Origin: Cloacibacterium caeni
Lineage (GTDB): Bacteria > Bacteroidota > Bacteroidia > Flavobacteriales > Weeksellaceae
Reading direction: 5' to 3'
Length of the DNA: 64,000 nt
Assembly (NCBI RefSeq): GCF_907163125.1
Contig: NZ_OU015319.1
Span: 2,232,001-2,296,000 of the forward strand
Shown here: positions 1 to 64,000 of the stretch, piece after piece
Layout: every line of letters starts with the position of its first letter
Position numbering within the stretch: position 1 is the first letter of the stretch
Program-made: the position numbers and the translations under genes
Notes under the pieces: model-generated
What the model saw: the letters and a program-made list of their open reading frames with translations, nothing else
The model's database searches: none
What the model was told of the DNA's origin: nothing

Positions 1-402
1 TACCACAATCACATTCAGCACATAAATTCTAAAAAGATTTAAAATATAGAGCAAAACAATTCCTGCAAAAGCGAAATAAAACGTTTTTACGCCTTTATAA
101 AAAGCAAAAACAAACGCCAAAAACATGATCATCACCGAAACCGCATTACAACCTTCTACCATTCTGGTCGCCACTTTTCCATTGATATAAAACTGAACGG
201 TTTCATGACTTGGAAAATCTTTAGTAACGGTTTCATAACCTGTAAAATTGAGCAAGAAGGCACTTTGATCAGAAATAATTTTAGTAAAGCCGTCAATATT
301 TCCAGAAAATTGGTTCAGATACCATTGATACAGGAGAAATAGCAATAGCCAAATCCCCAAAAATCTAAGCAAAACCCACAATATTTCTTTGAAATCTTTC
401 AT
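1..402 (-). CDS. xrtF: Exosortase family protein XrtF (3' end outside window)
   Basis: The first 134 codons of a membrane protein start at the ATG whose complement is at 400-402 and run off the left edge. A first membrane segment covers about residues 8-25. The core contains EGCNA with Cys85, followed by membrane helices and LNLFRI with Arg125. This Cys/Arg pair inside membrane helices is the exosortase/archaeosortase signature, and the size and sequence fit the Flavobacteria-type XrtF. Exosortases are thought to cleave and sort proteins with a C-terminal signal at the cytoplasmic membrane. The third conserved residue, a His, would lie outside the window. It is divergent from the amgK-like gene, 55 bp away. 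The family call is firm; the substrate is unknown. Confidence 0.8.
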   Translation of the reverse strand, partial: MKDFKEILWVLLRFLGIWLLLFLLYQWYLNQFSGNIDGFTKIISDQSAFLLNFTGYETVTKDFPSHETVQFYINGKVATRMVEGCNAVSVMIMFLAFVFAFYKGVKTFYFAFAGIVLLYILNLFRIYVLNVIVV

Positions 403-443
403 ATTATAACAAAAATACACAAAAAATCCCTTTTCAAATTATT

Positions 444-451
444 ATATTTGC
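444..451 (+). promoter_or_regulatory. Bacteroidota -7 promoter box (TATATTTG, then C) of the amgK-like gene
   Basis: A TAnnTTTG box lies 6 bases before the ATG at 458, so the transcript would be almost leaderless. It also overlaps an in-frame upstream TTG (452), which argues for the ATG as the start. No clear -33 TTG was found. Confidence 0.5.
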
Positions 452-457
452 TTGGTA

Positions 458-1483
458 ATGAAAAATCAAGAAATAGCTCAACTTTTTTTCGAAGAATTTT
501 TAGGCGAAAAGGCAACCGCATTTTTGGCATTGCCTCAAAGTGGTTCTGCGCGAATGAATTTCATTGGAAAATCCTCGAATGAAACTTACGTGATTACTTA
601 CAACGAAAATCTTCTAGAAAACGAAGCGTTTTTCTATTTCACACAGGTTTTTTCAGATTTAAAGTTGAATACACCTCAGATTTTTAAAATCAACGAAGAA
701 AGAAAACTTTACATTCAGGAATTTTTAGGCGAAAAAACACTTTCTGAAATCATCACACTAGAAGGTGAATCTGAAAGAGTAAAATCTTTGGTCAAACAAA
801 CATTAAAACATTTATTTGAACTTCAAGAAAAGACCCAAAACAAAATAGATTTTTCTAAAACTTTCGAGTACGAAAAGTATGACGAACTACCAATTACACA
901 TGATTTGTACTACTTCAAAAATTATTTGATAGACATTCTAGAGTTGACTTATCACAAATCTACTTTACTGAAAGAATTCAAAAAAATTGTAGAAAAAATA
1001 GAAAATTTAGCTCCAAAATCATTAATGATAAGAGATTTTCAGGCAAGAAATATTTTGGTCAATGATAAAGACGAAGTTTTTTTCATCGATTATCAAGCGG
1101 CAATGGAAGGACCTGCTCTATACGATGTGGTTTCTTTTCTCTTCCAAGCTAAAGCCAATTTTTCTGAAAATTTCAAAAATGAAATGCTGGAATATTACTT
1201 CTCTTTTCATCCTTTAGAACAAAGAAATGAATTAGAAAAATCTTTGAAATATTGTAAAATGATTCGTTTTATTCAGGTTTTAGGAGCCTACGGTTTTAGA
1301 GGACTCATTCAGAGAAAGCCTCATTTTATCGCAAGTTTAGAACAAGGAATTCAAAATTTAGTAGAATTTACCAAAACGGAACTTGAAATGAATGAATATC
1401 CTGAGCTAAAAAACTTAATTCTACAACTGAACACAACAGAAACTAAAAATAAAATTCAAAAATTAATTGATCTAAACCATTAA
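458..1483 (+). CDS. amgK: AmgK-like amino-sugar kinase (aminoglycoside phosphotransferase fold)
   Basis: This 341-residue cytoplasmic kinase of the APH fold has a nucleotide-binding turn PQSGSARMN near residues 26-34. The catalytic loop RDFQARN has Asp193 and Asn198, and the metal-binding IDYQ has Asp211. AmgK phosphorylates the anomeric carbon of MurNAc/GlcNAc in peptidoglycan recycling, and MurU then makes UDP-MurNAc. A MurU-like gene lies 1.8 kb downstream with a RapZ C-terminal domain gene between, which supports this role over antibiotic resistance. I start at ATG 458, not the in-frame TTG at 452, which is part of the promoter box. The stop codon lies inside the first unit of the downstream tandem array. 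The substrate is inferred from context. Confidence 0.75.
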   Translation: MKNQEIAQLFFEEFLGEKATAFLALPQSGSARMNFIGKSSNETYVITYNENLLENEAFFYFTQVFSDLKLNTPQIFKINEERKLYIQEFLGEKTLSEIITLEGESERVKSLVKQTLKHLFELQEKTQNKIDFSKTFEYEKYDELPITHDLYYFKNYLIDILELTYHKSTLLKEFKKIVEKIENLAPKSLMIRDFQARNILVNDKDEVFFIDYQAAMEGPALYDVVSFLFQAKANFSENFKNEMLEYYFSFHPLEQRNELEKSLKYCKMIRFIQVLGAYGFRGLIQRKPHFIASLEQGIQNLVEFTKTELEMNEYPELKNLILQLNTTETKNKIQKLIDLNH

Positions 1484-1671
1484 GATTTTGAAATTTCAAA
1501 ATTAATTAAGAAATTAAGAACATTAAGTAAAAATAATGGAGTTGCAATTACTTAAAAATATTTTTTGATTTATCAAAAAAACTTAATTTCCTTAATACCT
1601 TAAAAATCCTTAATGGTTAAAATATAAAAATTTAATTTTAAAAAATGATTAAACTTGAAATAGAAACTAAT

Positions 1672-2199
1672 CACATTAAGATTTTGAAATTTCAAAATTA
1701 ATTAAGAATATTAAGTTTAAAAACTAAAGTTTTTAAAATGACAAAAAAGAAAGTAACTCAATTATCATATGAAATAATAGGACTTGCCATAAAAGTTCAT
1801 AAAGAACTTGGCGCTGGTTTATTAGAAAGTATATATGAGGATTGTTTAAAATATGAGTTAGAAAAAAATGGCTATGACGTGAAACAACAGTTAACTTTTC
1901 CTATTATTTATGATAATAAAATTATGGAAACTAAATTAGTTGTTGATTTGTTAGTAAATGACACTGTTGTTGTTGAATTAAAAGCAATTGAAGAAACATT
2001 ACCAATTCATGAAGCTCAACTTCTAACATACATGAAAGTTCTAAAAAAACCACAAGGATTATTGATAAATTTTTTCTCCAAAAACATCACAAAATCCATG
2101 AAGCCTTTTGTTAATGAATATTTTAACATGCTTCCTGATTGATTTTTGATTTATCAAAAAAACTTAATTTTCTTAACACCTTAATAAATACTTAATGGT
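1672..2199 (+). mobile_element. Candidate small mobile element: inverted arms around a GxxExxY gene
   Basis: This is the part of array unit 2 from the left end (CACATTAAG, 1672-1680) to the right end (CTTAATGGT, 2191-2199). The arms are imperfect inverted repeats: besides the ends, TTAAGAATATTAAGTTT on the left matches the inverse of the right arm at 16 of 17 positions. The gene at 1738-2142 fills the place that, in the short units, holds a 33-base frame (for example 1536-1568). The short units therefore look like internally deleted, MITE-like versions of this one. Mobility is an inference; no transposase motif or clear target duplication is visible. Confidence 0.4.
1738..2142 (+). CDS. GxxExxY protein (PD-(D/E)XK_3 nuclease-like family)
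   Basis: This 134-residue soluble protein has the family motif GxxExxY at residues 27-33 (G27, E30, Y33), after HKELGAG. A PD-(D/E)XK-like core follows: Asp70 in VVDLLV, then Glu80-Leu-Lys82 in VVVELKA, and a downstream HEAQLLTYMK helix. The family is widespread and often multicopy in Bacteroidota, and its function is not established. The fold suggests nucleic acid cleavage or binding. It is complete, but lies wholly within one unit of the repeat array and reads in the same direction as its neighbours. Its insertion separates the amgK-like and rapZ-like genes. The family call is firm; the function is unknown. Confidence 0.85.
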   Translation: MTKKKVTQLSYEIIGLAIKVHKELGAGLLESIYEDCLKYELEKNGYDVKQQLTFPIIYDNKIMETKLVVDLLVNDTVVVELKAIEETLPIHEAQLLTYMKVLKKPQGLLINFFSKNITKSMKPFVNEYFNMLPD

Positions 2200-2838
2200 A
2201 AAAAATAAAAATCTTAATTTTAAAAAATGAATAAGCTTAAAATAGAAACTAAACAAATTAACCATTAAGATTTTGAAATTTCAAAATTAATTAAGAAATT
2301 AAGAACATTGAGTGAAAATAATAGAGTTGCAATTACTTAAAAATATTTTTTGATTTATCAAAAAAACTTAATTTTCTTAATACCTTAATAAATACTTAAT
2401 GGTAAAAAATAAAAATCTTAATTTTAAAAAATGAATAAGCTTAAAATAGAAACTAAACAAATTAACCATTAAGATTTTAAAATTTCAAAATTAATTAAGA
2501 AATTAAGAACATTAAGTGAAAATAATGGAGTTGCAATTACTTAAAAATATTTTTTGATTTATCAAAAAAACTTAATTTTCTTAATACCTTAATAAATACT
2601 TAATGGTAAAAAATAAAAATCTTAATTTTAAAAAATGAATAAGCTTAAAATAGAAACTAAACAAATTAACCATTAAGATTTTAAAATTTCAAAATTAATT
2701 AAGAAATTAAGAACATTAAGTGAAAATAATGGAGTTGCAATTACTTAAAAATATTTTTTGATTTATCAAAAAAACTTAATTTTCTTAATACCTTAATAAA
2801 TACTTAATGGTAAAAATAAAAATCTTAATTTTAAAAAA

Positions 2839-3249
2839 ATGAATAAACTAAACATAGACATTTACAGTTTTTCTTATAAAAAAGGTGGAATACCAGTAGA
2901 CAACAGTGGAAATGGTGGCGGTTTTGTATTCGATTGTAGAGGAATTCTCAATCCGGGAAGAATAGAAGAATACAAACCTCAAACTGGCAATGATAAAGGC
3001 GTTCAAGAATTTCTAGAAACCAAAACTGAAATGCCTCAATTTATAGACCTCATCAAAAATTTAGTAAGCATTACCATCAATGATTATATCGCTCGTGGTT
3101 TTGACCATTTGCAAATTGCTTTTGGTTGTACTGGTGGTCAACACAGAAGTGTGTATTGCGCCATTAAACTAGGCGAATTTTTGCAGGGAAAATATCCAGA
3201 ATTGGTAAATGTTAGTGTAACACATAACGAACAGCCTCAACTTAATTAA
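2839..3249 (+). CDS. Free-standing RapZ C-terminal domain protein
   Basis: This 136-residue protein matches only the C-terminal domain of RapZ. It has FDCRG-NPG at residues 31-40 and GCTGGQHRS at 96-104, the anion-binding loop that in E. coli RapZ senses glucosamine-6-phosphate. The N-terminal P-loop kinase domain is absent. In E. coli RapZ guides RNase E to the GlmZ RNA, but flavobacteria are not known to have that pathway. Between a MurNAc/GlcNAc kinase and a MurU-like enzyme, it more likely binds an amino-sugar phosphate or UDP-sugar. The start codon is the last base-for-base occurrence of the ATG that ends each array unit. The next gene starts 29 bp downstream, so they are probably cotranscribed. 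Confidence 0.8.
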   Translation: MNKLNIDIYSFSYKKGGIPVDNSGNGGGFVFDCRGILNPGRIEEYKPQTGNDKGVQEFLETKTEMPQFIDLIKNLVSITINDYIARGFDHLQIAFGCTGGQHRSVYCAIKLGEFLQGKYPELVNVSVTHNEQPQLN

Positions 3250-3278
3250 CATCGTAAAATCTGCAATATTCATTCTAC

Positions 3279-3998
3279 ATGATTAAGAAAGCGCTCATTT
3301 TCGCAGCAGGAAAAGGAACTCGGTTGAAACCTTTTACAGAGAGTCATCCCAAAGCTTTGGCTTTGGTGAATGATGTTCCGTTGCTGGAAAGAAATATAAA
3401 ATATCTGCAAAGTTTTGGAGTTACAGAATTTGTGATTAATGTGCATCATTTCGGGGAACAAATTGTAGAATTTTTAGAAAAAAACAATCATTTTGGAGCC
3501 AAAATTGATATTTCTGATGAAAAAGATGAACTTCTAGAAACAGGAGGAGGCTTGCTTTTTGCTCAAAAGTATCTGGAAAATGAAGAAAACTTCTTGATTA
3601 TGAATGCTGATATTCTTACTGATTTGAACATTCATGAATTGGTAAAATTCCACGAAACGCATCTTCCATTAGCTACTTTAGCGGTTTCAGACAGAAATTC
3701 TTCCCGAAAACTTTTCTTTAACTCAGAAATGGTTTTAAAAGGTTGGATGAACAAGAATTCTGGAGAAACCAAAATGGCAGAATTCAATAATAATTTTAAA
3801 GAATTGGCTTTCAGCGGAATACATTGTATTAATTCTTCTATCTTTGACAAAATAAAAAGAAGAGGAAAATTTTCTATCATGGAAGAATATTTGGATTTAA
3901 TGTTTGAAAATAACATCTTAGGATTTCAGCACGAAGCCAGATTAATAGATGTAGGAAGACCAGAATCTGTGATAGAAGCGGAAAAATATTTTAAATAA
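3279..3998 (+). CDS. murU: MurU-like sugar-1-phosphate nucleotidyltransferase
   Basis: This 239-residue cytoplasmic enzyme has the nucleotidyltransferase signature GKGTRLKP...PKAL (residues 11-27) and a metal-binding NAD at 109-111. It ends with LIDVGRPESV, typical of the GlmU/RmlA/MurU group. MurU joins UTP and MurNAc-alpha-1-phosphate to give UDP-MurNAc, bypassing de novo synthesis. The neighbouring AmgK-like kinase would supply the substrate. Mannose-1-phosphate guanylyltransferases share these motifs, so the donor and sugar are inferred from context. It lacks the acetyltransferase left-handed helix found in GlmU. Confidence 0.75.
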   Translation: MIKKALIFAAGKGTRLKPFTESHPKALALVNDVPLLERNIKYLQSFGVTEFVINVHHFGEQIVEFLEKNNHFGAKIDISDEKDELLETGGGLLFAQKYLENEENFLIMNADILTDLNIHELVKFHETHLPLATLAVSDRNSSRKLFFNSEMVLKGWMNKNSGETKMAEFNNNFKELAFSGIHCINSSIFDKIKRRGKFSIMEEYLDLMFENNILGFQHEARLIDVGRPESVIEAEKYFK

Positions 3999-4002
3999 AT
4001 GA

Positions 4003-4076
4003 ACCATTAAGTTTTCAAATAAATTTTGAAAATTATTAAGAAATTTATGGTAAAATAAAACTAAATTTTAAAAAAA
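4003..4076 (+). repeat. Shortened relative of the amgK-rapZ array unit, ending at a start codon
   Basis: It begins ACCATTAAG (4003-4011), contains a diverged TTTTCAAAT/ATTTTGAAAA palindrome and an ATTAAG, then TTATGGT (4045-4051), and runs through TAAAATAAAACTAAATTTT and an A-run directly into the ATG of the LOG gene. The order matches the array units, with the middle deleted. It fills the gap between murU and the LOG gene as the array fills the gap before rapZ. Confidence 0.6.
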
Positions 4077-4796
4077 ATGCTAGACGATAACGCATCAGAA
4101 GATAAAAGATTACAAGAAAGTTTAAGACAAAAAACTTGGGACGAAACCGTAACCAAAGATTCTTGGATGGTTTTCAAAGTGATGTCTGAATTTGTAGATG
4201 GCTACGAAAAACTAGCCAAAATAGGACCTTGTGTTTCTATTTTCGGTTCTGCAAGGTTAAAACCAGAAGACCCTTATTATCAAATGGCGGTAGATATTGC
4301 CAGAAAAATTACGGAAATCGGTTTCGGTGTTATTACAGGAGGTGGTCCTGGAATTATGGAAGCAGGAAACAAAGGAGCGAGAGAAGGCAACGGAAAATCC
4401 ATTGGATTAAACATAGAATTGCCATTTGAACAGAATTTTAATGCTTTTATAGATAAGCCTTACTCGATTAATTTTGATTACTTTTTCGTAAGAAAAGTGA
4501 TGTTTGTGAAGTATTCTCAAGGCTTCATCGTTTTACCTGGAGGTTTCGGAACGCTGGATGAACTTTCGGAAGCATTAACATTAATTCAGACGCATAAAAT
4601 CGGTAGATTCCCAATTGTTTTGGTGGGAACAGAATTTTGGAGCGGACTTCTGGATTGGTTTACCGGAACTTTGCTGAAAAATCATTTGATTAAAGAAGAA
4701 GATTTAAGTCTTTTCCGAGTGGTAGATACAGCAGATGAAGCCGTGGCTCACATTAAAGCTTTCTACGATAAATACTCTGTAAGTGTAAATTTCTAG
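4077..4796 (+). CDS. LOG-family (TIGR00730) protein, nucleotide phosphoribohydrolase-like
   Basis: This 239-residue Rossmann-type protein has GGGPGIMEA at residues 88-96 and PGGFGTLDE at 154-162, the two motifs of the LOG family (formerly labelled lysine decarboxylase). Characterised members hydrolyse cytokinin riboside 5'-monophosphates or other nucleoside monophosphates. Bacterial longer forms such as this, with about 50 extra N-terminal residues, may be nucleosidases for nucleotide salvage. The start follows the end of the repeat at 4003-4076. The substrate cannot be told from the sequence. Confidence 0.8.
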   Translation: MLDDNASEDKRLQESLRQKTWDETVTKDSWMVFKVMSEFVDGYEKLAKIGPCVSIFGSARLKPEDPYYQMAVDIARKITEIGFGVITGGGPGIMEAGNKGAREGNGKSIGLNIELPFEQNFNAFIDKPYSINFDYFFVRKVMFVKYSQGFIVLPGGFGTLDELSEALTLIQTHKIGRFPIVLVGTEFWSGLLDWFTGTLLKNHLIKEEDLSLFRVVDTADEAVAHIKAFYDKYSVSVNF

Positions 4797-4826
4797 AATT
4801 TGGCATAAGATTTGACATTTTTTATA

Positions 4827-4834
4827 TACATTTG
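4827..4834 (+). promoter_or_regulatory. -7 promoter box (TACATTTG) of the DUF6702 gene
   Basis: It matches TAnnTTTG, 41 bases before the ATG at 4876. The nearest TTG (4812-4814) is only 12 bases upstream, too close for a normal -33 element. Confidence 0.4.
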
Positions 4835-4875
4835 AAAAAAATACAACTTTGAAAAAAGTATTAAATAAGAAAAAA

Positions 4876-5346
4876 ATGAAAAAATTTATAGGAATAATCG
4901 CAATAGGTTTAATCACAATGCTGATGAGTTTTACACTCTCAGATTTTTATTCTTCTATGACCAAGGTAGATTATGTAGAAGGCAGTAAAACGCTAAAATT
5001 CACTACAAAATTAAACTCTGGACACATAGCAGAAGTTTTAAAAATTAATCCTAATACTACTGCTTTTGAAGCGGAAGTGAAAAGATATGTAAATGACCAT
5101 TTTGACGTGTATGTAAACGGACAAAACAAAGCGCTTACGTTTACAGGAAGTCAAGTGAATGGAGAAAGTGTTTGGGTATATTTCGAAGCGAATGGCGTTT
5201 CTGATATTTCTAGTTTAAAAATTAAAAATAATCTTTTATTAGAAGCTTATCCTAAACAACTCAACTTGGTAAACATTGCTTATAAAGGTTCTCAAAAAAA
5301 CATGACCTTTATGCGAGGTAAAGAAGTAAACGAAGTTTCTTTCTAA
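4876..5346 (+). CDS. DUF6702 family secreted protein
   Basis: This 156-residue protein begins with a signal peptide (MKKFIGIIAIGLITMLMSFT) and is probably periplasmic. Its body has KTLKFTTKLNSGHI, HFDVYVNGQ and LNLVNIAYKG segments characteristic of DUF6702, a small beta-rich Bacteroidota family of unknown function. An in-frame TTG at 4849 would add nine lysine-rich residues, but ATG 4876 places the signal peptide at the N-terminus. A terminator follows 24 bp after the stop. Confidence 0.7.
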   Translation: MKKFIGIIAIGLITMLMSFTLSDFYSSMTKVDYVEGSKTLKFTTKLNSGHIAEVLKINPNTTAFEAEVKRYVNDHFDVYVNGQNKALTFTGSQVNGESVWVYFEANGVSDISSLKIKNNLLLEAYPKQLNLVNIAYKGSQKNMTFMRGKEVNEVSF

Positions 5347-5369
5347 CAACAATTTTTAAAGATAAGAGT

Positions 5370-5399
5370 AAGCCTTACAGATTTTGTAAGGCTTTTTTT
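5370..5399 (+). terminator. Rho-independent terminator after the DUF6702 gene
   Basis: A perfect 9-bp stem (AAGCCTTAC / GTAAGGCTT) with a 7-base loop is followed by a T-run. Confidence 0.85.
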
Positions 5400-5531
5400 A
5401 CGACCATAATTGTACGATATATTCTATATGTAGTTATTGGCTTTTGGAGCAAAATCTTTAGGCTAAAAATAAGCTACTTTTTAAGAGAATAGAACAAATT
5501 ATTTGAGATTTCATCATCAATATTTACCAAA

Positions 5532-5559
5532 AAAACAGCTTCATTTCTGAAGCTGTTTT
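5532..5559 (-). terminator. Terminator of the TonB receptor/DUF5689 operon
   Basis: A perfect 12-bp stem (AAAACAGCTTCA / TGAAGCTGTTTT) has a TTTC loop and A/T-runs on both sides. It lies 24 bp beyond the DUF5689 stop. With the terminator at 5370 it separates the two converging units. Confidence 0.8.
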
Positions 5560-5583
5560 ATGAACATATATGCGAAGTTAGAT

Positions 5584-7653
5584 TTATTTTCTACCTCTTA
5601 CTTTTACATTATCAAGCTCCCAAGTTGCAGAAGCTGTATCCGTAGAAGTATATTTAAATGCTACTACTACATTTTTACCTGCAAAATTAGAAATATCTAA
5701 TTTACCTGAGTTTACAAATGGTGCAAACTTACTCATATCTGAGTCTAAAGTTGGGTTAAGTTTAGTCCAATTTTTAGGATCTAAACTACCTGTATAGTTA
5801 TCTGTTACATAAACTTCTAACTGATCTGATTGAACACTAGCTCTACCATCAGTTTCAAAACTTAAGTAGTAATTTTTATATCCTGCAAGCGTAATTGGTT
5901 TAGAAATTAACCAGTCTTCATTGCCGTTTCCGCTCATTACAACACATGGTTTTGGATTACCAAACTGTTGGATATTCCAAACAGCAGCTCCAAGAACGCT
6001 TACAGCAGTCCAGTTATTGGTTAATGCTCCAGAAAAATCTTCATTAAAAATATTTTCAAAAACTGGTACTGGAGAACCATCACATCTATTACCATCAAAG
6101 TCTGCTCCAAGTGGATTGGTAATCCAAACTTCGTACTTACCATTAGCCTTAGTTAAAACACCATAGAGATCTCCTTTTCCACTATCAATTTGTCTGCTTG
6201 CAAAATTTGCAAAGCTACTTGTAGTAAGAGAAATTTTAGCTCCTGAACAATCTTCTAATGTTCTAGAAGTATTAGAACCACCAGCATAAGATTCCCCTAA
6301 ATCATCATTAATGAATTGAAGGTTTTTAATTTTGATCCATCTACCTACATCTGCATCAGTAAGACCCGCGATTGTTTTTTCTGTAGCTACAACTTCTGTG
6401 AAGTCTGTAGTTGGGAAGAAATATTTATATACATTACTAGGCGCAACCCTACCAACTAAAGTCTGATTACTAGAATTTGTAAATAACTCCCCTAATTGTA
6501 CTTCGCCATTAACTGGTCCTACATAAAGATTCTTAAGGTTTATTAATAAATGTTTACCTACAAAAAATCTAGGGTCAGCATAAAGAGAAGTCATATCTAT
6601 GTTTACTCTAATACCACCTGTCTTGTCTTCTACATAAATGTATTTAAATAAGTTACCCGTTTTATCATTTGCAGTTACTTGGGCTTTTAGGTATACATTG
6701 TCGGTAACTTGAGTATAATTACCAGAAGTATATAATAATTTTAATTCTGAAACAGAAATTAATTTTTTCCCTTCAGTATTATAAGAACAAGAAGGAGTAG
6801 TACCGTCTAATCTTGCCCCTTTCATGTTAAGATCTGAAACTCTATTAATAAAAAATTGATAATCAGAATTAAATTTACTTAAAATACCTATAAAAGTACC
6901 ATTTCCAGAAGGTAATTGGTCTGCAGCAAAAGAAGCATAACCACTGTTTCTTACTACTCTAGAATTTATTGGAGTAGTCATTGTCGGGTCTACAATTTGT
7001 CTATTTACGGTAGTTCCATTTGGTGCATAAATATTACAAAGTAAATTGATTGGAAATTCTGCATTATTTATTTGTACTAAAGCACCAATTAGAGGATCAA
7101 CAGTAGAAGTATTCGTTAAACTTGCTAAAGTTATTACTTTAGGAACTATCTTCACTTTAGAAGCACAAGATCTTACCAAATGATTTGCTACTAATTTTTC
7201 TGGAATTCTACCAAAAGTAGGAGTATTGGTAATGGGATCAATATTATTATAGCCAACTTGTAAAACGTTACCATATCTACCAAAAGCTAAGCCTTTTAGT
7301 TTGATGTATACTTTAGAACCTTGTGGGAAAGAAGTATAAGTACTTACAGCATCTACACTTACTACTAAACCTTGAGTAGGGTTTTCTGGCGCGTCTTGTA
7401 AATAAATCGTTTTATAAACATTCCCAGACTCATCAGAAGAAGAGACATACCCTTCTATAATGATATCATCCGTAATAGTTGCTGTGTTATTTGCAAAAGC
7501 TGTTTTTACTTCTGCAATCGTTTTAGTAGGTGTTAAATCTTGACACTTTCCTTGTAAATCTGGTGTCGAATAAACATCATCTTGTACACAACTGGTTAAA
7601 AAAACCGTAAGTGACAAAATGAAAATTCTTATAATTGAAAAATATTTTTTCAT
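5584..7653 (-). CDS. DUF5689 lipoprotein with C-terminal choice-of-anchor J-like domain
   Basis: This 689-residue lipoprotein has a lipobox FLTSC with Cys22, so it is probably on the cell surface. The middle has two similar beta-rich halves (TITDDIIIEGYVSSSDESGN-YKTIYLQD and YTQVTDNVYLKAQVTAND-TGNLFKYIYVED), the DUF5689 type that resembles an OB-fold. From about residue 535, IFNEDFSG-NNW...NEDWLISKP...YLSFET...WELDNVKV fits a choice-of-anchor J jelly roll. It is 18 bp downstream of a TonB receptor and opposite a secreted EEP nuclease. The trio suggests capture and cleavage of an extracellular substrate, perhaps nucleic acid or a phosphoester; this is an inference. Confidence 0.75.
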   Translation of the reverse strand: MKKYFSIIRIFILSLTVFLTSCVQDDVYSTPDLQGKCQDLTPTKTIAEVKTAFANNTATITDDIIIEGYVSSSDESGNVYKTIYLQDAPENPTQGLVVSVDAVSTYTSFPQGSKVYIKLKGLAFGRYGNVLQVGYNNIDPITNTPTFGRIPEKLVANHLVRSCASKVKIVPKVITLASLTNTSTVDPLIGALVQINNAEFPINLLCNIYAPNGTTVNRQIVDPTMTTPINSRVVRNSGYASFAADQLPSGNGTFIGILSKFNSDYQFFINRVSDLNMKGARLDGTTPSCSYNTEGKKLISVSELKLLYTSGNYTQVTDNVYLKAQVTANDKTGNLFKYIYVEDKTGGIRVNIDMTSLYADPRFFVGKHLLINLKNLYVGPVNGEVQLGELFTNSSNQTLVGRVAPSNVYKYFFPTTDFTEVVATEKTIAGLTDADVGRWIKIKNLQFINDDLGESYAGGSNTSRTLEDCSGAKISLTTSSFANFASRQIDSGKGDLYGVLTKANGKYEVWITNPLGADFDGNRCDGSPVPVFENIFNEDFSGALTNNWTAVSVLGAAVWNIQQFGNPKPCVVMSGNGNEDWLISKPITLAGYKNYYLSFETDGRASVQSDQLEVYVTDNYTGSLDPKNWTKLNPTLDSDMSKFAPFVNSGKLDISNFAGKNVVVAFKYTSTDTASATWELDNVKVRGRK

Positions 7654-7671
7654 GTTTTAATATTAATGAAA

Positions 7672-10509
7672 TTAAAATCTTAAATAAACATTAGCAAAGA
7701 AAGTAGTTCCTCTGTCATACCATAATTTCGGACCAAATAATGAAACTGGTGAAATTACATTATCTACATATGATCCTGTGAAGTTAGATTTTCTACCTTG
7801 TTCAAAACCACCTGTTACATAATCTCTATTGTTTAGGATATTGTTTACACTTAAACTTAATCCCATTCTATATTTGCCTAATAAGAATGATTTACCAACA
7901 TTTGCGTTTAGCATGAATTGGTCATCAAATTTCTTTTGTTTGTTTAATGCGTCTACATCACTCTGAGTTACCACTTGTCCTGTAACTGGATGAATGTAAT
8001 TATCACCAGTATTAGGATCTGTGTAGAAGTTTGGAGTTCTGTTTAATGCAGAGAAATCTAAATATTGGTCCATTAAATAGTTTGCAGACATACCAAACCA
8101 CCAATATTTAGGTGAGTTATATCTGAAGCTTAATGAAGCCGCTTTTTGTGGAGTTCCTGCAACTTTATAACCTTTAAGTTTTGCTGTTCCAATTTCGTCA
8201 TAACCATTAGGATATAAATCTGAATCAATTGAAACATACGCAGTAGGATTATTGCTAATAGTATAATCACCGTAGCTTACTACTAAAACTGATGTTAAAG
8301 TAGGGGTAATTTTTACATCTGCAGCAAATTCTGCTCCCATATATTTTTTATCAATTCCTGATAAAATCTCAGCCACGAAAGCATCTTGTGCAGTTGCATC
8401 TGTACCTAACTGAATACCTTCTGCAAAATATCTAGAAATTTCTGTAGAATTTTTGATTGAGGTATAGTAACCCGTTAATCTTAATTTAAGAACTTGACCT
8501 CTTGTAATGTAACTGAAATCAGAAGAAGTGATTTCTTGGTTTTGCAAGTTTGGAGTTACAAAATCGTTTACTCTTGGATTAATGAAAATCTCGTTCAATG
8601 TAGGTGCTAATGTGAAATAAGCTCCGTTTGCCACTAAGAAATTTCTACCATTAATTTTATAAGTAAGTTTACCTTTTACCCCATAGTCTTGAGAATCGTA
8701 AACATCACTTTTTCCTTTAGAATTATTTAGATAAAAATGATTTCTAAAATACCCTTCTCTAAATGACTCTGAATATGAAGAGAAACCAGATAATACCACA
8801 TTCCATCTTTTTAAATCTAATTCTGTAGAAATATTTAATGCTGCTACATCTCTATTAAGAAGATAAGAATATTGTGTTCTATCGCCTTCGTAGACCCTAG
8901 TGCTAGCTCCATCTACATTAAACGGCTTGTCACCACCGAATGCATCTAGATTATTAGCATAAGCTGCACCTAACAAATCTTTAATTCTTCTAAAGTTATC
9001 TGATCTTAGATTTTGGTAGTTAAAGTTAACATTTAATTTCCAATTGTCTTTTAATCTGGTGTCAAAGTGAGAAACAAAATTAATGGTTTTATCTCTATTT
9101 ACATCTTCTACCATGGTGTAAACAGCTCCTCTTTCAAGGTTGTTTCTGTTTGCTTCATATAAAAAGTCCCAGTCAATTTGTTGTCCTGCTTTATTTTGTC
9201 TCCAATCATAGATTCCTCTAGCATAAAGTGGTAAATATGCATTAAATTCTGCTGCTGTAATATTATACCCTCCATCACTAGTATCATAAGTAGTTGGAGC
9301 AAAAATGTAGCTTGGCAGTTTTCTATAATAAGTTGGATTTGGATCCGCACCGTGGAACCAATCTAATCTACTTCTAGCATCTTCGCCTTGTTGATAAGAG
9401 AAAGTAGAATTTAAATTAGATGATTTTCCGATTTTCCAATAGTGCGCCATTTGGAAAACTGGTTCGAAAACGTTTCTAATTCTAGAATTTCTTTTCTCTC
9501 CATCTTGCCATCCCCAATAAGAGTTGTAGTTTTTACCAGCTAAATCATATACTTCTTGTGTATTTGGACTGTTAGAACCTCTGTAAGTTGGTGAACCAAA
9601 TGCTGTAAAGTTAAGAGTATGTCTTTCTCCTAATCTTTTTTCTACTGATAAGAAATAAGCGTATGCATCTTGATAAGTTCCTTCTATCACTCCTTCTTCT
9701 GCCCATCTTCTACTTGCAGAGAAAGAATAAGCCCATCCTTTTTTATTAAGTCCACTGTTATAAGTAGCCATCGCTCTGTGGAAATAACTTCTATTAGTAA
9801 AAGAATATGCTAATGAAGTTCCTTTTCTATAAGAAGAAGCTCTAGTATTGTAATATGTTACACCACCTAAGTTACCAAACGTGAATTCTGAAGGAGTAAG
9901 ATTTTCTACATTTTCTTGAGGATACCTTGTCATATCATTAAGACCACCCCAGTTACTAAAATCTACTTTACCATCATCATTTTTAGACATAGAAACACCG
10001 TTGAATAAAATATCTTCAAAACGGTTATCTACACCTCTTGGTCTAAACCAATATGCTCCAAGTTCAAATGCTGCTACATTAGCAAAAGCATCTCTACCTG
10101 AGCTTAACAAACCTACTGTAGGTTGAGTGCTACCATTGTCTGAATCTTGAGTATCAGAATCATCAATGGTAATAACTCCTAAATCTGCCATATCTAGCGA
10201 AGGAGCAAGAGAAATAGAACCTAAATCTTTTTTCTTCTCATTTGCATAAACATCAAATTCAATAATTTTGTGTTCAAAGCCCGGCTTCGAAATTGTAATG
10301 GAATAATGTCCCGGTTTCATATCCACCAATTGGAAGTAGCCAATTTTATCAGCCGTAACATCATTGTCTGAATCTCTCAAATCAACTTCAGCATTCTCTA
10401 CTGGTTTGCCTTGTGCATCTTTTAGATAGGCATAAACTGTAGTTTGCGCTTGTAGTGCTGAGAAAGAAAGTATCCCAAATATTGAGATAATTGATAATTT
10501 CTTAATCAT
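7672..10509 (-). CDS. TonB-dependent receptor with N-terminal carboxypeptidase-regulatory-like domain
   Basis: This 945-residue outer-membrane protein has a signal peptide of about 21 residues (cut after ALQA). A CarboxypepD_reg-like beta domain covers about 25-105 (VYAYLKDAQGKPVENAEVDLRD...). A short Asp/Ser-rich linker leads to a plug with RPRGVDNRFEDILFNGV, and a long beta-barrel follows, ending in aromatic FANVYLRF. It lacks SusC-style length and no SusD partner is nearby; a DUF5689 lipoprotein follows instead. The substrate is unknown. An adjacent secreted nuclease/phosphatase suggests nucleic-acid-derived or phosphorylated material. Confidence 0.85.
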   Translation of the reverse strand: MIKKLSIISIFGILSFSALQAQTTVYAYLKDAQGKPVENAEVDLRDSDNDVTADKIGYFQLVDMKPGHYSITISKPGFEHKIIEFDVYANEKKKDLGSISLAPSLDMADLGVITIDDSDTQDSDNGSTQPTVGLLSSGRDAFANVAAFELGAYWFRPRGVDNRFEDILFNGVSMSKNDDGKVDFSNWGGLNDMTRYPQENVENLTPSEFTFGNLGGVTYYNTRASSYRKGTSLAYSFTNRSYFHRAMATYNSGLNKKGWAYSFSASRRWAEEGVIEGTYQDAYAYFLSVEKRLGERHTLNFTAFGSPTYRGSNSPNTQEVYDLAGKNYNSYWGWQDGEKRNSRIRNVFEPVFQMAHYWKIGKSSNLNSTFSYQQGEDARSRLDWFHGADPNPTYYRKLPSYIFAPTTYDTSDGGYNITAAEFNAYLPLYARGIYDWRQNKAGQQIDWDFLYEANRNNLERGAVYTMVEDVNRDKTINFVSHFDTRLKDNWKLNVNFNYQNLRSDNFRRIKDLLGAAYANNLDAFGGDKPFNVDGASTRVYEGDRTQYSYLLNRDVAALNISTELDLKRWNVVLSGFSSYSESFREGYFRNHFYLNNSKGKSDVYDSQDYGVKGKLTYKINGRNFLVANGAYFTLAPTLNEIFINPRVNDFVTPNLQNQEITSSDFSYITRGQVLKLRLTGYYTSIKNSTEISRYFAEGIQLGTDATAQDAFVAEILSGIDKKYMGAEFAADVKITPTLTSVLVVSYGDYTISNNPTAYVSIDSDLYPNGYDEIGTAKLKGYKVAGTPQKAASLSFRYNSPKYWWFGMSANYLMDQYLDFSALNRTPNFYTDPNTGDNYIHPVTGQVVTQSDVDALNKQKKFDDQFMLNANVGKSFLLGKYRMGLSLSVNNILNNRDYVTGGFEQGRKSNFTGSYVDNVISPVSLFGPKLWYDRGTTFFANVYLRF

Positions 10510-10558
10510 AACTTATTTTATTTTTTTCCTTCTTTACAATAGTGAACTATTGAACCTA

Positions 10559-10566
10559 CAAATTTA
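10559..10566 (-). promoter_or_regulatory. Possible -7 box of the TonB receptor operon
   Basis: On the minus strand this reads TAAATTTG, matching TAnnTTTG, 49 bases before the receptor ATG. No -33 element is evident. The 252-bp region 10510-10761 holds this and the divergent promoter at 10687; otherwise it is AT-rich with no gene. Confidence 0.35.
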
Positions 10567-10686
10567 TGTGAAATTTCCTTTACTTTAACTTTTTTTAATC
10601 TTTTTTTCACAAAAATCAAACCTAATAATTGTCATATTTTTTTTAATAATGTTTAATATCATGCTAATCTGGCATTTTTTTGGATA

Positions 10687-10694
10687 TATATTTG
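10687..10694 (+). promoter_or_regulatory. -7 promoter box (TATATTTG, then C) of the secreted EEP enzyme
   Basis: It matches TAnnTTTG followed by C and gives a leader of about 60 bases before the ATG at 10762. Confidence 0.45.
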
Positions 10695-10761
10695 CAAATA
10701 ATTATATGCGTTATTCGAACTAAATGATTTAAATTTGTAACCCACTTTTTAATTTTATAAA

Positions 10762-11967
10762 ATGAGAAAATATTTTAGCCTTATTGCAATAGCGATTTTC
10801 TTTATAGGATTTGCTCAAAAACCACAAGTTCAGGTTAAAAGAGCTACTATTGCTTTCCTAAATGTAGAAAACCTTTGGGACACCATTCCATCTGCTGATT
10901 ACATTGATGGAACCTTACCAATTAATAATCCTGCTTTCCATAGAAGCGTACCTATTGATTCTCTTAAATTTTTACCTGTAACAGAAGAATATAAAGGACA
11001 ATGGAGTGACGAATTACTTATCGGAAAAAAAGTAATCAGATACCAGAACTTAGCAGATGATTTTACTCCAAAAAGTGCTAAAAACTATAATTCTAAAGTT
11101 TACCAAACTAAACTTACCAACGAAGCAAAAGTAATATCAGAACTAGGATATCAATACACCAAAACTTTACCAGCAATCGTAGGTTTAATCGAGGTAGAAA
11201 ACAGACAGGTTATTCAAGATTTAATCAAACAACCTGAGCTTAATAAAGTAGAATGGGGAATTGTACATTACAATTCTTATGACGCGAGAGGAATAGACGT
11301 AGCTGTAATTTACCAAAAGAAAAGATTTACCGTAACAGATTCTTATAAAAAAGAAGTGGTAAATTATAATGACGAAGGCAGAAGAAGTTACACCAGAGAT
11401 GTTCTGGTAGTAAAAGGTTTATTAGACGGAGAAAAAGTAGCCGTTTTCATGAACCACTGGCCAAGTAGAAGTGGCGGCGAAGCTGCATCTGCACCGAGAA
11501 GAAATGCTGCTGCTGCAGTTTTAAAAGCAGAAATGGATAAAATTAGAGCCGAAGAACCAGACAGACTTCTTTTTGCAATGGGCGACTTTAATGACGACCC
11601 TGTAAACGTGAGCTTAACTAAACATTTAGGAGCTGTAGGTGATAAAAAAGAATTATCAGAAGAAAGACCTTACTATAATTTAATGTATAAAATGTTCAAA
11701 AGCGGTGTAGCATCATTAGGTTACAGAGACGCTCCGAACTTATTTGACCAAATTATTGTATCTAAAAATGCTTTATCTGATACACTTCAAAAAAATTACA
11801 GTGTTTACAAAGCTGAAGTATACGCTCCTTCTTATTTGATTACTCCAGATGGACAATACAAAGGTTATCCTTACCGTTCTTGGGCTGGAGATACTTTCAC
11901 AGGAGGATATAGTGACCACTTCCCTTCTTTAGTAGTTTTACAAAAAGAATTTACACCAGCTCAATAA
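10762..11967 (+). CDS. Secreted endonuclease/exonuclease/phosphatase (EEP) family enzyme
   Basis: This 401-residue exported protein has a signal peptide of about 18 residues. It carries the EEP catalytic set: NVENLWD (34-40), IEVEN with Glu144/146, NHWPSR with His232, GDFNDDP (274-280) and SDHFP with Asp385-His386. These residues bind one or two metal ions and cleave phosphodiesters in DNase I-like enzymes. The family also includes phosphatases and phospholipases, so the substrate is open. It is transcribed away from the TonB receptor/DUF5689 operon and probably acts with it. A terminator follows. Confidence 0.85.
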   Translation: MRKYFSLIAIAIFFIGFAQKPQVQVKRATIAFLNVENLWDTIPSADYIDGTLPINNPAFHRSVPIDSLKFLPVTEEYKGQWSDELLIGKKVIRYQNLADDFTPKSAKNYNSKVYQTKLTNEAKVISELGYQYTKTLPAIVGLIEVENRQVIQDLIKQPELNKVEWGIVHYNSYDARGIDVAVIYQKKRFTVTDSYKKEVVNYNDEGRRSYTRDVLVVKGLLDGEKVAVFMNHWPSRSGGEAASAPRRNAAAAVLKAEMDKIRAEEPDRLLFAMGDFNDDPVNVSLTKHLGAVGDKKELSEERPYYNLMYKMFKSGVASLGYRDAPNLFDQIIVSKNALSDTLQKNYSVYKAEVYAPSYLITPDGQYKGYPYRSWAGDTFTGGYSDHFPSLVVLQKEFTPAQ

Positions 11968-11990
11968 GCTGTAAATAAATTAAATATTAG

Positions 11991-12019
11991 ACCGCTTCAA
12001 TTCTTTTGGAGCGGTTTTT
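11991..12019 (+). terminator. Terminator after the EEP gene
   Basis: The stem ACCGCTTCAA / TTGGAGCGGT (one G-T pair) has a 5-base loop, followed by TTTTTG. Confidence 0.8.
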
Positions 12020-12062
12020 GTTTTTTATGATTAACTTTACTTTAAAATAAAACCACCTCATC

Positions 12063-12482
12063 ATGAAAAAATTATTTCTAATTATTGCTACAATATGCTT
12101 AATTATCAGCTGTAGTAGCCCACAAAATATTGCTAAAGATGCCAATAACCAAACCGCAATGAAGCCAGAGAAAAATGATGATGGAGAATGGGATTTAGAC
12201 GTAATTGATACTCAATATGATTATTTCTTAAACGCCATTGCAAAACCAATGAGCTTTTACTCCGAAGAATATTTGAAATCTAGAAACACTTTCCTTGTAA
12301 ACGAATGGAACAGTTATTACTATTCTGGAAGATATAGAAACATCATAGAATCTTCTATTGACTATGCCCCAAATGAAAAATACGGCTTAAAATTCGAGTA
12401 TAAACTTTACCAGGTTTTTGCGTATGTACAATGGAAATACGGTCTAAAGCTACAAGGTTTAAGCATGACAGAAGTAAGATAA
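12063..12482 (+). CDS. DUF6146 family lipoprotein
   Basis: This 139-residue lipoprotein has a lipobox IISC with Cys17. The body (EWDLDVIDTQYDYFLNAIAKPMSFYSEEYLKSRNTF-VNEWN) is the conserved core of DUF6146, a Bacteroidota envelope family without known function. It is a single-gene unit between two terminators. Confidence 0.75.
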   Translation: MKKLFLIIATICLIISCSSPQNIAKDANNQTAMKPEKNDDGEWDLDVIDTQYDYFLNAIAKPMSFYSEEYLKSRNTFLVNEWNSYYYSGRYRNIIESSIDYAPNEKYGLKFEYKLYQVFAYVQWKYGLKLQGLSMTEVR

Positions 12483-12503
12483 TTTCTAAAATGTAGAAAA
12501 CAA

Positions 12504-12534
12504 AAAAAGGTTCAGAATTACTCTGAACCTTTTT
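12504..12534. terminator. Bidirectional terminator between the DUF6146 gene and sod
   Basis: The stem AAAAAGGTTCAGA / TCTGAACCTTTTT works for both converging genes: A-run on the left, T-run on the right. Confidence 0.85.
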
Positions 12535-12551
12535 ATTGAAATTAAAAGTGA

Positions 12552-13151
12552 TTATAATTTATTATAATTTTCTTCTACTTTATCCCAGTTGATTACTTCA
12601 AAAAATGCTGAAACATAATCTGGTCTTCTGTTTTGGTAATGCAAGTAATAAGCATGTTCCCAAACGTCTAAACCTAGAATTGCAGGATTTCCGCAACCCA
12701 CTCCTGGCATTAAAGTATTATCTTGATTAGCCGAAGAACAAACTTCTAAGCTACCATCTTCTTTTTTACATAACCAAGCCCAACCAGAACCGAATCTCGT
12801 TTTAGCAGCCGTAGAAAAATCTTCTTTGAATTTTTCAAAACCACCATAAGCTTCGATAGCTGTTTTTACATTTCCTACAGGCTCTTTGCTTCCTCCTGGA
12901 GTAAGAATTTCCCAGAAAAGCGTGTGATTAAAATGACCTCCACCATTATTTCTAATAGCAGGAACATCAGAAGCTGTTTTACAAATTTCTTCTATTGATT
13001 TTCCTTCGTGCTCTGTACCTTTTATAGCATTGTTTAGGTTATCTACGTAAGCTTGATGATGTTTTGTATGGTGAATTTCCATAGTTCTTGCATCAATTAC
13101 TGGTTCAAGAGCATCATAAGCGTAATTTAATTTTGGTAATTCGAATGACAT
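12552..13151 (-). CDS. sodA: Superoxide dismutase (Mn/Fe family, Mn-like signature)
   Basis: This 199-residue enzyme converts superoxide to oxygen and hydrogen peroxide. The metal ligands are visible: His27 (MEIHH), His76 (GGHFNH), Asp162 and His166 (LDVWEHAYY). [10 protein letters not shown] and [20 protein letters not shown] resemble manganese enzymes more than iron ones; a cambialistic enzyme is possible. It lacks a signal peptide. I start at ATG 13151, not an in-frame codon at 13178, because a -7 box (TATCTTTG, minus strand) lies at 13176-13183. Confidence 0.92.
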
Positions 13152-13175
13152 AATGTTTATGTTTTTAAATTTCTC

Positions 13176-13183
13176 CAAAGATA
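13176..13183 (-). promoter_or_regulatory. -7 promoter box (TATCTTTG) of sodA
   Basis: It matches TAnnTTTG on the minus strand, 24 bases before the ATG, and shows that a start at 13178 is not possible. Confidence 0.5.
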
Positions 13184-13272
13184 AAAATTCTCATCATACT
13201 TTCATTTATAATTTTTTTTAAAAATTTTATACTTAACATAGATGAAACCAAATATTACCTTCCTCACAAAAA

Positions 13273-13297
13273 AAGAACACGCAAAATGCGTGTTCTT
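13273..13297 (-). terminator. Terminator of rho
   Basis: A perfect 11-bp stem (AAGAACACGCA / TGCGTGTTCTT) has a 3-base loop. On the minus strand it is followed by a long T-run. It lies 32 bp beyond the rho stop. Confidence 0.85.
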
Positions 13298-13329
13298 ACT
13301 TTTTAACTAAATCTTATATTGAAAGTCTT

Positions 13330-15132
13330 TTATCTATTCATAGACATTAAGAACTCTTCGTTATTTCTAGTGGTTTGCATTTGTTTTTGTACAAATTCCA
13401 TTGCTTCTAGAGGATTCATATCTGCTAAATATTTTCTAAGAATCCACATTCTTTGTTGCGTAACGTCATCATGCAATAAGTCGTCTCTTCTGGTAGAAGA
13501 AGCCACTAAATCTACTGCTGGGAAAATACGCTTGTTAGAAATTTTTCTATCCAATTGAAGTTCCATGTTACCCGTTCCTTTAAATTCTTCGAAAATTACT
13601 TCGTCCATTTTAGAACCTGTATCAATAAGTGCAGTTGCAATAATGGTAAGTGAACCGCCGTTTTCTATTTTTCTAGCAGCCCCGAAAAATCTCTTTGGTT
13701 TGTGCATAGCATTTGCATCTACACCACCAGAAAGCACTTTCCCTGAAGCTGGTGTTACGGTGTTGTAAGCTCTTGCCAATCTGGTGATAGAATCTAATAA
13801 AATCACCACATCATGACCACATTCTACCATTCTTTGTGCTTTTGCCAAAACCAAATTCGCTACTTTCACGTGTTTTTCTGCAGATTCATCAAATGTAGAA
13901 GCTATTACTTCTGCATTTACACTGCGTTCCATATCTGTAACTTCTTCTGGTCTTTCGTCAATCAAAAGAATCATCATATATGCTTCTGGATGGTTCGCCG
14001 AAATAGAATTCGCAATTTCTTTCAATAGCATGGTTTTACCCGTTTTTGGTTGGGCAACAATCATGGCACGTTGTCCTTTACCAATCGGAGCAAAAAGGTC
14101 TACAATTCTGGTAGAGATCGTAGCATTTTTACCTGCTAAATTAAATTTTTCTTGCGGGAAAAGTGGCGTTAGGTATTCAAATGCTACTCTATCTTTTATA
14201 AAGTCTAAATCTCTACCATTTACTTCTAAAGCTCTCTGTAGAGAAAAATATTTTTCGCCTTCTTTAGGTAATCTTACAATTCCTTTTACAGAGTCACCCG
14301 TTTTAAGTCCATAATTTCTGATTTGTTGTGTAGAAACAAATACATCATCTGGTGATGAAATGTAAGAAAAGTCTGCTGAACGAAGGAAACCGTAGTTGTC
14401 TGGTAAAATTTCTAAAACACCTTCTACTGTTACAATATTGTCAAAGTTAAAATCTTTTTTAGGTGGATTTTCTTCGGCGTTTTCTTGGTTTCCGTGAGAT
14501 TGATTTTGATTTTGGTTATTTTGAGCACCATTGCCGTTTTGATTACGGTTTTTATTTTTTTGTTGATTTTGCTGATTCTGTAGGTGCTGTTTTTGCTTTT
14601 GCTGATTCTGTTGCTTCTGCTGATTTTGATGAGAAGCAGCCTGTGGAATTTCTGGCTCTGTATCTTCGGCTTTTGCAACTACTGTAGTTTCTGTAGTTTC
14701 TGCAGCAGCTTCTGTTTCTGTAGCTTTTTCTTCTGTTTTAGGAGCAATTCTTTTTCTTTGCTTTTTAGAAGAAGTATTTGCTTCCGCAGGTTTTTCTGCT
14801 GCTTCTACTTTCGGTTCTGTTACTTCTTCAGGTTTCGCTTCAGGAGTAGTTTCTTCGAAGAGTTCTGCAGGTTTTTCTACGGTTTTAGTCGCTACTTTCT
14901 TTTTTGCAGGAGCTTTCGCTTTAGGTTTTGGAGATTCTTGTTTTTCTTCCATAGTATTTTCGGTAGCGTTAAAATATTCCTTTGTTACTTTCGGATTAGA
15001 AGCTTGGAAATCTAAAATAGCAAAGACGATGGTTTCTTCAGTACTATTTCTAGGAATTTTAACGCCTAAATCTTTTGAGATTTTGGTCAGTTCCGATAAG
15101 GACTTAGACCTTAACGTTTCAATATTAAACAT
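13330..15132 (-). CDS. rho: Transcription termination factor Rho with a long disordered N/Q-rich insert
   Basis: This 600-residue hexameric RNA helicase ends transcription. Residues 1-50 form the N-terminal helical domain. Residues about 60-165 are rich in Ala, Glu, Pro, Lys and Thr, and 167-215 are mostly Asn, Gln and Lys. The RNA-binding cold-shock domain follows at about 228-300 ([17 protein letters not shown]). The ATPase core has Walker A QPKTGKT (361-367) and [13 protein letters not shown] (388-400). E. coli Rho has 419 residues, so about 165 residues are extra. Bacteroides Rho has a disordered insert in the same place that drives phase separation. It is divergent from the DUF4293 gene. 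Confidence 0.96.
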
Positions 15133-15239
15133 AAAATATGTGAAAAAGTTGTAATAATATAAGTAATTGTAAGTAAGAAAGTTGAATCAGGCGATTCTTC
15201 TTTTTTGCTGAACTTGTTACTTGCAAATCTACACTTTTT

Positions 15240-15270
15240 TTGACAAATACAAAAAAATAAATTATTTTTG
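15240..15270 (+). promoter_or_regulatory. Promoter of the DUF4293 gene (-33 TTG, -7 TATTTTTG)
   Basis: TTG at 15240-15242 and TATTTTTG at 15263-15270 are 20 bases apart, close to the Bacteroidota sigma-ABfr spacing. The ATG is 8 bases downstream, so the leader is very short. Confidence 0.6.
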
Positions 15271-15277
15271 CACTGAA

Positions 15278-15667
15278 ATGATACAGAGAATACAAACTAT
15301 ATTTTTACTGATTGTAGTATTGGCGCAAGTTGCACTGCATTTTACAGGGTTAGATGTAGCGCTTTTTGGCAGTGTTTATGTCATTGCTACCCTAAGTTTA
15401 GTATCATTTTTATTGACTTTACTATCTATTTTCAGTTACAAAAAGAGAATGAGACAGATTCTGTTGAATAATATCAACATTTTCATAAACGCTTTGTTGA
15501 CTGGTTTATTGATGTATTGGCTACTAAATTTATCTGGAGGAATAGATTTTCCTGAGAAAGGTATTGAGTTAGCATTCCCTCTGATTTCTTTGTTTGGTTT
15601 GTTTATGGCAAACATCTATATCAAGAAAGATGAGAAACTCGTAAAATCTGTAGACAGAATTCGATAA
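15278..15667 (+). CDS. DUF4293 family membrane protein
   Basis: This 129-residue protein has four predicted membrane helices (about 6-24, 30-50, 62-82 and 95-112) and a Lys/Arg-rich C-terminus. The start MIQRIQTIFLL is typical of DUF4293, which is found next to rho in many flavobacteria. Its function is unknown. An in-frame codon at 15221 would add 19 residues, but it lies upstream of the promoter, so I use ATG 15278. Confidence 0.8.
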   Translation: MIQRIQTIFLLIVVLAQVALHFTGLDVALFGSVYVIATLSLVSFLLTLLSIFSYKKRMRQILLNNINIFINALLTGLLMYWLLNLSGGIDFPEKGIELAFPLISLFGLFMANIYIKKDEKLVKSVDRIR

Positions 15668-15693
15668 ATCTTACCAACGATTTATTTTGAGTG

Positions 15694-15725
15694 AAAACAG
15701 TTTCGGAAACGAAGCTGTTTTTTTT
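15694..15725 (+). terminator. Terminator after the DUF4293 gene
   Basis: The stem AAAACAGTTTCG / CGAAGCTGTTTT (one G-T pair) has a 4-base loop and is followed by T's. Confidence 0.8.
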
Positions 15726-15775
15726 ATTTAAATCTTCAAATTCTTTCATTTTCAAATTTTCAAATTAAAAAAGTG

Positions 15776-15783
15776 TAATTTTG
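15776..15783 (+). promoter_or_regulatory. -7 promoter box (TAATTTTG, then C) of the ABC exporter gene
   Basis: It matches TAnnTTTG followed by C, 19 bases before the ATG at 15803. Confidence 0.5.
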
Positions 15784-15802
15784 CACTTTATTTTAAATAT
15801 AA

Positions 15803-17635
15803 ATGAGTCCACTAAAAAGAATACTTGCTTTTGCAAAACCTCATCAGAAATATCTTTTTTTAAGTATATTTTTCAATCTTTTATATTCCGTTTTTCAGAT
15901 TTTTTCCGTTTTGGTCATGCTTCCTGTGCTACAAATGATTTTCAATGTAGACCAAGAAAAAATCACCAAACCTATTTACAGCGGAAAGTTTTCAGAATAT
16001 TTTTCTTATATCAAAACTTCTGCTTTTTACAACATCCAAGAAAGCATCACAGAATATGGCGCCATAAAAGTTTTGGCAGCGCTATGTATTATCACCGCAA
16101 CTTCATTCTTGTTTAGAAATATTTCTAGATATTTTGGTTCGTTCATGCTGGTGAACTACAGAGTAGGCATTACCAAAGATTTAAGAAGCAAAGTCTATCA
16201 AAAATTTCTAAAATTACCAGTTTCTTTCTTCACAGAACAGAGAAAAGGAGACATGATGAGTAGAATTTCAAACGACATCGGGAGTATAGAAAATTCTATT
16301 ATGGGAAGTTTGGTAGACGTAATTAATGCGCCTTTTATGATTACGGCTTCTCTTATCACGCTATTTGCGCTTTCGCCAAGCCTAACCTTGTTCTCTCTAT
16401 TGGTTTTCCCTGTAATGGGCGGAATCATTTCTTGGGTAGGAAAAAGCCTGAAAAGAAAGTCTAAAAAAGCACAAGAAGAACTCGGGAATCTTTTTTCTAT
16501 CGTAGATGAAACCTTGAAATCATCAAAAATCATTAAAATTTTCAATGCTGATATCATTCTAAACGCTCGTTTTGAAAAAACCACACAAAACTGGAAAAAT
16601 CATGCAATTGCCATGAGCCGAAGAAGAGAATTGGCTTCTCCAAGTTCAGAATTTCTAGGTTCGGTAACCATTTTGTTAATCACTTGGTTTGCAGGAATCC
16701 AAATTCTAGAAAAACAAACCATGGATGCGGTAACTTTCATAGGATTCATCGCTATCTTTTTCCAAATTTTAGAACCCGCCAAAAGATTATCTGCTGCTAT
16801 TTCTAATATGCAAGGTGGAATTCCTGCAGTGCAAAGAGTTCTGGAAGTCTTAGATTACGACTTAAAAGTAGAAGAAATTGCCCATCCTATTTCTATCAAA
16901 AACCTCAATCATGAAATTGAATTCAAAAATATTTCATTCTATTACGACAAAGACAATCAAATTCTTAAAAATTTCAATTTAACTATTCCGAGAGGAAAAA
17001 CAGTGGCTTTGGTAGGACAATCAGGAAGCGGAAAAACCACGATTGCGAATCTTTTAGCCAGATTTTATGATGTAACAGATGGTGAAATTTTAATCGACGG
17101 CACCAATATTAAAGACTTAAATTTAACCGAATACCGCAAACTTCTGGGAATGGTTACTCAAGAATCGGTATTGTTTAATGACAGTGTTTACAACAACATT
17201 TGGATGGGAAAAACTGAAGCATCGGAAGAAGAAGTGATTCAAGCTGCAAAAATTGCAAATGCTCATCAATTCATAGAAAATTTGCCAGAAAAATACCAAA
17301 CCAATATTGGTGATGACGGAAACAAGCTTTCTGGCGGACAAAAGCAAAGGATTTCTATTGCAAGAGCGGTGCTTAAAAATCCGCCAATTATGATTCTAGA
17401 CGAGGCTACTTCTGCACTAGATACAGAATCTGAACGCTTGGTTCAAGATGCTTTAGATCACATGATGGAAAACAGAACTTCTATCGTAATTGCACATAGA
17501 CTTTCGACGATTCAAAAAGCAGATCACATCGTAGTAATGGAACGCGGAAACATCGTAGAACAAGGCACTCATGACGAATTAATTGCCAATAATAATGTTT
17601 ATAAAAAGCTAGTAGAATTACAGAATTTTGGGTAG
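15803..17635 (+). CDS. ABC exporter, fused permease and ATPase (MsbA-like)
   Basis: This 610-residue half-transporter probably works as a homodimer in the cytoplasmic membrane. Six membrane helices lie in about residues 15-330. The ATPase domain has Walker A GQSGSGKT (405-412), Q-loop Gln453, signature LSGGQ (509-513), Walker B IMILDEAT (529-536), and a switch His in IAHRLST. The domain order is that of MsbA and other lipid or drug exporters. MsbA moves lipid A across the inner membrane, and the neighbouring lipid genes make a lipid substrate plausible, but the sequence cannot separate this from multidrug export. Confidence 0.85.
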   Translation: MSPLKRILAFAKPHQKYLFLSIFFNLLYSVFQIFSVLVMLPVLQMIFNVDQEKITKPIYSGKFSEYFSYIKTSAFYNIQESITEYGAIKVLAALCIITATSFLFRNISRYFGSFMLVNYRVGITKDLRSKVYQKFLKLPVSFFTEQRKGDMMSRISNDIGSIENSIMGSLVDVINAPFMITASLITLFALSPSLTLFSLLVFPVMGGIISWVGKSLKRKSKKAQEELGNLFSIVDETLKSSKIIKIFNADIILNARFEKTTQNWKNHAIAMSRRRELASPSSEFLGSVTILLITWFAGIQILEKQTMDAVTFIGFIAIFFQILEPAKRLSAAISNMQGGIPAVQRVLEVLDYDLKVEEIAHPISIKNLNHEIEFKNISFYYDKDNQILKNFNLTIPRGKTVALVGQSGSGKTTIANLLARFYDVTDGEILIDGTNIKDLNLTEYRKLLGMVTQESVLFNDSVYNNIWMGKTEASEEEVIQAAKIANAHQFIENLPEKYQTNIGDDGNKLSGGQKQRISIARAVLKNPPIMILDEATSALDTESERLVQDALDHMMENRTSIVIAHRLSTIQKADHIVVMERGNIVEQGTHDELIANNNVYKKLVELQNFG

Positions 17636-17644
17636 GGTTTTTAC

Positions 17645-17800
17645 CACGCAAAGACGTAATGAATTTCGCGGAGAGCGCACATTTTTTTTAAAAATTCTGA
17701 TATTCAATATGAAAAAAGGTAAAGATGTTAGAATCTTTACCTTTTTTCTTTTAAAAATATTGGCGTGTTTTGCGTTTCAAAACTTAGCGCTCTTTGCGTG
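17645..17800. repeat. Inverted CACGCAAAG repeats around a terminator
   Basis: CACGCAAAGACG (17645-17656) and its inverse CTTTGCGTG (17792-17800) flank the terminator at 17712-17747, with further matching pieces (AGAGCGCAC and AGCGCTC). Similar 'cgcaaag' repeats are common between genes in flavobacteria. It lies between two converging units. Confidence 0.5.
17712..17747. terminator. Bidirectional terminator between the ABC exporter gene and psd
   Basis: A perfect 15-bp stem (AAAAAAGGTAAAGAT / ATCTTTACCTTTTTT) with a 6-base loop ends converging transcripts. Confidence 0.9.
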
Positions 17801-17804
17801 AAAT

Positions 17805-18458
17805 TTACTCTTTCATCTTCGCAATTACATCTACTCCGCCTTTGGTTTTATCCCCAATTTTGCAAGTAATCTCTGTATCTAACGGTAAGAAAACATCCAT
17901 TCTAGAACCGAATTTAATGAATCCAAATTCGTGACCAGCCTTAGAAGTATCACCTTCATTACAATAGAAAACAATTCTACGTGCTACATAACCAGCAATC
18001 TGGCGAAAAACCACTTTATGATTGGTTAAACTTTCTACAGCTACAGTAGTTCTTTCGTTTTCGGTAGAAGATTTTTCGTGCCAAGCTACTAGATATTTCC
18101 CTGGATGATATTTCTTATAAATCACTTTTCCAGAAACTGGATATCTACAAATGTGAACATTCAGTGGAGACATAAAAATAGAAACCTGAATGGCTTTTTC
18201 CTTTAAAAACTCATCTTCGAAAACTTCTTTTATCATCACCACTTTTCCGTCTACTGGAGCAATTACGTTTTCTTTATGGTCTACAATATCTCTATTGGGA
18301 ACTCTGAAGAACCAAAAAACCAATCCATATAAAATTAATAATGGAATAAGGATGATTAATGACCAAATTTCTAGAAAATATACTGCTAAAAAACCTAATA
18401 CAGCTACTGCAATGGTAGCAACTAAAATGGTTCCTTTACTTTCTTTATGTAGTTTCAT
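17805..18458 (-). CDS. psd: Phosphatidylserine decarboxylase family protein
   Basis: This 217-residue enzyme makes phosphatidylethanolamine from phosphatidylserine. Two N-terminal membrane segments (about 9-29 and 31-51) are followed by FRVPNR, APVDGKV (67-73) and LNVHICRYPVSG (99-110). The self-cleavage site is FGSR with Gly184-Ser185, as in the short proenzyme type; Ser185 would become the pyruvoyl group. It is the last gene of a LUD-cdsA-psd group, 25 bp from cdsA, which supplies CDP-diacylglycerol for the pathway. Confidence 0.92.
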   Translation of the reverse strand: MKLHKESKGTILVATIAVAVLGFLAVYFLEIWSLIILIPLLILYGLVFWFFRVPNRDIVDHKENVIAPVDGKVVMIKEVFEDEFLKEKAIQVSIFMSPLNVHICRYPVSGKVIYKKYHPGKYLVAWHEKSSTENERTTVAVESLTNHKVVFRQIAGYVARRIVFYCNEGDTSKAGHEFGFIKFGSRMDVFLPLDTEITCKIGDKTKGGVDVIAKMKE

Positions 18459-18483
18459 TTTTATGAGTTAATAAGTTATGTTT

Positions 18484-19356
18484 TTAGAATATGTTTTCTA
18501 GAATAAAGTACAAATATACAACAGGCGCTGCGATTATAAAACTGTCTAATCTATCAAGCACGCCTCCATGTCCTGGAATGATATTCCCGCTGTCTTTTAC
18601 GCCGAATGTTCTTTTCAGTTGGCTTTCTACCAAATCACCAAGTGGAGCAAAAATAGAGACCAATAATCCTACTACAATCCAATTTCCACGTAAATCTGGG
18701 AATTTTTGCTCGATGAAATATCCTAAAATTAGGGTAAAGAAAACGCCTCCTGCAAAACCTTCCCAAGTTTTTTTGGGTGAAATTTTCGGGGCCATTTTAT
18801 GTTTCCCGAACATTCTTCCGGTAAAATAAGCAAATGAATCGCTGCTCCAAATGAGGACAAAAAGAAGAAAAACTTCCCAAGTGAAAGCATTATCGTTTAA
18901 GAAATATTTTGGCAAACCTAAGGCGAAACCAAATGGTAAAACCGTATAAATAACGATGAAAATAAGCTTGCCTTCGTCTTGATATAATTCTTGAGGAAAT
19001 TTAAATAAGGTAATCGCAGCAATTAGGATTAATGAAAGTGCTAAAATTTCAGATAAATCAAAGGTATAATAAAATCCAAAACCGAAGAATCTTGTCGTAA
19101 ATTTATAATAAACCAATGCGACTAAAGGTAAAACCAACCATTGATATAAGTTTCCTTGGAATTTCATAATTCTCACGCCTTCATAAGCTCCTACAACTAA
19201 GAAAAATGTGATTAATCCATAAAAAAGTTGATGAGGTTTTACTAAATCTGGTGAAATTTTATTGATGAGTATTGCTCCGTATTCTGTAGTGCACAGAAAA
19301 GTAAGTAATCCGTAGATTAGACCAGAGCCAACTCGCTGAATGAGATTTTTATCCAA
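18484..19356 (-). CDS. cdsA: Phosphatidate cytidylyltransferase
   Basis: This 290-residue multi-pass membrane enzyme makes CDP-diacylglycerol from phosphatidate and CTP. SPKKTWEGFAGG and the C-terminal signature SQLKRTFGVKDSGNIIPGHGG followed by VLDRLDS are complete. The reading frame opens with TTG (19354-19356); I find no in-frame ATG before the first membrane helix, so TTG initiation is likely. It lies 26 bp after the LUD gene and 25 bp before psd in a probable operon. Confidence 0.93.
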   Translation of the reverse strand: MDKNLIQRVGSGLIYGLLTFLCTTEYGAILINKISPDLVKPHQLFYGLITFFLVVGAYEGVRIMKFQGNLYQWLVLPLVALVYYKFTTRFFGFGFYYTFDLSEILALSLILIAAITLFKFPQELYQDEGKLIFIVIYTVLPFGFALGLPKYFLNDNAFTWEVFLLFVLIWSSDSFAYFTGRMFGKHKMAPKISPKKTWEGFAGGVFFTLILGYFIEQKFPDLRGNWIVVGLLVSIFAPLGDLVESQLKRTFGVKDSGNIIPGHGGVLDRLDSFIIAAPVVYLYFILENIF

Positions 19357-19382
19357 TTTGTAAAATTTAAAAATAGAAAGAA

Positions 19383-19964
19383 TTAGTCTTCGAGTAAAAT
19401 TAAGAAAAGTTTAGTTTGATCTTGAGTAGGAGCATCTAACTTAGATTGGCTTCCACTGATGGAAGTAAGATTTCTTACGTTCCCTCTTCTCTTAATTTTC
19501 ATCATGGCTTCATTTAAGTCTCTTACAATCTGTGAAACGGTTGCCATAATGATGATTTTACCAGGCAATCTAGAAGAATGATAATGCAAAATATTATTGT
19601 AAGAAAGCATAACTCTTCCGTCATAAGAGATTAAAAACTCGCAAGTAATAAATGCTGCATCATTATTAATATCTAGATTTTTGGTGAAATTGGTTTTGGT
19701 AACGTTTAAAAAATTCTGTAAGTCATCATCACAACAAAAAACATTCTTAATCCCCTCGATTTTGATAATCTGATTTAAGACTTGTAATGCTTCTGCTTCG
19801 TCTCCACAATAGTTAAAAAAACCACCTGAAGCCGTAAATAATTGCGCAAATTTATAATCAAGATCAGCGTTTTTTAGTTGATCTGCCAATTTTGTAACAT
19901 TGGGATCATCTTGCTGCTCGTCTTGATTAAGAATTTTACTTACAATTTTCTTAAATAAACTCAA
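19383..19964 (-). CDS. LUD-domain protein (LutC/YkgG-like)
   Basis: This 193-residue soluble protein matches the LUD family: FFNYCGDEAEALQVLNQI in the first third and AAFITCEFLISYDGRVMLSYNN in the middle. LutC helps oxidise lactate in Bacillus, but single LUD genes like this one, without LutA or LutB, have no known function in Bacteroidota. The start is TTG (19962-19964); no near in-frame ATG exists. It is first of a group with cdsA and psd, with a -7 box just upstream. Confidence 0.75.
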   Translation of the reverse strand: MSLFKKIVSKILNQDEQQDDPNVTKLADQLKNADLDYKFAQLFTASGGFFNYCGDEAEALQVLNQIIKIEGIKNVFCCDDDLQNFLNVTKTNFTKNLDINNDAAFITCEFLISYDGRVMLSYNNILHYHSSRLPGKIIIMATVSQIVRDLNEAMMKIKRRGNVRNLTSISGSQSKLDAPTQDQTKLFLILLED

Positions 19965-19995
19965 TTTTCTTCAGATTTTTAAACTTTGCCAACAA

Positions 19996-20003
19996 CAAAA
20001 ATA
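19996..20003 (-). promoter_or_regulatory. -7 box (TATTTTTG) of the LUD-cdsA-psd operon
   Basis: It matches TAnnTTTG on the minus strand, 31 bases before the TTG start. Confidence 0.45.
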
Positions 20004-20048
20004 TAAAATAATTTAGAAACTAGCTATATATCAAAGGTATAAATAAAA

Positions 20049-20076
20049 AAGTTCCTAATAAAAATATTAGGAACTT
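20049..20076 (-). terminator. Terminator of ftsH
   Basis: A perfect 12-bp stem (AAGTTCCTAATA / TATTAGGAACTT) has an AAAA loop. On the minus strand it is followed by TTTTTTATTT. It separates ftsH from the LUD operon. Confidence 0.85.
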
Positions 20077-20098
20077 CTATATTAATGAATGTAAATTC

Positions 20099-22078
20099 TT
20101 AATTTTGAGACTCTTGCGGCTCTTCACTAGAAGTATTTTCTGGAGTATTTTCTACTACCGCTTCAGTAACTGGACGCTCTGTTAATTCAGGATCCCAAGC
20201 TCTTTTGCCAAAAATCTCTTCTAAGTCCTCTCTGAAGATGACTTCTTTTTCTAAAAGCTTTTGAGCAAGAGCATCTAACTTATCTCTATTCTCATGAAGA
20301 ATGGTTACCGCTCTTTTATACTGATTTTCGATGATATCTTTAATCTCTACATCTATTTTCTTAGCCGTTTCTTCTGAATAAGGCTTGCCAAAACTGTATT
20401 CTGACTGACCAGAACTGTCATAGTAAGAAATATTACCGATGTTTTCGCTCAAACCATAAATCGTTACCATTGCTTGAGCTTGTTTCGTTACTCTTTCTAA
20501 ATCCGAAAGCGCACCTGTAGAAATATTTCCAAACGCTACTTCTTCTGCAGCTCTACCACCTAAAGTAGCACACATTTCGTCTAACATTTGTTCTGTAGTA
20601 GTTAATGAACGTTCTTCTGGTAGATACCAAGCTGCACCTAAACTTCTTCCTCTTGGAACAATTGTTACTTTTAATAAAGGAGCTGCATGTTCTACCAACC
20701 AAGAAATCGTAGCGTGTCCTGCTTCGTGGAAAGCCACTCTTTTCTTTTCTGAAGGCTTAATCGCTTTATTTTTCTTTTCTAAACCACCGATAATTCTGTC
20801 TACAGCATCTAAGAAATCTTGCTTTGTAACAAATTCATGATTGTTTCTCGCTGCAATAAGCGCCGCTTCGTTACAAACATTCGCAATATCTGCACCCGAA
20901 AATCCTGGAGTTTGTTTTGCCAAGAAATCTCTATCAATATCTGGAGCTAATTTAATTTTAGCCAAATGCACATCAAAAATCTCTCTTCTTTCGTGCATTT
21001 CTGGTAAATCTACATAGATAGAACGGTCGAAACGTCCTGCTCTCATCAATGCTTTATCTAGAATATCAGCTCTGTTAGTTGCTGCCATTACAATAACGTT
21101 GGTATCTGTACCGAAACCATCCATTTCTGTAAGCAATTGGTTCAGCGTATTTTCTCTCTCGTCATTTCCTCCTTGCAATCCGCCTCTTCCTCTAGCTCTA
21201 CCAATCGCATCAATTTCGTCAATGAAAATAATGGCTGGAGATTTTGCTTTAGCTTGAGCAAATAAATCTCTTACTCTAGAAGCACCAACTCCTACAAACA
21301 TTTCTACGAAATCTGAACCAGAAAGCGAGAAGAAAGGAACTTTTGCTTCACCAGCAACTGCTTTTGCCAATAAAGTTTTACCTGTTCCTGGAGGACCTAC
21401 CAAAAGAACACCTTTCGGGATTTTACCTCCTAATTTTGTGTATTTTTCAGAATTTTTCAAGAAATCTACTACTTCTTGCACTTCTTCTTTAGCACCTTCT
21501 AGACCTGCCACGTCTTTAAACGTAACTTGAACTTTTTCATTTTCGTCAAAAAGTTTAGCTCTAGATTTACCAATGCTGAAAATTTGTCCACCAGGTCCGC
21601 CTCCGCTTCCCATTTTTCTGAAAAGGAAATAATAAATAACGGCCATGATTCCAAACCAAATTAAAGCTTGGATTAAAATATCTTGAAAAGGAGAACCTGC
21701 AGTTTTAAAATCATATTGCGTTTTAACCTGAGGATTTTCTTTTTTCAAATTGTCAAATTTCTCTTGGAAGTATTGTAAATTTCCGTAATTGAAATCAAAA
21801 TCTGGTTTTTGCTCTTGCATTGCTGGCAAAAGATTCTGAGTGTCTTTTTTAGCATTTTTCACCATTGCAGCTCTGGCTTCTTTGGTAAGAAACACATCTG
21901 CTCTAGGCGTATCTGTGTACACAATTACTTTTTCTACCTTGTTTTCTTTCAGCAAAGTGAAAAATCCGTTCTCATTGATAGACTGAGGCGGATCAAGATT
22001 GAGCAACGGATAAATGGTGATGGCTAATACTGCAAAAACCACCAGATAAAACCAGTTGAAACTACTTTTTTCTTTCAT
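20099..22078 (-). CDS. ftsH: ATP-dependent zinc metalloprotease FtsH
   Basis: This 659-residue membrane protease degrades misfolded membrane proteins and short-lived regulators. Membrane helices at about 10-28 and 134-154 enclose a periplasmic domain. The AAA module has Walker A GPPGTGKT (228-235), Walker [13 protein letters not shown], and an arginine-rich second region. The peptidase has HEAGH (451-455), with Glu452 catalytic. The C-terminal tail is rich in Glu, Thr and Ser. It lies 65 bp after rsfS, a usual partner in Bacteroidota. Confidence 0.97.
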
Positions 22079-22143
22079 TTTATAATCATTAAAATCCTGA
22101 TAGAAATTCAGAGAACTTCATCAGGATACTATTTAGGTTAATA

Positions 22144-22506
22144 TTAATTTTCTACGGTGATTACTTTGGCGTCTCCCCAAAGTTCTTCTATATCGTAATA
22201 TTCTCTGATATGTTTTTGGAAAACGTGAACGACTACAGAAATATAATCTACTAAAACCCACATTGCGTTTTCGCTTCCTTCTACATGCCAAGGTCTGTCT
22301 TGGAGCTCGTTACGTACTTTTTTTTCTACATTTCCAGCGATAGAAGATACTTGCGTATTAGAATTACCACTACAAATCACGAAATAATCTGCCACAGAAT
22401 TTTCTATTTTAGTAAGGTCTAGTATCTTAATGTCTTCACCTTTTGTGTCTTGTATTGCATCAACAATTTTAGCGATTAATGCTTCTTTTTCTGTATTTTT
22501 ACTCAT
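22144..22506 (-). CDS. rsfS: Ribosome silencing factor RsfS
   Basis: This 120-residue RsfS/Iojap protein binds ribosomal protein uL14 and keeps the subunits apart when nutrients run low. KGEDIKILDL, DYFVICSGNSNTQV, RPWHVEGSENAMWVLVDYISVVVHVF and YYDIEELWGDAK are family-typical, and the length is normal. It is cotranscribed with ftsH. Confidence 0.95.
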   Translation of the reverse strand: MSKNTEKEALIAKIVDAIQDTKGEDIKILDLTKIENSVADYFVICSGNSNTQVSSIAGNVEKKVRNELQDRPWHVEGSENAMWVLVDYISVVVHVFQKHIREYYDIEELWGDAKVITVEN

Positions 22507-22527
22507 TCAAAAATATATGTTTAATTG

Positions 22528-22535
22528 CAAATTTA
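22528..22535 (-). promoter_or_regulatory. -7 box (TAAATTTG, then C) of rsfS-ftsH
   Basis: It matches TAnnTTTGC on the minus strand, 21 bases before the rsfS ATG. It lies within the 79-bp gap to the divergent birA gene. Confidence 0.5.
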
Positions 22536-22585
22536 TTGTTTTTTATTCAGTTTTTGGTGATTAAGGTTACTTAAAGTTTTGTTAA

Positions 22586-23296
22586 ATGAACAGTCTAATT
22601 TACTTCAATAATTGTGCTTCTACGCAAGATGAGCTTATAGATTTTCTCAATCAGCATTATCTTTCTGAAGATTTTTTAGCGGTTTATACCTTTAACCAAA
22701 CCAAAGGAAGAGGACAGTACGGAAATTCTTGGGAAAACTTACCCGAAGAAAACCTCGCCTATTCATTTGCTCTAAAAACCAAAAACATAAATATTTCTGA
22801 TACTTGCTTCAATTTCTATACCGCAATTCTGGTGAGAGATTTTATTGCCAATTTGACAAAAACAGAGGTTAAAATTAAATGGCCCAATGATTTGATTCTC
22901 AAAAACAAAAAAATCTGCGGAATGCTTTTCGAGAAAAATAAAAATTATTTCGTGGTGGGAATTGGCATTAATATTCTTCAAGAAAATTTTAAAAATCTAC
23001 CAAAAGCAGGTTCTGTTCTAAGCCAGACCGGACTGTCTTTTGAGCTGAAAGCCTTTACAGAAAGTCTTCATCAATATTTATTTGAGCATTTGGTTCAAAA
23101 AGAAATTCCCAATAATATTTTAGAATTGTATCATCTACATCTTTATCGCAAAAATGAAGTTTCTGTTTTTGAAAAAAACGAGGTGCGACAAAATGGCATA
23201 ATTAAAAACGTAGACGAAAATGGTTATATTTGGATAGACCTAGAAAATGAAGGTTTACAAAAATTTTTCCACAAAGAAATTGAACTGCTTTATTGA
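22586..23296 (+). CDS. birA: Biotin--[acetyl-CoA-carboxylase] ligase
   Basis: This 236-residue enzyme attaches biotin to carboxylases. It has the biotin-AMP loop GRGQYGNSW (41-49), KWPNDL (98-103) and KICGMLFE (109-116). It lacks the N-terminal DNA-binding helix-turn-helix of E. coli BirA, so it is a class I ligase with no repressor role. Its 3' end overlaps the converging permease gene by 7 bp. Confidence 0.93.
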   Translation: MNSLIYFNNCASTQDELIDFLNQHYLSEDFLAVYTFNQTKGRGQYGNSWENLPEENLAYSFALKTKNINISDTCFNFYTAILVRDFIANLTKTEVKIKWPNDLILKNKKICGMLFEKNKNYFVVGIGINILQENFKNLPKAGSVLSQTGLSFELKAFTESLHQYLFEHLVQKEIPNNILELYHLHLYRKNEVSVFEKNEVRQNGIIKNVDENGYIWIDLENEGLQKFFHKEIELLY

Positions 23297-24387
23297 TTAG
23301 CTCTCTTCATGTAAAGGTAAAATGCTAATGCTCCGAAAACAATATTCGGTAGCCACATCGCCAAAAGTGGCGGAATAGAATTATTACCAGATGCTACAAT
23401 TTTGAGCACTTCAAATGAGAATACAAAAACGAATGCCAATGAAATTCCGATGGCTAAATTCATTCCCAAACCTCCTCTTTTTTTCTGCGAAGAAAGTGAA
23501 AGCGCTAAAAAGGTAAGAATAATGATAGAAACTGGCATCGCGGTTCGCTGATGAAGTTCATTGAGATAAGCATTAATATTGCTATTTCCTTTTTCCTTCT
23601 CTCTTTCGATGAAATTAATCAAATCTGGGGTGGTTTTATTTTGTCCCAATAATTCATTCGGGAATAATTCTTCTGGTGTGTGTTTGAAATCTTGCGTTTT
23701 GGAATCACCATTTGTTAAGATTTCGTGGTCATTTTTATCAATTCTTTTTTCTAAATAATTACTGATAACGAAGTTTTTCTTTTTCTCGTCCCAGTAAATT
23801 TCCATAGCATTAATTTGATAAAGCAGTTTTTTGTTTTTATCAAATTTCTGATACAGGTAGCCAGAACCTCGGTTCATTTGGCGGTTATAACTATTGATAA
23901 AAATATATTCCTGAGGATTTAATTGAGTAGAAATCTGTGCATTTGCCGTAAATTTTTCACGATTCGTGGTGTTCATGGTGTAGATTTCTAATTTATTTTT
24001 CTTGATATTAGACCAAGGCAAAATAAAATGGTTCACTGCAAGAATTGCCGTGGCAATAATGAGCGCAGCAATGAGATATGGCTTCGCAAAACGATGAAAA
24101 CTCGCTCCACTACTGATGTAAGCTACAATTTCTGTATTATTTGCAATTCTAGAAGTAAAATAAATTACCGAAATGAAAACCAAAATAGAAAAGAATGTAA
24201 TCAGATAATACACCATCAAAAATGGGTAGAAATTTATCAAAAAATAGCCTACTGTAAAACCATTACTCTCAATTCTGGGAGATTTTGCTTGTACATCTAT
24301 TACCACAATGATCACAGAAAGCAACACCAGCATGAAAGCAAGAGTTCCTAAGTATTTTTTAAGGATGTATCTATCTAAAATTTTCAT
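23290..24387 (-). CDS. LptF/LptG family permease
   Basis: This 365-residue inner-membrane protein of the YjgP/YjgQ family has three membrane helices at the N-terminus (about 14-125), a periplasmic beta-jellyroll domain of about 140 residues, and three helices at the C-terminus (about 275-360). LptF and LptG, with LptB, drive lipopolysaccharide to the outer membrane. The N-terminal MKILDRYILKKYLGTLAF is typical of LptG/LptF; which of the two cannot be decided. It is 42 bp after tgt on the same strand. Confidence 0.88.
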   Translation of the reverse strand: MKILDRYILKKYLGTLAFMLVLLSVIIVVIDVQAKSPRIESNGFTVGYFLINFYPFLMVYYLITFFSILVFISVIYFTSRIANNTEIVAYISSGASFHRFAKPYLIAALIIATAILAVNHFILPWSNIKKNKLEIYTMNTTNREKFTANAQISTQLNPQEYIFINSYNRQMNRGSGYLYQKFDKNKKLLYQINAMEIYWDEKKKNFVISNYLEKRIDKNDHEILTNGDSKTQDFKHTPEELFPNELLGQNKTTPDLINFIEREKEKGNSNINAYLNELHQRTAMPVSIIILTFLALSLSSQKKRGGLGMNLAIGISLAFVFVFSFEVLKIVASGNNSIPPLLAMWLPNIVFGALAFYLYMKRANQ

Positions 24388-24429
24388 TAAATTCTAAAAT
24401 CGTTCAATTATAAAACTAAGAAATTGTTT

Positions 24430-25563
24430 TTAAAGTCTTTGCTTCAACTGTGGAATGATTTGTTCTTTCCACTCGTAGAAATCTCCTGCAATGATGTGTT
24501 CTCTAGCAACTTTTACCAAATCTAAATAAAATGCTAGATTATGAATAGAAGCAATTTGTTTGGCTAGATATTCTTTGGCTACAAATAAGTGACGAACGTA
24601 CGCTTTAGAATAATCTCTATCTACATAACTCGTCCCGAATTCATCTAATGGAGAAAAATCTTTTTCCCATTTTTTATTTTTCATGTTCATTACACCTTGC
24701 CAAGTGAAAAGCATCGCGTTTCTGGCATTTCTGGTAGGCATTACACAATCCATCATATCAATTCCCAGACCAATGCTTTCGATGATGTTCCAAGGTGTAC
24801 CAACTCCCATTAAATATCTCGGCTTATCTTTTGGCAAAATATCGGTTACTTCATCTGTAATTCTGTACATTTCTTCTTCTGGTTCACCTACTGAAAGTCC
24901 ACCAATCGCATTACCGTCTGCTCCAGCTTCAGAAATTACTTCCGCTGAAATTTTTCTCAAATCAGAATACGTAGAACCTTGAACAATTGGGAAAAGGTGC
25001 TGTTTATGACCGTAAATTTCTTGATTTTCATTGGTCCAATCAATACATCTTTTTAACCAACGATGCGTGAGTTCCATCGATAGTTTTGCTTGATTGTATT
25101 CGCAAGGATAAGGTGTACATTCATCAAAAGCCATGAAAATATCTGCTCCAATCTGACGCTGAATTTCCATAGATTTTTCTGGAGAAATGAAATGATAACT
25201 TCCATCAATATGCGACTTGAATTTCACGCCTTCTTCTGTCATTTTTCTGCTCGAAGAAAGTGAAAAAACCTGATAACCACCAGAATCTGTAAGAATGGGT
25301 TTTTCCCAATTCATAAATTGATGCAAACCACCTGCTTCTTGCATGATTTCCATGCCTGGTCTTAAATATAAATGATAGGTATTCCCAAGTATAATTTGTG
25401 CTTTTATGTCTTCTCTTAGTTCATGCTGATGAACTGTTTTTACAGAAGCTACTGTTCCTACTGGCATAAAAATAGGAGTAAGAATTTCGCCGTGGTCTGT
25501 AGTTATTTTTCCGGCTCTTGCTTTTCCGGAAGTATTTTTTTCAACTTCAAAAAATTTCTGCAT
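24430..25563 (-). CDS. tgt: Queuine tRNA-ribosyltransferase, zinc-site cysteines absent
   Basis: This 377-residue enzyme exchanges guanine 34 of GU(N) tRNAs for the queuosine precursor. The active site is visible: TDSGGYQVFS with Asp93, and GLGIDMMDCVMPTRNARNA with nucleophile Asp269. In E. coli a zinc ion is held by CxCxxC and a His near the end. Here the CxCxxC position reads GTSYVD (about 310-315) with no cysteine, while His341 remains. The gene is otherwise intact and in operon with conserved neighbours, so it is probably active with an altered C-terminal site. Confidence 0.93.
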   Translation of the reverse strand: MQKFFEVEKNTSGKARAGKITTDHGEILTPIFMPVGTVASVKTVHQHELREDIKAQIILGNTYHLYLRPGMEIMQEAGGLHQFMNWEKPILTDSGGYQVFSLSSSRKMTEEGVKFKSHIDGSYHFISPEKSMEIQRQIGADIFMAFDECTPYPCEYNQAKLSMELTHRWLKRCIDWTNENQEIYGHKQHLFPIVQGSTYSDLRKISAEVISEAGADGNAIGGLSVGEPEEEMYRITDEVTDILPKDKPRYLMGVGTPWNIIESIGLGIDMMDCVMPTRNARNAMLFTWQGVMNMKNKKWEKDFSPLDEFGTSYVDRDYSKAYVRHLFVAKEYLAKQIASIHNLAFYLDLVKVAREHIIAGDFYEWKEQIIPQLKQRL

Positions 25564-25589
25564 TATTGTATAAAAGTAAGTTTGGTACT

Positions 25590-25961
25590 TTATCTTAAAA
25601 ATTCTGGGAGATTAGGATTCTCCTTTTTCTTTTTTTCTATGTAATCTTCTAATTTCGGGTCTTTGTCTAAGATAATTTCTTTCGCTTCTGCAAAGATGTC
25701 ATCCATTTCCTCTGGATTAGAAATATAATATTTATAGCTATCTCGGTAAGTTTTAGCATCTATTTTATGTTTTTTCAAAACAAATCTGCTTACCAATTCC
25801 ATATTAGCATCTGGTTTTACCGTATACGTTTGGTCATAAATAGCAAAATCTGCTATTATCTCTGCCATTTCTTGTTTTTCGATAAGATTTTTGGGCTTAT
25901 CAACAATTTTTTCGCAGGAAAACAGTGAAAATATTATAAAAAAAACGAGGAGTCTTCTCAT
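25590..25961 (-). CDS. DUF4296 family lipoprotein
   Basis: This 123-residue lipoprotein has a lipobox LFSC with Cys16. EMAEIIADFAIYDQTYTVKPD and KKHKIDAKTYRDSYKYYISNPEEMDDIF are the conserved DUF4296 core of small helical envelope proteins with no known function. Its ATG overlaps the stop of the glycosyltransferase as ATGA, so translation is coupled. It ends 26 bp before tgt. Confidence 0.85.
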   Translation of the reverse strand: MRRLLVFFIIFSLFSCEKIVDKPKNLIEKQEMAEIIADFAIYDQTYTVKPDANMELVSRFVLKKHKIDAKTYRDSYKYYISNPEEMDDIFAEAKEIILDKDPKLEDYIEKKKKENPNLPEFLR

Positions 25962-26674
25962 ATTTTACCGAAGATAGATTTTAATTTCATATTAATTACT
26001 CCAAAAATGGCTTCTTTAATAATTCCGCCACTCATTTTACTTTCTCCTTCTGTTCTATCTGTGAAAATAATAGGAACTTCGTTTATTTTAAAACCTTTTC
26101 TGTAGGCTCTGTATTTCATCTCTACTTGGAAACCATACCCTGTCATTTTCACTTGGTCTAGACCGATATTTTCTAAAACTTTTCTTGAAAAACATACAAA
26201 ACCAGCAGTGGTATCAAAAATAGGAATTCCTAAAACGAATCTCACATATTTAGAAGCGAAATACGATAGTAAAACTCTAGACATAGGCCAGTTTACCACA
26301 TTTACACCTTTACAATATCTAGAACCGATGCTCATATCACCTTTTTGTGCGGCATCAAATAATTTTGGCAAATCATTAGGATTGTGCGAAAAATCTGCAT
26401 CCATCTCGAAAATGTAGTCATAACCATTTTCTAGTGCCCATTTAAAACCATGAATGTAAGCTTTCCCTAATCCGTCTTTTACTTTTCTTATGGTAAGATG
26501 TAGCAAATGCGGAAATTCATGCTGCATTCTTTTTACTATTTCTGCGGTTCCATCTGGTGATGAATCATCTACAATCAAAACATGAAAATCTTGTTCTAAA
26601 GCAAAAACAGCTTTAATAATGTTTTCTATATTTTCTTTTTCGTTGTAGGTTGGGATAATGACTAATTTTTTCAT
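25958..26674 (-). CDS. Polyprenol monophosphomannose synthase-like glycosyltransferase (GT2)
   Basis: This 238-residue family 2 glycosyltransferase starts VIIPTYNEKENI and has VDDSSPDGTAE and MDADFSHNP, the metal and nucleotide-sugar site of dolichyl/polyprenol-phosphate mannose synthases. It would move a sugar, probably mannose from GDP-mannose, to a lipid phosphate for cell-envelope or protein glycosylation. It has no C-terminal membrane anchor. I start at ATG 26674; a longer frame to 26692 would overlap the -7 box at 26690-26697. Confidence 0.88.
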   Translation of the reverse strand: MKKLVIIPTYNEKENIENIIKAVFALEQDFHVLIVDDSSPDGTAEIVKRMQHEFPHLLHLTIRKVKDGLGKAYIHGFKWALENGYDYIFEMDADFSHNPNDLPKLFDAAQKGDMSIGSRYCKGVNVVNWPMSRVLLSYFASKYVRFVLGIPIFDTTAGFVCFSRKVLENIGLDQVKMTGYGFQVEMKYRAYRKGFKINEVPIIFTDRTEGESKMSGGIIKEAIFGVINMKLKSIFGKI

Positions 26675-26689
26675 AGAGATAAGAAAATG

Positions 26690-26697
26690 CAAAGATA
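26690..26697 (-). promoter_or_regulatory. -7 box (TATCTTTG, then C) of the GT2-DUF4296-tgt-permease group
   Basis: It matches TAnnTTTGC on the minus strand, 15 bases before the ATG at 26674. The genes downstream follow without a terminator I can see. Confidence 0.5.
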
Positions 26698-26763
26698 ATG
26701 TTTTTAAGGTTTTAAATAATTATTTAATATAGCCTTATATCAAAATGTATTCCTTAAAATTCT

Positions 26764-26771
26764 TACTTTTG
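26764..26771 (+). promoter_or_regulatory. -7 box (TACTTTTG, then C) of the DUF4271-hemD operon
   Basis: It matches TAnnTTTGC, 16 bases before the TTG start at 26788. Confidence 0.5.
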
Positions 26772-26787
26772 CAAAAAATCTAATAAA

Positions 26788-27432
26788 TTGATAAGAGTTG
26801 TAGAACATCATGACTGGGTTATTTACTGTATTATAGGCATTATTCTGTCTTATATTATCATATTTAAAACCCTGCACAGAGATGTAACCTTGATAGAATT
26901 TATTTTACAGCCTTATGAAGAATCAAACAATAACACTTTAAGTTGGGTTTTCACGACTATACTTTTTTCGGTAAGTTTTTCGGTGTTATTTTCGCAATTC
27001 ATTCCGATTGTTCCGAAATTTATTGCCCAAAATTTAGTTGTAGCAGGCATTACTTTTAACAAATTTGGCTTTGTTCTCGTTTCAATGCTTCTGTTTCACC
27101 TTATTAAAAATACTTTCGTCTATTTATTCTACGGAAGCATTAATCAATTAGAACGATTCGGCAGATATTCTTTTGTGGCGCAGAAATATTTTATGGTGTA
27201 TTCGTTAGTGATTTTGGTCATAAGTTTCCTCCATTATTACCTGCATTTCAAAACTTCTAATGCCTTTTTTTACTATAGCAGCTTGATTTTCATAGCATTT
27301 ACTGTCAAAATATTAATCTACCTATTTCATCCTCAGCAAATTTTGCCTAGACAATGGTATTATAAATTTTTGTATATTTGCACTCTCCAAATTCTACCAA
27401 TATTGGTGCTTTGGAAATTTTGGTTTTTATAA
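26788..27432 (+). CDS. DUF4271 family membrane protein
   Basis: This 214-residue protein has six or so membrane helices and the family-typical LLFHLIKNTFVYLFYGSI and LYICTLQILPILVLWKF. The function is unknown, but it is next to hemD in most flavobacteria. It starts with TTG (26788), just after the promoter; the only nearby ATG is out of frame. It ends 21 bp before hemD. Confidence 0.85.
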   Translation: MIRVVEHHDWVIYCIIGIILSYIIIFKTLHRDVTLIEFILQPYEESNNNTLSWVFTTILFSVSFSVLFSQFIPIVPKFIAQNLVVAGITFNKFGFVLVSMLLFHLIKNTFVYLFYGSINQLERFGRYSFVAQKYFMVYSLVILVISFLHYYLHFKTSNAFFYYSSLIFIAFTVKILIYLFHPQQILPRQWYYKFLYICTLQILPILVLWKFWFL

Positions 27433-27453
27433 ATCGTTTTATTAAGTTTAAGA

Positions 27454-28197
27454 ATGAAAATAAAATCTATTTTGGTTTCTCAGCCTGCTCCACAAGGTGA
27501 TTCTTCACCATATTTAGAGATGGCTAAAAGTGAAAAAATTAAAATTGATTTCAGACCTTTCATCCATGTTGAAGGTGTAGATGCTAAGGAATTAAGAACT
27601 CAAAAAATTGACCTTTCTCACTATACAGGTGTTATTTTTACTAGTAAAAATGCCATAGATCACTATTTCAGATTAGCAGAAGAAATGCGTTTCTCTGTTC
27701 CTGACAATATGAGATATATTTGCCAATCAGAAGCAACTGCGAATTATCTTCAGAAACACATTATTTACAGAAAAAGAAAAATTTCTTTTGGTGAAAAATC
27801 AATGGCAGATTTATTGCCACTTTTCAAAAAACACCATGACGAGAAATATCTTCTTCCATGTTCTGATGTAGTAACAGAAGAAACAACTAAAATCTTAGAC
27901 CAATCAGGGATTGACTGGACTAAAGCAGTGATGTACAGAACGGTAGCAAGTGATTTATCTGATGTGAAAATTGAAGAATATGACATGCTTGTGTTTTTCT
28001 CTCACCAAGGAATCAAATCTCTTTTCCATAATTTCCCAAATTTTGAACAAGGAGATAGAAAAATTGCAGTTTTCGGGATCACTACGCAAAACGCAGCAGA
28101 AGAAGCTGGTTTAAAAATAGATGTAATGGCTCCTACTAAAGAAAACCCTTCTATGACAATGGCAATAGAAAAATACATCAGAGCCAATAACAAATAA
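27454..28197 (+). CDS. hemD: Uroporphyrinogen-III synthase
   Basis: This 247-residue two-lobed enzyme closes hydroxymethylbilane to uroporphyrinogen III, the haem precursor. YTGVIFTSKNAIDHYF, KYLLPCSDV and YDMLVFFSHQGIKSLF are the conserved family segments, and the C-terminus has MTMAIEKYI. Haem made this way is needed for the c-type cytochromes coded at 33994-42356. A terminator follows. Confidence 0.93.
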   Translation: MKIKSILVSQPAPQGDSSPYLEMAKSEKIKIDFRPFIHVEGVDAKELRTQKIDLSHYTGVIFTSKNAIDHYFRLAEEMRFSVPDNMRYICQSEATANYLQKHIIYRKRKISFGEKSMADLLPLFKKHHDEKYLLPCSDVVTEETTKILDQSGIDWTKAVMYRTVASDLSDVKIEEYDMLVFFSHQGIKSLFHNFPNFEQGDRKIAVFGITTQNAAEEAGLKIDVMAPTKENPSMTMAIEKYIRANNK

Positions 28198-28221
28198 AAT
28201 TATACATTATAGATATTATCA

Positions 28222-28252
28222 AAATCATCAAAATATTTTTGGTGATTTTTTT
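28222..28252 (+). terminator. Terminator of hemD
   Basis: A 12-bp stem (AAATCATCAAAA / TTTTGGTGATTT, one G-T pair) with a 3-base loop is followed by T's. Confidence 0.75.
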
Positions 28253-28267
28253 CTTTTTTAGAAAACC

Positions 28268-28275
28268 TATATTTG
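28268..28275 (+). promoter_or_regulatory. -7 box (TATATTTG, then C) of the oligopeptidase gene
   Basis: It matches TAnnTTTGC, 58 bases before the ATG at 28334. Confidence 0.45.
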
Positions 28276-28333
28276 CAAAAATTTAAAATCTAGAGAAATA
28301 AAATTACTTATTGCTACATTCTAATTCAACTTA

Positions 28334-30382
28334 ATGATGAACGCTCCCAAAGCAAAAAAAATTGATAAATCACTAGAAATTCACGGTCACCAAAGAAACG
28401 ACCCGTTTTTCTGGCTCAATGAAAGAGAAAATCCCGAAGTTTTACAATATTTAGAAGAAGAAAACGCTTATTGCGACTTCGTGATGAAAGATACCGAAGA
28501 ATTGCAAGAACAACTTTTCCAAGAAATGAAAGCTCGTTACAAAGAAGATGACGAGAGCTTGCCTTATTTTTTCAATGAATATTGGTATGTGGTAAAATTT
28601 CAAAAAGGAAAAGAATATCCACTGTTCTACAGACATTTTAAAAGCTTGGAAAACGAAGCAGAACTTATGCTAGATGTAAACGAAATGGCTGCTGGTAAAG
28701 ATTTTTACGATGTAGGAAGCTTCTCTGTTTCGGTGAATAATCAGTTGGCTGCATTTTCAGAAGACATTATTGGAAGAAGAATCTATACCATTTTGCTCAA
28801 AAATTTAGAAACGGGAGAATTTCTTACCGATAAAATTGAAAACACCACTGGTAAAACAGTTTGGGCAGCAGATAATGAACATTTTTTCTACATCAGAAAA
28901 GACGAAACGTTACGCGCTTTCCAAATTTACAGACATAAAATTGGCACTTCTCAGGAAGAAGACGTTCTCATTTTCCACGAAGAAGACGAAACTTTTGACG
29001 TAAGTGTTTATAAATCAAAATCTTTAGAATATATTTTCATTGCGAGTTCTTCTGCCATTTCAGATGAACATTGGTTTATTCCGTCAAATAATGTTTTTGC
29101 AGAATGGCAAGTCATCCAAAAACGTGAAGACGATTTAGAATACGCGGTAGAACATTATCAAAATGATTTTTACATCATCACCAATGAAGGCGATGCTACT
29201 AATTTCAAAATTATGAAAACTTCGGTGGATAAACCTTCTAAAGAACATTGGAAAGAAGTAATTCCGCATAAAAAAGAAACTTTACTGGAAGGTTTTGAAA
29301 TTTTCAAAGATTATTTCGTGATTGAAGAAAGAACCGAAGGTTTACTTCAATTGAAAATTATAGAAAATTCTACAGGAAAATCTCATTATTTACCTTTTGA
29401 TGAGCCAACTTACACGGCTTATGTTGGACTAAATTTAGATTTTGACACAGAAGTTTTGCGTTATGGTTACACTTCGCTCACAACGCCAAGTTCTACCTAC
29501 GAATATAATATGAAAACGGGCGAAACCAAACTTTTGAAACAACAGGAAGTTTTGGGCGGAACTTTTGATGCTAAAAATTATATTTCTGAAAGAATTTGGG
29601 CAAATTCCAGAGACGGAAAAGTGAAAATCCCGATTTCTTTAGTCTATCATAAAGACACTCCAAAATCTGCCGAAACACCACTTCTATTATATGGTTACGG
29701 AAGTTATGGACACACGATAGATGCAAGTTTTTCTAATGTAAGATTATCAATTTTAGACCGAGGCTTCATTTATGCTATTGCACACGTTCGTGGCGGCGAA
29801 TATTTAGGAAGAGAATGGTATGACAATGGAAAAATGCTGAAAAAGAAAAATACTTTCTTTGATTTTATTGACGCTGCGAAATTCCTCATTTCTGAAAATT
29901 ACACTTCTCCGAAACATCTCTATGCGATGGGCGGTTCTGCTGGTGGACTATTAATGGGCGCGGTTATGAATTACGAACCTGAAATTTTCAACGGAATTGT
30001 GGCGCAAGTTCCTTTTGTAGATGTGGTCACTACCATGTTAGATGAAACAATTCCTTTGACAACTGGAGAATTTGATGAATGGGGAAATCCGAAAAAGAAA
30101 AAATATTATGATTACATGCTTTCTTATTCTCCTTACGATAATATAGAAGCAAAAAATTACCCAAATACATTAATCACCACTGGTTTTCATGATTCTCAAG
30201 TGCAATATTGGGAACCCGCAAAATGGGTTGCAAAATTGCGTGATTTAAAAACTGACAATAATATCCTCATTTTCAAGACCGATATGAAATCTGGTCATGG
30301 TGGTGCTTCTGGAAGATTTGAAAGTTTGAAGGAAGACGCTCTAGAATATGCATTTTTATTAAAATTAGAAAACAAAAAATAA
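28334..30382 (+). CDS. S9 prolyl oligopeptidase family protein, oligopeptidase B type
   Basis: This 682-residue peptidase has an N-terminal beta-propeller and a C-terminal alpha/beta-hydrolase domain. The nucleophile motif is GGSAGG with Ser535. VPFVDVVTTMLDETIPLTTGEFDEWGNP fits oligopeptidase B, which cuts short peptides after Lys or Arg. There is no signal peptide, so it acts in the cytoplasm. A second in-frame ATG follows the first, and either may be used. A dispersed palindromic repeat follows the stop. Confidence 0.87.
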   Translation: MMNAPKAKKIDKSLEIHGHQRNDPFFWLNERENPEVLQYLEEENAYCDFVMKDTEELQEQLFQEMKARYKEDDESLPYFFNEYWYVVKFQKGKEYPLFYRHFKSLENEAELMLDVNEMAAGKDFYDVGSFSVSVNNQLAAFSEDIIGRRIYTILLKNLETGEFLTDKIENTTGKTVWAADNEHFFYIRKDETLRAFQIYRHKIGTSQEEDVLIFHEEDETFDVSVYKSKSLEYIFIASSSAISDEHWFIPSNNVFAEWQVIQKREDDLEYAVEHYQNDFYIITNEGDATNFKIMKTSVDKPSKEHWKEVIPHKKETLLEGFEIFKDYFVIEERTEGLLQLKIIENSTGKSHYLPFDEPTYTAYVGLNLDFDTEVLRYGYTSLTTPSSTYEYNMKTGETKLLKQQEVLGGTFDAKNYISERIWANSRDGKVKIPISLVYHKDTPKSAETPLLLYGYGSYGHTIDASFSNVRLSILDRGFIYAIAHVRGGEYLGREWYDNGKMLKKKNTFFDFIDAAKFLISENYTSPKHLYAMGGSAGGLLMGAVMNYEPEIFNGIVAQVPFVDVVTTMLDETIPLTTGEFDEWGNPKKKKYYDYMLSYSPYDNIEAKNYPNTLITTGFHDSQVQYWEPAKWVAKLRDLKTDNNILIFKTDMKSGHGGASGRFESLKEDALEYAFLLKLENKK

Positions 30383-30385
30383 CGC

Positions 30386-30480
30386 TGTCATTCTGAATGA
30401 ATGAGGAACGAATGAAATGAAGAATCTTATTTATTAAAATCAAAAGATTCTTCACTCCGTAAACTCCGTTCAGAATGACA
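30386..30480. repeat. REP-like palindromic repeat, copy A
   Basis: Perfect 12-bp outer arms (TGTCATTCTGAA / TTCAGAATGACA) enclose 10-bp inner arms (GAAGAATCTT 30419-30428 / AAGATTCTTC 30444-30453). The copy at 55671-55752 has the same outer arms. This kind of extragenic palindrome is spread through many Bacteroidota genomes. Confidence 0.8.
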
Positions 30481-30497
30481 AGTTTTAATGATTAATC

Positions 30498-30848
30498 ATG
30501 AACGAAACAGAACTTTGGATAAAAATAGAAAAATTTTTCGTTGAAAATTTTCAAACGGAGAAAAATCCGCCTATTGAAACACTTTTGTTTTTGATAGGAA
30601 TCCAAGAATTAGGCAGTGGGAAACAAAAATATTCTAAAGATGACAAGGTGAATCTTATTCACATTGCGGTTTGCAGATTGCTAGAACCTTTCGGGTTTTA
30701 TGAATTTGAAGATTATGATGATGACGGTTGGCCAATGTACAAACAACTAGAAGAACTCCCAGAACTGAAACCGAATGAGCAACAACTGCTCATGAAAAAA
30801 GCCATTATTCAATATTTTATAGACGAAGACTTGTTAGAAATTTCTTAA
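30498..30848 (+). CDS. Conserved hypothetical protein
   Basis: This 116-residue acidic soluble protein has no signal peptide or membrane helix. KNPPIETLLFLIGIQELGSG, an IHIAVCRLLEPFGFYEFEDYDDDGW segment and a helical C-terminus suggest a compact helical fold. I do not recognise a family. It has normal codon use, lies 17 bp after a palindromic repeat, and is followed by 138 bp of AT-rich sequence before the histidine kinase gene. Confidence 0.6.
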   Translation: MNETELWIKIEKFFVENFQTEKNPPIETLLFLIGIQELGSGKQKYSKDDKVNLIHIAVCRLLEPFGFYEFEDYDDDGWPMYKQLEELPELKPNEQQLLMKKAIIQYFIDEDLLEIS

Positions 30849-30986
30849 AAATTTTCTACAAAAGGGAAATTAATTCACAATAATTTGTTAAAATTCTCGT
30901 TTTTAAGAAAAATCATATAAAAATACTGTGATTTTTTTGTTTAATTTGTGTTAAATTTCTAATTTTAACAAAATTTTTAGGCGAAA

Positions 30987-32531
30987 ATGAATAATAAATT
31001 TATCCCAATAATCTCCGTATTCATGACGATTTCACTTGTTGTTTTCGTGTCATTGCAATTTTATTGGCTTAAAGAATATTACACCGCACTAGAGCAAGAT
31101 TTTTCTAATAAAGTATATACTGCGCTAGAAAATTCAAGTAAAAAAATTGAAGAATTAGAAATTCAGAAGTACAACGAAAAGTTTAAAAATTTCGACAAAA
31201 CTTTAGCCAATAACGCTAAAAGTCCTACTCTTTTCCAAATCCAGCAAACGCAGGATTCTGCAAACAAAACCACGCTTACTTTCAATAAAACGATTATTGA
31301 AAAACAAAATATTCCGATTTCTAAAAAGGGAGACAGCATTACCAAAATAAAACTATACAAAGACGAAGGTTTATACAGCTTTAAAAAAAACGAAAGTACT
31401 CCTCAGATTATTTCTTCGGTTCAGAGTCAAGACATCAGCAGTGGACAATTTACCTTGACAGAGTTTGCGAAATTTAATGCTTCTAACTTACCTATCAACC
31501 AAAGAGTTAATCCAAAAATGCTGGATTCCGTTCTCGCTAAAGAACTGAAAAACAATGGAATAAACTCTAAATTTGGTTATGGAATTTTGGACAAAAACAA
31601 TAAATTGACTCAAATTTCTAACAATACCTATTTAGACCAAAAAGACAAAACCAATTATAATTTTCCACTTTTTACAGACGATAAAGACCGAACACTTTTT
31701 ACGCTTTCGCTGGTTTTCCCAAGAAAAGATGCGTCTTTGGCAATGAATAATTTGCCAATGCTACTAGGAACTTTCATGTCCTTATTGACCATTTTAGGAA
31801 TCTACATCATCTCGATTAATTACATGATGAAACAGAAAAAAATCTCTGAAGTAAAAACTGATTTCATCAATAACATGTCTCATGAATTCAAAACACCATT
31901 AGCTACCATTTCCGTAGCGACAGATGCTTTAGCTAATGATAAAATCTCTACCAATCCAGAAAAGGTAAAATATTATTCTCAACTCATCAAGCAAGAAAAC
32001 TTGAGAATGAAAAAGCAGGTAGAAAACGTTCTCAACATGTCAAAATTAGAGAGAAACGAGGTGAAACTCTTCTTAAAAGAGACCAATGTAAGAGAACTCA
32101 TCAAGCAAATTTCTCAGTCATTTAGACTTATTGTAGAAGAAAGAGGCGGAACATTAACCGAAGAATTCAAAGCGGAACATTATCATGTAAAAGTAGATGA
32201 ATTCCACCTTTCTAATGCACTGGTCAACTTACTGGACAACGCTAATAAATATTCGCCAGAAACCCCAGAAATTAGAATTACTACCAGAAATGAGCCTGGA
32301 TTTTACGTCATTGCGATTTCTGATAAAGGAATGGGAATGGAACAACATAACAGAACCAAAATTTTCGAAAAATTCTTCAGAGAAGAAACCGGGAATATTC
32401 ACAATGTAAAAGGACAAGGTTTAGGATTGTCTTATGTGAAGAAAATCGTAGAACTGCATCACGGTCAAGTGATTGTAGAATCAGAAAAAGATAAAGGCAG
32501 CACATTTACCATAAAACTGCCGATGAAATAA
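30987..32531 (+). CDS. Sensor histidine kinase (RprX-like)
   Basis: This 514-residue membrane kinase has helices at about 7-26 and 252-275 around a 225-residue periplasmic sensor with helical start. The dimerisation domain has NNMSHEFKTPL with phospho-acceptor His299. The ATPase domain has a LVNLLDNANKYS N-box and GQGLGLSYVKKI. It lies 25 bp before its response regulator. The pair resembles RprX/RprY of Bacteroides fragilis, but the signal is unknown. Confidence 0.9.
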   Translation: MNNKFIPIISVFMTISLVVFVSLQFYWLKEYYTALEQDFSNKVYTALENSSKKIEELEIQKYNEKFKNFDKTLANNAKSPTLFQIQQTQDSANKTTLTFNKTIIEKQNIPISKKGDSITKIKLYKDEGLYSFKKNESTPQIISSVQSQDISSGQFTLTEFAKFNASNLPINQRVNPKMLDSVLAKELKNNGINSKFGYGILDKNNKLTQISNNTYLDQKDKTNYNFPLFTDDKDRTLFTLSLVFPRKDASLAMNNLPMLLGTFMSLLTILGIYIISINYMMKQKKISEVKTDFINNMSHEFKTPLATISVATDALANDKISTNPEKVKYYSQLIKQENLRMKKQVENVLNMSKLERNEVKLFLKETNVRELIKQISQSFRLIVEERGGTLTEEFKAEHYHVKVDEFHLSNALVNLLDNANKYSPETPEIRITTRNEPGFYVIAISDKGMGMEQHNRTKIFEKFFREETGNIHNVKGQGLGLSYVKKIVELHHGQVIVESEKDKGSTFTIKLPMK

Positions 32532-32556
32532 CAACAAATAAAAAACACCAAATATT

Positions 32557-33243
32557 ATGAGTAACAGAATCTTATTAGTAGAAGACGACCAAAGTTTCGG
32601 AGCGGTACTTAAAGATTATTTAAGCATTAACAACTTTGATGTAACCCTTGCTATTGATGGCGAATTAGGGCTAAAAGAATTCACAGAAAAGGAATTTGAC
32701 ATTTGTATTTTCGATGTCATGATGCCCAAAAAAGACGGCTTTTCACTAGCTGAAGACGTGAGAAAAATAGACAAGAATACTCCCATTATATTTTTAACAG
32801 CAAGAAACCAGCGTGAAGACGTTTTAAAAGGCTATCAAATTGGCGCAGATGATTACATCACAAAACCATTTGACACCGAATTACTTTTATACAAAATCAA
32901 AGCTATTTTACAAAGAAGTGCAGTAGTAGAAGACGAAGAACAAGAGCAATTTAAAATTTCTAACATGTTTTTCGATTCAGTTTTAAGACAATTACGAGTA
33001 GGTGATAATGAATATAAACTTTCGCCAAAAGAAAACGAATTACTAAAATTGCTTTGCCTACACAGAAATGATTTCATGCCAAGAGATTTAGCATTAAGAA
33101 AAATCTGGAAAAAAGAAAATTATTTCACGGCAAGAAGTATGGACGTGTACATTGCTAAACTGAGAAAGCTCCTAAAAGACGATGAAGGATTAGAAATCAT
33201 CAACGTGCATGGAGAAGGATTCAGACTTTTAGTAAAAAATTAA
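32557..33243 (+). CDS. OmpR-family response regulator (RprY-like)
   Basis: This 228-residue regulator has a receiver domain with acid pocket Glu9-Asp10-Asp11, phospho-acceptor Asp53 (FDVMMPKKDG) and Lys103 (GADDYITKPF). A winged-helix DNA-binding domain (about 130-228) ends with INVHGEGFRLL. It works with the kinase directly upstream. A strong palindrome terminates the operon. Confidence 0.93.
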   Translation: MSNRILLVEDDQSFGAVLKDYLSINNFDVTLAIDGELGLKEFTEKEFDICIFDVMMPKKDGFSLAEDVRKIDKNTPIIFLTARNQREDVLKGYQIGADDYITKPFDTELLLYKIKAILQRSAVVEDEEQEQFKISNMFFDSVLRQLRVGDNEYKLSPKENELLKLLCLHRNDFMPRDLALRKIWKKENYFTARSMDVYIAKLRKLLKDDEGLEIINVHGEGFRLLVKN

Positions 33244-33248
33244 ATAAA

Positions 33249-33276
33249 AAAATCCACCAAAATTTTGGTGGATTTT
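33249..33276. terminator. Bidirectional terminator after the response regulator
   Basis: A perfect 14-bp inverted repeat (AAAATCCACCAAAA / TTTTGGTGGATTTT) without spacer has A/T-runs on both sides. It serves the regulator gene and the converging SPOR gene. Confidence 0.85.
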
Positions 33277-33297
33277 TGTTATGCTAATGTGTGAAAA

Positions 33298-33813
33298 TTA
33301 TTTTGCTTCTACACAGAAAACTCTGTATTGTACTGCAATTGCAGCAGGGAAATAACTTCTAATTCTTGCTAAATCGCCACTAGCAGATTGCTTACTGAAA
33401 TAGCTTCCTACCAAAACCTTATAATTAGGTCTTAGCGAAGCATCAGTTTCTGCTTTCATATTTGGGAATTTTGTGCGGAAATAAGATTTCACTTTGTTGG
33501 CTTCCTCATTACTTTTTACAACCGCCACCTGAATTTTGTAACCTAAAATTCTAGGATTATCTCTACAGATTTCAGCATTTGTTTTAGGTTTCGTCGAAAT
33601 TTCTACTTTCGGAGCTTCATTTTTGTTGGCTTCTTCCTCTTTAATCTTATCACATTTCCCTTCTAAATCCGTTAAAAGCTCATTTACTCTGCTATCCATA
33701 GAAACTTTCAACTCCGTTCTATTATGTGTTTCTTTTTTCTCAACTACCTGAGCATTAGAGATATTAAAACTTAAAAAAGCTAATAATGATAGTATTTTTA
33801 TTACGTTTTTCAT
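33298..33813 (-). CDS. SPOR-domain secreted protein
   Basis: This 171-residue protein begins with a signal peptide (MKNVIKILSLLAFLSFNISNA, then Q) and has a Lys/Glu-rich linker. The C-terminal SPOR domain (about 95-171: LGYKIQVAVVKSNEEANKV...YKVLVGSYFSKQSASGDLARIRSYFPAAIAVQY) binds peptidoglycan stripped of stem peptides at division sites. I start at ATG 33813, because an in-frame codon at 33831 lies in the promoter box. Confidence 0.85.
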   Translation of the reverse strand: MKNVIKILSLLAFLSFNISNAQVVEKKETHNRTELKVSMDSRVNELLTDLEGKCDKIKEEEANKNEAPKVEISTKPKTNAEICRDNPRILGYKIQVAVVKSNEEANKVKSYFRTKFPNMKAETDASLRPNYKVLVGSYFSKQSASGDLARIRSYFPAAIAVQYRVFCVEAK

Positions 33814-33828
33814 TAAAATTATTTTTGA

Positions 33829-33836
33829 CAAAGTTA
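33829..33836 (-). promoter_or_regulatory. -7 box (TAACTTTG) of the SPOR gene
   Basis: It matches TAnnTTTG on the minus strand, 15 bases before the ATG. Confidence 0.45.
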
Positions 33837-33940
33837 ATACAAATAAAAATTATACCAATCTTTCTTATTTAGAACAATTATAAATTAAAAAAATTTGATA
33901 AAATACATACAAACCTTCTGTTAATATTGTGTTAAAGTAT

Positions 33941-33948
33941 TATTTTTG
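33941..33948 (+). promoter_or_regulatory. -7 box (TATTTTTG, then C) of the act operon
   Basis: It matches TAnnTTTGC and gives a leader of about 40 bases before the actA ATG at 33994. The -33 is unclear. Confidence 0.5.
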
Positions 33949-33993
33949 CGGAATTGAATGTAAACTCAATAGTATTAACCCAAGATTATTTAA

Positions 33994-35337
33994 ATGATTA
34001 GTTGGAGAAAGCATTACAAGAGAGTGTTGTTAGCATGTAGTTTGCTCTTAACAACCAGTGCTTCTATTTACGCTCAAGATCTTAAAGGTGACGCTAAGAA
34101 AGGAGAAACCCTTTTTAAAACCAATTGTTCTGCGTGTCACGCGCTAGACAAACAAATGGTAGGCCCAGCTTTAGGAGGCGTAGTAGACAGATTAAAAACG
34201 GAACAAAATTTAGGTGTAGATTGGTTCCAAAAATGGATTAAAGATAACAAAGCACTTAGAGCTTCTGGCGATAAGTATGCGAATGAAGTCTTCGAAAAAT
34301 TCAACAAAGTAGAGATGACTCAGTTCCCTAATCTGACAGATCAGGATATTGCAGATCTTCTAGAATACACCACTAATCCGCCAAAAGCAGAGCCTGCTGC
34401 AGCAGAAACTGATGTGAATTCACCAGAAGCCATCAAAGCTGCTCAAGATGAAAAAAACAATTCATCTGCTCTATTAATTTCTTTAGCCGCAGTTGGAGGA
34501 TTACTTCTTTGGTTACTCTTCAGATTAACCCAACTCGTAAATTTACACAGAAAATCTGGAGAAATTTCTGCTCTAGACGCTACAAGAATCAACTCAATTG
34601 GCGAATTCTACGAGAAGTATAATACGCTAGGTAAAGCATTAATGGGATTATTAGCCCTATTAGCACTTTACGGAATTTGGAACTGGCTAATGTGGGTAGG
34701 TGTATACAAAGGTTATCAACCAGAGCAACCTATTTACTTCTCTCACAAAATTCACGCTGGTGAGAATAAAATTGATTGTCAATTATGTCACTCAAGTGCT
34801 AAGTATGGTAAAGTATCAGAAATTCCTTCTGTAAACGTTTGTATGAATTGCCACAAAGGTATTTCAGAATACAAAGGAAAATACATAGAAGAAGGAAAAT
34901 CTAGAGAATTCTATACTGCAGAGATTAAGAAAATCTACGAAGCTGCTGGTTGGGATGAAGGTTCACAGTCTTACACAGGAAAAACTAAACCAATCGAGTG
35001 GGTGAGAATTCACAATATGCCAGATTTCGTATACTTCAATCACGCACAACACGTGGTAGCTGGTGAACAAACCATCATCAAAGCTAAAAAAGTAGACGTA
35101 GTATGTAAAGCTTGTCACGGTCAAGTTCAAGAAATGGACAAAGTACAAATGGCAAATAGCTTCACAATGGGATGGTGTATTGATTGTCACAGAACTACAG
35201 AAGTAGACATGACAAACGGTTATAACAAAGAATACTACCAAAAACTTCACGACAAGTTGAAAAAACAATACGGTGGAGAAACTAAAATGACCGTAGATGC
35301 TATTGGTGGTTTAGAGTGTGGTAAATGTCATTATTAA
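33994..35337 (+). CDS. actA: Alternative Complex III subunit ActA, fused to a monohaem cytochrome c
   Basis: This 447-residue exported cytochrome has a signal peptide (about 1-28) and six CxxCH haem sites: 45-49, 262-266, 283-287, 371-375, 395-399 and 442-446. The first lies in a class I cytochrome c domain (NCSACHALDKQMVGPALGG). A Pro/Ala linker, a membrane helix near 155-175 and a second near 210-232 separate it from the pentahaem domain that matches ActA of Rhodothermus. ACIII oxidises menaquinol and passes electrons to cytochrome c or an oxidase. First gene of actABCDEF. Confidence 0.93.
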   Translation: MISWRKHYKRVLLACSLLLTTSASIYAQDLKGDAKKGETLFKTNCSACHALDKQMVGPALGGVVDRLKTEQNLGVDWFQKWIKDNKALRASGDKYANEVFEKFNKVEMTQFPNLTDQDIADLLEYTTNPPKAEPAAAETDVNSPEAIKAAQDEKNNSSALLISLAAVGGLLLWLLFRLTQLVNLHRKSGEISALDATRINSIGEFYEKYNTLGKALMGLLALLALYGIWNWLMWVGVYKGYQPEQPIYFSHKIHAGENKIDCQLCHSSAKYGKVSEIPSVNVCMNCHKGISEYKGKYIEEGKSREFYTAEIKKIYEAAGWDEGSQSYTGKTKPIEWVRIHNMPDFVYFNHAQHVVAGEQTIIKAKKVDVVCKACHGQVQEMDKVQMANSFTMGWCIDCHRTTEVDMTNGYNKEYYQKLHDKLKKQYGGETKMTVDAIGGLECGKCHY

Positions 35338-35359
35338 TAACAGAAAATTAGAAGTATAA

Positions 35360-38300
35360 ATGGCTTCAAATAAAATACAATTCAGAAGTATTCATGAACT
35401 TAAAGACCAATCGCTTAATGCGAAATTGGCTCAAAAAGAATTTCAAAACGAAATTCCTGTAGATGAGTTCTTGGGTGATGCAGAAAAAATGAACAATTCT
35501 GGGACTTCTAGAAGGGATTTCTTAAAATTATTAGGCTTCTCTACAGCTGCAGTTACTCTTGCAGCGTGTGAAGCACCAGTAATCAAAACAATTCCTTACG
35601 TGGTAAAACCACACAGTATTATCCCAGGAATTCCTAATTATTATGCATCTACCTATTTTGACGGGTTTGACTTTGCTAGTGTTTTAGTAAAAACTAGAGA
35701 AGGTAGACCCATTAAAATTGAACCGAATAAAACTGCAAATGATCTAGGTAAAACAAATGCTAGAGCTCAAGCAAGTGTATTGTCATTATATGATAATGAT
35801 AAAATTAAACAACCAAAACTAGACGGTAAAGACGAAACTTTCGACAAAGTAGATTCTGTAGTTCTAGAAGCACTAACTAAAGCTCAAGCTGAAAACAAGA
35901 AAATTGTAGTTCTTTCTCATTCATATCCTTCTCCTACATTCAAGAAATTATTCGGAGAGTTTAAAGCTAAATATCCTAATGCAGAATTAGTAACTTACGA
36001 TGCTTACACGTATGCTGCTGCATTAGACGCTGCTCAAGAAGTTTTCGGTAATAGAGCATTACCAGTTTACGACTTATCAGCTACTGAATTAGTGGTTTCT
36101 TTCCAAGCAGATTTCTTAGGAGATTATAACGCAAATAGCTTAGAAACATCATACGCAGCTGCTAGAAAACCAGGAGCTAACATGCTTAGACATATTCAAG
36201 TAGAATCTAACATGTCTCTTACTGGTGCTAATGCTGATACGAGAATTAAGCAAAAACCTTCTGCTGTAAATAAAACATTAGTAGAAGTTTATAACGCAAT
36301 CGTAGGAGGCGGTACTTCTGATAAAGTAGCTTCTGAAATTGCTAAAGAATTACAAGCTAAAGGAAACAAAGCGGTAGTTTTTGCTGACGGTTCTAAAGCT
36401 TCTTATGTTCTGGCACACTTAATCAATCAAAAATTAGGTTCTGTAGCTTTCACTGGAAAAGCAAACCTATTAAAAGAATATGACAACGCAAGATTTAACG
36501 AGTTTTTAACTTGGGTAAATGCTGGTCAAGTTGGTGTTTTAGTTGCTAACAAAGTAAACCCAATCTATTCTCACGCAAAAGGTGCAGAATTCAAAAAATC
36601 ATTAAGCAAAGTAGGAATTGTAGTTGCTGTAGCTGATAAGAAAAATGAAATTGCTCAAGCAGCAAAAGTAGTCATTCCAGCAGCACACTGGTTAGAATCT
36701 TGGGGTGATATTGCTCCTCAAACTGGTGCGTATTCATTAATGCAACCTACTATCCAAAAAATATTCAAATCTAGACAAATTGAAGAATCACTTCTTGTTT
36801 GGATAAACGGAAAAGGATTTACGCCTAACTACTATGAATATTTAAAAGCCAATGCTGCAACAATTCTTAATGGAACTTCATTTAACCAAGCACTTTATAA
36901 TGGTTTTAATGCAGGGAACATTACAGGAGCTCTATCTTACACAGGTGGAGATGCTGCAAAAGCAGTTTCAGAATTACAAGGTTTCAAAGCTTCTAAATTA
37001 GAACTTGTACTTTATACCACTACTGCAATGGGAGACGGTACTCAAGCCAATAACCCTTGGTTACAAGAGTTACCAGATCCAATTACGAGAATGGCTTGGG
37101 ATAACTACCTTACTATCTCTCCAGCAGATGCTAAAGAATACGGCATAGAGAATGAATTAAACGCTAGAATGCAGTTAGATGGTACTGTGGTAAATCTTAC
37201 TGTAAATGGTGTGAAATTAGAAAACGTTCCTGTTTTCATTCAGCCAGGTCAAGCAGAAGGTTCATTAGGTCTTGCTTTAGGTTATGGTAAAAAAGACTCA
37301 GGTAAAGTAGCTGAAACAGGTGTAAACGCTTATCCTCTATTTGATGGGTATAATACTGTAGTATCTAATGTTTCTATTGAAAAATCAGGAGCAGATGATC
37401 ACGAATTTGCAGGAGTACAGCTTCAAAATACATTAATGGGTCGTTACGAAATCGCTAAAGAAGTAACACTAGATACTTACTTAAACGAAGACGTAAACAA
37501 GTGGAATAAGCCATTAACTATGGAAACATTACAAGGAACATTACCTATGGGTAAAGTAGACCTTTGGGATGCTTTCGATGATACTGATGGGCCTCACTTT
37601 AATCTTTCTGTAGACCTTAACTCATGTATCGGTTGTGGAGCTTGTATCATTGCTTGTCAAGCAGAAAACAACGTACCTGTAGTAGGTAAAGAAGAGGTAA
37701 GAATGTCTAGAGATATGGCTTGGCTAAGAATCGATAGATATTACTCTGCTAAAGAAAAAATAGAAGTAAAAGAAGGTTTAGACAAAGGACTAGACGTTCC
37801 TAACCTTTATGATATATTAATTGAACCAAACGAAAGTCCTGATGTGATTTTCCAACCAGTAATGTGTCAGCACTGTAATCACGCTCCTTGTGAAACAGTA
37901 TGTCCTGTTGCTGCAACTTCTCACGGTAAGCAAGGTCAAAACCAAATGGCTTACAACAGATGTATTGGTACAAGATATTGTGCAAACAACTGTCCTTACA
38001 AAGTAAGAAGATTCAATTGGTTTACTTATAACTTGAATGATAAGTTTGACTTCAACATGAATAACGATTTAGGAAGAATGGTTCTAAATCCAGATGTTGT
38101 AGTAAGAACTAGAGGGGTAATGGAAAAATGCTCGATGTGTATCCAAATGACTCAAGCTACAATTCTTGAAGCTAAAAAAGAAGGCAGAAGAATTGAAGAT
38201 GGAGAACTTAAAACAGCTTGTTCGCAGGCTTGTTCTACTGGAGCACTTAAATTTGGTGATATGAATGACAAATCATCAGAAGTAAGAGCATTATTCAATG

Positions 38301-38395
38301 ACAAGAGAAAATATGTATTGCTAGAAGAAGTGGGTACTAAACCAAACGTATTCTACCATACAAAAGTGAGAAACAGAAAAGAAAACAACGTTTAA
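35360..38395 (+). CDS. actB: Alternative Complex III subunit ActB (Fe-S, molybdopterin-oxidoreductase-like)
   Basis: This 1011-residue subunit has a Tat-like signal (SRRDFLKLLGFSTAAVTLAAC, RR at 51-52) inset about 50 residues, as usual in ActB. The first two thirds resemble molybdopterin oxidoreductases, though ActB has no molybdenum cofactor. The last third has ferredoxin-like clusters: CIGCGACIIAC (from 756), CQHCNHAPCETVC (from 836), CIGTRYCANNC and CSMC...CSQAC. These carry electrons from quinol to ActA/ActE haems. It lies 22 bp after actA. Confidence 0.95.
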   Translation: MASNKIQFRSIHELKDQSLNAKLAQKEFQNEIPVDEFLGDAEKMNNSGTSRRDFLKLLGFSTAAVTLAACEAPVIKTIPYVVKPHSIIPGIPNYYASTYFDGFDFASVLVKTREGRPIKIEPNKTANDLGKTNARAQASVLSLYDNDKIKQPKLDGKDETFDKVDSVVLEALTKAQAENKKIVVLSHSYPSPTFKKLFGEFKAKYPNAELVTYDAYTYAAALDAAQEVFGNRALPVYDLSATELVVSFQADFLGDYNANSLETSYAAARKPGANMLRHIQVESNMSLTGANADTRIKQKPSAVNKTLVEVYNAIVGGGTSDKVASEIAKELQAKGNKAVVFADGSKASYVLAHLINQKLGSVAFTGKANLLKEYDNARFNEFLTWVNAGQVGVLVANKVNPIYSHAKGAEFKKSLSKVGIVVAVADKKNEIAQAAKVVIPAAHWLESWGDIAPQTGAYSLMQPTIQKIFKSRQIEESLLVWINGKGFTPNYYEYLKANAATILNGTSFNQALYNGFNAGNITGALSYTGGDAAKAVSELQGFKASKLELVLYTTTAMGDGTQANNPWLQELPDPITRMAWDNYLTISPADAKEYGIENELNARMQLDGTVVNLTVNGVKLENVPVFIQPGQAEGSLGLALGYGKKDSGKVAETGVNAYPLFDGYNTVVSNVSIEKSGADDHEFAGVQLQNTLMGRYEIAKEVTLDTYLNEDVNKWNKPLTMETLQGTLPMGKVDLWDAFDDTDGPHFNLSVDLNSCIGCGACIIACQAENNVPVVGKEEVRMSRDMAWLRIDRYYSAKEKIEVKEGLDKGLDVPNLYDILIEPNESPDVIFQPVMCQHCNHAPCETVCPVAATSHGKQGQNQMAYNRCIGTRYCANNCPYKVRRFNWFTYNLNDKFDFNMNNDLGRMVLNPDVVVRTRGVMEKCSMCIQMTQATILEAKKEGRRIEDGELKTACSQACSTGALKFGDMNDKSSEVRALFNDKRKYVLLEEVGTKPNVFYHTKVRNRKENNV

Positions 38396-38415
38396 ATAAT
38401 ATAAATAGGTAAAAA

Positions 38416-39813
38416 ATGTCAGGACATTACGAAGCCCCTATTAGGGAACCGCTAATTATTGGTCACAAGACTTATCACGATATCACCGAAGATATTGCAA
38501 GACCTATCGAAGAAAGAGCCGGAAAACTCTGGTGGATTTCTTTTTGGGCAGCTCTAGTTCTATTTGTATACGGTTTTGGATGTATTGCTTACACCATTGG
38601 TACCGGTATCGGAGCTTGGGGACTAAACAAAACCATTAACTGGGGTTGGGATATTACTAACTTCGTTTGGTGGGTAGGTATTGGTCACGCAGGAACCTTA
38701 ATCTCTGCAGTATTGTTATTATTTAGACAAAGATGGAGAATGTCTGTAAACCGTTCTGCAGAAGCGATGACGATTTTTGCAGTTGTACAGGCTGCTATCT
38801 TCCCAGTAATTCACATGGGTAGAGTTTGGGTAGGATATTGGGTATTCCCTTTGCCAAACCAATTTGGTTCTCTTTGGACTAACTTTAACTCTCCACTACT
38901 TTGGGACGTATTTGCAATCTCTACTTACTTCTCTGTATCTACCGTATTCTGGTTCATGGGATTAATCCCAGACTTTGCGATGATTAGAGATAGAGCAAAA
39001 ACGCCTTGGACTAAAAAGATTTATACATTCCTAGCATTCGGTTGGGGTGGTAAAGCAAAACACTGGCAAAGATTCGAAGAATTATCTCTTGTATTAGCTG
39101 GTTTAGCAACACCACTTGTATTCTCAGTACACACCACGGTATCATTTGACTTCGCAACTTCAGTAATCAAAGGATGGCACTCTACCATCTACCCTCCTTA
39201 CTTCGTAGCAGGTGCGATTTTCTCAGGATTTGCAATGGTACAAACCCTTCTATTAGTTGCTAGAAAAGTAGCACACTTAGAAGATTATATTACCATGTAT
39301 CATATCGAAATTATGAACATCGTAATCATCGTAACTGGTGGTATGGTAACGGTAGCATATGGTGTAGAATACTTCATCGGTTGGTACTCAGGAAGTAGAT
39401 ATGAAGACTTTACATATTTATCTCCAGGTGCTGCTACTGGTCCTTACTGGTGGGCATTCTGGGCGCTAATTATCTGTAACTTAGTTGTTCCTGCTTCTTT
39501 CTGGTTCAAAAAATTAAGAACGAATATTATTTGGACTTTCTTCGTAGCATTAATCATCAACATCGGTATGTGGTTTGAAAGATTTGACATCATTGTGATC
39601 AACCTTTCTAGAGACTATTTACCAGGTTCTTGGACGATGTTTAAGCCAACGATTATAGACGTAGGAGTTTATTTAGGAACAATTGGTTTCTTCGGAGTAT
39701 TATTCCTATTATACGCTAGAACATTCCCTGTAATTGCACAGGCTGAATTGAAGACTATTTTGAAAATTTCAGGTGAAACTTATAAAGCAAAAGAAGGAGA
39801 TGAGCACCACTAA
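38416..39813 (+). CDS. actC: Alternative Complex III subunit ActC (NrfD-like membrane subunit)
   Basis: This 465-residue integral membrane protein of the NrfD/PsrC family has about ten helices. It binds menaquinol near the periplasmic side and probably takes part in proton handling. The start MSGHYEAPIREPLIIGHKTYHDIT is typical of ActC. Its last 14 bases overlap actD. Confidence 0.95.
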   Translation: MSGHYEAPIREPLIIGHKTYHDITEDIARPIEERAGKLWWISFWAALVLFVYGFGCIAYTIGTGIGAWGLNKTINWGWDITNFVWWVGIGHAGTLISAVLLLFRQRWRMSVNRSAEAMTIFAVVQAAIFPVIHMGRVWVGYWVFPLPNQFGSLWTNFNSPLLWDVFAISTYFSVSTVFWFMGLIPDFAMIRDRAKTPWTKKIYTFLAFGWGGKAKHWQRFEELSLVLAGLATPLVFSVHTTVSFDFATSVIKGWHSTIYPPYFVAGAIFSGFAMVQTLLLVARKVAHLEDYITMYHIEIMNIVIIVTGGMVTVAYGVEYFIGWYSGSRYEDFTYLSPGAATGPYWWAFWALIICNLVVPASFWFKKLRTNIIWTFFVALIINIGMWFERFDIIVINLSRDYLPGSWTMFKPTIIDVGVYLGTIGFFGVLFLLYARTFPVIAQAELKTILKISGETYKAKEGDEHH

Positions 39814-40321
39814 AAGAATATATGGACTTTATGGCGATGACGACGATTTAATGAACGGCGTTAAAGCTTTCAGAGATAAAGGTATTGAAATTACCGAAGT
39901 GTATACTCCATTCCCAGTTCACGGGCTAGATAAAGCTTTAGGTCTTAAGAAAACTAGAATTTCAGACGCAGCTTTCATTTATGCTTGTTATGGTGTTACC
40001 ATTGGTGCTTTAGCCACTTGGTATATGATGAATCATGACTGGCCACAAAACATAGGTGGTAAACCAGCTTTCTGGTGGGCTCATAACATGCCTGCTTTTG
40101 TAGTTCCAATGTTTGAATTAATGGTATTCTGTGCTGCACACATGATGTCTCTTACTTTCTTAGTAAGAAATAAAATGTATCCTGGAGCTGCTCCTCAGAA
40201 TCCAGATCCTAGAACTACGGATGATAAGTTTATGATGGAGTTTGTGTCTGACGATGTAGAAACCATTAAACAGATGCTGATTGAAACAGGTGTAGAAGAA
40301 ATAACTGTAAAAGATGCGTAA
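39800..40321 (+). CDS. actD: Alternative Complex III subunit ActD (DUF3341)
   Basis: This 173-residue protein of the DUF3341 family has a cytoplasmic start (MSTTKRIYGLYGDDDDLMNG) and two membrane helices, then a C-terminal tail DDKFMMEFVSDDVETIKQMLIETGVEEITV. I start at ATG 39800, preceded by AAGGAG and overlapping actC by 14 bp; an upstream start at 39773 would add nine Lys-rich residues. It ends 1 bp before the actE start. Confidence 0.9.
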   Translation: MSTTKRIYGLYGDDDDLMNGVKAFRDKGIEITEVYTPFPVHGLDKALGLKKTRISDAAFIYACYGVTIGALATWYMMNHDWPQNIGGKPAFWWAHNMPAFVVPMFELMVFCAAHMMSLTFLVRNKMYPGAAPQNPDPRTTDDKFMMEFVSDDVETIKQMLIETGVEEITVKDA

Positions 40322-40322
40322 T

Positions 40323-41006
40323 ATGAAAAATATTTTAAAAATAACAACCATCTTGGGAATCTCAGTTATCGCGCTGAATTCTTGTGGACCAAAAGATAAT
40401 CCGCCATTAGTTTACTTTCCGGATATGTATTTCCCCGTAGCTTATGATCCAATGATTAAAACTGCTAGTAAAGCAGATGGACATTATGTAAGCAAAGAAA
40501 ATGAAATCCCGGCTTTTGTAAATAACTACGGCTCTACTCTACTTTCTCCTGTAGAAGGTACGGTTCCTCAAGACAAGGAAGGAATTTTGCCAGAAGATAA
40601 AACTCCTAAAAATGTAGAAGAATATACTGCATTTTATGAAGAGTCAAAAAGTGTTACCGTTTCTCCTCTAGATCCTAAAAATAAAGAAAAAGATTTAGCA
40701 AGAGGTAAAAAATTATACGAAATGACTTGTGCAGCTTGTCACGGTGTGGCTGGTGATGGACAAGGTCCAATTGTACAAAGTGGTGCATATTCTGGTGTTC
40801 CAGCTTACAAAGACAGACAGATTACAGTAGGAACTACTCATTATGTAATTGTAAACGGAAGAAACTTAATGGGATCTTACGCTGGTCAATTAGCTCCTGC
40901 TGATAGATGGAGAGTAGCAATGTATGTAATGAGCGCTTTCAAAGCTGATGCTGTAGCTCCTGTAGCTGCTGCTGATGCAACTACAACTCAAACCAATACT
41001 AAATAA
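40323..41006 (+). CDS. actE: Alternative Complex III subunit ActE (cytochrome c lipoprotein)
   Basis: This 227-residue lipoprotein has a lipobox LNSC with Cys21 and one haem site CAACH (136-140) followed by GVAGDGQGP. The Met for haem would be in GRNLMGSYAGQL. The C-terminus is Ala/Thr-rich. ActE is the monohaem subunit of the complex. An in-frame ATG at 40314 adds three residues and overlaps actD; 40323 places the signal better. Confidence 0.92.
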   Translation: MKNILKITTILGISVIALNSCGPKDNPPLVYFPDMYFPVAYDPMIKTASKADGHYVSKENEIPAFVNNYGSTLLSPVEGTVPQDKEGILPEDKTPKNVEEYTAFYEESKSVTVSPLDPKNKEKDLARGKKLYEMTCAACHGVAGDGQGPIVQSGAYSGVPAYKDRQITVGTTHYVIVNGRNLMGSYAGQLAPADRWRVAMYVMSAFKADAVAPVAAADATTTQTNTK

Positions 41007-41021
41007 TAAAAACAGAAAAAA

Positions 41022-42356
41022 ATGTATAGTTTTTCACCAAAATTAAAATTGTATTCTATTATACTGATAGTTGTTGGATTGGTACTATTCGGTATTGGCT
41101 ACCTATTAAATCATGGGTTAAATGAGTCTGCAATTCAGACAATGATGGATAATGTACACCATGGTACAGAACATCATACCCCAATGAACTCTTCAGAATT
41201 AGTAGGACCTCAAGATAATGCCGCACACTTAGAACATGCTACGCATCAGATTCATAATACACCGTTCTCGGCTTTATTAACTGCTGCTATGTTATTCTTC
41301 GGAATTTCTGCTTGTGCTTTATTCTTTTTATCAATTCAGCATGCAGCTCACGCTGGTTGGTCTGTAATTGTAACAAGAGTAATGGAAGCGGTATCTTCAT
41401 TCATTCCAGTAGGTGGGATTATTTTATTAATCTTAACTTTCCTAAACGTAGGTGGCATTGCTCATTTATATCACTGGATGGATCCAGATTTAACAAATCC
41501 TAATTCTCCAAACTTTGATGTTATCCTTTACGAAAAATCAAAATTCTTAAATATACCTTTCTATGTAGTGAGAATCATTATCTATGTAATTGGTTCTTGG
41601 TTCTTTGTTTGGAAAATTAAGAAAGTTTCTAAGAGATTAGACGAAACTAAAGATAGAAAAGATTACAAAGCATTATACAACTGGAGCGTAGGTTACATAG
41701 CATTCTTCGGATTTGCTTCTGCAGCTTGGGCTTGGGATTTCTTAATGTCTATTGACCCTCACTGGTATTCTACGCTTTACATTTGGTATTCTATGGTATC
41801 TACTTTATCTAGTGCTGTTGCAGTAATCATTATTGTTGCAGTTTACTTAAAGAAAAAAGGAGTTTTACCACAGTTTAATGATAATCACTTACATGATTTA
41901 GCTAAATTCTTATTTGCTACTTCAATGTTATGGACTTATTTATTCTTTGACCAATTCATGCTTTACTGGTATGCAAACATCCCAGAAGAAGTAAGATATT
42001 TCTTCGATAGATTTGCTTACTACAAGTACACTTTCTTACCAATGCTTATTATTAACTTCTTATTACCACTATTGGTATTAGTAAGTTCTAGCATCAAGAG
42101 AAATTACAAAGTAGTAACTACAATGGCTGTTTTAGTAATTCTAGGTCACTGGTTAGATTTCTTCAACATGATTATGCCAGGAACAGTAGGACCTTTCTGG
42201 AACAATGCATACACATTCTTATTAGTAGTAGGTGCATTCTTATTCATGGTAGGTTTATTCGTTTTAGTAGTAATGTCTGCATTATCTAAACTTAAATTGA
42301 TTCCTGAAGGAAATCCTCTAGTAAAAGAGTCTAAAATTTTTGAATATCCTTTCTAA
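41022..42356 (+). CDS. actF: Alternative Complex III subunit ActF (NrfD-like)
   Basis: This 444-residue integral membrane protein is the second NrfD-like subunit, with ten or so helices. A His-rich periplasmic loop (HHGTEHHTPMN...HLEHATHQIHN, about 46-80) follows the first helix. It is the last gene of the operon: a strong terminator follows within 22 bp, and the usual cytochrome oxidase genes are not next to it. Confidence 0.93.
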   Translation: MYSFSPKLKLYSIILIVVGLVLFGIGYLLNHGLNESAIQTMMDNVHHGTEHHTPMNSSELVGPQDNAAHLEHATHQIHNTPFSALLTAAMLFFGISACALFFLSIQHAAHAGWSVIVTRVMEAVSSFIPVGGIILLILTFLNVGGIAHLYHWMDPDLTNPNSPNFDVILYEKSKFLNIPFYVVRIIIYVIGSWFFVWKIKKVSKRLDETKDRKDYKALYNWSVGYIAFFGFASAAWAWDFLMSIDPHWYSTLYIWYSMVSTLSSAVAVIIIVAVYLKKKGVLPQFNDNHLHDLAKFLFATSMLWTYLFFDQFMLYWYANIPEEVRYFFDRFAYYKYTFLPMLIINFLLPLLVLVSSSIKRNYKVVTTMAVLVILGHWLDFFNMIMPGTVGPFWNNAYTFLLVVGAFLFMVGLFVLVVMSALSKLKLIPEGNPLVKESKIFEYPF

Positions 42357-42377
42357 TTTCAGAAAGAAACATCATAT

Positions 42378-42406
42378 AAATCCCAACTTATTGTTGGGAT
42401 TTTTTT
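42378..42406 (+). terminator. Terminator of the actABCDEF operon
   Basis: A perfect 10-bp stem (AAATCCCAAC / GTTGGGATTT) with a 5-base loop is followed by T's. Confidence 0.87.
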
Positions 42407-42413
42407 ATTTTTG
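42406..42413 (+). promoter_or_regulatory. -7 box (TATTTTTG) of the lipoprotein-apt unit
   Basis: It matches TAnnTTTG, directly after the act terminator and 18 bases before the ATG at 42432. Confidence 0.4.
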
Positions 42414-42431
42414 TATATAAATATTCATTTT

Positions 42432-43580
42432 ATGAAACGTTTCCTTTTTCTAAGCATATTTTCATTGCTTTTTTTAATCGGTTGTAAAAAAGATGCAGTA
42501 GATGCAAGCAGTACAAAAGCCTTCCAAGAAAGTATCAATGACATGTCTTCTTCGCTTCCCACTATTAAACAAATTAAGTTTAATGAAGCTCTTTATATTC
42601 TAAAAACCTTTGGTGTAGATGCAGAAGGTGATATCGAAGAACTGAAAGCTCTTGGCAAACTTCTAGAAGGAAAAAAAGTGCCAGAAATTTTTGCAATGGC
42701 AGACAAAGTAGCACAAGAAAACGGCATCAACTGGGCAAGTACAGCTCCTCCTTCATTAGGTGAAATGAATATCTTCCAAAATATTACACCATCTGAAACA
42801 GATGTAAATGATGTTGCCGCAAATTCTTTGCAAATTACAACCAGTGAAGTTTCTGTAGATAGTATTTTAGGACCAAAAGCTTTACAAATCGTTCCAAGAT
42901 TATTAGATGCAGCAGGAAATAAAGTAGATTTCGAAAATGCAGCCTTAGAAACCACTTTAGAAGTTTCTAGCCAAGGAGTAAAACTTTTGACTTCTAAAAA
43001 TTTAATGCAAAACAATCAATTCAAAGGATTTTTCATGAGATTTTCTTCTCTTCCTCAAGAAAAAGTAATAGACAATAAAATTGACATAAAAGTTACTGTA
43101 AAAACTTCTAAGAAAACCATTCAAATGACCAAAATGGGTGTAGATGTAAATCCTAACGCTCTTTTGATGCCTCAAAGCTCAGAAAATCCAGAAAATCTTG
43201 AAGGAACTCCAGAAGAAAATGCTACGGGAACAGATTCTCCAAAAGTAATTGGCGATCCTAAAAATACCGTTGTGAATTTCTTAAGCAACTTAAACAGTCA
43301 GAATTTAAAAGCAGCTTACAGTCAATCAGAAAACCCGAATTGGGGTTCTTATGAAACATTTGCCAATCCTACGTCTGGTTTTGGAACCGTAAAAAGTGTA
43401 GACGTAAGCAATGTTTCTACTAAAGCGAATGCCAATAACACTGCAAGTGTAAATGCAACGTATACCGTAACAGATAAATCTGGAAACGCAACTTCACTTG
43501 ACGTTTCTTATGGCTTAAAAGCTACAGAGACAGGTTGGAAAATTACCAGCTATAAAATCAATTCTTCTCAAAAAAAATAA
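42432..43580 (+). CDS. Lipoprotein, DUF6694-like start and DUF4878/NTF2-like end
   Basis: This 382-residue lipoprotein has a lipobox LIGC with Cys18. The first 80 residues (KAFQESINDMSSSLPTIKQIKFNEALYIL) resemble DUF6694 lipoproteins. Residues about 250-275 are a Glu/Pro/Asn-rich linker. The end (GDPKNTVVNFLSNLNSQNLKAAYSQSENPNWGSYETF...GWKITSYKI) looks like an NTF2-like DUF4878 domain. The function is unknown. I start at ATG 42432, not an in-frame codon at 42411, which overlaps the promoter box. apt follows after 16 bp. Confidence 0.65.
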   Translation: MKRFLFLSIFSLLFLIGCKKDAVDASSTKAFQESINDMSSSLPTIKQIKFNEALYILKTFGVDAEGDIEELKALGKLLEGKKVPEIFAMADKVAQENGINWASTAPPSLGEMNIFQNITPSETDVNDVAANSLQITTSEVSVDSILGPKALQIVPRLLDAAGNKVDFENAALETTLEVSSQGVKLLTSKNLMQNNQFKGFFMRFSSLPQEKVIDNKIDIKVTVKTSKKTIQMTKMGVDVNPNALLMPQSSENPENLEGTPEENATGTDSPKVIGDPKNTVVNFLSNLNSQNLKAAYSQSENPNWGSYETFANPTSGFGTVKSVDVSNVSTKANANNTASVNATYTVTDKSGNATSLDVSYGLKATETGWKITSYKINSSQKK

Positions 43581-43596
43581 ATTAAAATCCCATAAA

Positions 43597-44133
43597 ATGG
43601 CAACGCAAGATTTAATCGCTAGATTAGAAAGCACAATTCAGAATATTCCAGATTTCCCAATCGAAGGAATACAATTCAAAGACATTACGCCCATTTTCTT
43701 AAATCCTAAATTATACGAAGACGTAATTGCAGATTTAGTAGAATTCAGCAGAGGAAAAGTAGATGTAGTATGCGGAATAGAAAGCAGAGGCTATCTCTTC
43801 GGAATTGCAATTGCTGTTGCCCTAGAAGTTCCATTTATTTTAATTAGAAAAAAAGGGAAACTTCCTCCTCCATTTATTTCAGAAAAATATGATTTAGAAT
43901 ACGGAACTGCCGAAATAGAAATGCGCACGAACCAAATTCAACCAAATCAAAGAGTTTTGATTCACGACGATTTATTAGCAACTGGCGGAACAACTGAAGC
44001 TGCTGCTAAATTGGTTGAAAAACAAGGCGCAAAAGTGACGCAATTCAGTTTTTTAATTGGTCTTAAAGATTTACACGGCGAAGATAAACTGAAACAGTTT
44101 GACGCTGAAGTGTACAGTATTTTGAACTACTAA
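43597..44133 (+). CDS. apt: Adenine phosphoribosyltransferase
   Basis: This 178-residue purine salvage enzyme makes AMP from adenine and PRPP. The PRPP-binding loop RVLIHDDLLATGGT (119-132) is complete, and VVCGIESRGYLFG (57-69) and RKKGKLPPP (84-92) are typical. It is normal length. Confidence 0.95.
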   Translation: MATQDLIARLESTIQNIPDFPIEGIQFKDITPIFLNPKLYEDVIADLVEFSRGKVDVVCGIESRGYLFGIAIAVALEVPFILIRKKGKLPPPFISEKYDLEYGTAEIEMRTNQIQPNQRVLIHDDLLATGGTTEAAAKLVEKQGAKVTQFSFLIGLKDLHGEDKLKQFDAEVYSILNY

Positions 44134-44266
44134 TTTTAATTATTTTTTTCTCCATTTTGCAATTTTCAGCTCATATTTTTGATGATGAAAAGCATTGTAA
44201 TATATTTTTCTCAAATCGTCAATCATAACTGTAATTTTTGTAAATTTATACAAGAATTCATTGACA

Positions 44267-45280
44267 ATGAATAGGTTTTCGGCATTATATAAAAGAATAT
44301 TAATTTTAGTAGTCTCCATTCTCATTTTTGTCTTATTGGGAGCATTAGCACTTATGTATTCTGAGAAAATGAGATTACTAGACGCCATTTGGTACAGCAT
44401 TATGACGCTCACAACCGTAGGTTTTGGAGTGCCTGATAATTTCTCAGATTTAGGAAAAATCATTACTATTTTTTTAATGCTTTTCGGTGTGGGAGCTGTG
44501 CTTTATGGTTTAACAGCACTTGCATTAGAATTTTTTAACGGAAATTTCGCCAAAGAATACAAACAAAATCTCATCAAACGCAATATGAAAAATTTAGAAA
44601 ATCACATCATCATTTGTGGTTTCGGGAGAAATGGCAGACAAGCCGCCAGAAAACTTATTCTCCACAAAAAACCTTTTGTTATTATTGACAAAAAACCGCT
44701 AGAAAATAGAGATGATGAGTTCCGCAATACTATTTTTATCCACGGAAATGCGGTAGAAGATGAAATCTTGATTAAAGCTGGAGTAGAAAAAGCCAATGGA
44801 ATCATCGCTTGTTTACCATCTGATGCAGATAATCTTTTTATTGTAATCAGTTCCAAAGAATTGAATCCAAAAATTAAAGTCATCAGCAGAGCTTCTAACA
44901 GCAGTACCATCAAAAAACTGAAAACAGCAGGTGCCGAAAATGTAATTATGCCTGATAAAATTGGTGGCGAACACATGGCTTCTCTTCTTATTACGCCAGA
45001 TTTGGTAGAATTTATTGACAATATTGTGTTGGAAGGCACCAAAAAAATTAACGTTTTAGAAATTTATACGGATAAACTTTCCAAAGAATTTATCGGCAAA
45101 AAATTAGAGGAACTAAAAATTTTCCCAAAAACAGGTTGTAAAATTGTAGGCTACAAAGACGTTCATGGAGAATACATCATCAATCCTGACGAAAGTAAAC
45201 TCATAGAACCGAATAGTTGTATTTTCATTCTTGGGCAACCTCATCAGATTGAAAACCTACAAAACATGTATCCTCAATAA
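44267..45280 (+). CDS. Two-helix potassium channel with RCK (TrkA-N) domain
   Basis: This 337-residue channel has helices at about 10-31 and 65-90 around a pore with selectivity filter TVGFG (50-54). The C-terminal RCK domain starts HIIICGFGRNGRQAARKL (113-130), a Rossmann fold that binds nucleotide, and a TrkA_C-like domain follows. It resembles MthK and Kch channels gated by Ca2+ or nucleotide. I start at ATG 44267, not at the TTG six bases before. The filter has the less common Phe in place of Tyr. Confidence 0.88.
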   Translation: MNRFSALYKRILILVVSILIFVLLGALALMYSEKMRLLDAIWYSIMTLTTVGFGVPDNFSDLGKIITIFLMLFGVGAVLYGLTALALEFFNGNFAKEYKQNLIKRNMKNLENHIIICGFGRNGRQAARKLILHKKPFVIIDKKPLENRDDEFRNTIFIHGNAVEDEILIKAGVEKANGIIACLPSDADNLFIVISSKELNPKIKVISRASNSSTIKKLKTAGAENVIMPDKIGGEHMASLLITPDLVEFIDNIVLEGTKKINVLEIYTDKLSKEFIGKKLEELKIFPKTGCKIVGYKDVHGEYIINPDESKLIEPNSCIFILGQPHQIENLQNMYPQ

Positions 45281-45330
45281 GACAAATATTTCTCATAAAA
45301 ACCCTAACTGAAAACCACTGAAAATAAATA

Positions 45331-45361
45331 TTGTATATCACAATAGAAACTATTATTTTTG
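45331..45361 (+). promoter_or_regulatory. Promoter of the TPR-ribH unit (-33 TTG, -7 TATTTTTG, then C)
   Basis: TTG at 45331-45333 and TATTTTTG at 45354-45361 are 20 bases apart. The ATG is at 45380. Confidence 0.6.
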
Positions 45362-45379
45362 CATTTCAATTTCAAAATT

Positions 45380-46090
45380 ATGACAGACAAGCATAAAAGC
45401 AAAAAAGAGCTAGAGAACGAAGGAAAAGAAACGGTAGAAATTTTTCAAGATTTAGACCAAACCGCGCTCAAAACAGAGATGTTCATTGAAAAATACGCTA
45501 AACAAATCGGGATTATTTTCGGTGCTGTAGTATTAGCGGTTTTAGGATACTTTGCTTACCAACAATTCATTGCAAATCCTAAAAACGAAGAAGCTACACT
45601 GAGCTATCTGGCTGCTCAAAAAAACCTTTCAGAAGGGAAAGATGATATCGCACTAGGTGGAAAATCTGCTGCAAATCCAGGATTCAAAGGTACTTATGAG
45701 CAGTTTCCTGGTACTGATGCTGGTAAACTTTCTGCTTACAATGCAGGTTTATTAAAATTCAAAGAAGGTAAATACCAAGAAGCTTACGATTTATTAGACA
45801 AGTTTTCTTCTGACAATAAAATCTTAATGGCTCTAAAATATGGAGCAATGGGAGATGCTCAAGCAAATCTTAACAAAAATGAAGATGCACTTTCTCTTTT
45901 AGACAAAGCCGCTTCTGCTTCTGATGATGCTTACACTTCTTATTACTTTACAAGAAAAGCTGGTTTACTAGCACTTGCAATGAAGAAAAACGCTGAAGCT
46001 AAAAAATACTTCGAAACCATCGAAGAAAAATATGCAGATTATGACGGCGGTACTTCTGATGCTTATATAGAAATGGTAAAAAACTTTTAA
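45380..46090 (+). CDS. Membrane-anchored TPR protein (YfgM/TPR_21-like)
   Basis: This 236-residue protein has a charged cytoplasmic start, one membrane helix at about 41-60 (IGIIFGAVVLAVLGYFAYQQFI) and a periplasmic tail with two or three tetratricopeptide repeats (YNAGLLKFKEGKYQEAYDLLDKF, ALKYGAMGDAQANLNKNEDALSLLDKA). E. coli YfgM of the same layout works with the Sec translocon and periplasmic chaperones. The ATG at 45380 follows the promoter; an in-frame codon at 45359 lies inside it. ribH is 9 bp downstream. Confidence 0.8.
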   Translation: MTDKHKSKKELENEGKETVEIFQDLDQTALKTEMFIEKYAKQIGIIFGAVVLAVLGYFAYQQFIANPKNEEATLSYLAAQKNLSEGKDDIALGGKSAANPGFKGTYEQFPGTDAGKLSAYNAGLLKFKEGKYQEAYDLLDKFSSDNKILMALKYGAMGDAQANLNKNEDALSLLDKAASASDDAYTSYYFTRKAGLLALAMKKNAEAKKYFETIEEKYADYDGGTSDAYIEMVKNF

Positions 46091-46099
46091 AAATATAAA

Positions 46100-46588
46100 A
46101 TGGCAACTGTAAATCTTTCGGATTACAAACCATTACAAATCTCAAATGCTGATTCTTTTAGAATCGGCATTGTTGTTTCAGATTGGAATGATTTTGTAAC
46201 ATATAACCTTCGCGATGCAGCGATACAAATTCTAGAAAAAGAAGGCGTAAAAAAAGAAAATATAGAAATTTTCTCTGTTCCTGGCGCATTTGAGTTAAGC
46301 TACGCTTGCATGCAATTGTGTGCCGCAGAAAACCATGATGCAGTAATTGCCATCGGAAATGTAATCAGAGGAGAAACTCCACATTTTGATTACGTTTGCA
46401 GCGCTGTAGCTCAAGGAATTAAAGATTGTAATGTAATGACAGATGTTCCGGCTATTTTCTGTGTTTTGACAGATGATAAAAAGGAACAATCTTTAGCAAG
46501 AAGTGGTGGAAACCTAGGAAACAAAGGCGTAGAAGCTGCGGTTACTGCTCTTAGAATGATTGAATTCAGAAGAAATTTGAATAAATAA
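46100..46588 (+). CDS. ribH: 6,7-dimethyl-8-ribityllumazine synthase
   Basis: This 162-residue enzyme makes lumazine, the riboflavin precursor, and forms pentamers or capsids. VSDWNDF, SVPGAFELSYACMQL (with the substrate-binding Ala-Phe-Glu), and IGNVIRGETPHFDYVC with catalytic His are complete. Confidence 0.95.
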   Translation: MATVNLSDYKPLQISNADSFRIGIVVSDWNDFVTYNLRDAAIQILEKEGVKKENIEIFSVPGAFELSYACMQLCAAENHDAVIAIGNVIRGETPHFDYVCSAVAQGIKDCNVMTDVPAIFCVLTDDKKEQSLARSGGNLGNKGVEAAVTALRMIEFRRNLNK

Positions 46589-46624
46589 TCAAATTCTACA
46601 CCCAAATCTCAAAATTGTATTAAA

Positions 46625-48709
46625 ATGTATCTTCAAAAAGTAAAACCTTTTCTCTATTTAGGGATTTTTTACCTTATCGTTTCCTTTTTATTAAGGTTAG
46701 TATTTGTATTCCACCCTATTACCACTGCAGATTTTTCTTTTGCAGAAATATTGAAGGTTACTTCAATAGGATTAGTGAATGACATTTTGGTATTTACAAT
46801 TGCCAGTAGCTTTTTAGCGCTTTATTTTTTATTCCTGTCAAACGGTAAATATCAAAAACCTTACGGACAAATCATCCTAGGAGTTCTGGTTCTTGCTTTT
46901 ATATACATTTTAGCAACTCCAAATAATATTTTCAAACAATATGGAGGTGGCGTAGTAAAAATTGTTTTAGCATTTTTGGGACTTAAAATTTTATTTTTTG
47001 CATTGATGCTGTTTTTACCAAAACAAAGGCTCAAAATCAGAAACAGTTTATACTTTACCACACTATTTTTGTACGTGTTATTGATTATTTTCAATGCCGT
47101 TTCAGAATATTTTTTCTACAATGAATTTGGGGTTCGTTATAATTTTATCGCGGTAGATTATCTTATTTACACCACCGAAGTTATAGGAAACATCATGGAA
47201 AGTTATCCTATCATTCCTCTGTTTACTTCTATTTTCGTAGTAACAGGATTGGCAACTTGGTGGATTTACAAAAAAACCAAAGACAGTCTTTTACAATTAC
47301 CTAATTTGGTTCAAAAACTTACTTTATTAGGTGTTTTTGCTGTTTTATTGGGAATCAGTTTAAGTTTTGCAGAGAAAATTAACCTTAAAAAAGGAAACAT
47401 TTTCCAACAGGAAATCGCTGCGAACGGAATGGTAAAATTCTACGAAGCGTTTAGCAATAACACATTAGATTTTTTCACCTTCTATCCTACTGTTGACCAA
47501 AAAACCGCAGAAAAAAACACTCTGCTTCCTTTAGGAACCACCACTTTAAACAGACCTATCACTTCTGAGAAACCAGAATTACAAAAAAATGTGGTTCTCA
47601 TTTCTATAGAAAGTTTATCTGCAGCTTACATGAAAGCTTATGGTTATGAAGAAAGTGTAACTCCTTTCTTAGACCAATTGGCACAAAAAAGTTTATTTTT
47701 CACCAATTTATACGCAACAGGAAACAGAACGGTAAGAGGTTTAGAAGCATTAACGCTTTGTATTCCTCCAACTGCAGGAGAAAGCGTAATTAAAAGAGAA
47801 AAAGAAAACAAAAATAAATTTACCACAGGAAGCGTATTTAAGTCAAAAGGTTACAGCGTAAAATATTTATACGGTGGTTACAGCTATTTTGACAATATGA
47901 AAGATTTCTACGCTGGAAACGGTTACGAAATTGTAGACAGAGATAATTTCACACCAGAAGAAATCACTTTTGCAAATGTTTGGGGAGTTTGTGACGAAGA
48001 TATGGCCAAAAAAGCCATCAGCGAAATGAACAAAGATTATAAAGCTGGTAAACCTTTCTTCCATCATTGGATGACGGTTTCTAACCACAGACCTTTTACT
48101 TATCCAGAAGGGAAAATAGACATTCCTGCAGATTCTAAATCTAGAAAAGGTGGCGTAAAATACACAGACTATTCTATCATGAAGTTTTTTGAAATGGCTC
48201 AAAAACAGCCTTGGTTCAAAAATACCGTTTTCGTGATTGTAGCAGACCATTGTTCATCTAGTGCTGGTAAAACAGAACTTCCGATGGATAAATATAGAAT
48301 TCCTGCAATGATTTATGCTCCGGAATTTGTGGCGCCACAGAAATTCTCACAAGTTACTTCTCAGATAGATGTAATGCCTACCGTTTTGGGATTATTGAAC
48401 TTCAAATATCAATCTAAATTTTTAGGTCAAGATGTTTTCTCTAAAAATTTCGTTCCTAGAGCGTATATTGCAACGTATCAGGATTTAGGATTTATAAAAG
48501 ACAATTACCTTACCGTGATTTCTCCTACTAAAAATATTAAGCAATATCAATTAGTTCAAAAACCTAATACCAATACCACAACTGAGTTTAACATCTATTA
48601 CACCGAAAATCTTTTACAAGACAATCCTAGAAAAGATTTGGTAGATCAAACCATTTCAAATTATCAAAGTACAAGCTTTTGGCTAAAAAATAAAATGCTC
48701 GACAAATAA
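46625..48709 (+). CDS. LtaS-like sulfatase/phosphoglycerol transferase family membrane enzyme
   Basis: This 694-residue protein has five membrane helices (about 8-240) and a large periplasmic alkaline-phosphatase-fold domain. Catalytic features include VVLISIESLSAAYM (metal Glu), the nucleophile region ATGNRTVRGLEA with Thr369, HHWMTVSNHRPF and VIVADHCSS (Asp-His). In Firmicutes LtaS builds lipoteichoic acid; in Gram-negative bacteria relatives add phosphoglycerol or phosphoethanolamine to envelope glycans or lipids. Which group is transferred here is unknown. It is 36 bp after ribH. Confidence 0.85.
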   Translation: MYLQKVKPFLYLGIFYLIVSFLLRLVFVFHPITTADFSFAEILKVTSIGLVNDILVFTIASSFLALYFLFLSNGKYQKPYGQIILGVLVLAFIYILATPNNIFKQYGGGVVKIVLAFLGLKILFFALMLFLPKQRLKIRNSLYFTTLFLYVLLIIFNAVSEYFFYNEFGVRYNFIAVDYLIYTTEVIGNIMESYPIIPLFTSIFVVTGLATWWIYKKTKDSLLQLPNLVQKLTLLGVFAVLLGISLSFAEKINLKKGNIFQQEIAANGMVKFYEAFSNNTLDFFTFYPTVDQKTAEKNTLLPLGTTTLNRPITSEKPELQKNVVLISIESLSAAYMKAYGYEESVTPFLDQLAQKSLFFTNLYATGNRTVRGLEALTLCIPPTAGESVIKREKENKNKFTTGSVFKSKGYSVKYLYGGYSYFDNMKDFYAGNGYEIVDRDNFTPEEITFANVWGVCDEDMAKKAISEMNKDYKAGKPFFHHWMTVSNHRPFTYPEGKIDIPADSKSRKGGVKYTDYSIMKFFEMAQKQPWFKNTVFVIVADHCSSSAGKTELPMDKYRIPAMIYAPEFVAPQKFSQVTSQIDVMPTVLGLLNFKYQSKFLGQDVFSKNFVPRAYIATYQDLGFIKDNYLTVISPTKNIKQYQLVQKPNTNTTTEFNIYYTENLLQDNPRKDLVDQTISNYQSTSFWLKNKMLDK

Positions 48710-48754
48710 TTTTTTATTACATTTATCCATCATTAAATCTAAAATTTTAAAATT

Positions 48755-49606
48755 ATGAAATGGACAAACGATAGAGCAGATAACGTAGATGATAGAAGAG
48801 GTTCTGGTGGTGGCGGAATGCTAGTTGGAGGTGGACTAGGAACCTTAATTATTGCTGCAATTATATTTTTCTTGGGAGGTGATCCTTCTGCTATTTTAAG
48901 TAACGGTGTTGGAAACGCTCCTCAAGCAGAACAAAGAGAACTCACTGCCGAAGAAGTTCAGGTAAAAGAATTTGTAAGAATGCTTTCTGCAGAAAATAAC
49001 CAAACTTGGACTAAAATTTTCTCAGAAAACGGAATGCAATACAGAGAACCGAAAATTGTACTCTTCGAAAATATAACGCAATCTGGTTGCGGAACTGCAC
49101 AAGCTGCGATGGGCCCATTTTATTGCCCTGCAGATGAAACGGTTTATATGGATATGAGTTTCTTTGGGGAAATGCAACAGAAATTTGGCGCTCGAGTTAC
49201 AGAATTTACGGTGGCTTATGTTTTAGCTCACGAAATTGGGCATCACATCCAGACGATTTTAGGAACTACTCAACAAGTAGATAAAATGCGCAGAAGCGGA
49301 CAATATTCCGTGGGTGAAATGAATAGAGCTTCGGTAGCTACAGAATTACAAGCAGATTTCTACGCAGGTTTATGGGCAAAACAAACCGACAACAGAGAAA
49401 AATTTCTTGATCCTCAAGATATTCAGAGCGCTATGGAAGCAGCAGCAGCAGTAGGCGATGATAATATTCAAAAAAGAACCGCAGGTTATGTAAACCAAGA
49501 AGCTTTTACTCATGGTAGCTCTAAACAACGTGTGGAATGGTTCATGAAAGGCTATAATTCTGGAGATATTACCCAAGGAAATACTTTTGACCAACTTTTA
49601 AAATAA
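48755..49606 (+). CDS. Neutral zinc metallopeptidase, YpfJ family
   Basis: This 283-residue protein starts MKWTNDRADNVDDRRG with a Gly-rich region and one membrane helix (about 28-46), typical of the family. The zinc site is HEIGHH with His159, Glu160 and His163. A third ligand lies in ATELQADFYAGLWA. A Cys pair (GCGTAQAAMGPFYCP) is conserved. It is likely an extracytoplasmic peptidase of unknown substrate. A terminator follows. Confidence 0.9.
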   Translation: MKWTNDRADNVDDRRGSGGGGMLVGGGLGTLIIAAIIFFLGGDPSAILSNGVGNAPQAEQRELTAEEVQVKEFVRMLSAENNQTWTKIFSENGMQYREPKIVLFENITQSGCGTAQAAMGPFYCPADETVYMDMSFFGEMQQKFGARVTEFTVAYVLAHEIGHHIQTILGTTQQVDKMRRSGQYSVGEMNRASVATELQADFYAGLWAKQTDNREKFLDPQDIQSAMEAAAAVGDDNIQKRTAGYVNQEAFTHGSSKQRVEWFMKGYNSGDITQGNTFDQLLK

Positions 49607-49615
49607 TAAAAAATA

Positions 49616-49639
49616 AAATCCCGAAAATTTTCGGGATTT
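49616..49639. terminator. Bidirectional terminator after the YpfJ-family gene
   Basis: A perfect 24-base palindrome (AAATCCCGAAAA / TTTTCGGGATTT) lies between converging genes. Confidence 0.7.
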
Positions 49640-49659
49640 CTTATGCAGATAAGTTGAAC

Positions 49660-50166
49660 TTATTTTTTCTTCTTTTTGTTGGTGTAATCAAAATACAATA
49701 ACGATTTCACTATTTCAGGATAATCAGCATCTTTTTCAGTATAAAACTGTTCTAGAAGTGCCAGATTATTATCCAAATTATCAGAATCCAAAATTTCTAA
49801 TTTATTTCTCACTTGAGAGCTATCATAAGTAGTTCCTGAAATGATATTTCCCTCTTGAGAAATTCTAAAAATAAAAGTGTCAGGATTATAACTGCTTTTC
49901 CCTTTCAAAAAAACTGGCGTTCCTGTTCCTTCAATTTTCAGAATTACATCATCTAAATGTTGCACGTCATAATCAGCTTCATATTGCACCATAATATCGT
50001 CATATTTTACTCTCACCGTGGTTTTGTAATCATTTTTAACGATAATAGAAGCGGTGTACGTTTTATTGGAAGTCCATTTCACAAAACCATAACTATTGAT
50101 GCCACAACTTTGAGAAAAGACGAACACTGAAAATATCAGAAAGAAAAGAGCGTAAAGTTTTTTCAT
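49660..50166 (-). CDS. Secreted protein of unknown family
   Basis: This 168-residue protein has a signal peptide (about 1-18, VFVFS then Q). The rest is beta-rich: YTASIIVKNDYKTTVRVKYDDIMVQYEADYDVQHLDDVILKIEGTG. It ends in a run of five lysines. I do not recognise a family. It may be periplasmic or surface-attached. It has no close neighbour on its strand, with a 121-bp empty AT-rich gap upstream. Confidence 0.55.
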   Translation of the reverse strand: MKKLYALFFLIFSVFVFSQSCGINSYGFVKWTSNKTYTASIIVKNDYKTTVRVKYDDIMVQYEADYDVQHLDDVILKIEGTGTPVFLKGKSSYNPDTFIFRISQEGNIISGTTYDSSQVRNKLEILDSDNLDNNLALLEQFYTEKDADYPEIVKSLLYFDYTNKKKKK

Positions 50167-50287
50167 AACAGAGTGATTTAATATTATAAAAATAGAGATT
50201 ATTTTATTAAATCAACACTTTTTATAAAAAATAATTTTGAATTTTTAAATAATTTAAAGACTTACCTTAAAAATTCATCAATCCATT

Positions 50288-50824
50288 TTATTTCAATCCT
50301 TTGAAAAATTCCCACATCACGATTCCACCGCAAACCGAAACATTAAGAGAATGTTTGGTTCCCAACTGTGGAATTTCTAGACATTCATCTAAATCGGATA
50401 AAATTTCATCAGAAATTCCTTCTACTTCATTACCTAAAACCAAAGCATATTTTTTAGTTCTATCAATGTTAAAATCTGTAATCATAACAGAGTTAGTGGT
50501 CTGTTCTATTCCTAAAACTTCGTAACCCAGAGTTTTTAAATCTATTACAGCTTCTTTTACATTCTCATAAAATTGCCAATCTACACTTTCAGTTGCGCCT
50601 AATGCTGCTTTGTGAATTTCTCTGTGAGGCGGTTTCGGAGTAATGCCACAAAGAATAATTTTCTCCACCAAAAAAGCATCTGCAGTTCGGAAAGCTGCAC
50701 CTACATTATGCATACTTCTTACATTATCTAAAATCACCACCAACGCAATTTTCTCCGTCTTTTTGAAGGTTTCTACATCTATTCTTCCTAATTCTTCTAA
50801 TTTCAGTTTTTTGGTAGGTTGCAT
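50288..50824 (-). CDS. SpoU/TrmH-family RNA 2'-O-methyltransferase
   Basis: This 178-residue SPOUT methyltransferase has NVRSMHNVGAAFRTADAFLVEKIILCGITP, LVLGNEVEGIS and LEIPQLGTKHSLNVSVCGGIVMWE, the three motifs that form the knot binding S-adenosylmethionine. It methylates a ribose in tRNA or rRNA; the site cannot be told. I start at ATG 50824; an upstream in-frame TTG lies in the promoter box at 50840-50847. Confidence 0.87.
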   Translation of the reverse strand: MQPTKKLKLEELGRIDVETFKKTEKIALVVILDNVRSMHNVGAAFRTADAFLVEKIILCGITPKPPHREIHKAALGATESVDWQFYENVKEAVIDLKTLGYEVLGIEQTTNSVMITDFNIDRTKKYALVLGNEVEGISDEILSDLDECLEIPQLGTKHSLNVSVCGGIVMWEFFKGLK

Positions 50825-50839
50825 TTTCGTATTTTTGGG

Positions 50840-50847
50840 CAAAATTA
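50840..50847 (-). promoter_or_regulatory. -7 box (TAATTTTG, then C) of the SpoU methylase
   Basis: It matches TAnnTTTGC on the minus strand, 15 bases before the ATG. It lies in the short gap shared with divergent mutS. Confidence 0.5.
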
Positions 50848-50907
50848 AGGTTTTAATTTACAACCTCAAATTTCGAATCTTAAACCTCAAAATTCATACC
50901 CTCAAGA

Positions 50908-53487
50908 ATGGCTAAAAAAGAAACTCCGTTAATGACTCAGTACAATACCATCAAGGCGAAATATCCAGATGCGCTGTTGCTTTTCAGAGTGGGAGATTTC
51001 TACGAAACTTTCGGGCAAGATGCCATTAAAACTTCTCAAATTTTAGGGATTGTTCTTACCAAAAGAGCCAATGGAGAAGGTCATATTGAGTTAGCGGGTT
51101 TTCCGCATCATTCTGTAGATTCTTACTTGCCAAAATTGGTAAGAGCTGGAATGCGTGTTGCGATTTGCGACCAATTGGAAGACCCAAAAATGGTGAAAGG
51201 AATCGTGAAACGTGGTGTTACTGAATTGGTAACTCCCGGTGTTACCTTTAACGAGCAGGTTTTGAATTCCAAGAAAAATAATTTCTTGCTTTCTCTTCAC
51301 AAGGAAAAAGAGAAATACGGGATTGCTTTGGTAGATGTTTCTACGGGAGAATTTCTTGTGGCAGAAGGAAATTTAGAGAAATTACTTCACATTGTTCACA
51401 CCTTTGATCCTGCGGAAATTATTTACCAAAGAACCGCCGAAATTCCTTCTCAACTTAAAAATAAAAACTGTTTTAAGCTAGAAGATTGGGCTTATCAATA
51501 TAATTTTGCTTACGAAAAACTGAATTCCCATTTCAAAACAAAATCTCTAAAAGGTTTCGGGATTGAAGAACAAAAATTGGGGATTACAGCAGCTGGAGCA
51601 ATTTTCGCTTATTTAGTTGAAGATACACATCACGCTCTTTTACAGCATATTACTAAAATTCAGAGCATTCCGCAAGATGATTATTTGATGATGGATAATT
51701 TCACTTTAAGGAATTTAGAAATTGTACATTCTAGTAATTTTCAAGGGAAATCTTTGCTCGATATTATCGATAAAACTTCCACAGCAATGGGAGGAAGATT
51801 GCTTCGCCGAAGATTAATTTTACCTTTAAAATCAGTAAACGAAATCAACCGAAGACTTTCTCTGATTGAGTTTTTCAACAAAGAAGATTCTTTGAAATTT
51901 GAAATTCTGGATTTATTAAAAGGAATTTCAGATTTAGACCGATTGGTTGGAAAATTGGCTGCCGAAAAAATTTCACCGAAAGAACTCGGTTATCTTCGTC
52001 AGAGTTTAATCAATATTCAGAAAATTAGAGAATTATTGAGTTCTCATCACGATGTTTTAGCTTGGCTAGAACCTCTGAACAATTTGGAAGAACTCATTTC
52101 TTATCTTCAAAATCATTTGAATGAAGAACTTCCGGTAAACCTCAACAAAGGAAATGTTATCAAATCCGAAGTTTCGGAAGAACTCGATAGATTGAGAAAT
52201 CTTCAAAGCAAAGGCAAAGGTTTCTTAGACGAAATGTGCCAAAGAGAAATTGAAAGAACGGGAATTTCTTCCTTGAAAATTGATTTTAATAATGTTTTTG
52301 GTTACTACATCGAGGTTAGAAATACGCATAAAGACAAAGTTCCAGAAGATTGGATTCGTAAACAAACGTTGGTAAATGCAGAGCGCTACATCACCGAAGA
52401 ATTAAAGGAATACGAAACGCAAATTCTCGGTGCAGAAGAAAAAATTTCGCAGATTGAGCACCAATTGTATCGTCAGGTTTGTGAAAATGTGATGATGTAT
52501 ATTGACCAAATTCAGGAAAATTCTAGATTAATTGCTGAATTAGATTGTGCGGTTTCGCTTTCTGAATTAGCGATTTCCGAAAATTATACAAAACCTATTC
52601 TCAACGAAACTTTTGCGATTGACATCAAAGAAGGAAGGCATCCAATTATAGAAAAATCGCTTCCTTTAGGCGAAAAATACATTCCGAATGATGTTTTTCT
52701 AGATAAAGACGCTCAACAAATTATTATGGTTACCGGACCAAATATGGCGGGTAAATCTGCAATTTTGAGACAAACGGCAATTATTTGTTTATTGGCACAA
52801 ATCGGAAGTTTTGTTCCTGCAAAATACGCCGAAATCGGGATTTTAGATAAAATTTTCACCAGAGTTGGCGCAACTGATAATATTTCTGCGGGAGAATCTA
52901 CTTTTATGGTAGAAATGAATGAAGCAGCGAATATTTTGAACAATATTTCTGAAAGAAGTTTGATTTTGCTCGATGAAATCGGACGTGGAACTTCTACGTA
53001 TGATGGCGTTTCCATTGCTTGGGCGATTGCAGAATATCTTCACCAGCATTCTACTCAACCGAAAACACTTTTCGCCACACATTACCACGAACTCAACGAA
53101 ATGAGTGTAAATTTTGAGAGAATCAAAAATTTCCACGTGACCATTCAGGAGAATAAAGGCAATATTATTTTTCTCCGAAAATTGGTTTCTGGTGGAAGTG
53201 AACACAGTTTCGGGATTCACGTAGCAAAATTGGCAGGAATGCCTTCAACGGTAGTAAATAGAGCTTCAGAAATTTTAAAAACTTTGGAAGATTCTCGCTC
53301 TAACAGTGGTTCTACCGAAAAAATAAAACGGGTAACCGAAGAAAACCTTCAGTTGTCTTTCTTCCAACTCGATGATCCTGTTTTGGAAAACATCAGAGAA
53401 GAACTCACGAAAATTGACATCAATACTTTAACGCCGATTGAAGCATTAATGAAGTTGAATGCGATTAAAAAGATGATTGGAAAATAA
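50908..53487 (+). CDS. mutS: DNA mismatch repair protein MutS
   Basis: This 859-residue protein recognises mismatches and recruits MutL. The N-terminal mismatch-binding motif is LLFRVGDFYETF, with Phe-x-Glu. The connector, lever and clamp follow. The ATPase has Walker A GPNMAGKS (610-617) and Walker B LILLDEIGRGTSTYDG, with ATHYHEL downstream. Full length for the family. Confidence 0.97.
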   Translation: MAKKETPLMTQYNTIKAKYPDALLLFRVGDFYETFGQDAIKTSQILGIVLTKRANGEGHIELAGFPHHSVDSYLPKLVRAGMRVAICDQLEDPKMVKGIVKRGVTELVTPGVTFNEQVLNSKKNNFLLSLHKEKEKYGIALVDVSTGEFLVAEGNLEKLLHIVHTFDPAEIIYQRTAEIPSQLKNKNCFKLEDWAYQYNFAYEKLNSHFKTKSLKGFGIEEQKLGITAAGAIFAYLVEDTHHALLQHITKIQSIPQDDYLMMDNFTLRNLEIVHSSNFQGKSLLDIIDKTSTAMGGRLLRRRLILPLKSVNEINRRLSLIEFFNKEDSLKFEILDLLKGISDLDRLVGKLAAEKISPKELGYLRQSLINIQKIRELLSSHHDVLAWLEPLNNLEELISYLQNHLNEELPVNLNKGNVIKSEVSEELDRLRNLQSKGKGFLDEMCQREIERTGISSLKIDFNNVFGYYIEVRNTHKDKVPEDWIRKQTLVNAERYITEELKEYETQILGAEEKISQIEHQLYRQVCENVMMYIDQIQENSRLIAELDCAVSLSELAISENYTKPILNETFAIDIKEGRHPIIEKSLPLGEKYIPNDVFLDKDAQQIIMVTGPNMAGKSAILRQTAIICLLAQIGSFVPAKYAEIGILDKIFTRVGATDNISAGESTFMVEMNEAANILNNISERSLILLDEIGRGTSTYDGVSIAWAIAEYLHQHSTQPKTLFATHYHELNEMSVNFERIKNFHVTIQENKGNIIFLRKLVSGGSEHSFGIHVAKLAGMPSTVVNRASEILKTLEDSRSNSGSTEKIKRVTEENLQLSFFQLDDPVLENIREELTKIDINTLTPIEALMKLNAIKKMIGK

Positions 53488-53503
53488 AGTTTTAATGTAT
53501 TGA

Positions 53504-53908
53504 TTAGTCAAACGTCAAATAAAGAGGAACTTTAAATCTTTGCCTTGCTGGAAGATTATTAATTAAAGCTGGTGACCATTTAACATCAACTTTTTTTATT
53601 GCGTTTAAAGCTTCTTTATTGAATTGTTTATTCTCACCAGAAACGGAAAAATCACCTAAAGAACCATCTTTTTGAACTACGAAAACAATTACTGTAAAAA
53701 TTCTACCTTTCTTTTTATATTTTACTTTTGAGGTATCAAAGTTTTCCATTATTAATTTTTTAAAAACTTCAAAACCTTCTGGAAATTCAGCATCTCTGTC
53801 TATGTTATAATAAATTTCTACTTTTTTTCCATCAATAATAGTATCTTTTACTTGCCCAAAAACAAAACTATTTAAAATAAGAGTGAAAATTATAATAAAC
53901 TTATTCAT
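53504..53908 (-). CDS. Secreted TonB C-terminal-like protein
   Basis: This 134-residue protein has a signal peptide (about 1-18, SFVFG then Q) and no anchor beyond it. IFTVIVFVVQKDGSLGDFSVSGENKQFNKEALNAIKKVDVKWSPALINNLPARQRFKVPLYLTF matches the TonB C-terminal domain (PF03544). A normal TonB has a membrane anchor and a Pro-rich spacer; these are missing, so this is probably a stand-alone periplasmic adaptor. Confidence 0.75.
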   Translation of the reverse strand: MNKFIIIFTLILNSFVFGQVKDTIIDGKKVEIYYNIDRDAEFPEGFEVFKKLIMENFDTSKVKYKKKGRIFTVIVFVVQKDGSLGDFSVSGENKQFNKEALNAIKKVDVKWSPALINNLPARQRFKVPLYLTFD

Positions 53909-53936
53909 ATAAAGTTTTTATTAAAGATACAATAAT

Positions 53937-54305
53937 ATGATTTTTAATTACAACTATTTCTTAACAACTATATTTCTATTTCTAGCAGAGGCTTCCATCG
54001 CTACTATTTTCAAAGATATTATTTGGTTAAGGGCTTATTTTGGCGATGTTTTAGTGGTAATTCTTATTTATACTTTTATGCTAACTTTCCTTGATATTAA
54101 AAACAAAATGCTTCTCAACATTGGGGTTTTCTTATTTGCTTGTGTCATAGAATTTGCTCAATATTTTCATTTTGCAGAATTATTAGGCTTTCAAGACAAT
54201 AAAATTACCATGATTATTCTCGGAAATTCTTTTTCTTGGATTGATATTTTGTGCTATGCAATGGGTTCTTTTTGTATTTTTACTTTCCATAAGATTTTAA
54301 AATGA
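53937..54305 (+). CDS. DUF2809 family membrane protein
   Basis: This 122-residue protein has four membrane helices. LRAYFGDVLVVILIYTFM and FACVIEFAQYFHF are the conserved DUF2809 segments, and GNSFSWIDILCYAMG ends the core. Its function is unknown. Its stop overlaps the DUF4403 start as ATGA, so translation is coupled. Confidence 0.85.
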   Translation: MIFNYNYFLTTIFLFLAEASIATIFKDIIWLRAYFGDVLVVILIYTFMLTFLDIKNKMLLNIGVFLFACVIEFAQYFHFAELLGFQDNKITMIILGNSFSWIDILCYAMGSFCIFTFHKILK

Positions 54306-55657
54306 GACTATCACTTCTATTCATATTTTTATCCATTTTTGGATTTTCACAAACTGGAACTTATCAATTTCCTAAGATTCCTTCTAGCATTTCCGTGCCG
54401 ATTTCTTTGCCGATTTCAGAAATCCAAAGATTAACGAATCAATCCATTACAGGAACACTTTACGAAGACCAATCTTATGAAAATAATAACAATGACCAAC
54501 TGAAAACCAAAGTAGAAAAAGATGGCGAAATCATGATGAAAGCATTAACCAACAACCGATTACTATTCTCTGTTCCGCTTAAAATTTGGGCAGAAAAAGG
54601 CATTGGAACTTTGGGTTTATATTCTTACCAAGAAACCCAATTTAGAGTGGTGATGAATTTTATTTCATCCGTAGAATTTCTACAAAATTGGCAAGTGAAA
54701 ACCACTACTTCTACCGCTGGATTTGTGTGGAAAGAAAAACCAGTCTTAGACTTTGGTAAAATAAAATTTCCTTTAGCCAATGTCATTGAAAAAATTCTGG
54801 TGAAACAACAAAAGGATTTTACCACTGTGATTGATGCGCAAATCCAACAAAAAATGAATCTTCAACCGTATATTCTCAAAGTTTGGAATAATTTTTCTGA
54901 ACCAATGAAGATTTCTGATGAATACAACACTTGGCTAAAAATTACGCCGCAAACCGTGAAAATGTCGCCTTTAGAAATTTACCTTGACAAGATGAAAACC
55001 ACGGTTTCCATTGATTTGTTCTCGGAAACTTTTGTGGGAACCAAACCTTCGAAAAATCCTTTGGTGAATGCGGTTCCTTATTTTACCCCAGCGCAAAATT
55101 TAGGCAAAGAATTTTTACTCAAAACCACCACGAATATTCCTTTTTCTGAAGCTACAGCGATTGCCCAAAAACAATTTCAAGGCAAAGAATTTTCTTTTAA
55201 CGAAGGGAAATCAAAAATTAAAGTAGAAGACATAAAAGTCTATGCAGAAAACGAAAATGTAGTCATCGAAATTCAAACTTCTGGAAAAGTAAATGGCATT
55301 TCTTATATCAAAGGAAAACTCATTTATGACGCCCAAAAACATAAAATAGGATTCACCAAATCTGATTTTAAACTGAAAACCAAAAATATTTTTCACAAAG
55401 CGATTACTTCACTTTTTGAAGGAAAAATCGTGAAAATGATTGAACAGGACTACGGAATTCCGTTTTTAGACCTCGAAAACGCATCAAAAAAATCTATTGA
55501 AGAAAGTTTCAATAAAGAATACCAAAAAGGATTTAAACTTTCGGGAAAAGTAATGGATTTTAAACCTACGGAATTCTTAATTTCTGATGAACATATTACA
55601 ACGGTAGTTGATACTTATGCAAAAGTAGAACTGAAAATCGAAGGAATGAGTTTTTAG
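54302..55657 (+). CDS. DUF4403 family secreted protein
   Basis: This 451-residue protein has a signal peptide (about 1-16) and is probably periplasmic or outer-membrane attached. SSISVPISLPISEIQRLTNQSITGTLYED and FSVPLKIWAEKG are family-typical. DUF4403 proteins resemble tubular lipid-binding (TULIP-like) folds; I cannot confirm that here. It overlaps the DUF2809 gene by four bases. A dispersed palindromic repeat follows 13 bp after the stop. Confidence 0.8.
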   Translation: MRLSLLFIFLSIFGFSQTGTYQFPKIPSSISVPISLPISEIQRLTNQSITGTLYEDQSYENNNNDQLKTKVEKDGEIMMKALTNNRLLFSVPLKIWAEKGIGTLGLYSYQETQFRVVMNFISSVEFLQNWQVKTTTSTAGFVWKEKPVLDFGKIKFPLANVIEKILVKQQKDFTTVIDAQIQQKMNLQPYILKVWNNFSEPMKISDEYNTWLKITPQTVKMSPLEIYLDKMKTTVSIDLFSETFVGTKPSKNPLVNAVPYFTPAQNLGKEFLLKTTTNIPFSEATAIAQKQFQGKEFSFNEGKSKIKVEDIKVYAENENVVIEIQTSGKVNGISYIKGKLIYDAQKHKIGFTKSDFKLKTKNIFHKAITSLFEGKIVKMIEQDYGIPFLDLENASKKSIEESFNKEYQKGFKLSGKVMDFKPTEFLISDEHITTVVDTYAKVELKIEGMSF

Positions 55658-55670
55658 AATTTTTGGCAGT

Positions 55671-55752
55671 TGTCATTCTGAATGGAGCGTAGCGAAATGA
55701 AGAACCTCATCAAATACATTCTTCACTCCATTTCATTTCATTCAGAATGACA
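55671..55752. repeat. REP-like palindromic repeat, copy B
   Basis: Outer arms TGTCATTCTGAA / TTCAGAATGACA are identical to copy A at 30386-30480. The inside differs, with GGAGCG, GAAATGAAGAA and CTTCACTCC. It lies between converging genes and may act as a terminator. Confidence 0.8.
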
Positions 55753-55762
55753 AAAATGCTTT

Positions 55763-56968
55763 TTATTTAGCATTCAAATCCTGCGCAATTAACCACGATT
55801 CGCTCCAGCACGCTTGAAAATTAAACCCACCAGTTACCGCGTCAATGTTGAGAACTTCTCCTGCAATGTAAAAATTTTCTAAAATTTTAGATTCCATCAT
55901 TTTGAAGTTAATTTCTTTTAAATCCACTCCACCTGCAGTTACAAATTCGTCTTTAAAGGTAGATTTTCCTTTGACTTGCATTGTGTTTTCGCAAAGATTT
56001 TCTAGAATTTTTTGGAGTTCTTGCTTTGTGATGTGAGAAATATTTTTCTCCAAATCTACTTTAGACAACCACAGAATTCTGTGCCAAAAACGATTCGTAA
56101 TTTCAAAAATTTTCGCATTCCCAATAGTTTTCTTGGGATTTTCTTCTCTGTAATTTTTAAAAACTTCTTCCGCTTGTTCTTTGTCTACGCCTATGAAATT
56201 GACTTTAATCTCGAAATTATATTTTAAATCGGCGAGTTCTCTCGCTTTCCAAGCTGAAAGTTTAAGAATTGCAGGCCCAGAAAGTCCCCAATGTGTAATG
56301 AGAAGCGGCCCGAATTCTTCCATTTTTAATTTTGGAATAGAAACTTCTGCATGAGGAAAACTCGTTCCCATTAAATCATTCAGCACATCATTTTTGATAT
56401 TAAAAGTAAACAATGACGGAACTGGCGAAACAATTTTATGCCCTAAATTTTCAATCATTTTCAAAGATTTCGGCGAACTTCCTGTGGTATAAACCAAATA
56501 ATCGGTGAGGATTTCTCCTTCTTTGGTGATGATTTTATAGCCTTCTTCTAATTTCTGAATTTCTAAAACGACTGATTGTGTTTTGATTTCAAAGTTTTTA
56601 GTTTGAACTTCTTTCAGGAAACAATCAATAATGGTTTGAGAGGAATTACTTTCCGGGAAAATTCTGTTGTCATCTTCTATTTTCAACGAAACATTTCGTT
56701 GAGCGAACCAATCCATTGTATCACCTGGTTGAAATTTACTAAAAACGCTTAATAATTCTTTATTTCCTCTAGGGTAAAATTTCACCAATTCACGAGGATC
56801 AAAGCAAGCGTGAGTCACATTGCATCTTCCACCTCCAGAAATTTTTACTTTTTGCAAAACATCTTGGTTTTGTTCGAGAATGGTAACTTGAAATTTATTT
56901 TCGTCGAGGTTTGCAGCACAGAAAAATCCTGCAGCGCCACCTCCAATAATGGTAATTTTCTTTTTCAT
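55763..56968 (-). CDS. FAD-dependent oxidoreductase, HI0933-like family
   Basis: This 401-residue flavoprotein begins KITIIGGGAAGFFCAANL, a dinucleotide-binding Rossmann motif. GGGRCNVTHACFDPRELVKFYPRG and a C-terminal TAGGVDLKEINFKMMESKI...GEVLNIDAVTGGFNFQACWSSG-like end are typical of the HI0933/YhiN family (NAD(P)/FAD-dependent, often named aminoacetone oxidase). The substrate is unknown. I start at ATG 56968; an upstream frame to 57007 runs through a hairpin. Confidence 0.87.
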   Translation of the reverse strand: MKKKITIIGGGAAGFFCAANLDENKFQVTILEQNQDVLQKVKISGGGRCNVTHACFDPRELVKFYPRGNKELLSVFSKFQPGDTMDWFAQRNVSLKIEDDNRIFPESNSSQTIIDCFLKEVQTKNFEIKTQSVVLEIQKLEEGYKIITKEGEILTDYLVYTTGSSPKSLKMIENLGHKIVSPVPSLFTFNIKNDVLNDLMGTSFPHAEVSIPKLKMEEFGPLLITHWGLSGPAILKLSAWKARELADLKYNFEIKVNFIGVDKEQAEEVFKNYREENPKKTIGNAKIFEITNRFWHRILWLSKVDLEKNISHITKQELQKILENLCENTMQVKGKSTFKDEFVTAGGVDLKEINFKMMESKILENFYIAGEVLNIDAVTGGFNFQACWSESWLIAQDLNAK

Positions 56969-56978
56969 TTTTTTATAT

Positions 56979-57004
56979 GTTCTTTTGTCTTGAAACAAAA
57001 GAAC
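56979..57004 (-). promoter_or_regulatory. Perfect hairpin 11 bases before the HI0933-like gene start
   Basis: The 10-bp stem GTTCTTTTGT / ACAAAAGAAC with a 6-base loop lies just upstream of the start and would mask the ribosome-binding region. It is part of a larger repeat extending to about 57150. Confidence 0.45.
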
Positions 57005-57160
57005 CAAAAGTTCAAGACTTGAATTCTCGGCTAAAATTTGCTACAAAATTCTAAAATCCCTGAAACTCGCTTTGCTCAAACAGCAGGAATTTTTCAACGA
57101 ATTTTATTTCAAATTTTTTAACGCCTCCGAATTCATAGGTCGTTATAATAATTTTCTGCA
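57005..57160. repeat. Likely dispersed repeat upstream of the HI0933-like gene
   Basis: This gene-free stretch holds GACTTGAATTCTCGG, AACTCGCTTTGCTCAAACAG and GCCTCCGAATTC, words I know from intergenic repeats in Chryseobacterium-type genomes. It has no reading frame of note. Only one copy is in the window. Confidence 0.35.
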
Positions 57161-57193
57161 AAAATACGATTTTTTAAAACCATGATTATTGCG

Positions 57194-57201
57194 TATTTTT
57201 G
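57194..57201 (+). promoter_or_regulatory. -7 box (TATTTTTG) of the thioesterase-thiL unit
   Basis: It matches TAnnTTTG, 19 bases before the ATG at 57221. Confidence 0.45.
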
Positions 57202-57220
57202 AAGCCTAAAAAACTTAAAA

Positions 57221-57721
57221 ATGATTTACTACCATAAACACGAAGTTCGCTGGAGCGATATAGATGCCAACAGACATTTAGCAAACTCTTCTTATGTGCA
57301 ATATTGCGCGCAAACGAGAATGGCTTTTATGACAAAACATAAAATGGGCGTTGCTCAACTCAACAGATGGGGAATTGGTCCTGTAATTTTGCACGAAAGA
57401 TATTCTTTTTTCAAAGAAGTTTATGCTGACCAAGAAGTGATTGTTTCGCTAGAGATTTCTGGAAGTTCTGAAGATGCAAGTATTTATCAGTTCACACACA
57501 AGTTCTATTTACCAGACGGAACTCACTGTGCAACTGCCGAAGCAACTGGAGTTTGGATTGATATGATGCTCAGAAAAACCACTACTCCACCAGATGATAT
57601 TTTGGTGGTGATGAATCAGTTTAAGACCGAAAATACTAAACTGCTTTCAAGAGAAGACATTAAAGCATTGCCTTTCCGTCCGGAAAATATAGATGCGAGT
57701 TTAATGGATTTAAATCGTTAA
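57221..57721 (+). CDS. Acyl-CoA thioesterase, hotdog fold
   Basis: This 166-residue protein has EVRWSDIDANRHLANSSYVQYCAQTRMAFM, the 4HBT/YbgC-type active-site helix with catalytic Asp. It probably cuts acyl-CoA or acyl-ACP thioesters in the cytoplasm. The acyl group cannot be told. Confidence 0.85.
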   Translation: MIYYHKHEVRWSDIDANRHLANSSYVQYCAQTRMAFMTKHKMGVAQLNRWGIGPVILHERYSFFKEVYADQEVIVSLEISGSSEDASIYQFTHKFYLPDGTHCATAEATGVWIDMMLRKTTTPPDDILVVMNQFKTENTKLLSREDIKALPFRPENIDASLMDLNR

Positions 57722-57735
57722 ATTTTAAAAATTTA

Positions 57736-57754
57736 GAGTCAAAATTTTTGACTC
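57736..57754 (+). terminator. Weak terminator or attenuator between the thioesterase gene and thiL
   Basis: A 9-bp stem (GAGTCAAAA / TTTTGACTC) with a single-base centre is followed by ATTTTATG. The T-run is short, so readthrough into thiL is likely. Confidence 0.35.
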
Positions 57755-57772
57755 ATTTTATGCTTTACAATT

Positions 57773-58825
57773 ATGTTAGAAGATAAAAAACCACAATTAA
57801 CGCCAATTTCAGAATTTGGAGAATTTGGATTGATTAAACACCTTACCAAAAATTTTCCGATTAAAAATCCTTCCACCGAACGTTCTATTGGTGATGATGC
57901 TGCAATCATCAATCCTGAAGGGAAAAAAGTAGTGATTACGTCTGATGTTTTAGCAGAAGGAGTGCATTTTAATTTGGGCTATGTTCCATTGAAACATTTA
58001 GGATATAAAGCAGTAGTGGTGAACTTGAGCGACATTGCTGCAATGAACGCTGTTCCTACTCAGATTTTAGTTTCTATGGCGGTTTCTAACAGATTTCCTG
58101 TGGAAGCTCTTGATGAAATTTACAATGGAATTTACAGAGCTTGTGAAAAATACAATGTAGATTTAGTTGGTGGAGATACTACCAGTTCTACGTCTGGTTT
58201 GGTAATTACGATTACTGCCATTGGATTAGAAAATTCCGAAAATTTAGTGACCAGAAATGGTGCTAAAACCAATGATTTATTAGTAGTTACCGGAGATTTA
58301 GGTGGCGCTTACATGGGTTTACAAATTTTGGAAAGAGAACATGCTGTTTATCTCACCAATCCAAATATGCAACCCGAAATGGAAGGTTATGATTACATTT
58401 TAGAACGTCAATTAAAACCTGAAGCAAGAACAGACATCAAGAAAACTTTAGAAGAACTCGACATAAAACCGACTTCTATGATTGATGTTTCTGATGGTTT
58501 GGCTTCGGAAATTCTGCATCTTTCAGACCAAAGTAAAGTAGGTTTCAGATTGTATGAAGAAAAAATTCCTTTAGACACACTTACGATTACTACGGCAGAT
58601 GAATTTAACCTGAATCCTGCAATGTGTGCATTAAGCGGTGGTGAAGACTATGAATTATTATTCACCATTTCTCCAAATGATTACGAAAAACTAAGAAACC
58701 ATCCAGATTTTACGGTAATTGGTCATGCTGTAGATTTGGAACAAGGTAATTTTATGGTTTTACGAGGAAGCAACGAACTGGCTCAAATTACCGCACAAGG
58801 TTGGGATGCTTTTTTGAAAAAATAA
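57773..58825 (+). CDS. thiL: Thiamine-monophosphate kinase
   Basis: This 350-residue kinase makes thiamine diphosphate from thiamine phosphate. SIGDDAAIIN, TSDVLAEGVHF, VNLSDIAAMNA, VGGDTTSS and MIDVSDGLASEI are the ATP- and metal-binding motifs of ThiL. Length is normal, and no TPP riboswitch lies in the short space upstream. Confidence 0.93.
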   Translation: MLEDKKPQLTPISEFGEFGLIKHLTKNFPIKNPSTERSIGDDAAIINPEGKKVVITSDVLAEGVHFNLGYVPLKHLGYKAVVVNLSDIAAMNAVPTQILVSMAVSNRFPVEALDEIYNGIYRACEKYNVDLVGGDTTSSTSGLVITITAIGLENSENLVTRNGAKTNDLLVVTGDLGGAYMGLQILEREHAVYLTNPNMQPEMEGYDYILERQLKPEARTDIKKTLEELDIKPTSMIDVSDGLASEILHLSDQSKVGFRLYEEKIPLDTLTITTADEFNLNPAMCALSGGEDYELLFTISPNDYEKLRNHPDFTVIGHAVDLEQGNFMVLRGSNELAQITAQGWDAFLKK

Positions 58826-58841
58826 ATTTCTAAGGAAAATC

Positions 58842-58909
58842 TCTCGCAGATTTTACGGATTAAGCAGATTATCAAATAATCATCTGCTAGATTTGCTAAA
58901 TCTGCGAGA
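58842..58909. repeat. Palindromic repeat between thiL and the LpxH-like gene
   Basis: Outer arms TCTCGCAGATTTTA and TAAATCTGCGAGA and inner arms AAGCAGATTAT / TAATCATCTGCT form a long imperfect hairpin. It lies between converging genes and may end both transcripts. Confidence 0.65.
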
Positions 58910-58915
58910 ATTAAT

Positions 58916-59767
58916 TTAAACTTTTTGAGTTGCAAATTCTGCAAAAACCTTAGGATGAATGAGCTCTTCCATATTGACTGAAATATCATTTTTCTCAATA
59001 ATAGGTTTTTCAAAATCTTTTTCGTTAAAGAATTTTAAACTCCATTCTCCATGATTGTATTCTAACCAAGAGAGATTTTCAATCCAGTCGCCTGAATTCA
59101 GGTAATGAACACTTCCTTTTTCCGTTGTCCAAATTTTATCTGCCGGTTGATGAATATGCCCACAAATCACATAATCATAATGATTGTTGATGGCAATTTC
59201 AGTGGCTTTTTTCTCAAAATCACCAATGAATTTCACCGCTTTTTTCACCGAATTTTTTACTTTTTTAGAAAGCGAAACTTTTCCTTTCCCGAATTTTTCT
59301 AAAATCCAATTAATGGCTCTATTCACCAAAATCAACCAATCATAACCCATTCCGCCCAATTTAGCAATGAATTTTGCAGAACCTGAAGTAGTATGGTCAA
59401 AAACGTCTCCGTGAAAAATCCAATGTTTTTTTCCTTCAATTTCTAATAAATATTTATCGGTAAGAAAAAGATTTCCCATCGATAAATCGGTGTATTTCCT
59501 TAAAAATTCATCGTGATTTCCGGTGATGTAAATCACTTGAGTTCCTTTTTTCATCATTTTGAAAAACTCACTCAAAACTGCCATGTGAGAATTTGGGAAA
59601 TACCTTTTAGAAAAAGCCCAACCGTCGATAACATCACCATTGAGAATTAACACTTTCGGAGAAACACTTTTGAGATATGCTACCAATTCTTTAGCATGAC
59701 AACCATACGTTCCCAAATGAATATCTGATAAAACAACTACTTCTACTTCGCGTTTTTGTTTTGCCAT
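58916..59767 (-). CDS. lpxH: UDP-2,3-diacylglucosamine diphosphatase-like metallophosphoesterase
   Basis: This 283-residue phosphoesterase has SDIHLGTYGCHAKE, NGDVIDGW, ITGNHDEFL and CGHIHQPAD, the metal ligands of the LpxH/calcineurin fold. LpxH cleaves UDP-2,3-diacylglucosamine to lipid X in lipid A synthesis. It is longer than E. coli LpxH (240), and C-terminal substrate loops differ, as in other Bacteroidota. pepT lies 103 bp upstream on the same strand. Confidence 0.82.
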   Translation of the reverse strand: MAKQKREVEVVVLSDIHLGTYGCHAKELVAYLKSVSPKVLILNGDVIDGWAFSKRYFPNSHMAVLSEFFKMMKKGTQVIYITGNHDEFLRKYTDLSMGNLFLTDKYLLEIEGKKHWIFHGDVFDHTTSGSAKFIAKLGGMGYDWLILVNRAINWILEKFGKGKVSLSKKVKNSVKKAVKFIGDFEKKATEIAINNHYDYVICGHIHQPADKIWTTEKGSVHYLNSGDWIENLSWLEYNHGEWSLKFFNEKDFEKPIIEKNDISVNMEELIHPKVFAEFATQKV

Positions 59768-59829
59768 AAATAGTTTTTGTAAAATTAATCTGGCAGTGTT
59801 AATTGGTGATTAACAGAGTTTTAAATTTT

Positions 59830-59862
59830 AATCCTTCAAGGATTTAGAATCCTTGAAGGATT
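59830..59862. repeat. Perfect hairpin after pepT
   Basis: AATCCTTCAAGGATT, then TAG, then AATCCTTGAAGGATT gives a 15-bp stem; each arm is itself nearly palindromic. There is no strong T-run, so the terminator role is uncertain. Confidence 0.55.
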
Positions 59863-59870
59863 GTATTTAT

Positions 59871-61121
59871 TTATTTCTTCGCTTTCGCGATATTCACAAT
59901 TACTTTCACAGCTTTTTCCATAGATTCTAGCGCCACATATTCATACGGCCCATGGAAGTTTTCTCCACCTGCAAAAATATTTGGACAAGGCAATCCCATG
60001 TAAGACAATTGTGCACCATCAGTTCCACCTCTAATTGCTTTAATTTTCGGTTCTATGTTGGCGTCTTTCATCGCTTGTTCTGCAATTTCTACAATGTGCA
60101 TTTTGCCTTCAAATTGCTGTTTCATATTTCTGTACTGCTCTTTAATTTCTATTTCGGCAGTATTTTCACCATGTTTTGCATTAAATTCTGCTACTTTTTC
60201 GGTGATGAATTTTTTACGATTTTCAAATTTTTCAGCATCGTGGTCTCTAATAATGTATTGCAATTTAGCTTCAGAAACATCACCTTTAATTTCCATTAAA
60301 TGATAAAAACCTTCAAAACCTTTGGTGGTAGCTGGTGTTTCATTAGCAGGTAACATTTGTGCAAATTCCACTGCAAGAAGTCCTGCATTTTTCATTTGAC
60401 CAAAAGCATAACCTGGATGTACAGAAAGTCCGTTGATTTTCACCACTGCTCCTGCTGCATTAAAATTCTCGAATTCTAGTTCTCCTACTTCACTTCCATC
60501 CATTGTATAAGCGTATTCTGCACCAAATCTCGCCACATTAAACTTATGAGCTCCTCTTCCAATTTCTTCGTCTGGTGTAAAACCTATCGCAATTCTTCCG
60601 TGTTTAATATCTGGATGCGCCAAAAGATATTCTGCAGCGGTTACAATTTCTGCAACTCCTGCTTTATCATCAGCTCCAAGAAGCGAAGTTCCGTCTGTAG
60701 TAATCAAAGTTTTTCCTACATATTTTTTCAGACTTGGGAATTTTTCCGAAGAAAGTGTAAAGCCCGTTTCTTTGTTGAGCACCAAATCTCCACCGTTGTA
60801 ATCTTCCCAAATTTGTGGATTTACATCTTTCCCGTTAAAATCTGGCGAAGTATCATAGTGTGCGATAAAACCTACCGTTGGTTCATTTTCAGAAATATTA
60901 GAAGGAACATACGCCATGATGTAACCATTTTCGTCCATAGAAACATCAGAAAGTCCTAAATCTTGCAATTCTTGGAAGATGTATTTCGCGATGTCCCATT
61001 GCTGTGGAGAAGAAGGCGTGGTTTCGCTTTCTGCATCACTGGTTGAATATATTTTTACATAAGTCAGAAAACGGTTCAGAAGACGCATTTTCCATTCGTG
61101 ATTGAATTCTATTGTCTGCAT
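59871..61121 (-). CDS. pepT: Peptidase T (tripeptide aminopeptidase)
   Basis: This 416-residue M20 zinc enzyme removes N-terminal residues from tripeptides. Zinc ligands lie in FIAHYDTSPDFNGKD (His), LLGADDKAGVAE (Asp), TPDEEIGRGAHKF (Glu), AYTMDGSEVGELEFENFNA (Asp) and a final His near FAGGENFHGPYE. It is full length. A -7 box (TAAATTTG, minus strand) lies at 61142-61149. Confidence 0.95.
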   Translation of the reverse strand: MQTIEFNHEWKMRLLNRFLTYVKIYSTSDAESETTPSSPQQWDIAKYIFQELQDLGLSDVSMDENGYIMAYVPSNISENEPTVGFIAHYDTSPDFNGKDVNPQIWEDYNGGDLVLNKETGFTLSSEKFPSLKKYVGKTLITTDGTSLLGADDKAGVAEIVTAAEYLLAHPDIKHGRIAIGFTPDEEIGRGAHKFNVARFGAEYAYTMDGSEVGELEFENFNAAGAVVKINGLSVHPGYAFGQMKNAGLLAVEFAQMLPANETPATTKGFEGFYHLMEIKGDVSEAKLQYIIRDHDAEKFENRKKFITEKVAEFNAKHGENTAEIEIKEQYRNMKQQFEGKMHIVEIAEQAMKDANIEPKIKAIRGGTDGAQLSYMGLPCPNIFAGGENFHGPYEYVALESMEKAVKVIVNIAKAKK

Positions 61122-61424
61122 TTCTTAATTTTTATTTCTCACAAATTTACAGATTTTTGACGGGATGATGGATGTTAGATGATGGATGTTTGTTAAAAAA
61201 TATTTGGCGCCAAATTCCAGCTTTCGCTACTCGCTTTTTTTCTAAAAATTCATCCTCTTAGCCATCTTTTCAAAATTTTTAGAAAAAAGAGCTCAAACAT
61301 GCCGCTCAATCTGGGGCACAGTTTGGCACACAGAATCAAGGGGTTTTCATAAAATTGACTTTCCATTTTCTTTTGGGCAAAAAAATCGTATTTTTAGGCA
61401 AGAAATAAAATCTAAAAATTAGAA
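61122..61424. repeat. Gene-free stretch with inverted repeat
   Basis: This 303-bp intergenic stretch holds the inverted pair GCTTTTTTTCTAAAAATT (61233-61250) and AATTTTTAGAAAAAAGAGC (61274-61292), next to GGCGCCAAATTCCAGC and CTTTCGCTACTCGC, words common in flavobacterial intergenic repeats. A minus -7 box for pepT lies at 61142-61149. I see no gene. Confidence 0.5.
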
Positions 61425-62270
61425 ATGTTTTTAACTGAATGTCCACGAGACGCCATGCAAGGTTGGGGAGAATTTATTCCCACTCAAAAAAAGATTGATT
61501 ACATTAATGCATTGATGGAAGTAGGCTTTGATGTACTTGATTGTGGAAGTTTCGTGTCGCCAAAAGCCATTCCTCAAATGGCAGATACTAAAGACGTAAT
61601 CCCTGAAATTCAGAAAAAAAATAACACCAAAATTTCTGTCATCGTTGCCAATATTTCTGGCGCAGAACGTGCCTTGAAGCATGAAAACGTTGATATTTTA
61701 GGCTTTCCTTTTTCTATTTCTGAAACTTTTCAGTACAGAAATACCAATAAAAACCAAGAAGAAGCGTATGAAGAAATTGTTAAAATTTGGGAGTTGGTAC
61801 AATCCGAAAATAGAGAATTGAACCTTTATTTTTCTATGGCTTTCGGAAATCCTTATGGCGAAATCTGGAAATGGCAAGATGTAGAATTTTGGGCTAAAAG
61901 ATTTGCAGAAATTGGTATCAAAAACATATTGCTTTCAGACACTACAGGAACAGGAAATGTAGAGCGAATTTCGCAATTGTTTGAAAAAATTCCTGCACAG
62001 TTTCCTGATATTCATTTCGGGGCGCATTTTCATAATAAATATGAAGATTCTTACGTAAAACTGAAAGCGGCTTACGATAAAGGTTGCAGAAGATTTGACT
62101 CTGCAATTAAAGGAATTGGCGGTTGTCCTTATGCAAAAGATGATTTGGTAGGAAATATGCCAACGGAACAAGTCATAAATTTTATGGCATCTGAAAAAAT
62201 AGACCACAAACTGAACCTTCTTAATTTTGAAGCAGCTTGGAATAGAGCAAAAGATATTTTTAAGTTTTAA
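61425..62270 (+). CDS. Hydroxymethylglutaryl-CoA lyase
   Basis: This 281-residue TIM-barrel enzyme splits HMG-CoA to acetyl-CoA and acetoacetate in leucine breakdown. ECPRDAMQGW is the metal/substrate loop, SDTTGTGN and GAHFHNKYEDS supply Asp/His ligands, and GIGGCPYAKDDLVGNMPTE has the catalytic Cys in GGCPYA. Length is a little below the usual 295-300, and the N-terminus starts right at the motif. Confidence 0.92.
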   Translation: MFLTECPRDAMQGWGEFIPTQKKIDYINALMEVGFDVLDCGSFVSPKAIPQMADTKDVIPEIQKKNNTKISVIVANISGAERALKHENVDILGFPFSISETFQYRNTNKNQEEAYEEIVKIWELVQSENRELNLYFSMAFGNPYGEIWKWQDVEFWAKRFAEIGIKNILLSDTTGTGNVERISQLFEKIPAQFPDIHFGAHFHNKYEDSYVKLKAAYDKGCRRFDSAIKGIGGCPYAKDDLVGNMPTEQVINFMASEKIDHKLNLLNFEAAWNRAKDIFKF

Positions 62271-62280
62271 ATAAAATATA

Positions 62281-62499
62281 ATGATAGAAACCTTTGAAGA
62301 AAGTCCAGTTTTAGCAAGTTTAGGCTTAGTTACTTTCATCATTGTTATCTTCTCTGTGTTTGTAATTCCAGTGATGGTAATAATATCAACCTATAATTTC
62401 TTCAAAAAAAGAGGCAATAAAAAACTGTCAATATTAATTCCAAGTTTACTGCTATTAATACACATTTTCTTAATTTCATATATAATATTCTTTCAATGA
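62281..62499 (+). CDS. Small two-helix membrane protein
   Basis: This 72-residue protein has helices at about 12-38 and 50-70, joined by FFKKRGNKK. I recognise no family. Its stop (TGA, 62497-62499) overlaps an ATG at 62496 that opens a truncated copy of the sulfurtransferase start, so the two were once translationally coupled. It starts 10 bp after the HMG-CoA lyase gene. Confidence 0.55.
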   Translation: MIETFEESPVLASLGLVTFIIVIFSVFVIPVMVIISTYNFFKKRGNKKLSILIPSLLLLIHIFLISYIIFFQ

Positions 62500-62545
62500 A
62501 ACCCATCATCACCGCAACCGAACTTCAAGAAATTTTCAATTAAGA
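62496..62545 (+). pseudogene. Truncated duplicate of the sulfurtransferase gene start
   Basis: Reads MKPIITATELQEIFN then stop. The first 30 bases are identical to the start of the intact gene at 62690, and similarity continues less well for about 25 more bases. It retains an ATGA overlap with the gene before it. Confidence 0.75.
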
Positions 62546-62689
62546 AAAATTGTCTTTAAATTTAACTGCTCACAGATTGCACTGATAAACACTTCGCTTT
62601 GCGAAGCATTTTAATGCCTTTGCTGAGTGAAACGACTTAAAATTTAAAGAAATAAATAAAAATCTTTGCGTTTAAAAAAAATATACACA
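62546..62689. repeat. Inserted-looking sequence between the duplicated sulfurtransferase starts
   Basis: This stretch contains a CTTCGC/GCGAAG hairpin (62592-62606) and the words CACAGATTGCACTGATAA and AATCTTTGCGTTTAAA, like intergenic repeats in related genomes. It separates the duplicate start from the intact gene. Confidence 0.4.
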
Positions 62690-63547
62690 ATGAAACCCAT
62701 CATCACCGCAACCGAACTTTCAGAAATTTTCCATCAAGAAAACTTAGTAATTCTTGATGCGAGAACGGGAAAAGAAGCTCGTGAAAATTATCTACAAAAT
62801 CACATCAAAGGCGCTAGATTTATAGACCTTGACAAAGATTTAGCAGAAATTGGCGAAAATGCAGCTTTCGGAGGAAGACATCCTTTGCCAAAGATTTCAA
62901 AATTTGCAGAGACTCTGCAAAATTTAGGAATTTCTGAAGATTCACATATTGTGGTGTATGACACTTCTAACGGTGCAAATGCCGCTGCAAGATGTTGGTG
63001 GATGTTAAAATCTTTTGGAGTTGAAAAAGTTCAGGTTTTGAGTGGTGGATTTCAAACGGCAGAAAAAGCAGGAATTCCTTTAAAATCTGGGGAAGAAATT
63101 TTTGAAAAAACTTCTTTTATCTTGAAAGAAAACTGGAGTTGGCCAACCTCAACTTTGGAAGAGGTAGAAAAAGAAATTTCAGAAAATTCTGCGATCGTCA
63201 TAGATGTACGAGATGCTTACAGATACCGTGGAGAAAGTGAACCAATAGATTTAGTAGCAGGACATATTCCTGGTGCGATTAACATTCCTTTTTCTGAAAA
63301 TTTAGATGAAAATGGATCGTTTCTATCACCCGAAACACTCAAAGAAAAATATCACAACTTATTATCAGATGCTTCGACTCCGCTCAGCATGACAAAAAAA
63401 CTAATCATTCACTGTGGTTCTGGAGTTACAGCTTGTCATACCATTTTGGCTTTAGATTATGCTGGTTTCCCAATTCCTAATTTATATGTTGGTTCTTGGA
63501 GCGAATGGAGCCGAAGAGAAGGTAAGGAAATTGCGAGAGAAGTTTAG
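62690..63547 (+). CDS. sseA: 3-mercaptopyruvate sulfurtransferase (two rhodanese domains)
   Basis: This 285-residue enzyme has an N-terminal inactive rhodanese domain and a C-terminal active one. The catalytic loop CGSGVTA has Cys242 and the mercaptopyruvate-type signature, so mercaptopyruvate is preferred over thiosulfate. The segment just before it, DASTPLSMTKK (227-237), is the translation of a dispersed repeat word (63371-63394). I start at ATG 62690; an in-frame TTG at 62666 is less likely. A partial duplicate of the start lies 194 bp upstream. Confidence 0.9.
   Translation: MKPIITATELSEIFHQENLVILDARTGKEARENYLQNHIKGARFIDLDKDLAEIGENAAFGGRHPLPKISKFAETLQNLGISEDSHIVVYDTSNGANAAARCWWMLKSFGVEKVQVLSGGFQTAEKAGIPLKSGEEIFEKTSFILKENWSWPTSTLEEVEKEISENSAIVIDVRDAYRYRGESEPIDLVAGHIPGAINIPFSENLDENGSFLSPETLKEKYHNLLSDASTPLSMTKKLIIHCGSGVTACHTILALDYAGFPIPNLYVGSWSEWSRREGKEIAREV
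63371..63394 (+). repeat. Dispersed-repeat fragment inside the sulfurtransferase gene
   Basis: GCTTCGACTCCGCTCAGC followed by ATGACA is a core word of extragenic repeats in many Bacteroidota. Here it is in frame and codes ASTPLSMT, just before the catalytic loop. Length is a multiple of three, so the gene stays open. Confidence 0.6.
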
Positions 63548-63655
63548 TTTTTAACGCAATGGCGCAAAGAAAATTTTTAAAGCTTTATGTTTTTAAGGCG
63601 CAAAAGAAATCCATAGATTTCAAAATCTTCCAAATCTTCCAAATTTTATAAATAA

Positions 63656-63681
63656 AAAACGCTGAAATTTTTCAGCGTTTT
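63656..63681. terminator. Bidirectional terminator between sseA and the DUF59 gene
   Basis: A perfect 12-bp stem (AAAACGCTGAAA / TTTCAGCGTTTT) with a 2-base centre has T- and A-runs on both sides. Confidence 0.8.
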
Positions 63682-63696
63682 CTATATTTTTTCAAC

Positions 63697-63731
63697 GGAT
63701 TGCTTCCTCACTTTATTCCTCGCAATGACGG
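63697..63731. repeat. Dispersed repeat fragment next to the DUF59 gene
   Basis: GGATTGCTTCCTCAC...CCTCGCAATGACGG is a known-type intergenic repeat word in Bacteroidota. It ends 1 bp before the stop of the DUF59 gene. Confidence 0.5.
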
Positions 63732-63732
63732 T

Positions 63733-64000
63733 TTAAAATAAAATTCCCAATTCAAATTTTGCTTCTTCACTCATCATATCTTTGTTCCAACTTGGTTCAA
63801 AAGTAAGCTCTAAATCTACAGATTTTACGTTTTCTACAGCTGCTACTTTCTCTTTCACTTCTTGTGGTAAAGATTCTGCAACAGGACAATTCGGTGTGGT
63901 TAAAGTCATCACTACTTTTACATCTCCATCTTCAGAAATTTGCACGTCATAAACCAATCCCAATTCGTAAATATCTACGGGAATTTCTGGGTCAAAAACC
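63733..64000 (-). CDS. DUF59/MIP18-family Fe-S assembly protein (5' end outside window)
   Basis: The frame is open to the right edge, reading VFDPEIPVDIYELGLVYDV at the first visible residues, which is the core of DUF59 (SufT/PaaD-like). TTPNCPVAE has the conserved Cys. Such proteins help assemble or deliver iron-sulfur clusters. About 89 residues are visible; only the first ten to twenty are missing. A TTG within the frame at 63963 is not the true start. Confidence 0.85.
   Translation of the reverse strand, partial: VFDPEIPVDIYELGLVYDVQISEDGDVKVVMTLTTPNCPVAESLPQEVKEKVAAVENVKSVDLELTFEPSWNKDMMSEEAKFELGILF

Follow-up and report, generated by a model that had tools for sequence, protein, structure and literature searches.

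Within a window of 64,000 nucleotides from the Cloacibacterium caeni genome, a gene of the GxxExxY family was found inside an intergenic palindrome. We explain this locus, with moderate confidence, as a mobile palindromic repeat of intergenic DNA, here in the form that carries the gene; the nuclease would drive the copying or conversion of that repeat. Comparison of loci and genomes suggests that the GxxExxY nuclease copies or spreads its own repeat family. No description of an association between GxxExxY and palindromes was found in the open-access literature; in the portions available, searches for PF13366, TIGR04256 and the arm words gave nothing relevant, and mentions of GxxExxY were incidental.

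The gene lies in an array of units, and the relevant features of the window are as follows.

1476..1617, + strand: gene-free unit U1.
1618-1671: spacer of the same make as those below, more diverged.
1672..1737, + strand: left arm of the gene-bearing unit U2, with inward TTAAG words and outer end CACATTAAG.
1738..2142, + strand: GxxExxY gene, 134 aa, PD-(D/E)XK-like nuclease, matching the PF13366 and TIGR04256 profiles.
2143..2199, + strand: right arm of U2, with inverted TTAAG words and terminus CTTAATGGT.
2200..2260, + strand: spacer consisting of a copy of the downstream gene's start (ATGAATAAGCTTAAAATAGA) and a copy of the upstream tail (beginning AGAAACTAAA).
2261..2403, + strand: gene-free unit U3.
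2404..2464, + strand: second spacer of the same make (copies of downstream start and upstream tail).
2465..2607, + strand: gene-free unit U4.
2608..2668, + strand: third spacer of the same make.
2669..2811, + strand: gene-free unit U5, which aligns end to end with gene-excised U2.
4003..4051, + strand: degenerate gene-free copy (from ACCATTAAG to TTTATGGT), two genes downstream.
58842..58909, strand not assigned: gene-free palindrome of CGCAGATT words, the word type of the GxxExxY gene at locus L118 of the same genome.

ACCATTAAG starts at positions 1476, 2261, 2465, 2669 and 4003 of the window, CTTAATGGT ends at 1617, 2199, 2403, 2607 and 2811, and the units downstream of the gene have a period of 204. 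The upstream gene at 452-1483 ends in the ACCATTAAG of U1, which provides its stop codon (CAT TAA G). A sequence-only reading of this DNA had placed the gene at the centre of U2 between arms that match the other units, and alignment of gene-excised U2 with a gene-free unit bore this out. The claimed 16/17 identity between the inner arm TTAAGAATATTAAGTTT (1702-1718) and the inverted right arm (2160-2176) was reproduced, and the 33-base frame described for the short units was found (ATGGAG...TGA). Of the inverted outer ends, CTTAATGGT at the right end stood; the left end of U2 (1672-1680) is CACATTAAG, 7/9 identical to ACCATTAAG, and the intact form occurs in the related genome G060. Thus gene, arms and units were as described, and the left outer end sequence was not.

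Because the spacers are copies of both flanks, the short units of the window look like the result of local tandem duplication, not of spread, and the array as a whole appears to have arisen by several rounds of tandem duplication that took in the element and its flanks. The own-genome DNA search with the ACCATTAAG-type unit, in which the best 40 of 122 candidates were scored and weak copies may be missed, gave seven matches: six in the array, and one a weak 32-base match elsewhere. This search found the local array only, and no dispersed TTAAG-type copies. A pattern search with ACCATTAAGN{30,60}AATTAAG across the own genome was discarded after one irrelevant match. The cores of the short units were also inspected and showed no detectable trace of the gene (173 and 900 of 2000 shuffles reached the scores). 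The layout had been read as an autonomous element with MITE-like derivatives. Shared ends with an internal deletion were indeed found, the gene-excised copy aligning end to end for two word types, and gene-free forms exist; the short copies in the window form a local tandem array. Spread of gene-free copies is visible in the own genome for another word type, AAAAG.

The window protein is a member of the GxxExxY family. PF13366 (PDDEXK_3) matched it at E 1.9e-38 (131.8 bits, cut-off 22) and TIGR04256 at E 7.8e-41 (139.1 bits, cut-off 35); a Pfam scan of the window gene at E 0.001 gave PDDEXK_3 alone and no HUH/Y1 transposase. The curated PF13366 and TIGR04256 models give the family no function. 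In 76 aligned GxxExxY sequences, G27, E30, Y33, E80, K82, Q94, N111 and F112 were invariant, and D70 and Y98 were present in at least 90%. The catalytic residues of D..ExK (D70, E80 and K82) are therefore retained, and a QxxxY motif (with Q94) is also present. D..ExK together with QxxxY is the pattern of RecB/Cas4-type nucleases. PADLOC Cas4 profiles matched three GxxExxY proteins weakly (E 1.5e-4 to 1e-2), and a weak match (E 0.031) was obtained to PDB 4ic1, which we take to be a Cas4. The Fe-S cluster of Cas4 is held by several cysteines; the window protein has one cysteine and thus no Fe-S cluster site of the Cas4 kind. Within the genus, dN/dS of GxxExxY was 0.10-0.24, from only 6-7 differences per pair; across genera it was ~0.06, with dS near saturation. 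The window gene is under purifying selection and its catalytic residues are kept.

We then compared arms across GxxExxY loci. The own genome holds six GxxExxY genes, one of them with an internal stop, and every one has arm words of its own. Placement inside a unit is clear for the window gene and for L119; L118 and L120 lie between arms, with further palindromes upstream; L116 and L117 stand beside a whole upstream palindrome and have no downstream arm. In the bacterial family, GxxExxY is present in 29 of 60 genomes. Of 88 matches scoring 100 bits or more, 81 make up the family locus set; the other seven are on short contigs (G003, G019, G040, G057). When the left 300 bp was compared with the inverted right 300 bp, the median score of the 81 genes was 26; mismatched pairs gave 15, and 289 other ORFs gave 14. 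Scores above the null's 99th percentile were found for 29/81 GxxExxY genes vs 2/289 control ORFs, and the left and inverted right flanks of GxxExxY shared 383 10-mers where 34 were expected. The same word class pointed inward on both sides, within 200 bp, at 57 of the 81 loci, on one side at 13, and none was recognised at 11; in the outward control on the same loci the numbers were 8, 16 and 57. Arms are thus one-sided or unrecognised at 24/81 loci, and the gene-inside-palindrome layout is not universal.

These controls bear on the simplest alternative, that the arms are simple repeats of AT-rich intergenic DNA beside an ordinary gene. The AT-rich arms of U2 taken alone score 19, against a shuffle mean of 13, and 37 of 2000 shuffles reach 19. 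The arms of the window unit alone are therefore only modestly above chance, and the case rests on other loci. There, both the control ORFs and the label permutation described below speak against coincidence, which we regard as a negligible prospect.

Arms also occur well outside the family. A wide set was formed from the best 80 of 580 loci of a named-genome scan and covers Bacteroidota, Verrucomicrobia, Cyanobacteria, Planctomycetes, Chloroflexi, Proteobacteria, Spirochaetota, Acidobacteria and others, including two archaeal contigs, of which L194 has arms on both sides and L187 not clearly. For the 74 loci with both flanks, the median arm score was 20.5 vs 12, with 37 loci above the null's 95th percentile and 20 above the 99th, scores that are blunted by some ORF starts placed too far upstream. 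The generic word C[AG]CN[ACG]AG suits this set: words pointed inward and outward at 445:136, with spacing mostly 8-10, and at least two inward words stood on both sides at 48/80 loci (outward, 7/80). It is too narrow for the family set (both sides at 7/81 loci; outward, 1). Own arms matched better than the arms of other loci in 72/81 and 62/76 cases.

With L043 as query, GxxExxY was found in 6 of 72,556 plasmid records and in none of 50,697 phage records. Plasmid examples come from Bernardetia, Bacteroides finegoldii, Gemmatirosa and Sphingomonas, where fabD and fabG flank the gene; a Persicobacter plasmid locus showed no clear arms. On a Prevotella nigrescens plasmid (L133, 1968-2393), a GxxExxY gene lies near GATTTG/CAAATC word arrays, a further word type. 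A GxxExxY protein has been listed for the genome of the algal virus CpV-BQ1 (PMC12085832), so that the family is not confined to prokaryotic chromosomes.

The arm word depends on the protein. ACCATTAAG/CTTAATGGT, which the sequence-only reading had proposed to search for beside the GxxExxY genes of flavobacteria, belongs to one protein subfamily, and others carry other words. Word classes were fixed after the arm-score and 10-mer results and before the tree and pair tables, with GxxExxY fragments (G055) excluded from typing. On the protein tree, arm words were sorted by clade. Among 3119 pairs without shared context, arm similarity rose with protein identity (rho 0.157; reached by 0 of 2000 permutations). 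In the pair tables, which are built from 57 labelled loci and whose pairs are not independent, a word was common to 45/60 different-site pairs of at least 65% identity and to 79/1459 below 65%; label permutation of the former averaged 6.2 and never exceeded 16 in 5000. Same-site pairs shared the word in 37/47 cases at or above 65% identity and in 3/28 below.

The idea that this agreement in itself proves spread was partly wrong, as 103 locus pairs share a site. After site-sharing loci were dropped (36 rows, 20 labelled), 11 word changes were needed vs 14.7 on shuffled labels (minimum 11 of 500), so that the word-by-tree signal persists by a weak margin; a coarser shared-flank filter before the tree test had left 30 rows, 16 of them labelled. 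Over 109 site-sharing pairs, gene identity and flank identity were weakly correlated (0.10). Where a shared site holds a different GxxExxY, gene and word usually both differ. At the site shared by L068 and L100, the flanks are 98% identical, the genes 32%, and the words are TTAAG and CGCAAAG; L056 carries both elements side by side, which makes differential loss an alternative to replacement at that site. These findings show that a gene subfamily and its arm word are linked, at unrelated sites as well.

Gene-free copies were examined by DNA searches in which the best 40 candidates per genome were scored. The gene-free AAAAG-type element at 1424216-1424345 of the own genome has nine further gene-free relatives there at E<1e-8, and the gene-bearing AAAAG copy (1702586-1703118) is this element split at its centre (query 62|74). 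Dispersed intergenic palindromes of a gene's own type are thus present in the own genome for AAAAG. In two genomes, the arms are 101-111 bp apart in gene-free copies and 511 in the gene-bearing one. Two further repeats of the window stand apart from these: a palindrome at 55670-55753 (beginning TTGTCATTCTGAATGGAGCG), with a 14-base loop and unrelated words, and a 58-base direct repeat at 62494-62745, 91% identical, whose starts are 194 bases apart.

The number of gene-free copies per genome, a count that the sequence-only reading had asked for, differed with gene presence. The word-pair pattern CRCARAGNNCRCARAG occurred 278 times in the 29 genomes with GxxExxY and 22 times in the 31 without; a control pattern occurred 11 times in all 60. 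In six genera having both states, the contrast was clear in two, and in four the counts were 0 or 1 either way. The first clear genus had 11 pairs in G000, 11 in G010 and 21 in G056 vs 3 in gene-less G039, and the second 29 in G004 and 17 in G053 vs 3 in gene-less G035. Some gene-rich genomes had few CRCARAG pairs (G030, 7 matches and 0 pairs; G036, 8 matches and 1 pair). The AAAAG pattern was found in 9/9 genomes with an AAAAG-type gene (289 places), in 8/20 genomes with other or unread types, a group that includes genomes whose gene type was partly or wholly unread (96 places), and in 2/31 genomes without GxxExxY (6 places); the control pattern gave 0. AAAAG gene types were taken from words within 300 bp, and both word counts include the genes' own arms (own genome: 1/11 and 2/16 places). 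Repeat number therefore tracks gene presence, with exceptions. Arms occur at most loci and are far fewer in gene-less genomes, so that neither a lack of arms at other loci nor their equal abundance in genomes without the gene, the two outcomes that the reading had said would speak against it, was observed.

These counts also bear on the possibility that a transposase encoded elsewhere, for example a RAYT, moves the palindromes, and that GxxExxY became trapped within or next to them and was retained for a different function. We know of no transposition activity in the GxxExxY family, and L116 and L117 adjoin a palindrome without being inside it. For REP repeats, mobilisation by RAYTs acting in trans has been proposed (PMC3116915). 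However, the gene is central at most loci, each subfamily has a different word, the association extends over many phyla, and gene-free copies follow the gene. We consider a passenger role quite unlikely.

Sites were next compared among relatives. Among seven genomes of the genus, G000, G056 and G060 have gene-bearing and gene-free units at the window site, in varying order and number. In G062 and G039 the two ORFs overlap and the site is cleanly empty, the state that the sequence-only reading had proposed to look for in relatives lacking the gene; a short relic may be present in G010, and G061 holds an unrelated insert. The degenerate copy at 4003-4051 is missing in G039 and G062. Of four gene-free sites (among eight typed), three are filled, as judged by gap size, in four species including the source and are empty in G039; two of these three are empty in G010 and G061 as well. 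At the fourth, four relatives have a different palindrome. At G000:C1:123184-123314, an AAAAG-type repeat, G056, G060, G062 and G039 have a different palindrome (beginning AATCCTTCAAGGATT). The L116 site holds CACAAAG words with the gene in G000 and, judged by gap size, in G060, other palindromes in G056 and G062, and heptamer palindromes in G039 and G010. One intergenic point can thus hold different repeat families in different species. The L118 site occurs in gene-bearing, gene-free and empty forms: it is empty in G060 and G062, and G056 has a gene-free palindrome with an identical right arm. Candidate target duplications at element ends were short A/T runs only, the ends being AT-rich. Several elements start at, or within, the final codons of the preceding gene and thereby supply its stop; in the left flanks of L119 and L120, the element arm codes for the C-terminus of the upstream gene, unlike in relatives with an empty site.

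Some PD-(D/E)XK proteins are homing endonucleases, and GxxExxY might cut gene-free palindromes of its own word at their centre, the gene entering by repair and the palindromes spreading by other means. Homing by conversion of this kind would suit the AAAAG-type gene, which lies exactly where gene-free copies have ~12 bases, and the gene-free palindrome of G056 at the L118 site. Against it, close relatives have empty sites without any palindrome, at the window site (G039, G062) as well as at the L118 site (G060, G062), and gene-free copies track the presence of the matching gene. We judge homing unlikely, and continue to favour a nuclease that would drive the copying or conversion of gene-bearing and gene-free units alike.

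The window-site element is probably not a recent arrival. In a survey across the family, 30 loci of the window site were read, of which 7 had the upstream gene out of reach and 2 were ambiguous. The gene is present at four (G000, G056, G048, G036). G027 has a 24-residue gene fragment of 58% identity, a C-terminal-like relic on the gene strand (L340, 1311-1382). Sixteen loci, G010 included, have -5 to 66 bp between the ORFs, and two of these sixteen (G026 and G020) have TTAAG remnants at the same point. Between genera (six loci), GxxExxY genes are 61-79% identical and the neighbours 61-72%. Since the window GxxExxY diverges about like its neighbours, the element has probably been resident since before the genera split, and a long vertical residence with many losses is probable.

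Inverted arms can also pair in a transcript, and within gene clusters a stop codon marks, or immediately precedes, the start of several elements. An RNA element has therefore to be considered, in which GxxExxY would process or protect the hairpin, as in the intervening sequences of 23S rRNA, and the copies would be regulatory. Sense- and antisense-wobble mismatches numbered 156 vs 209 (52 loci) and 139 vs 168 (41 loci), a test of limited power because the aligned stretches include weakly matching DNA. Rfam gave no match at the window region or at eight related loci, and short direct words at about the period of a helical turn suggest DNA binding. As there is no G-U preference on the gene strand, the arms are more likely read as DNA, and we hold an RNA element to be very improbable.

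We propose that GxxExxY, a small nuclease of Cas4/RecB-like type, recognises the words repeated in its own arms and binds them as DNA. Repetition of the words about once per helical turn suggests several protein copies side by side on the word array. GxxExxY would then nick or cut at the arm words. In this way it may drive the copying of units, both with and without the gene, into other intergenic positions, in many cases where a gene has its 3' end; alternatively, units may be converted by repair. Gene-free units would act in trans as parasites of GxxExxY, a relation like that of REPINs to RAYT transposases. An established element could undergo long inheritance in place, local tandem multiplication, gene loss and shrinkage to a relic.

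A second protein family shows a similar layout. Four-helix proteins of PF05635, unrelated to GxxExxY and belonging to the IVP family of 23S rRNA, occur in 34/40 genomes, with 13 matches in the own genome. At loci L215-L244, their genes lie between inverted short-word arrays of different words, and arms were above the null's 99th percentile at 9/28 loci (2 of 30 were omitted as short). The heptamer period is sharp in the 19 loci with a usable arm (self-match 0.59 at 7 and 0.57 at 14); GxxExxY arms show a weak peak at 9-10 (0.33 to 0.34; 54 and 43 loci). We put forward, as a tentative proposal somewhat short of even chances, that GxxExxY proteins are the engines of an undescribed class of mobile repeats, with a Cas4-like enzyme, subfamily-specific words and arrays with or without the gene, and that PF05635 is a parallel heptamer class.

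The layout and the match between subfamily and word give the widespread GxxExxY family a testable job and, for many of its members, a predicted DNA target. If the proposal is true, REPIN-like repeats could arise by two routes with unrelated enzymes, and common intergenic word repeats, such as CACAGAG, CGCAAAG and CACGAAG arrays, would have an explained origin; the GxxExxY and PF05635 classes together would account for much of the unexplained intergenic short-word repeats in many phyla. A natural protein-to-word table could aid the study of how small nucleases choose short DNA.

Among known systems, REPINs are palindromic doublets of REP sequences (PMC3116915), are more numerous where a RAYT gene is present, are inherited vertically and are absent from plasmids (PMC8049555), and the RAYT enzyme and its palindrome co-evolve (PMC8266576), as far as the available parts of these sources go. 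On that basis, the GxxExxY element resembles REPIN/RAYT systems in its small intergenic palindromes tied to a gene, co-diversification, more repeats with the gene and vertical persistence. It differs in that GxxExxY is a PD-(D/E)XK protein unrelated to the HUH transposase RAYT, in that the arms consist of words of 7-9 bases repeated every 8-10 bp, and in that the gene is mostly inside the palindrome, with several subfamilies per genome and a few plasmid copies. With no HUH transposase, the element is not a REPtron, but works like one. As with MITEs and their autonomous parents, gene-free copies share ends and inner sequence with the gene-bearing copy; however, there is no IS-type transposase. 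The likeness to Cas4/RecB nucleases lies in the shared motifs and weak profile matches, and the difference from Cas4 in a length of ~125-135 aa and, in the window protein, the missing cluster site. The intervening sequences of 23S rRNA (S23, PF05635) likewise have a small protein gene between inverted arms, but GxxExxY is an unrelated protein in intergenic DNA, the heptamer period is on the PF05635 side, and the window gene does not belong to this class, which is PF05635 within rRNA. The TAACTGA heptamer repeats of Beggiatoaceae and cyanobacteria are also intergenic short direct repeats in distant phyla; in the part of the report available, no gene is named inside those arrays (PMC4679880), and we infer a link between these heptamers and PF05635-type arms.
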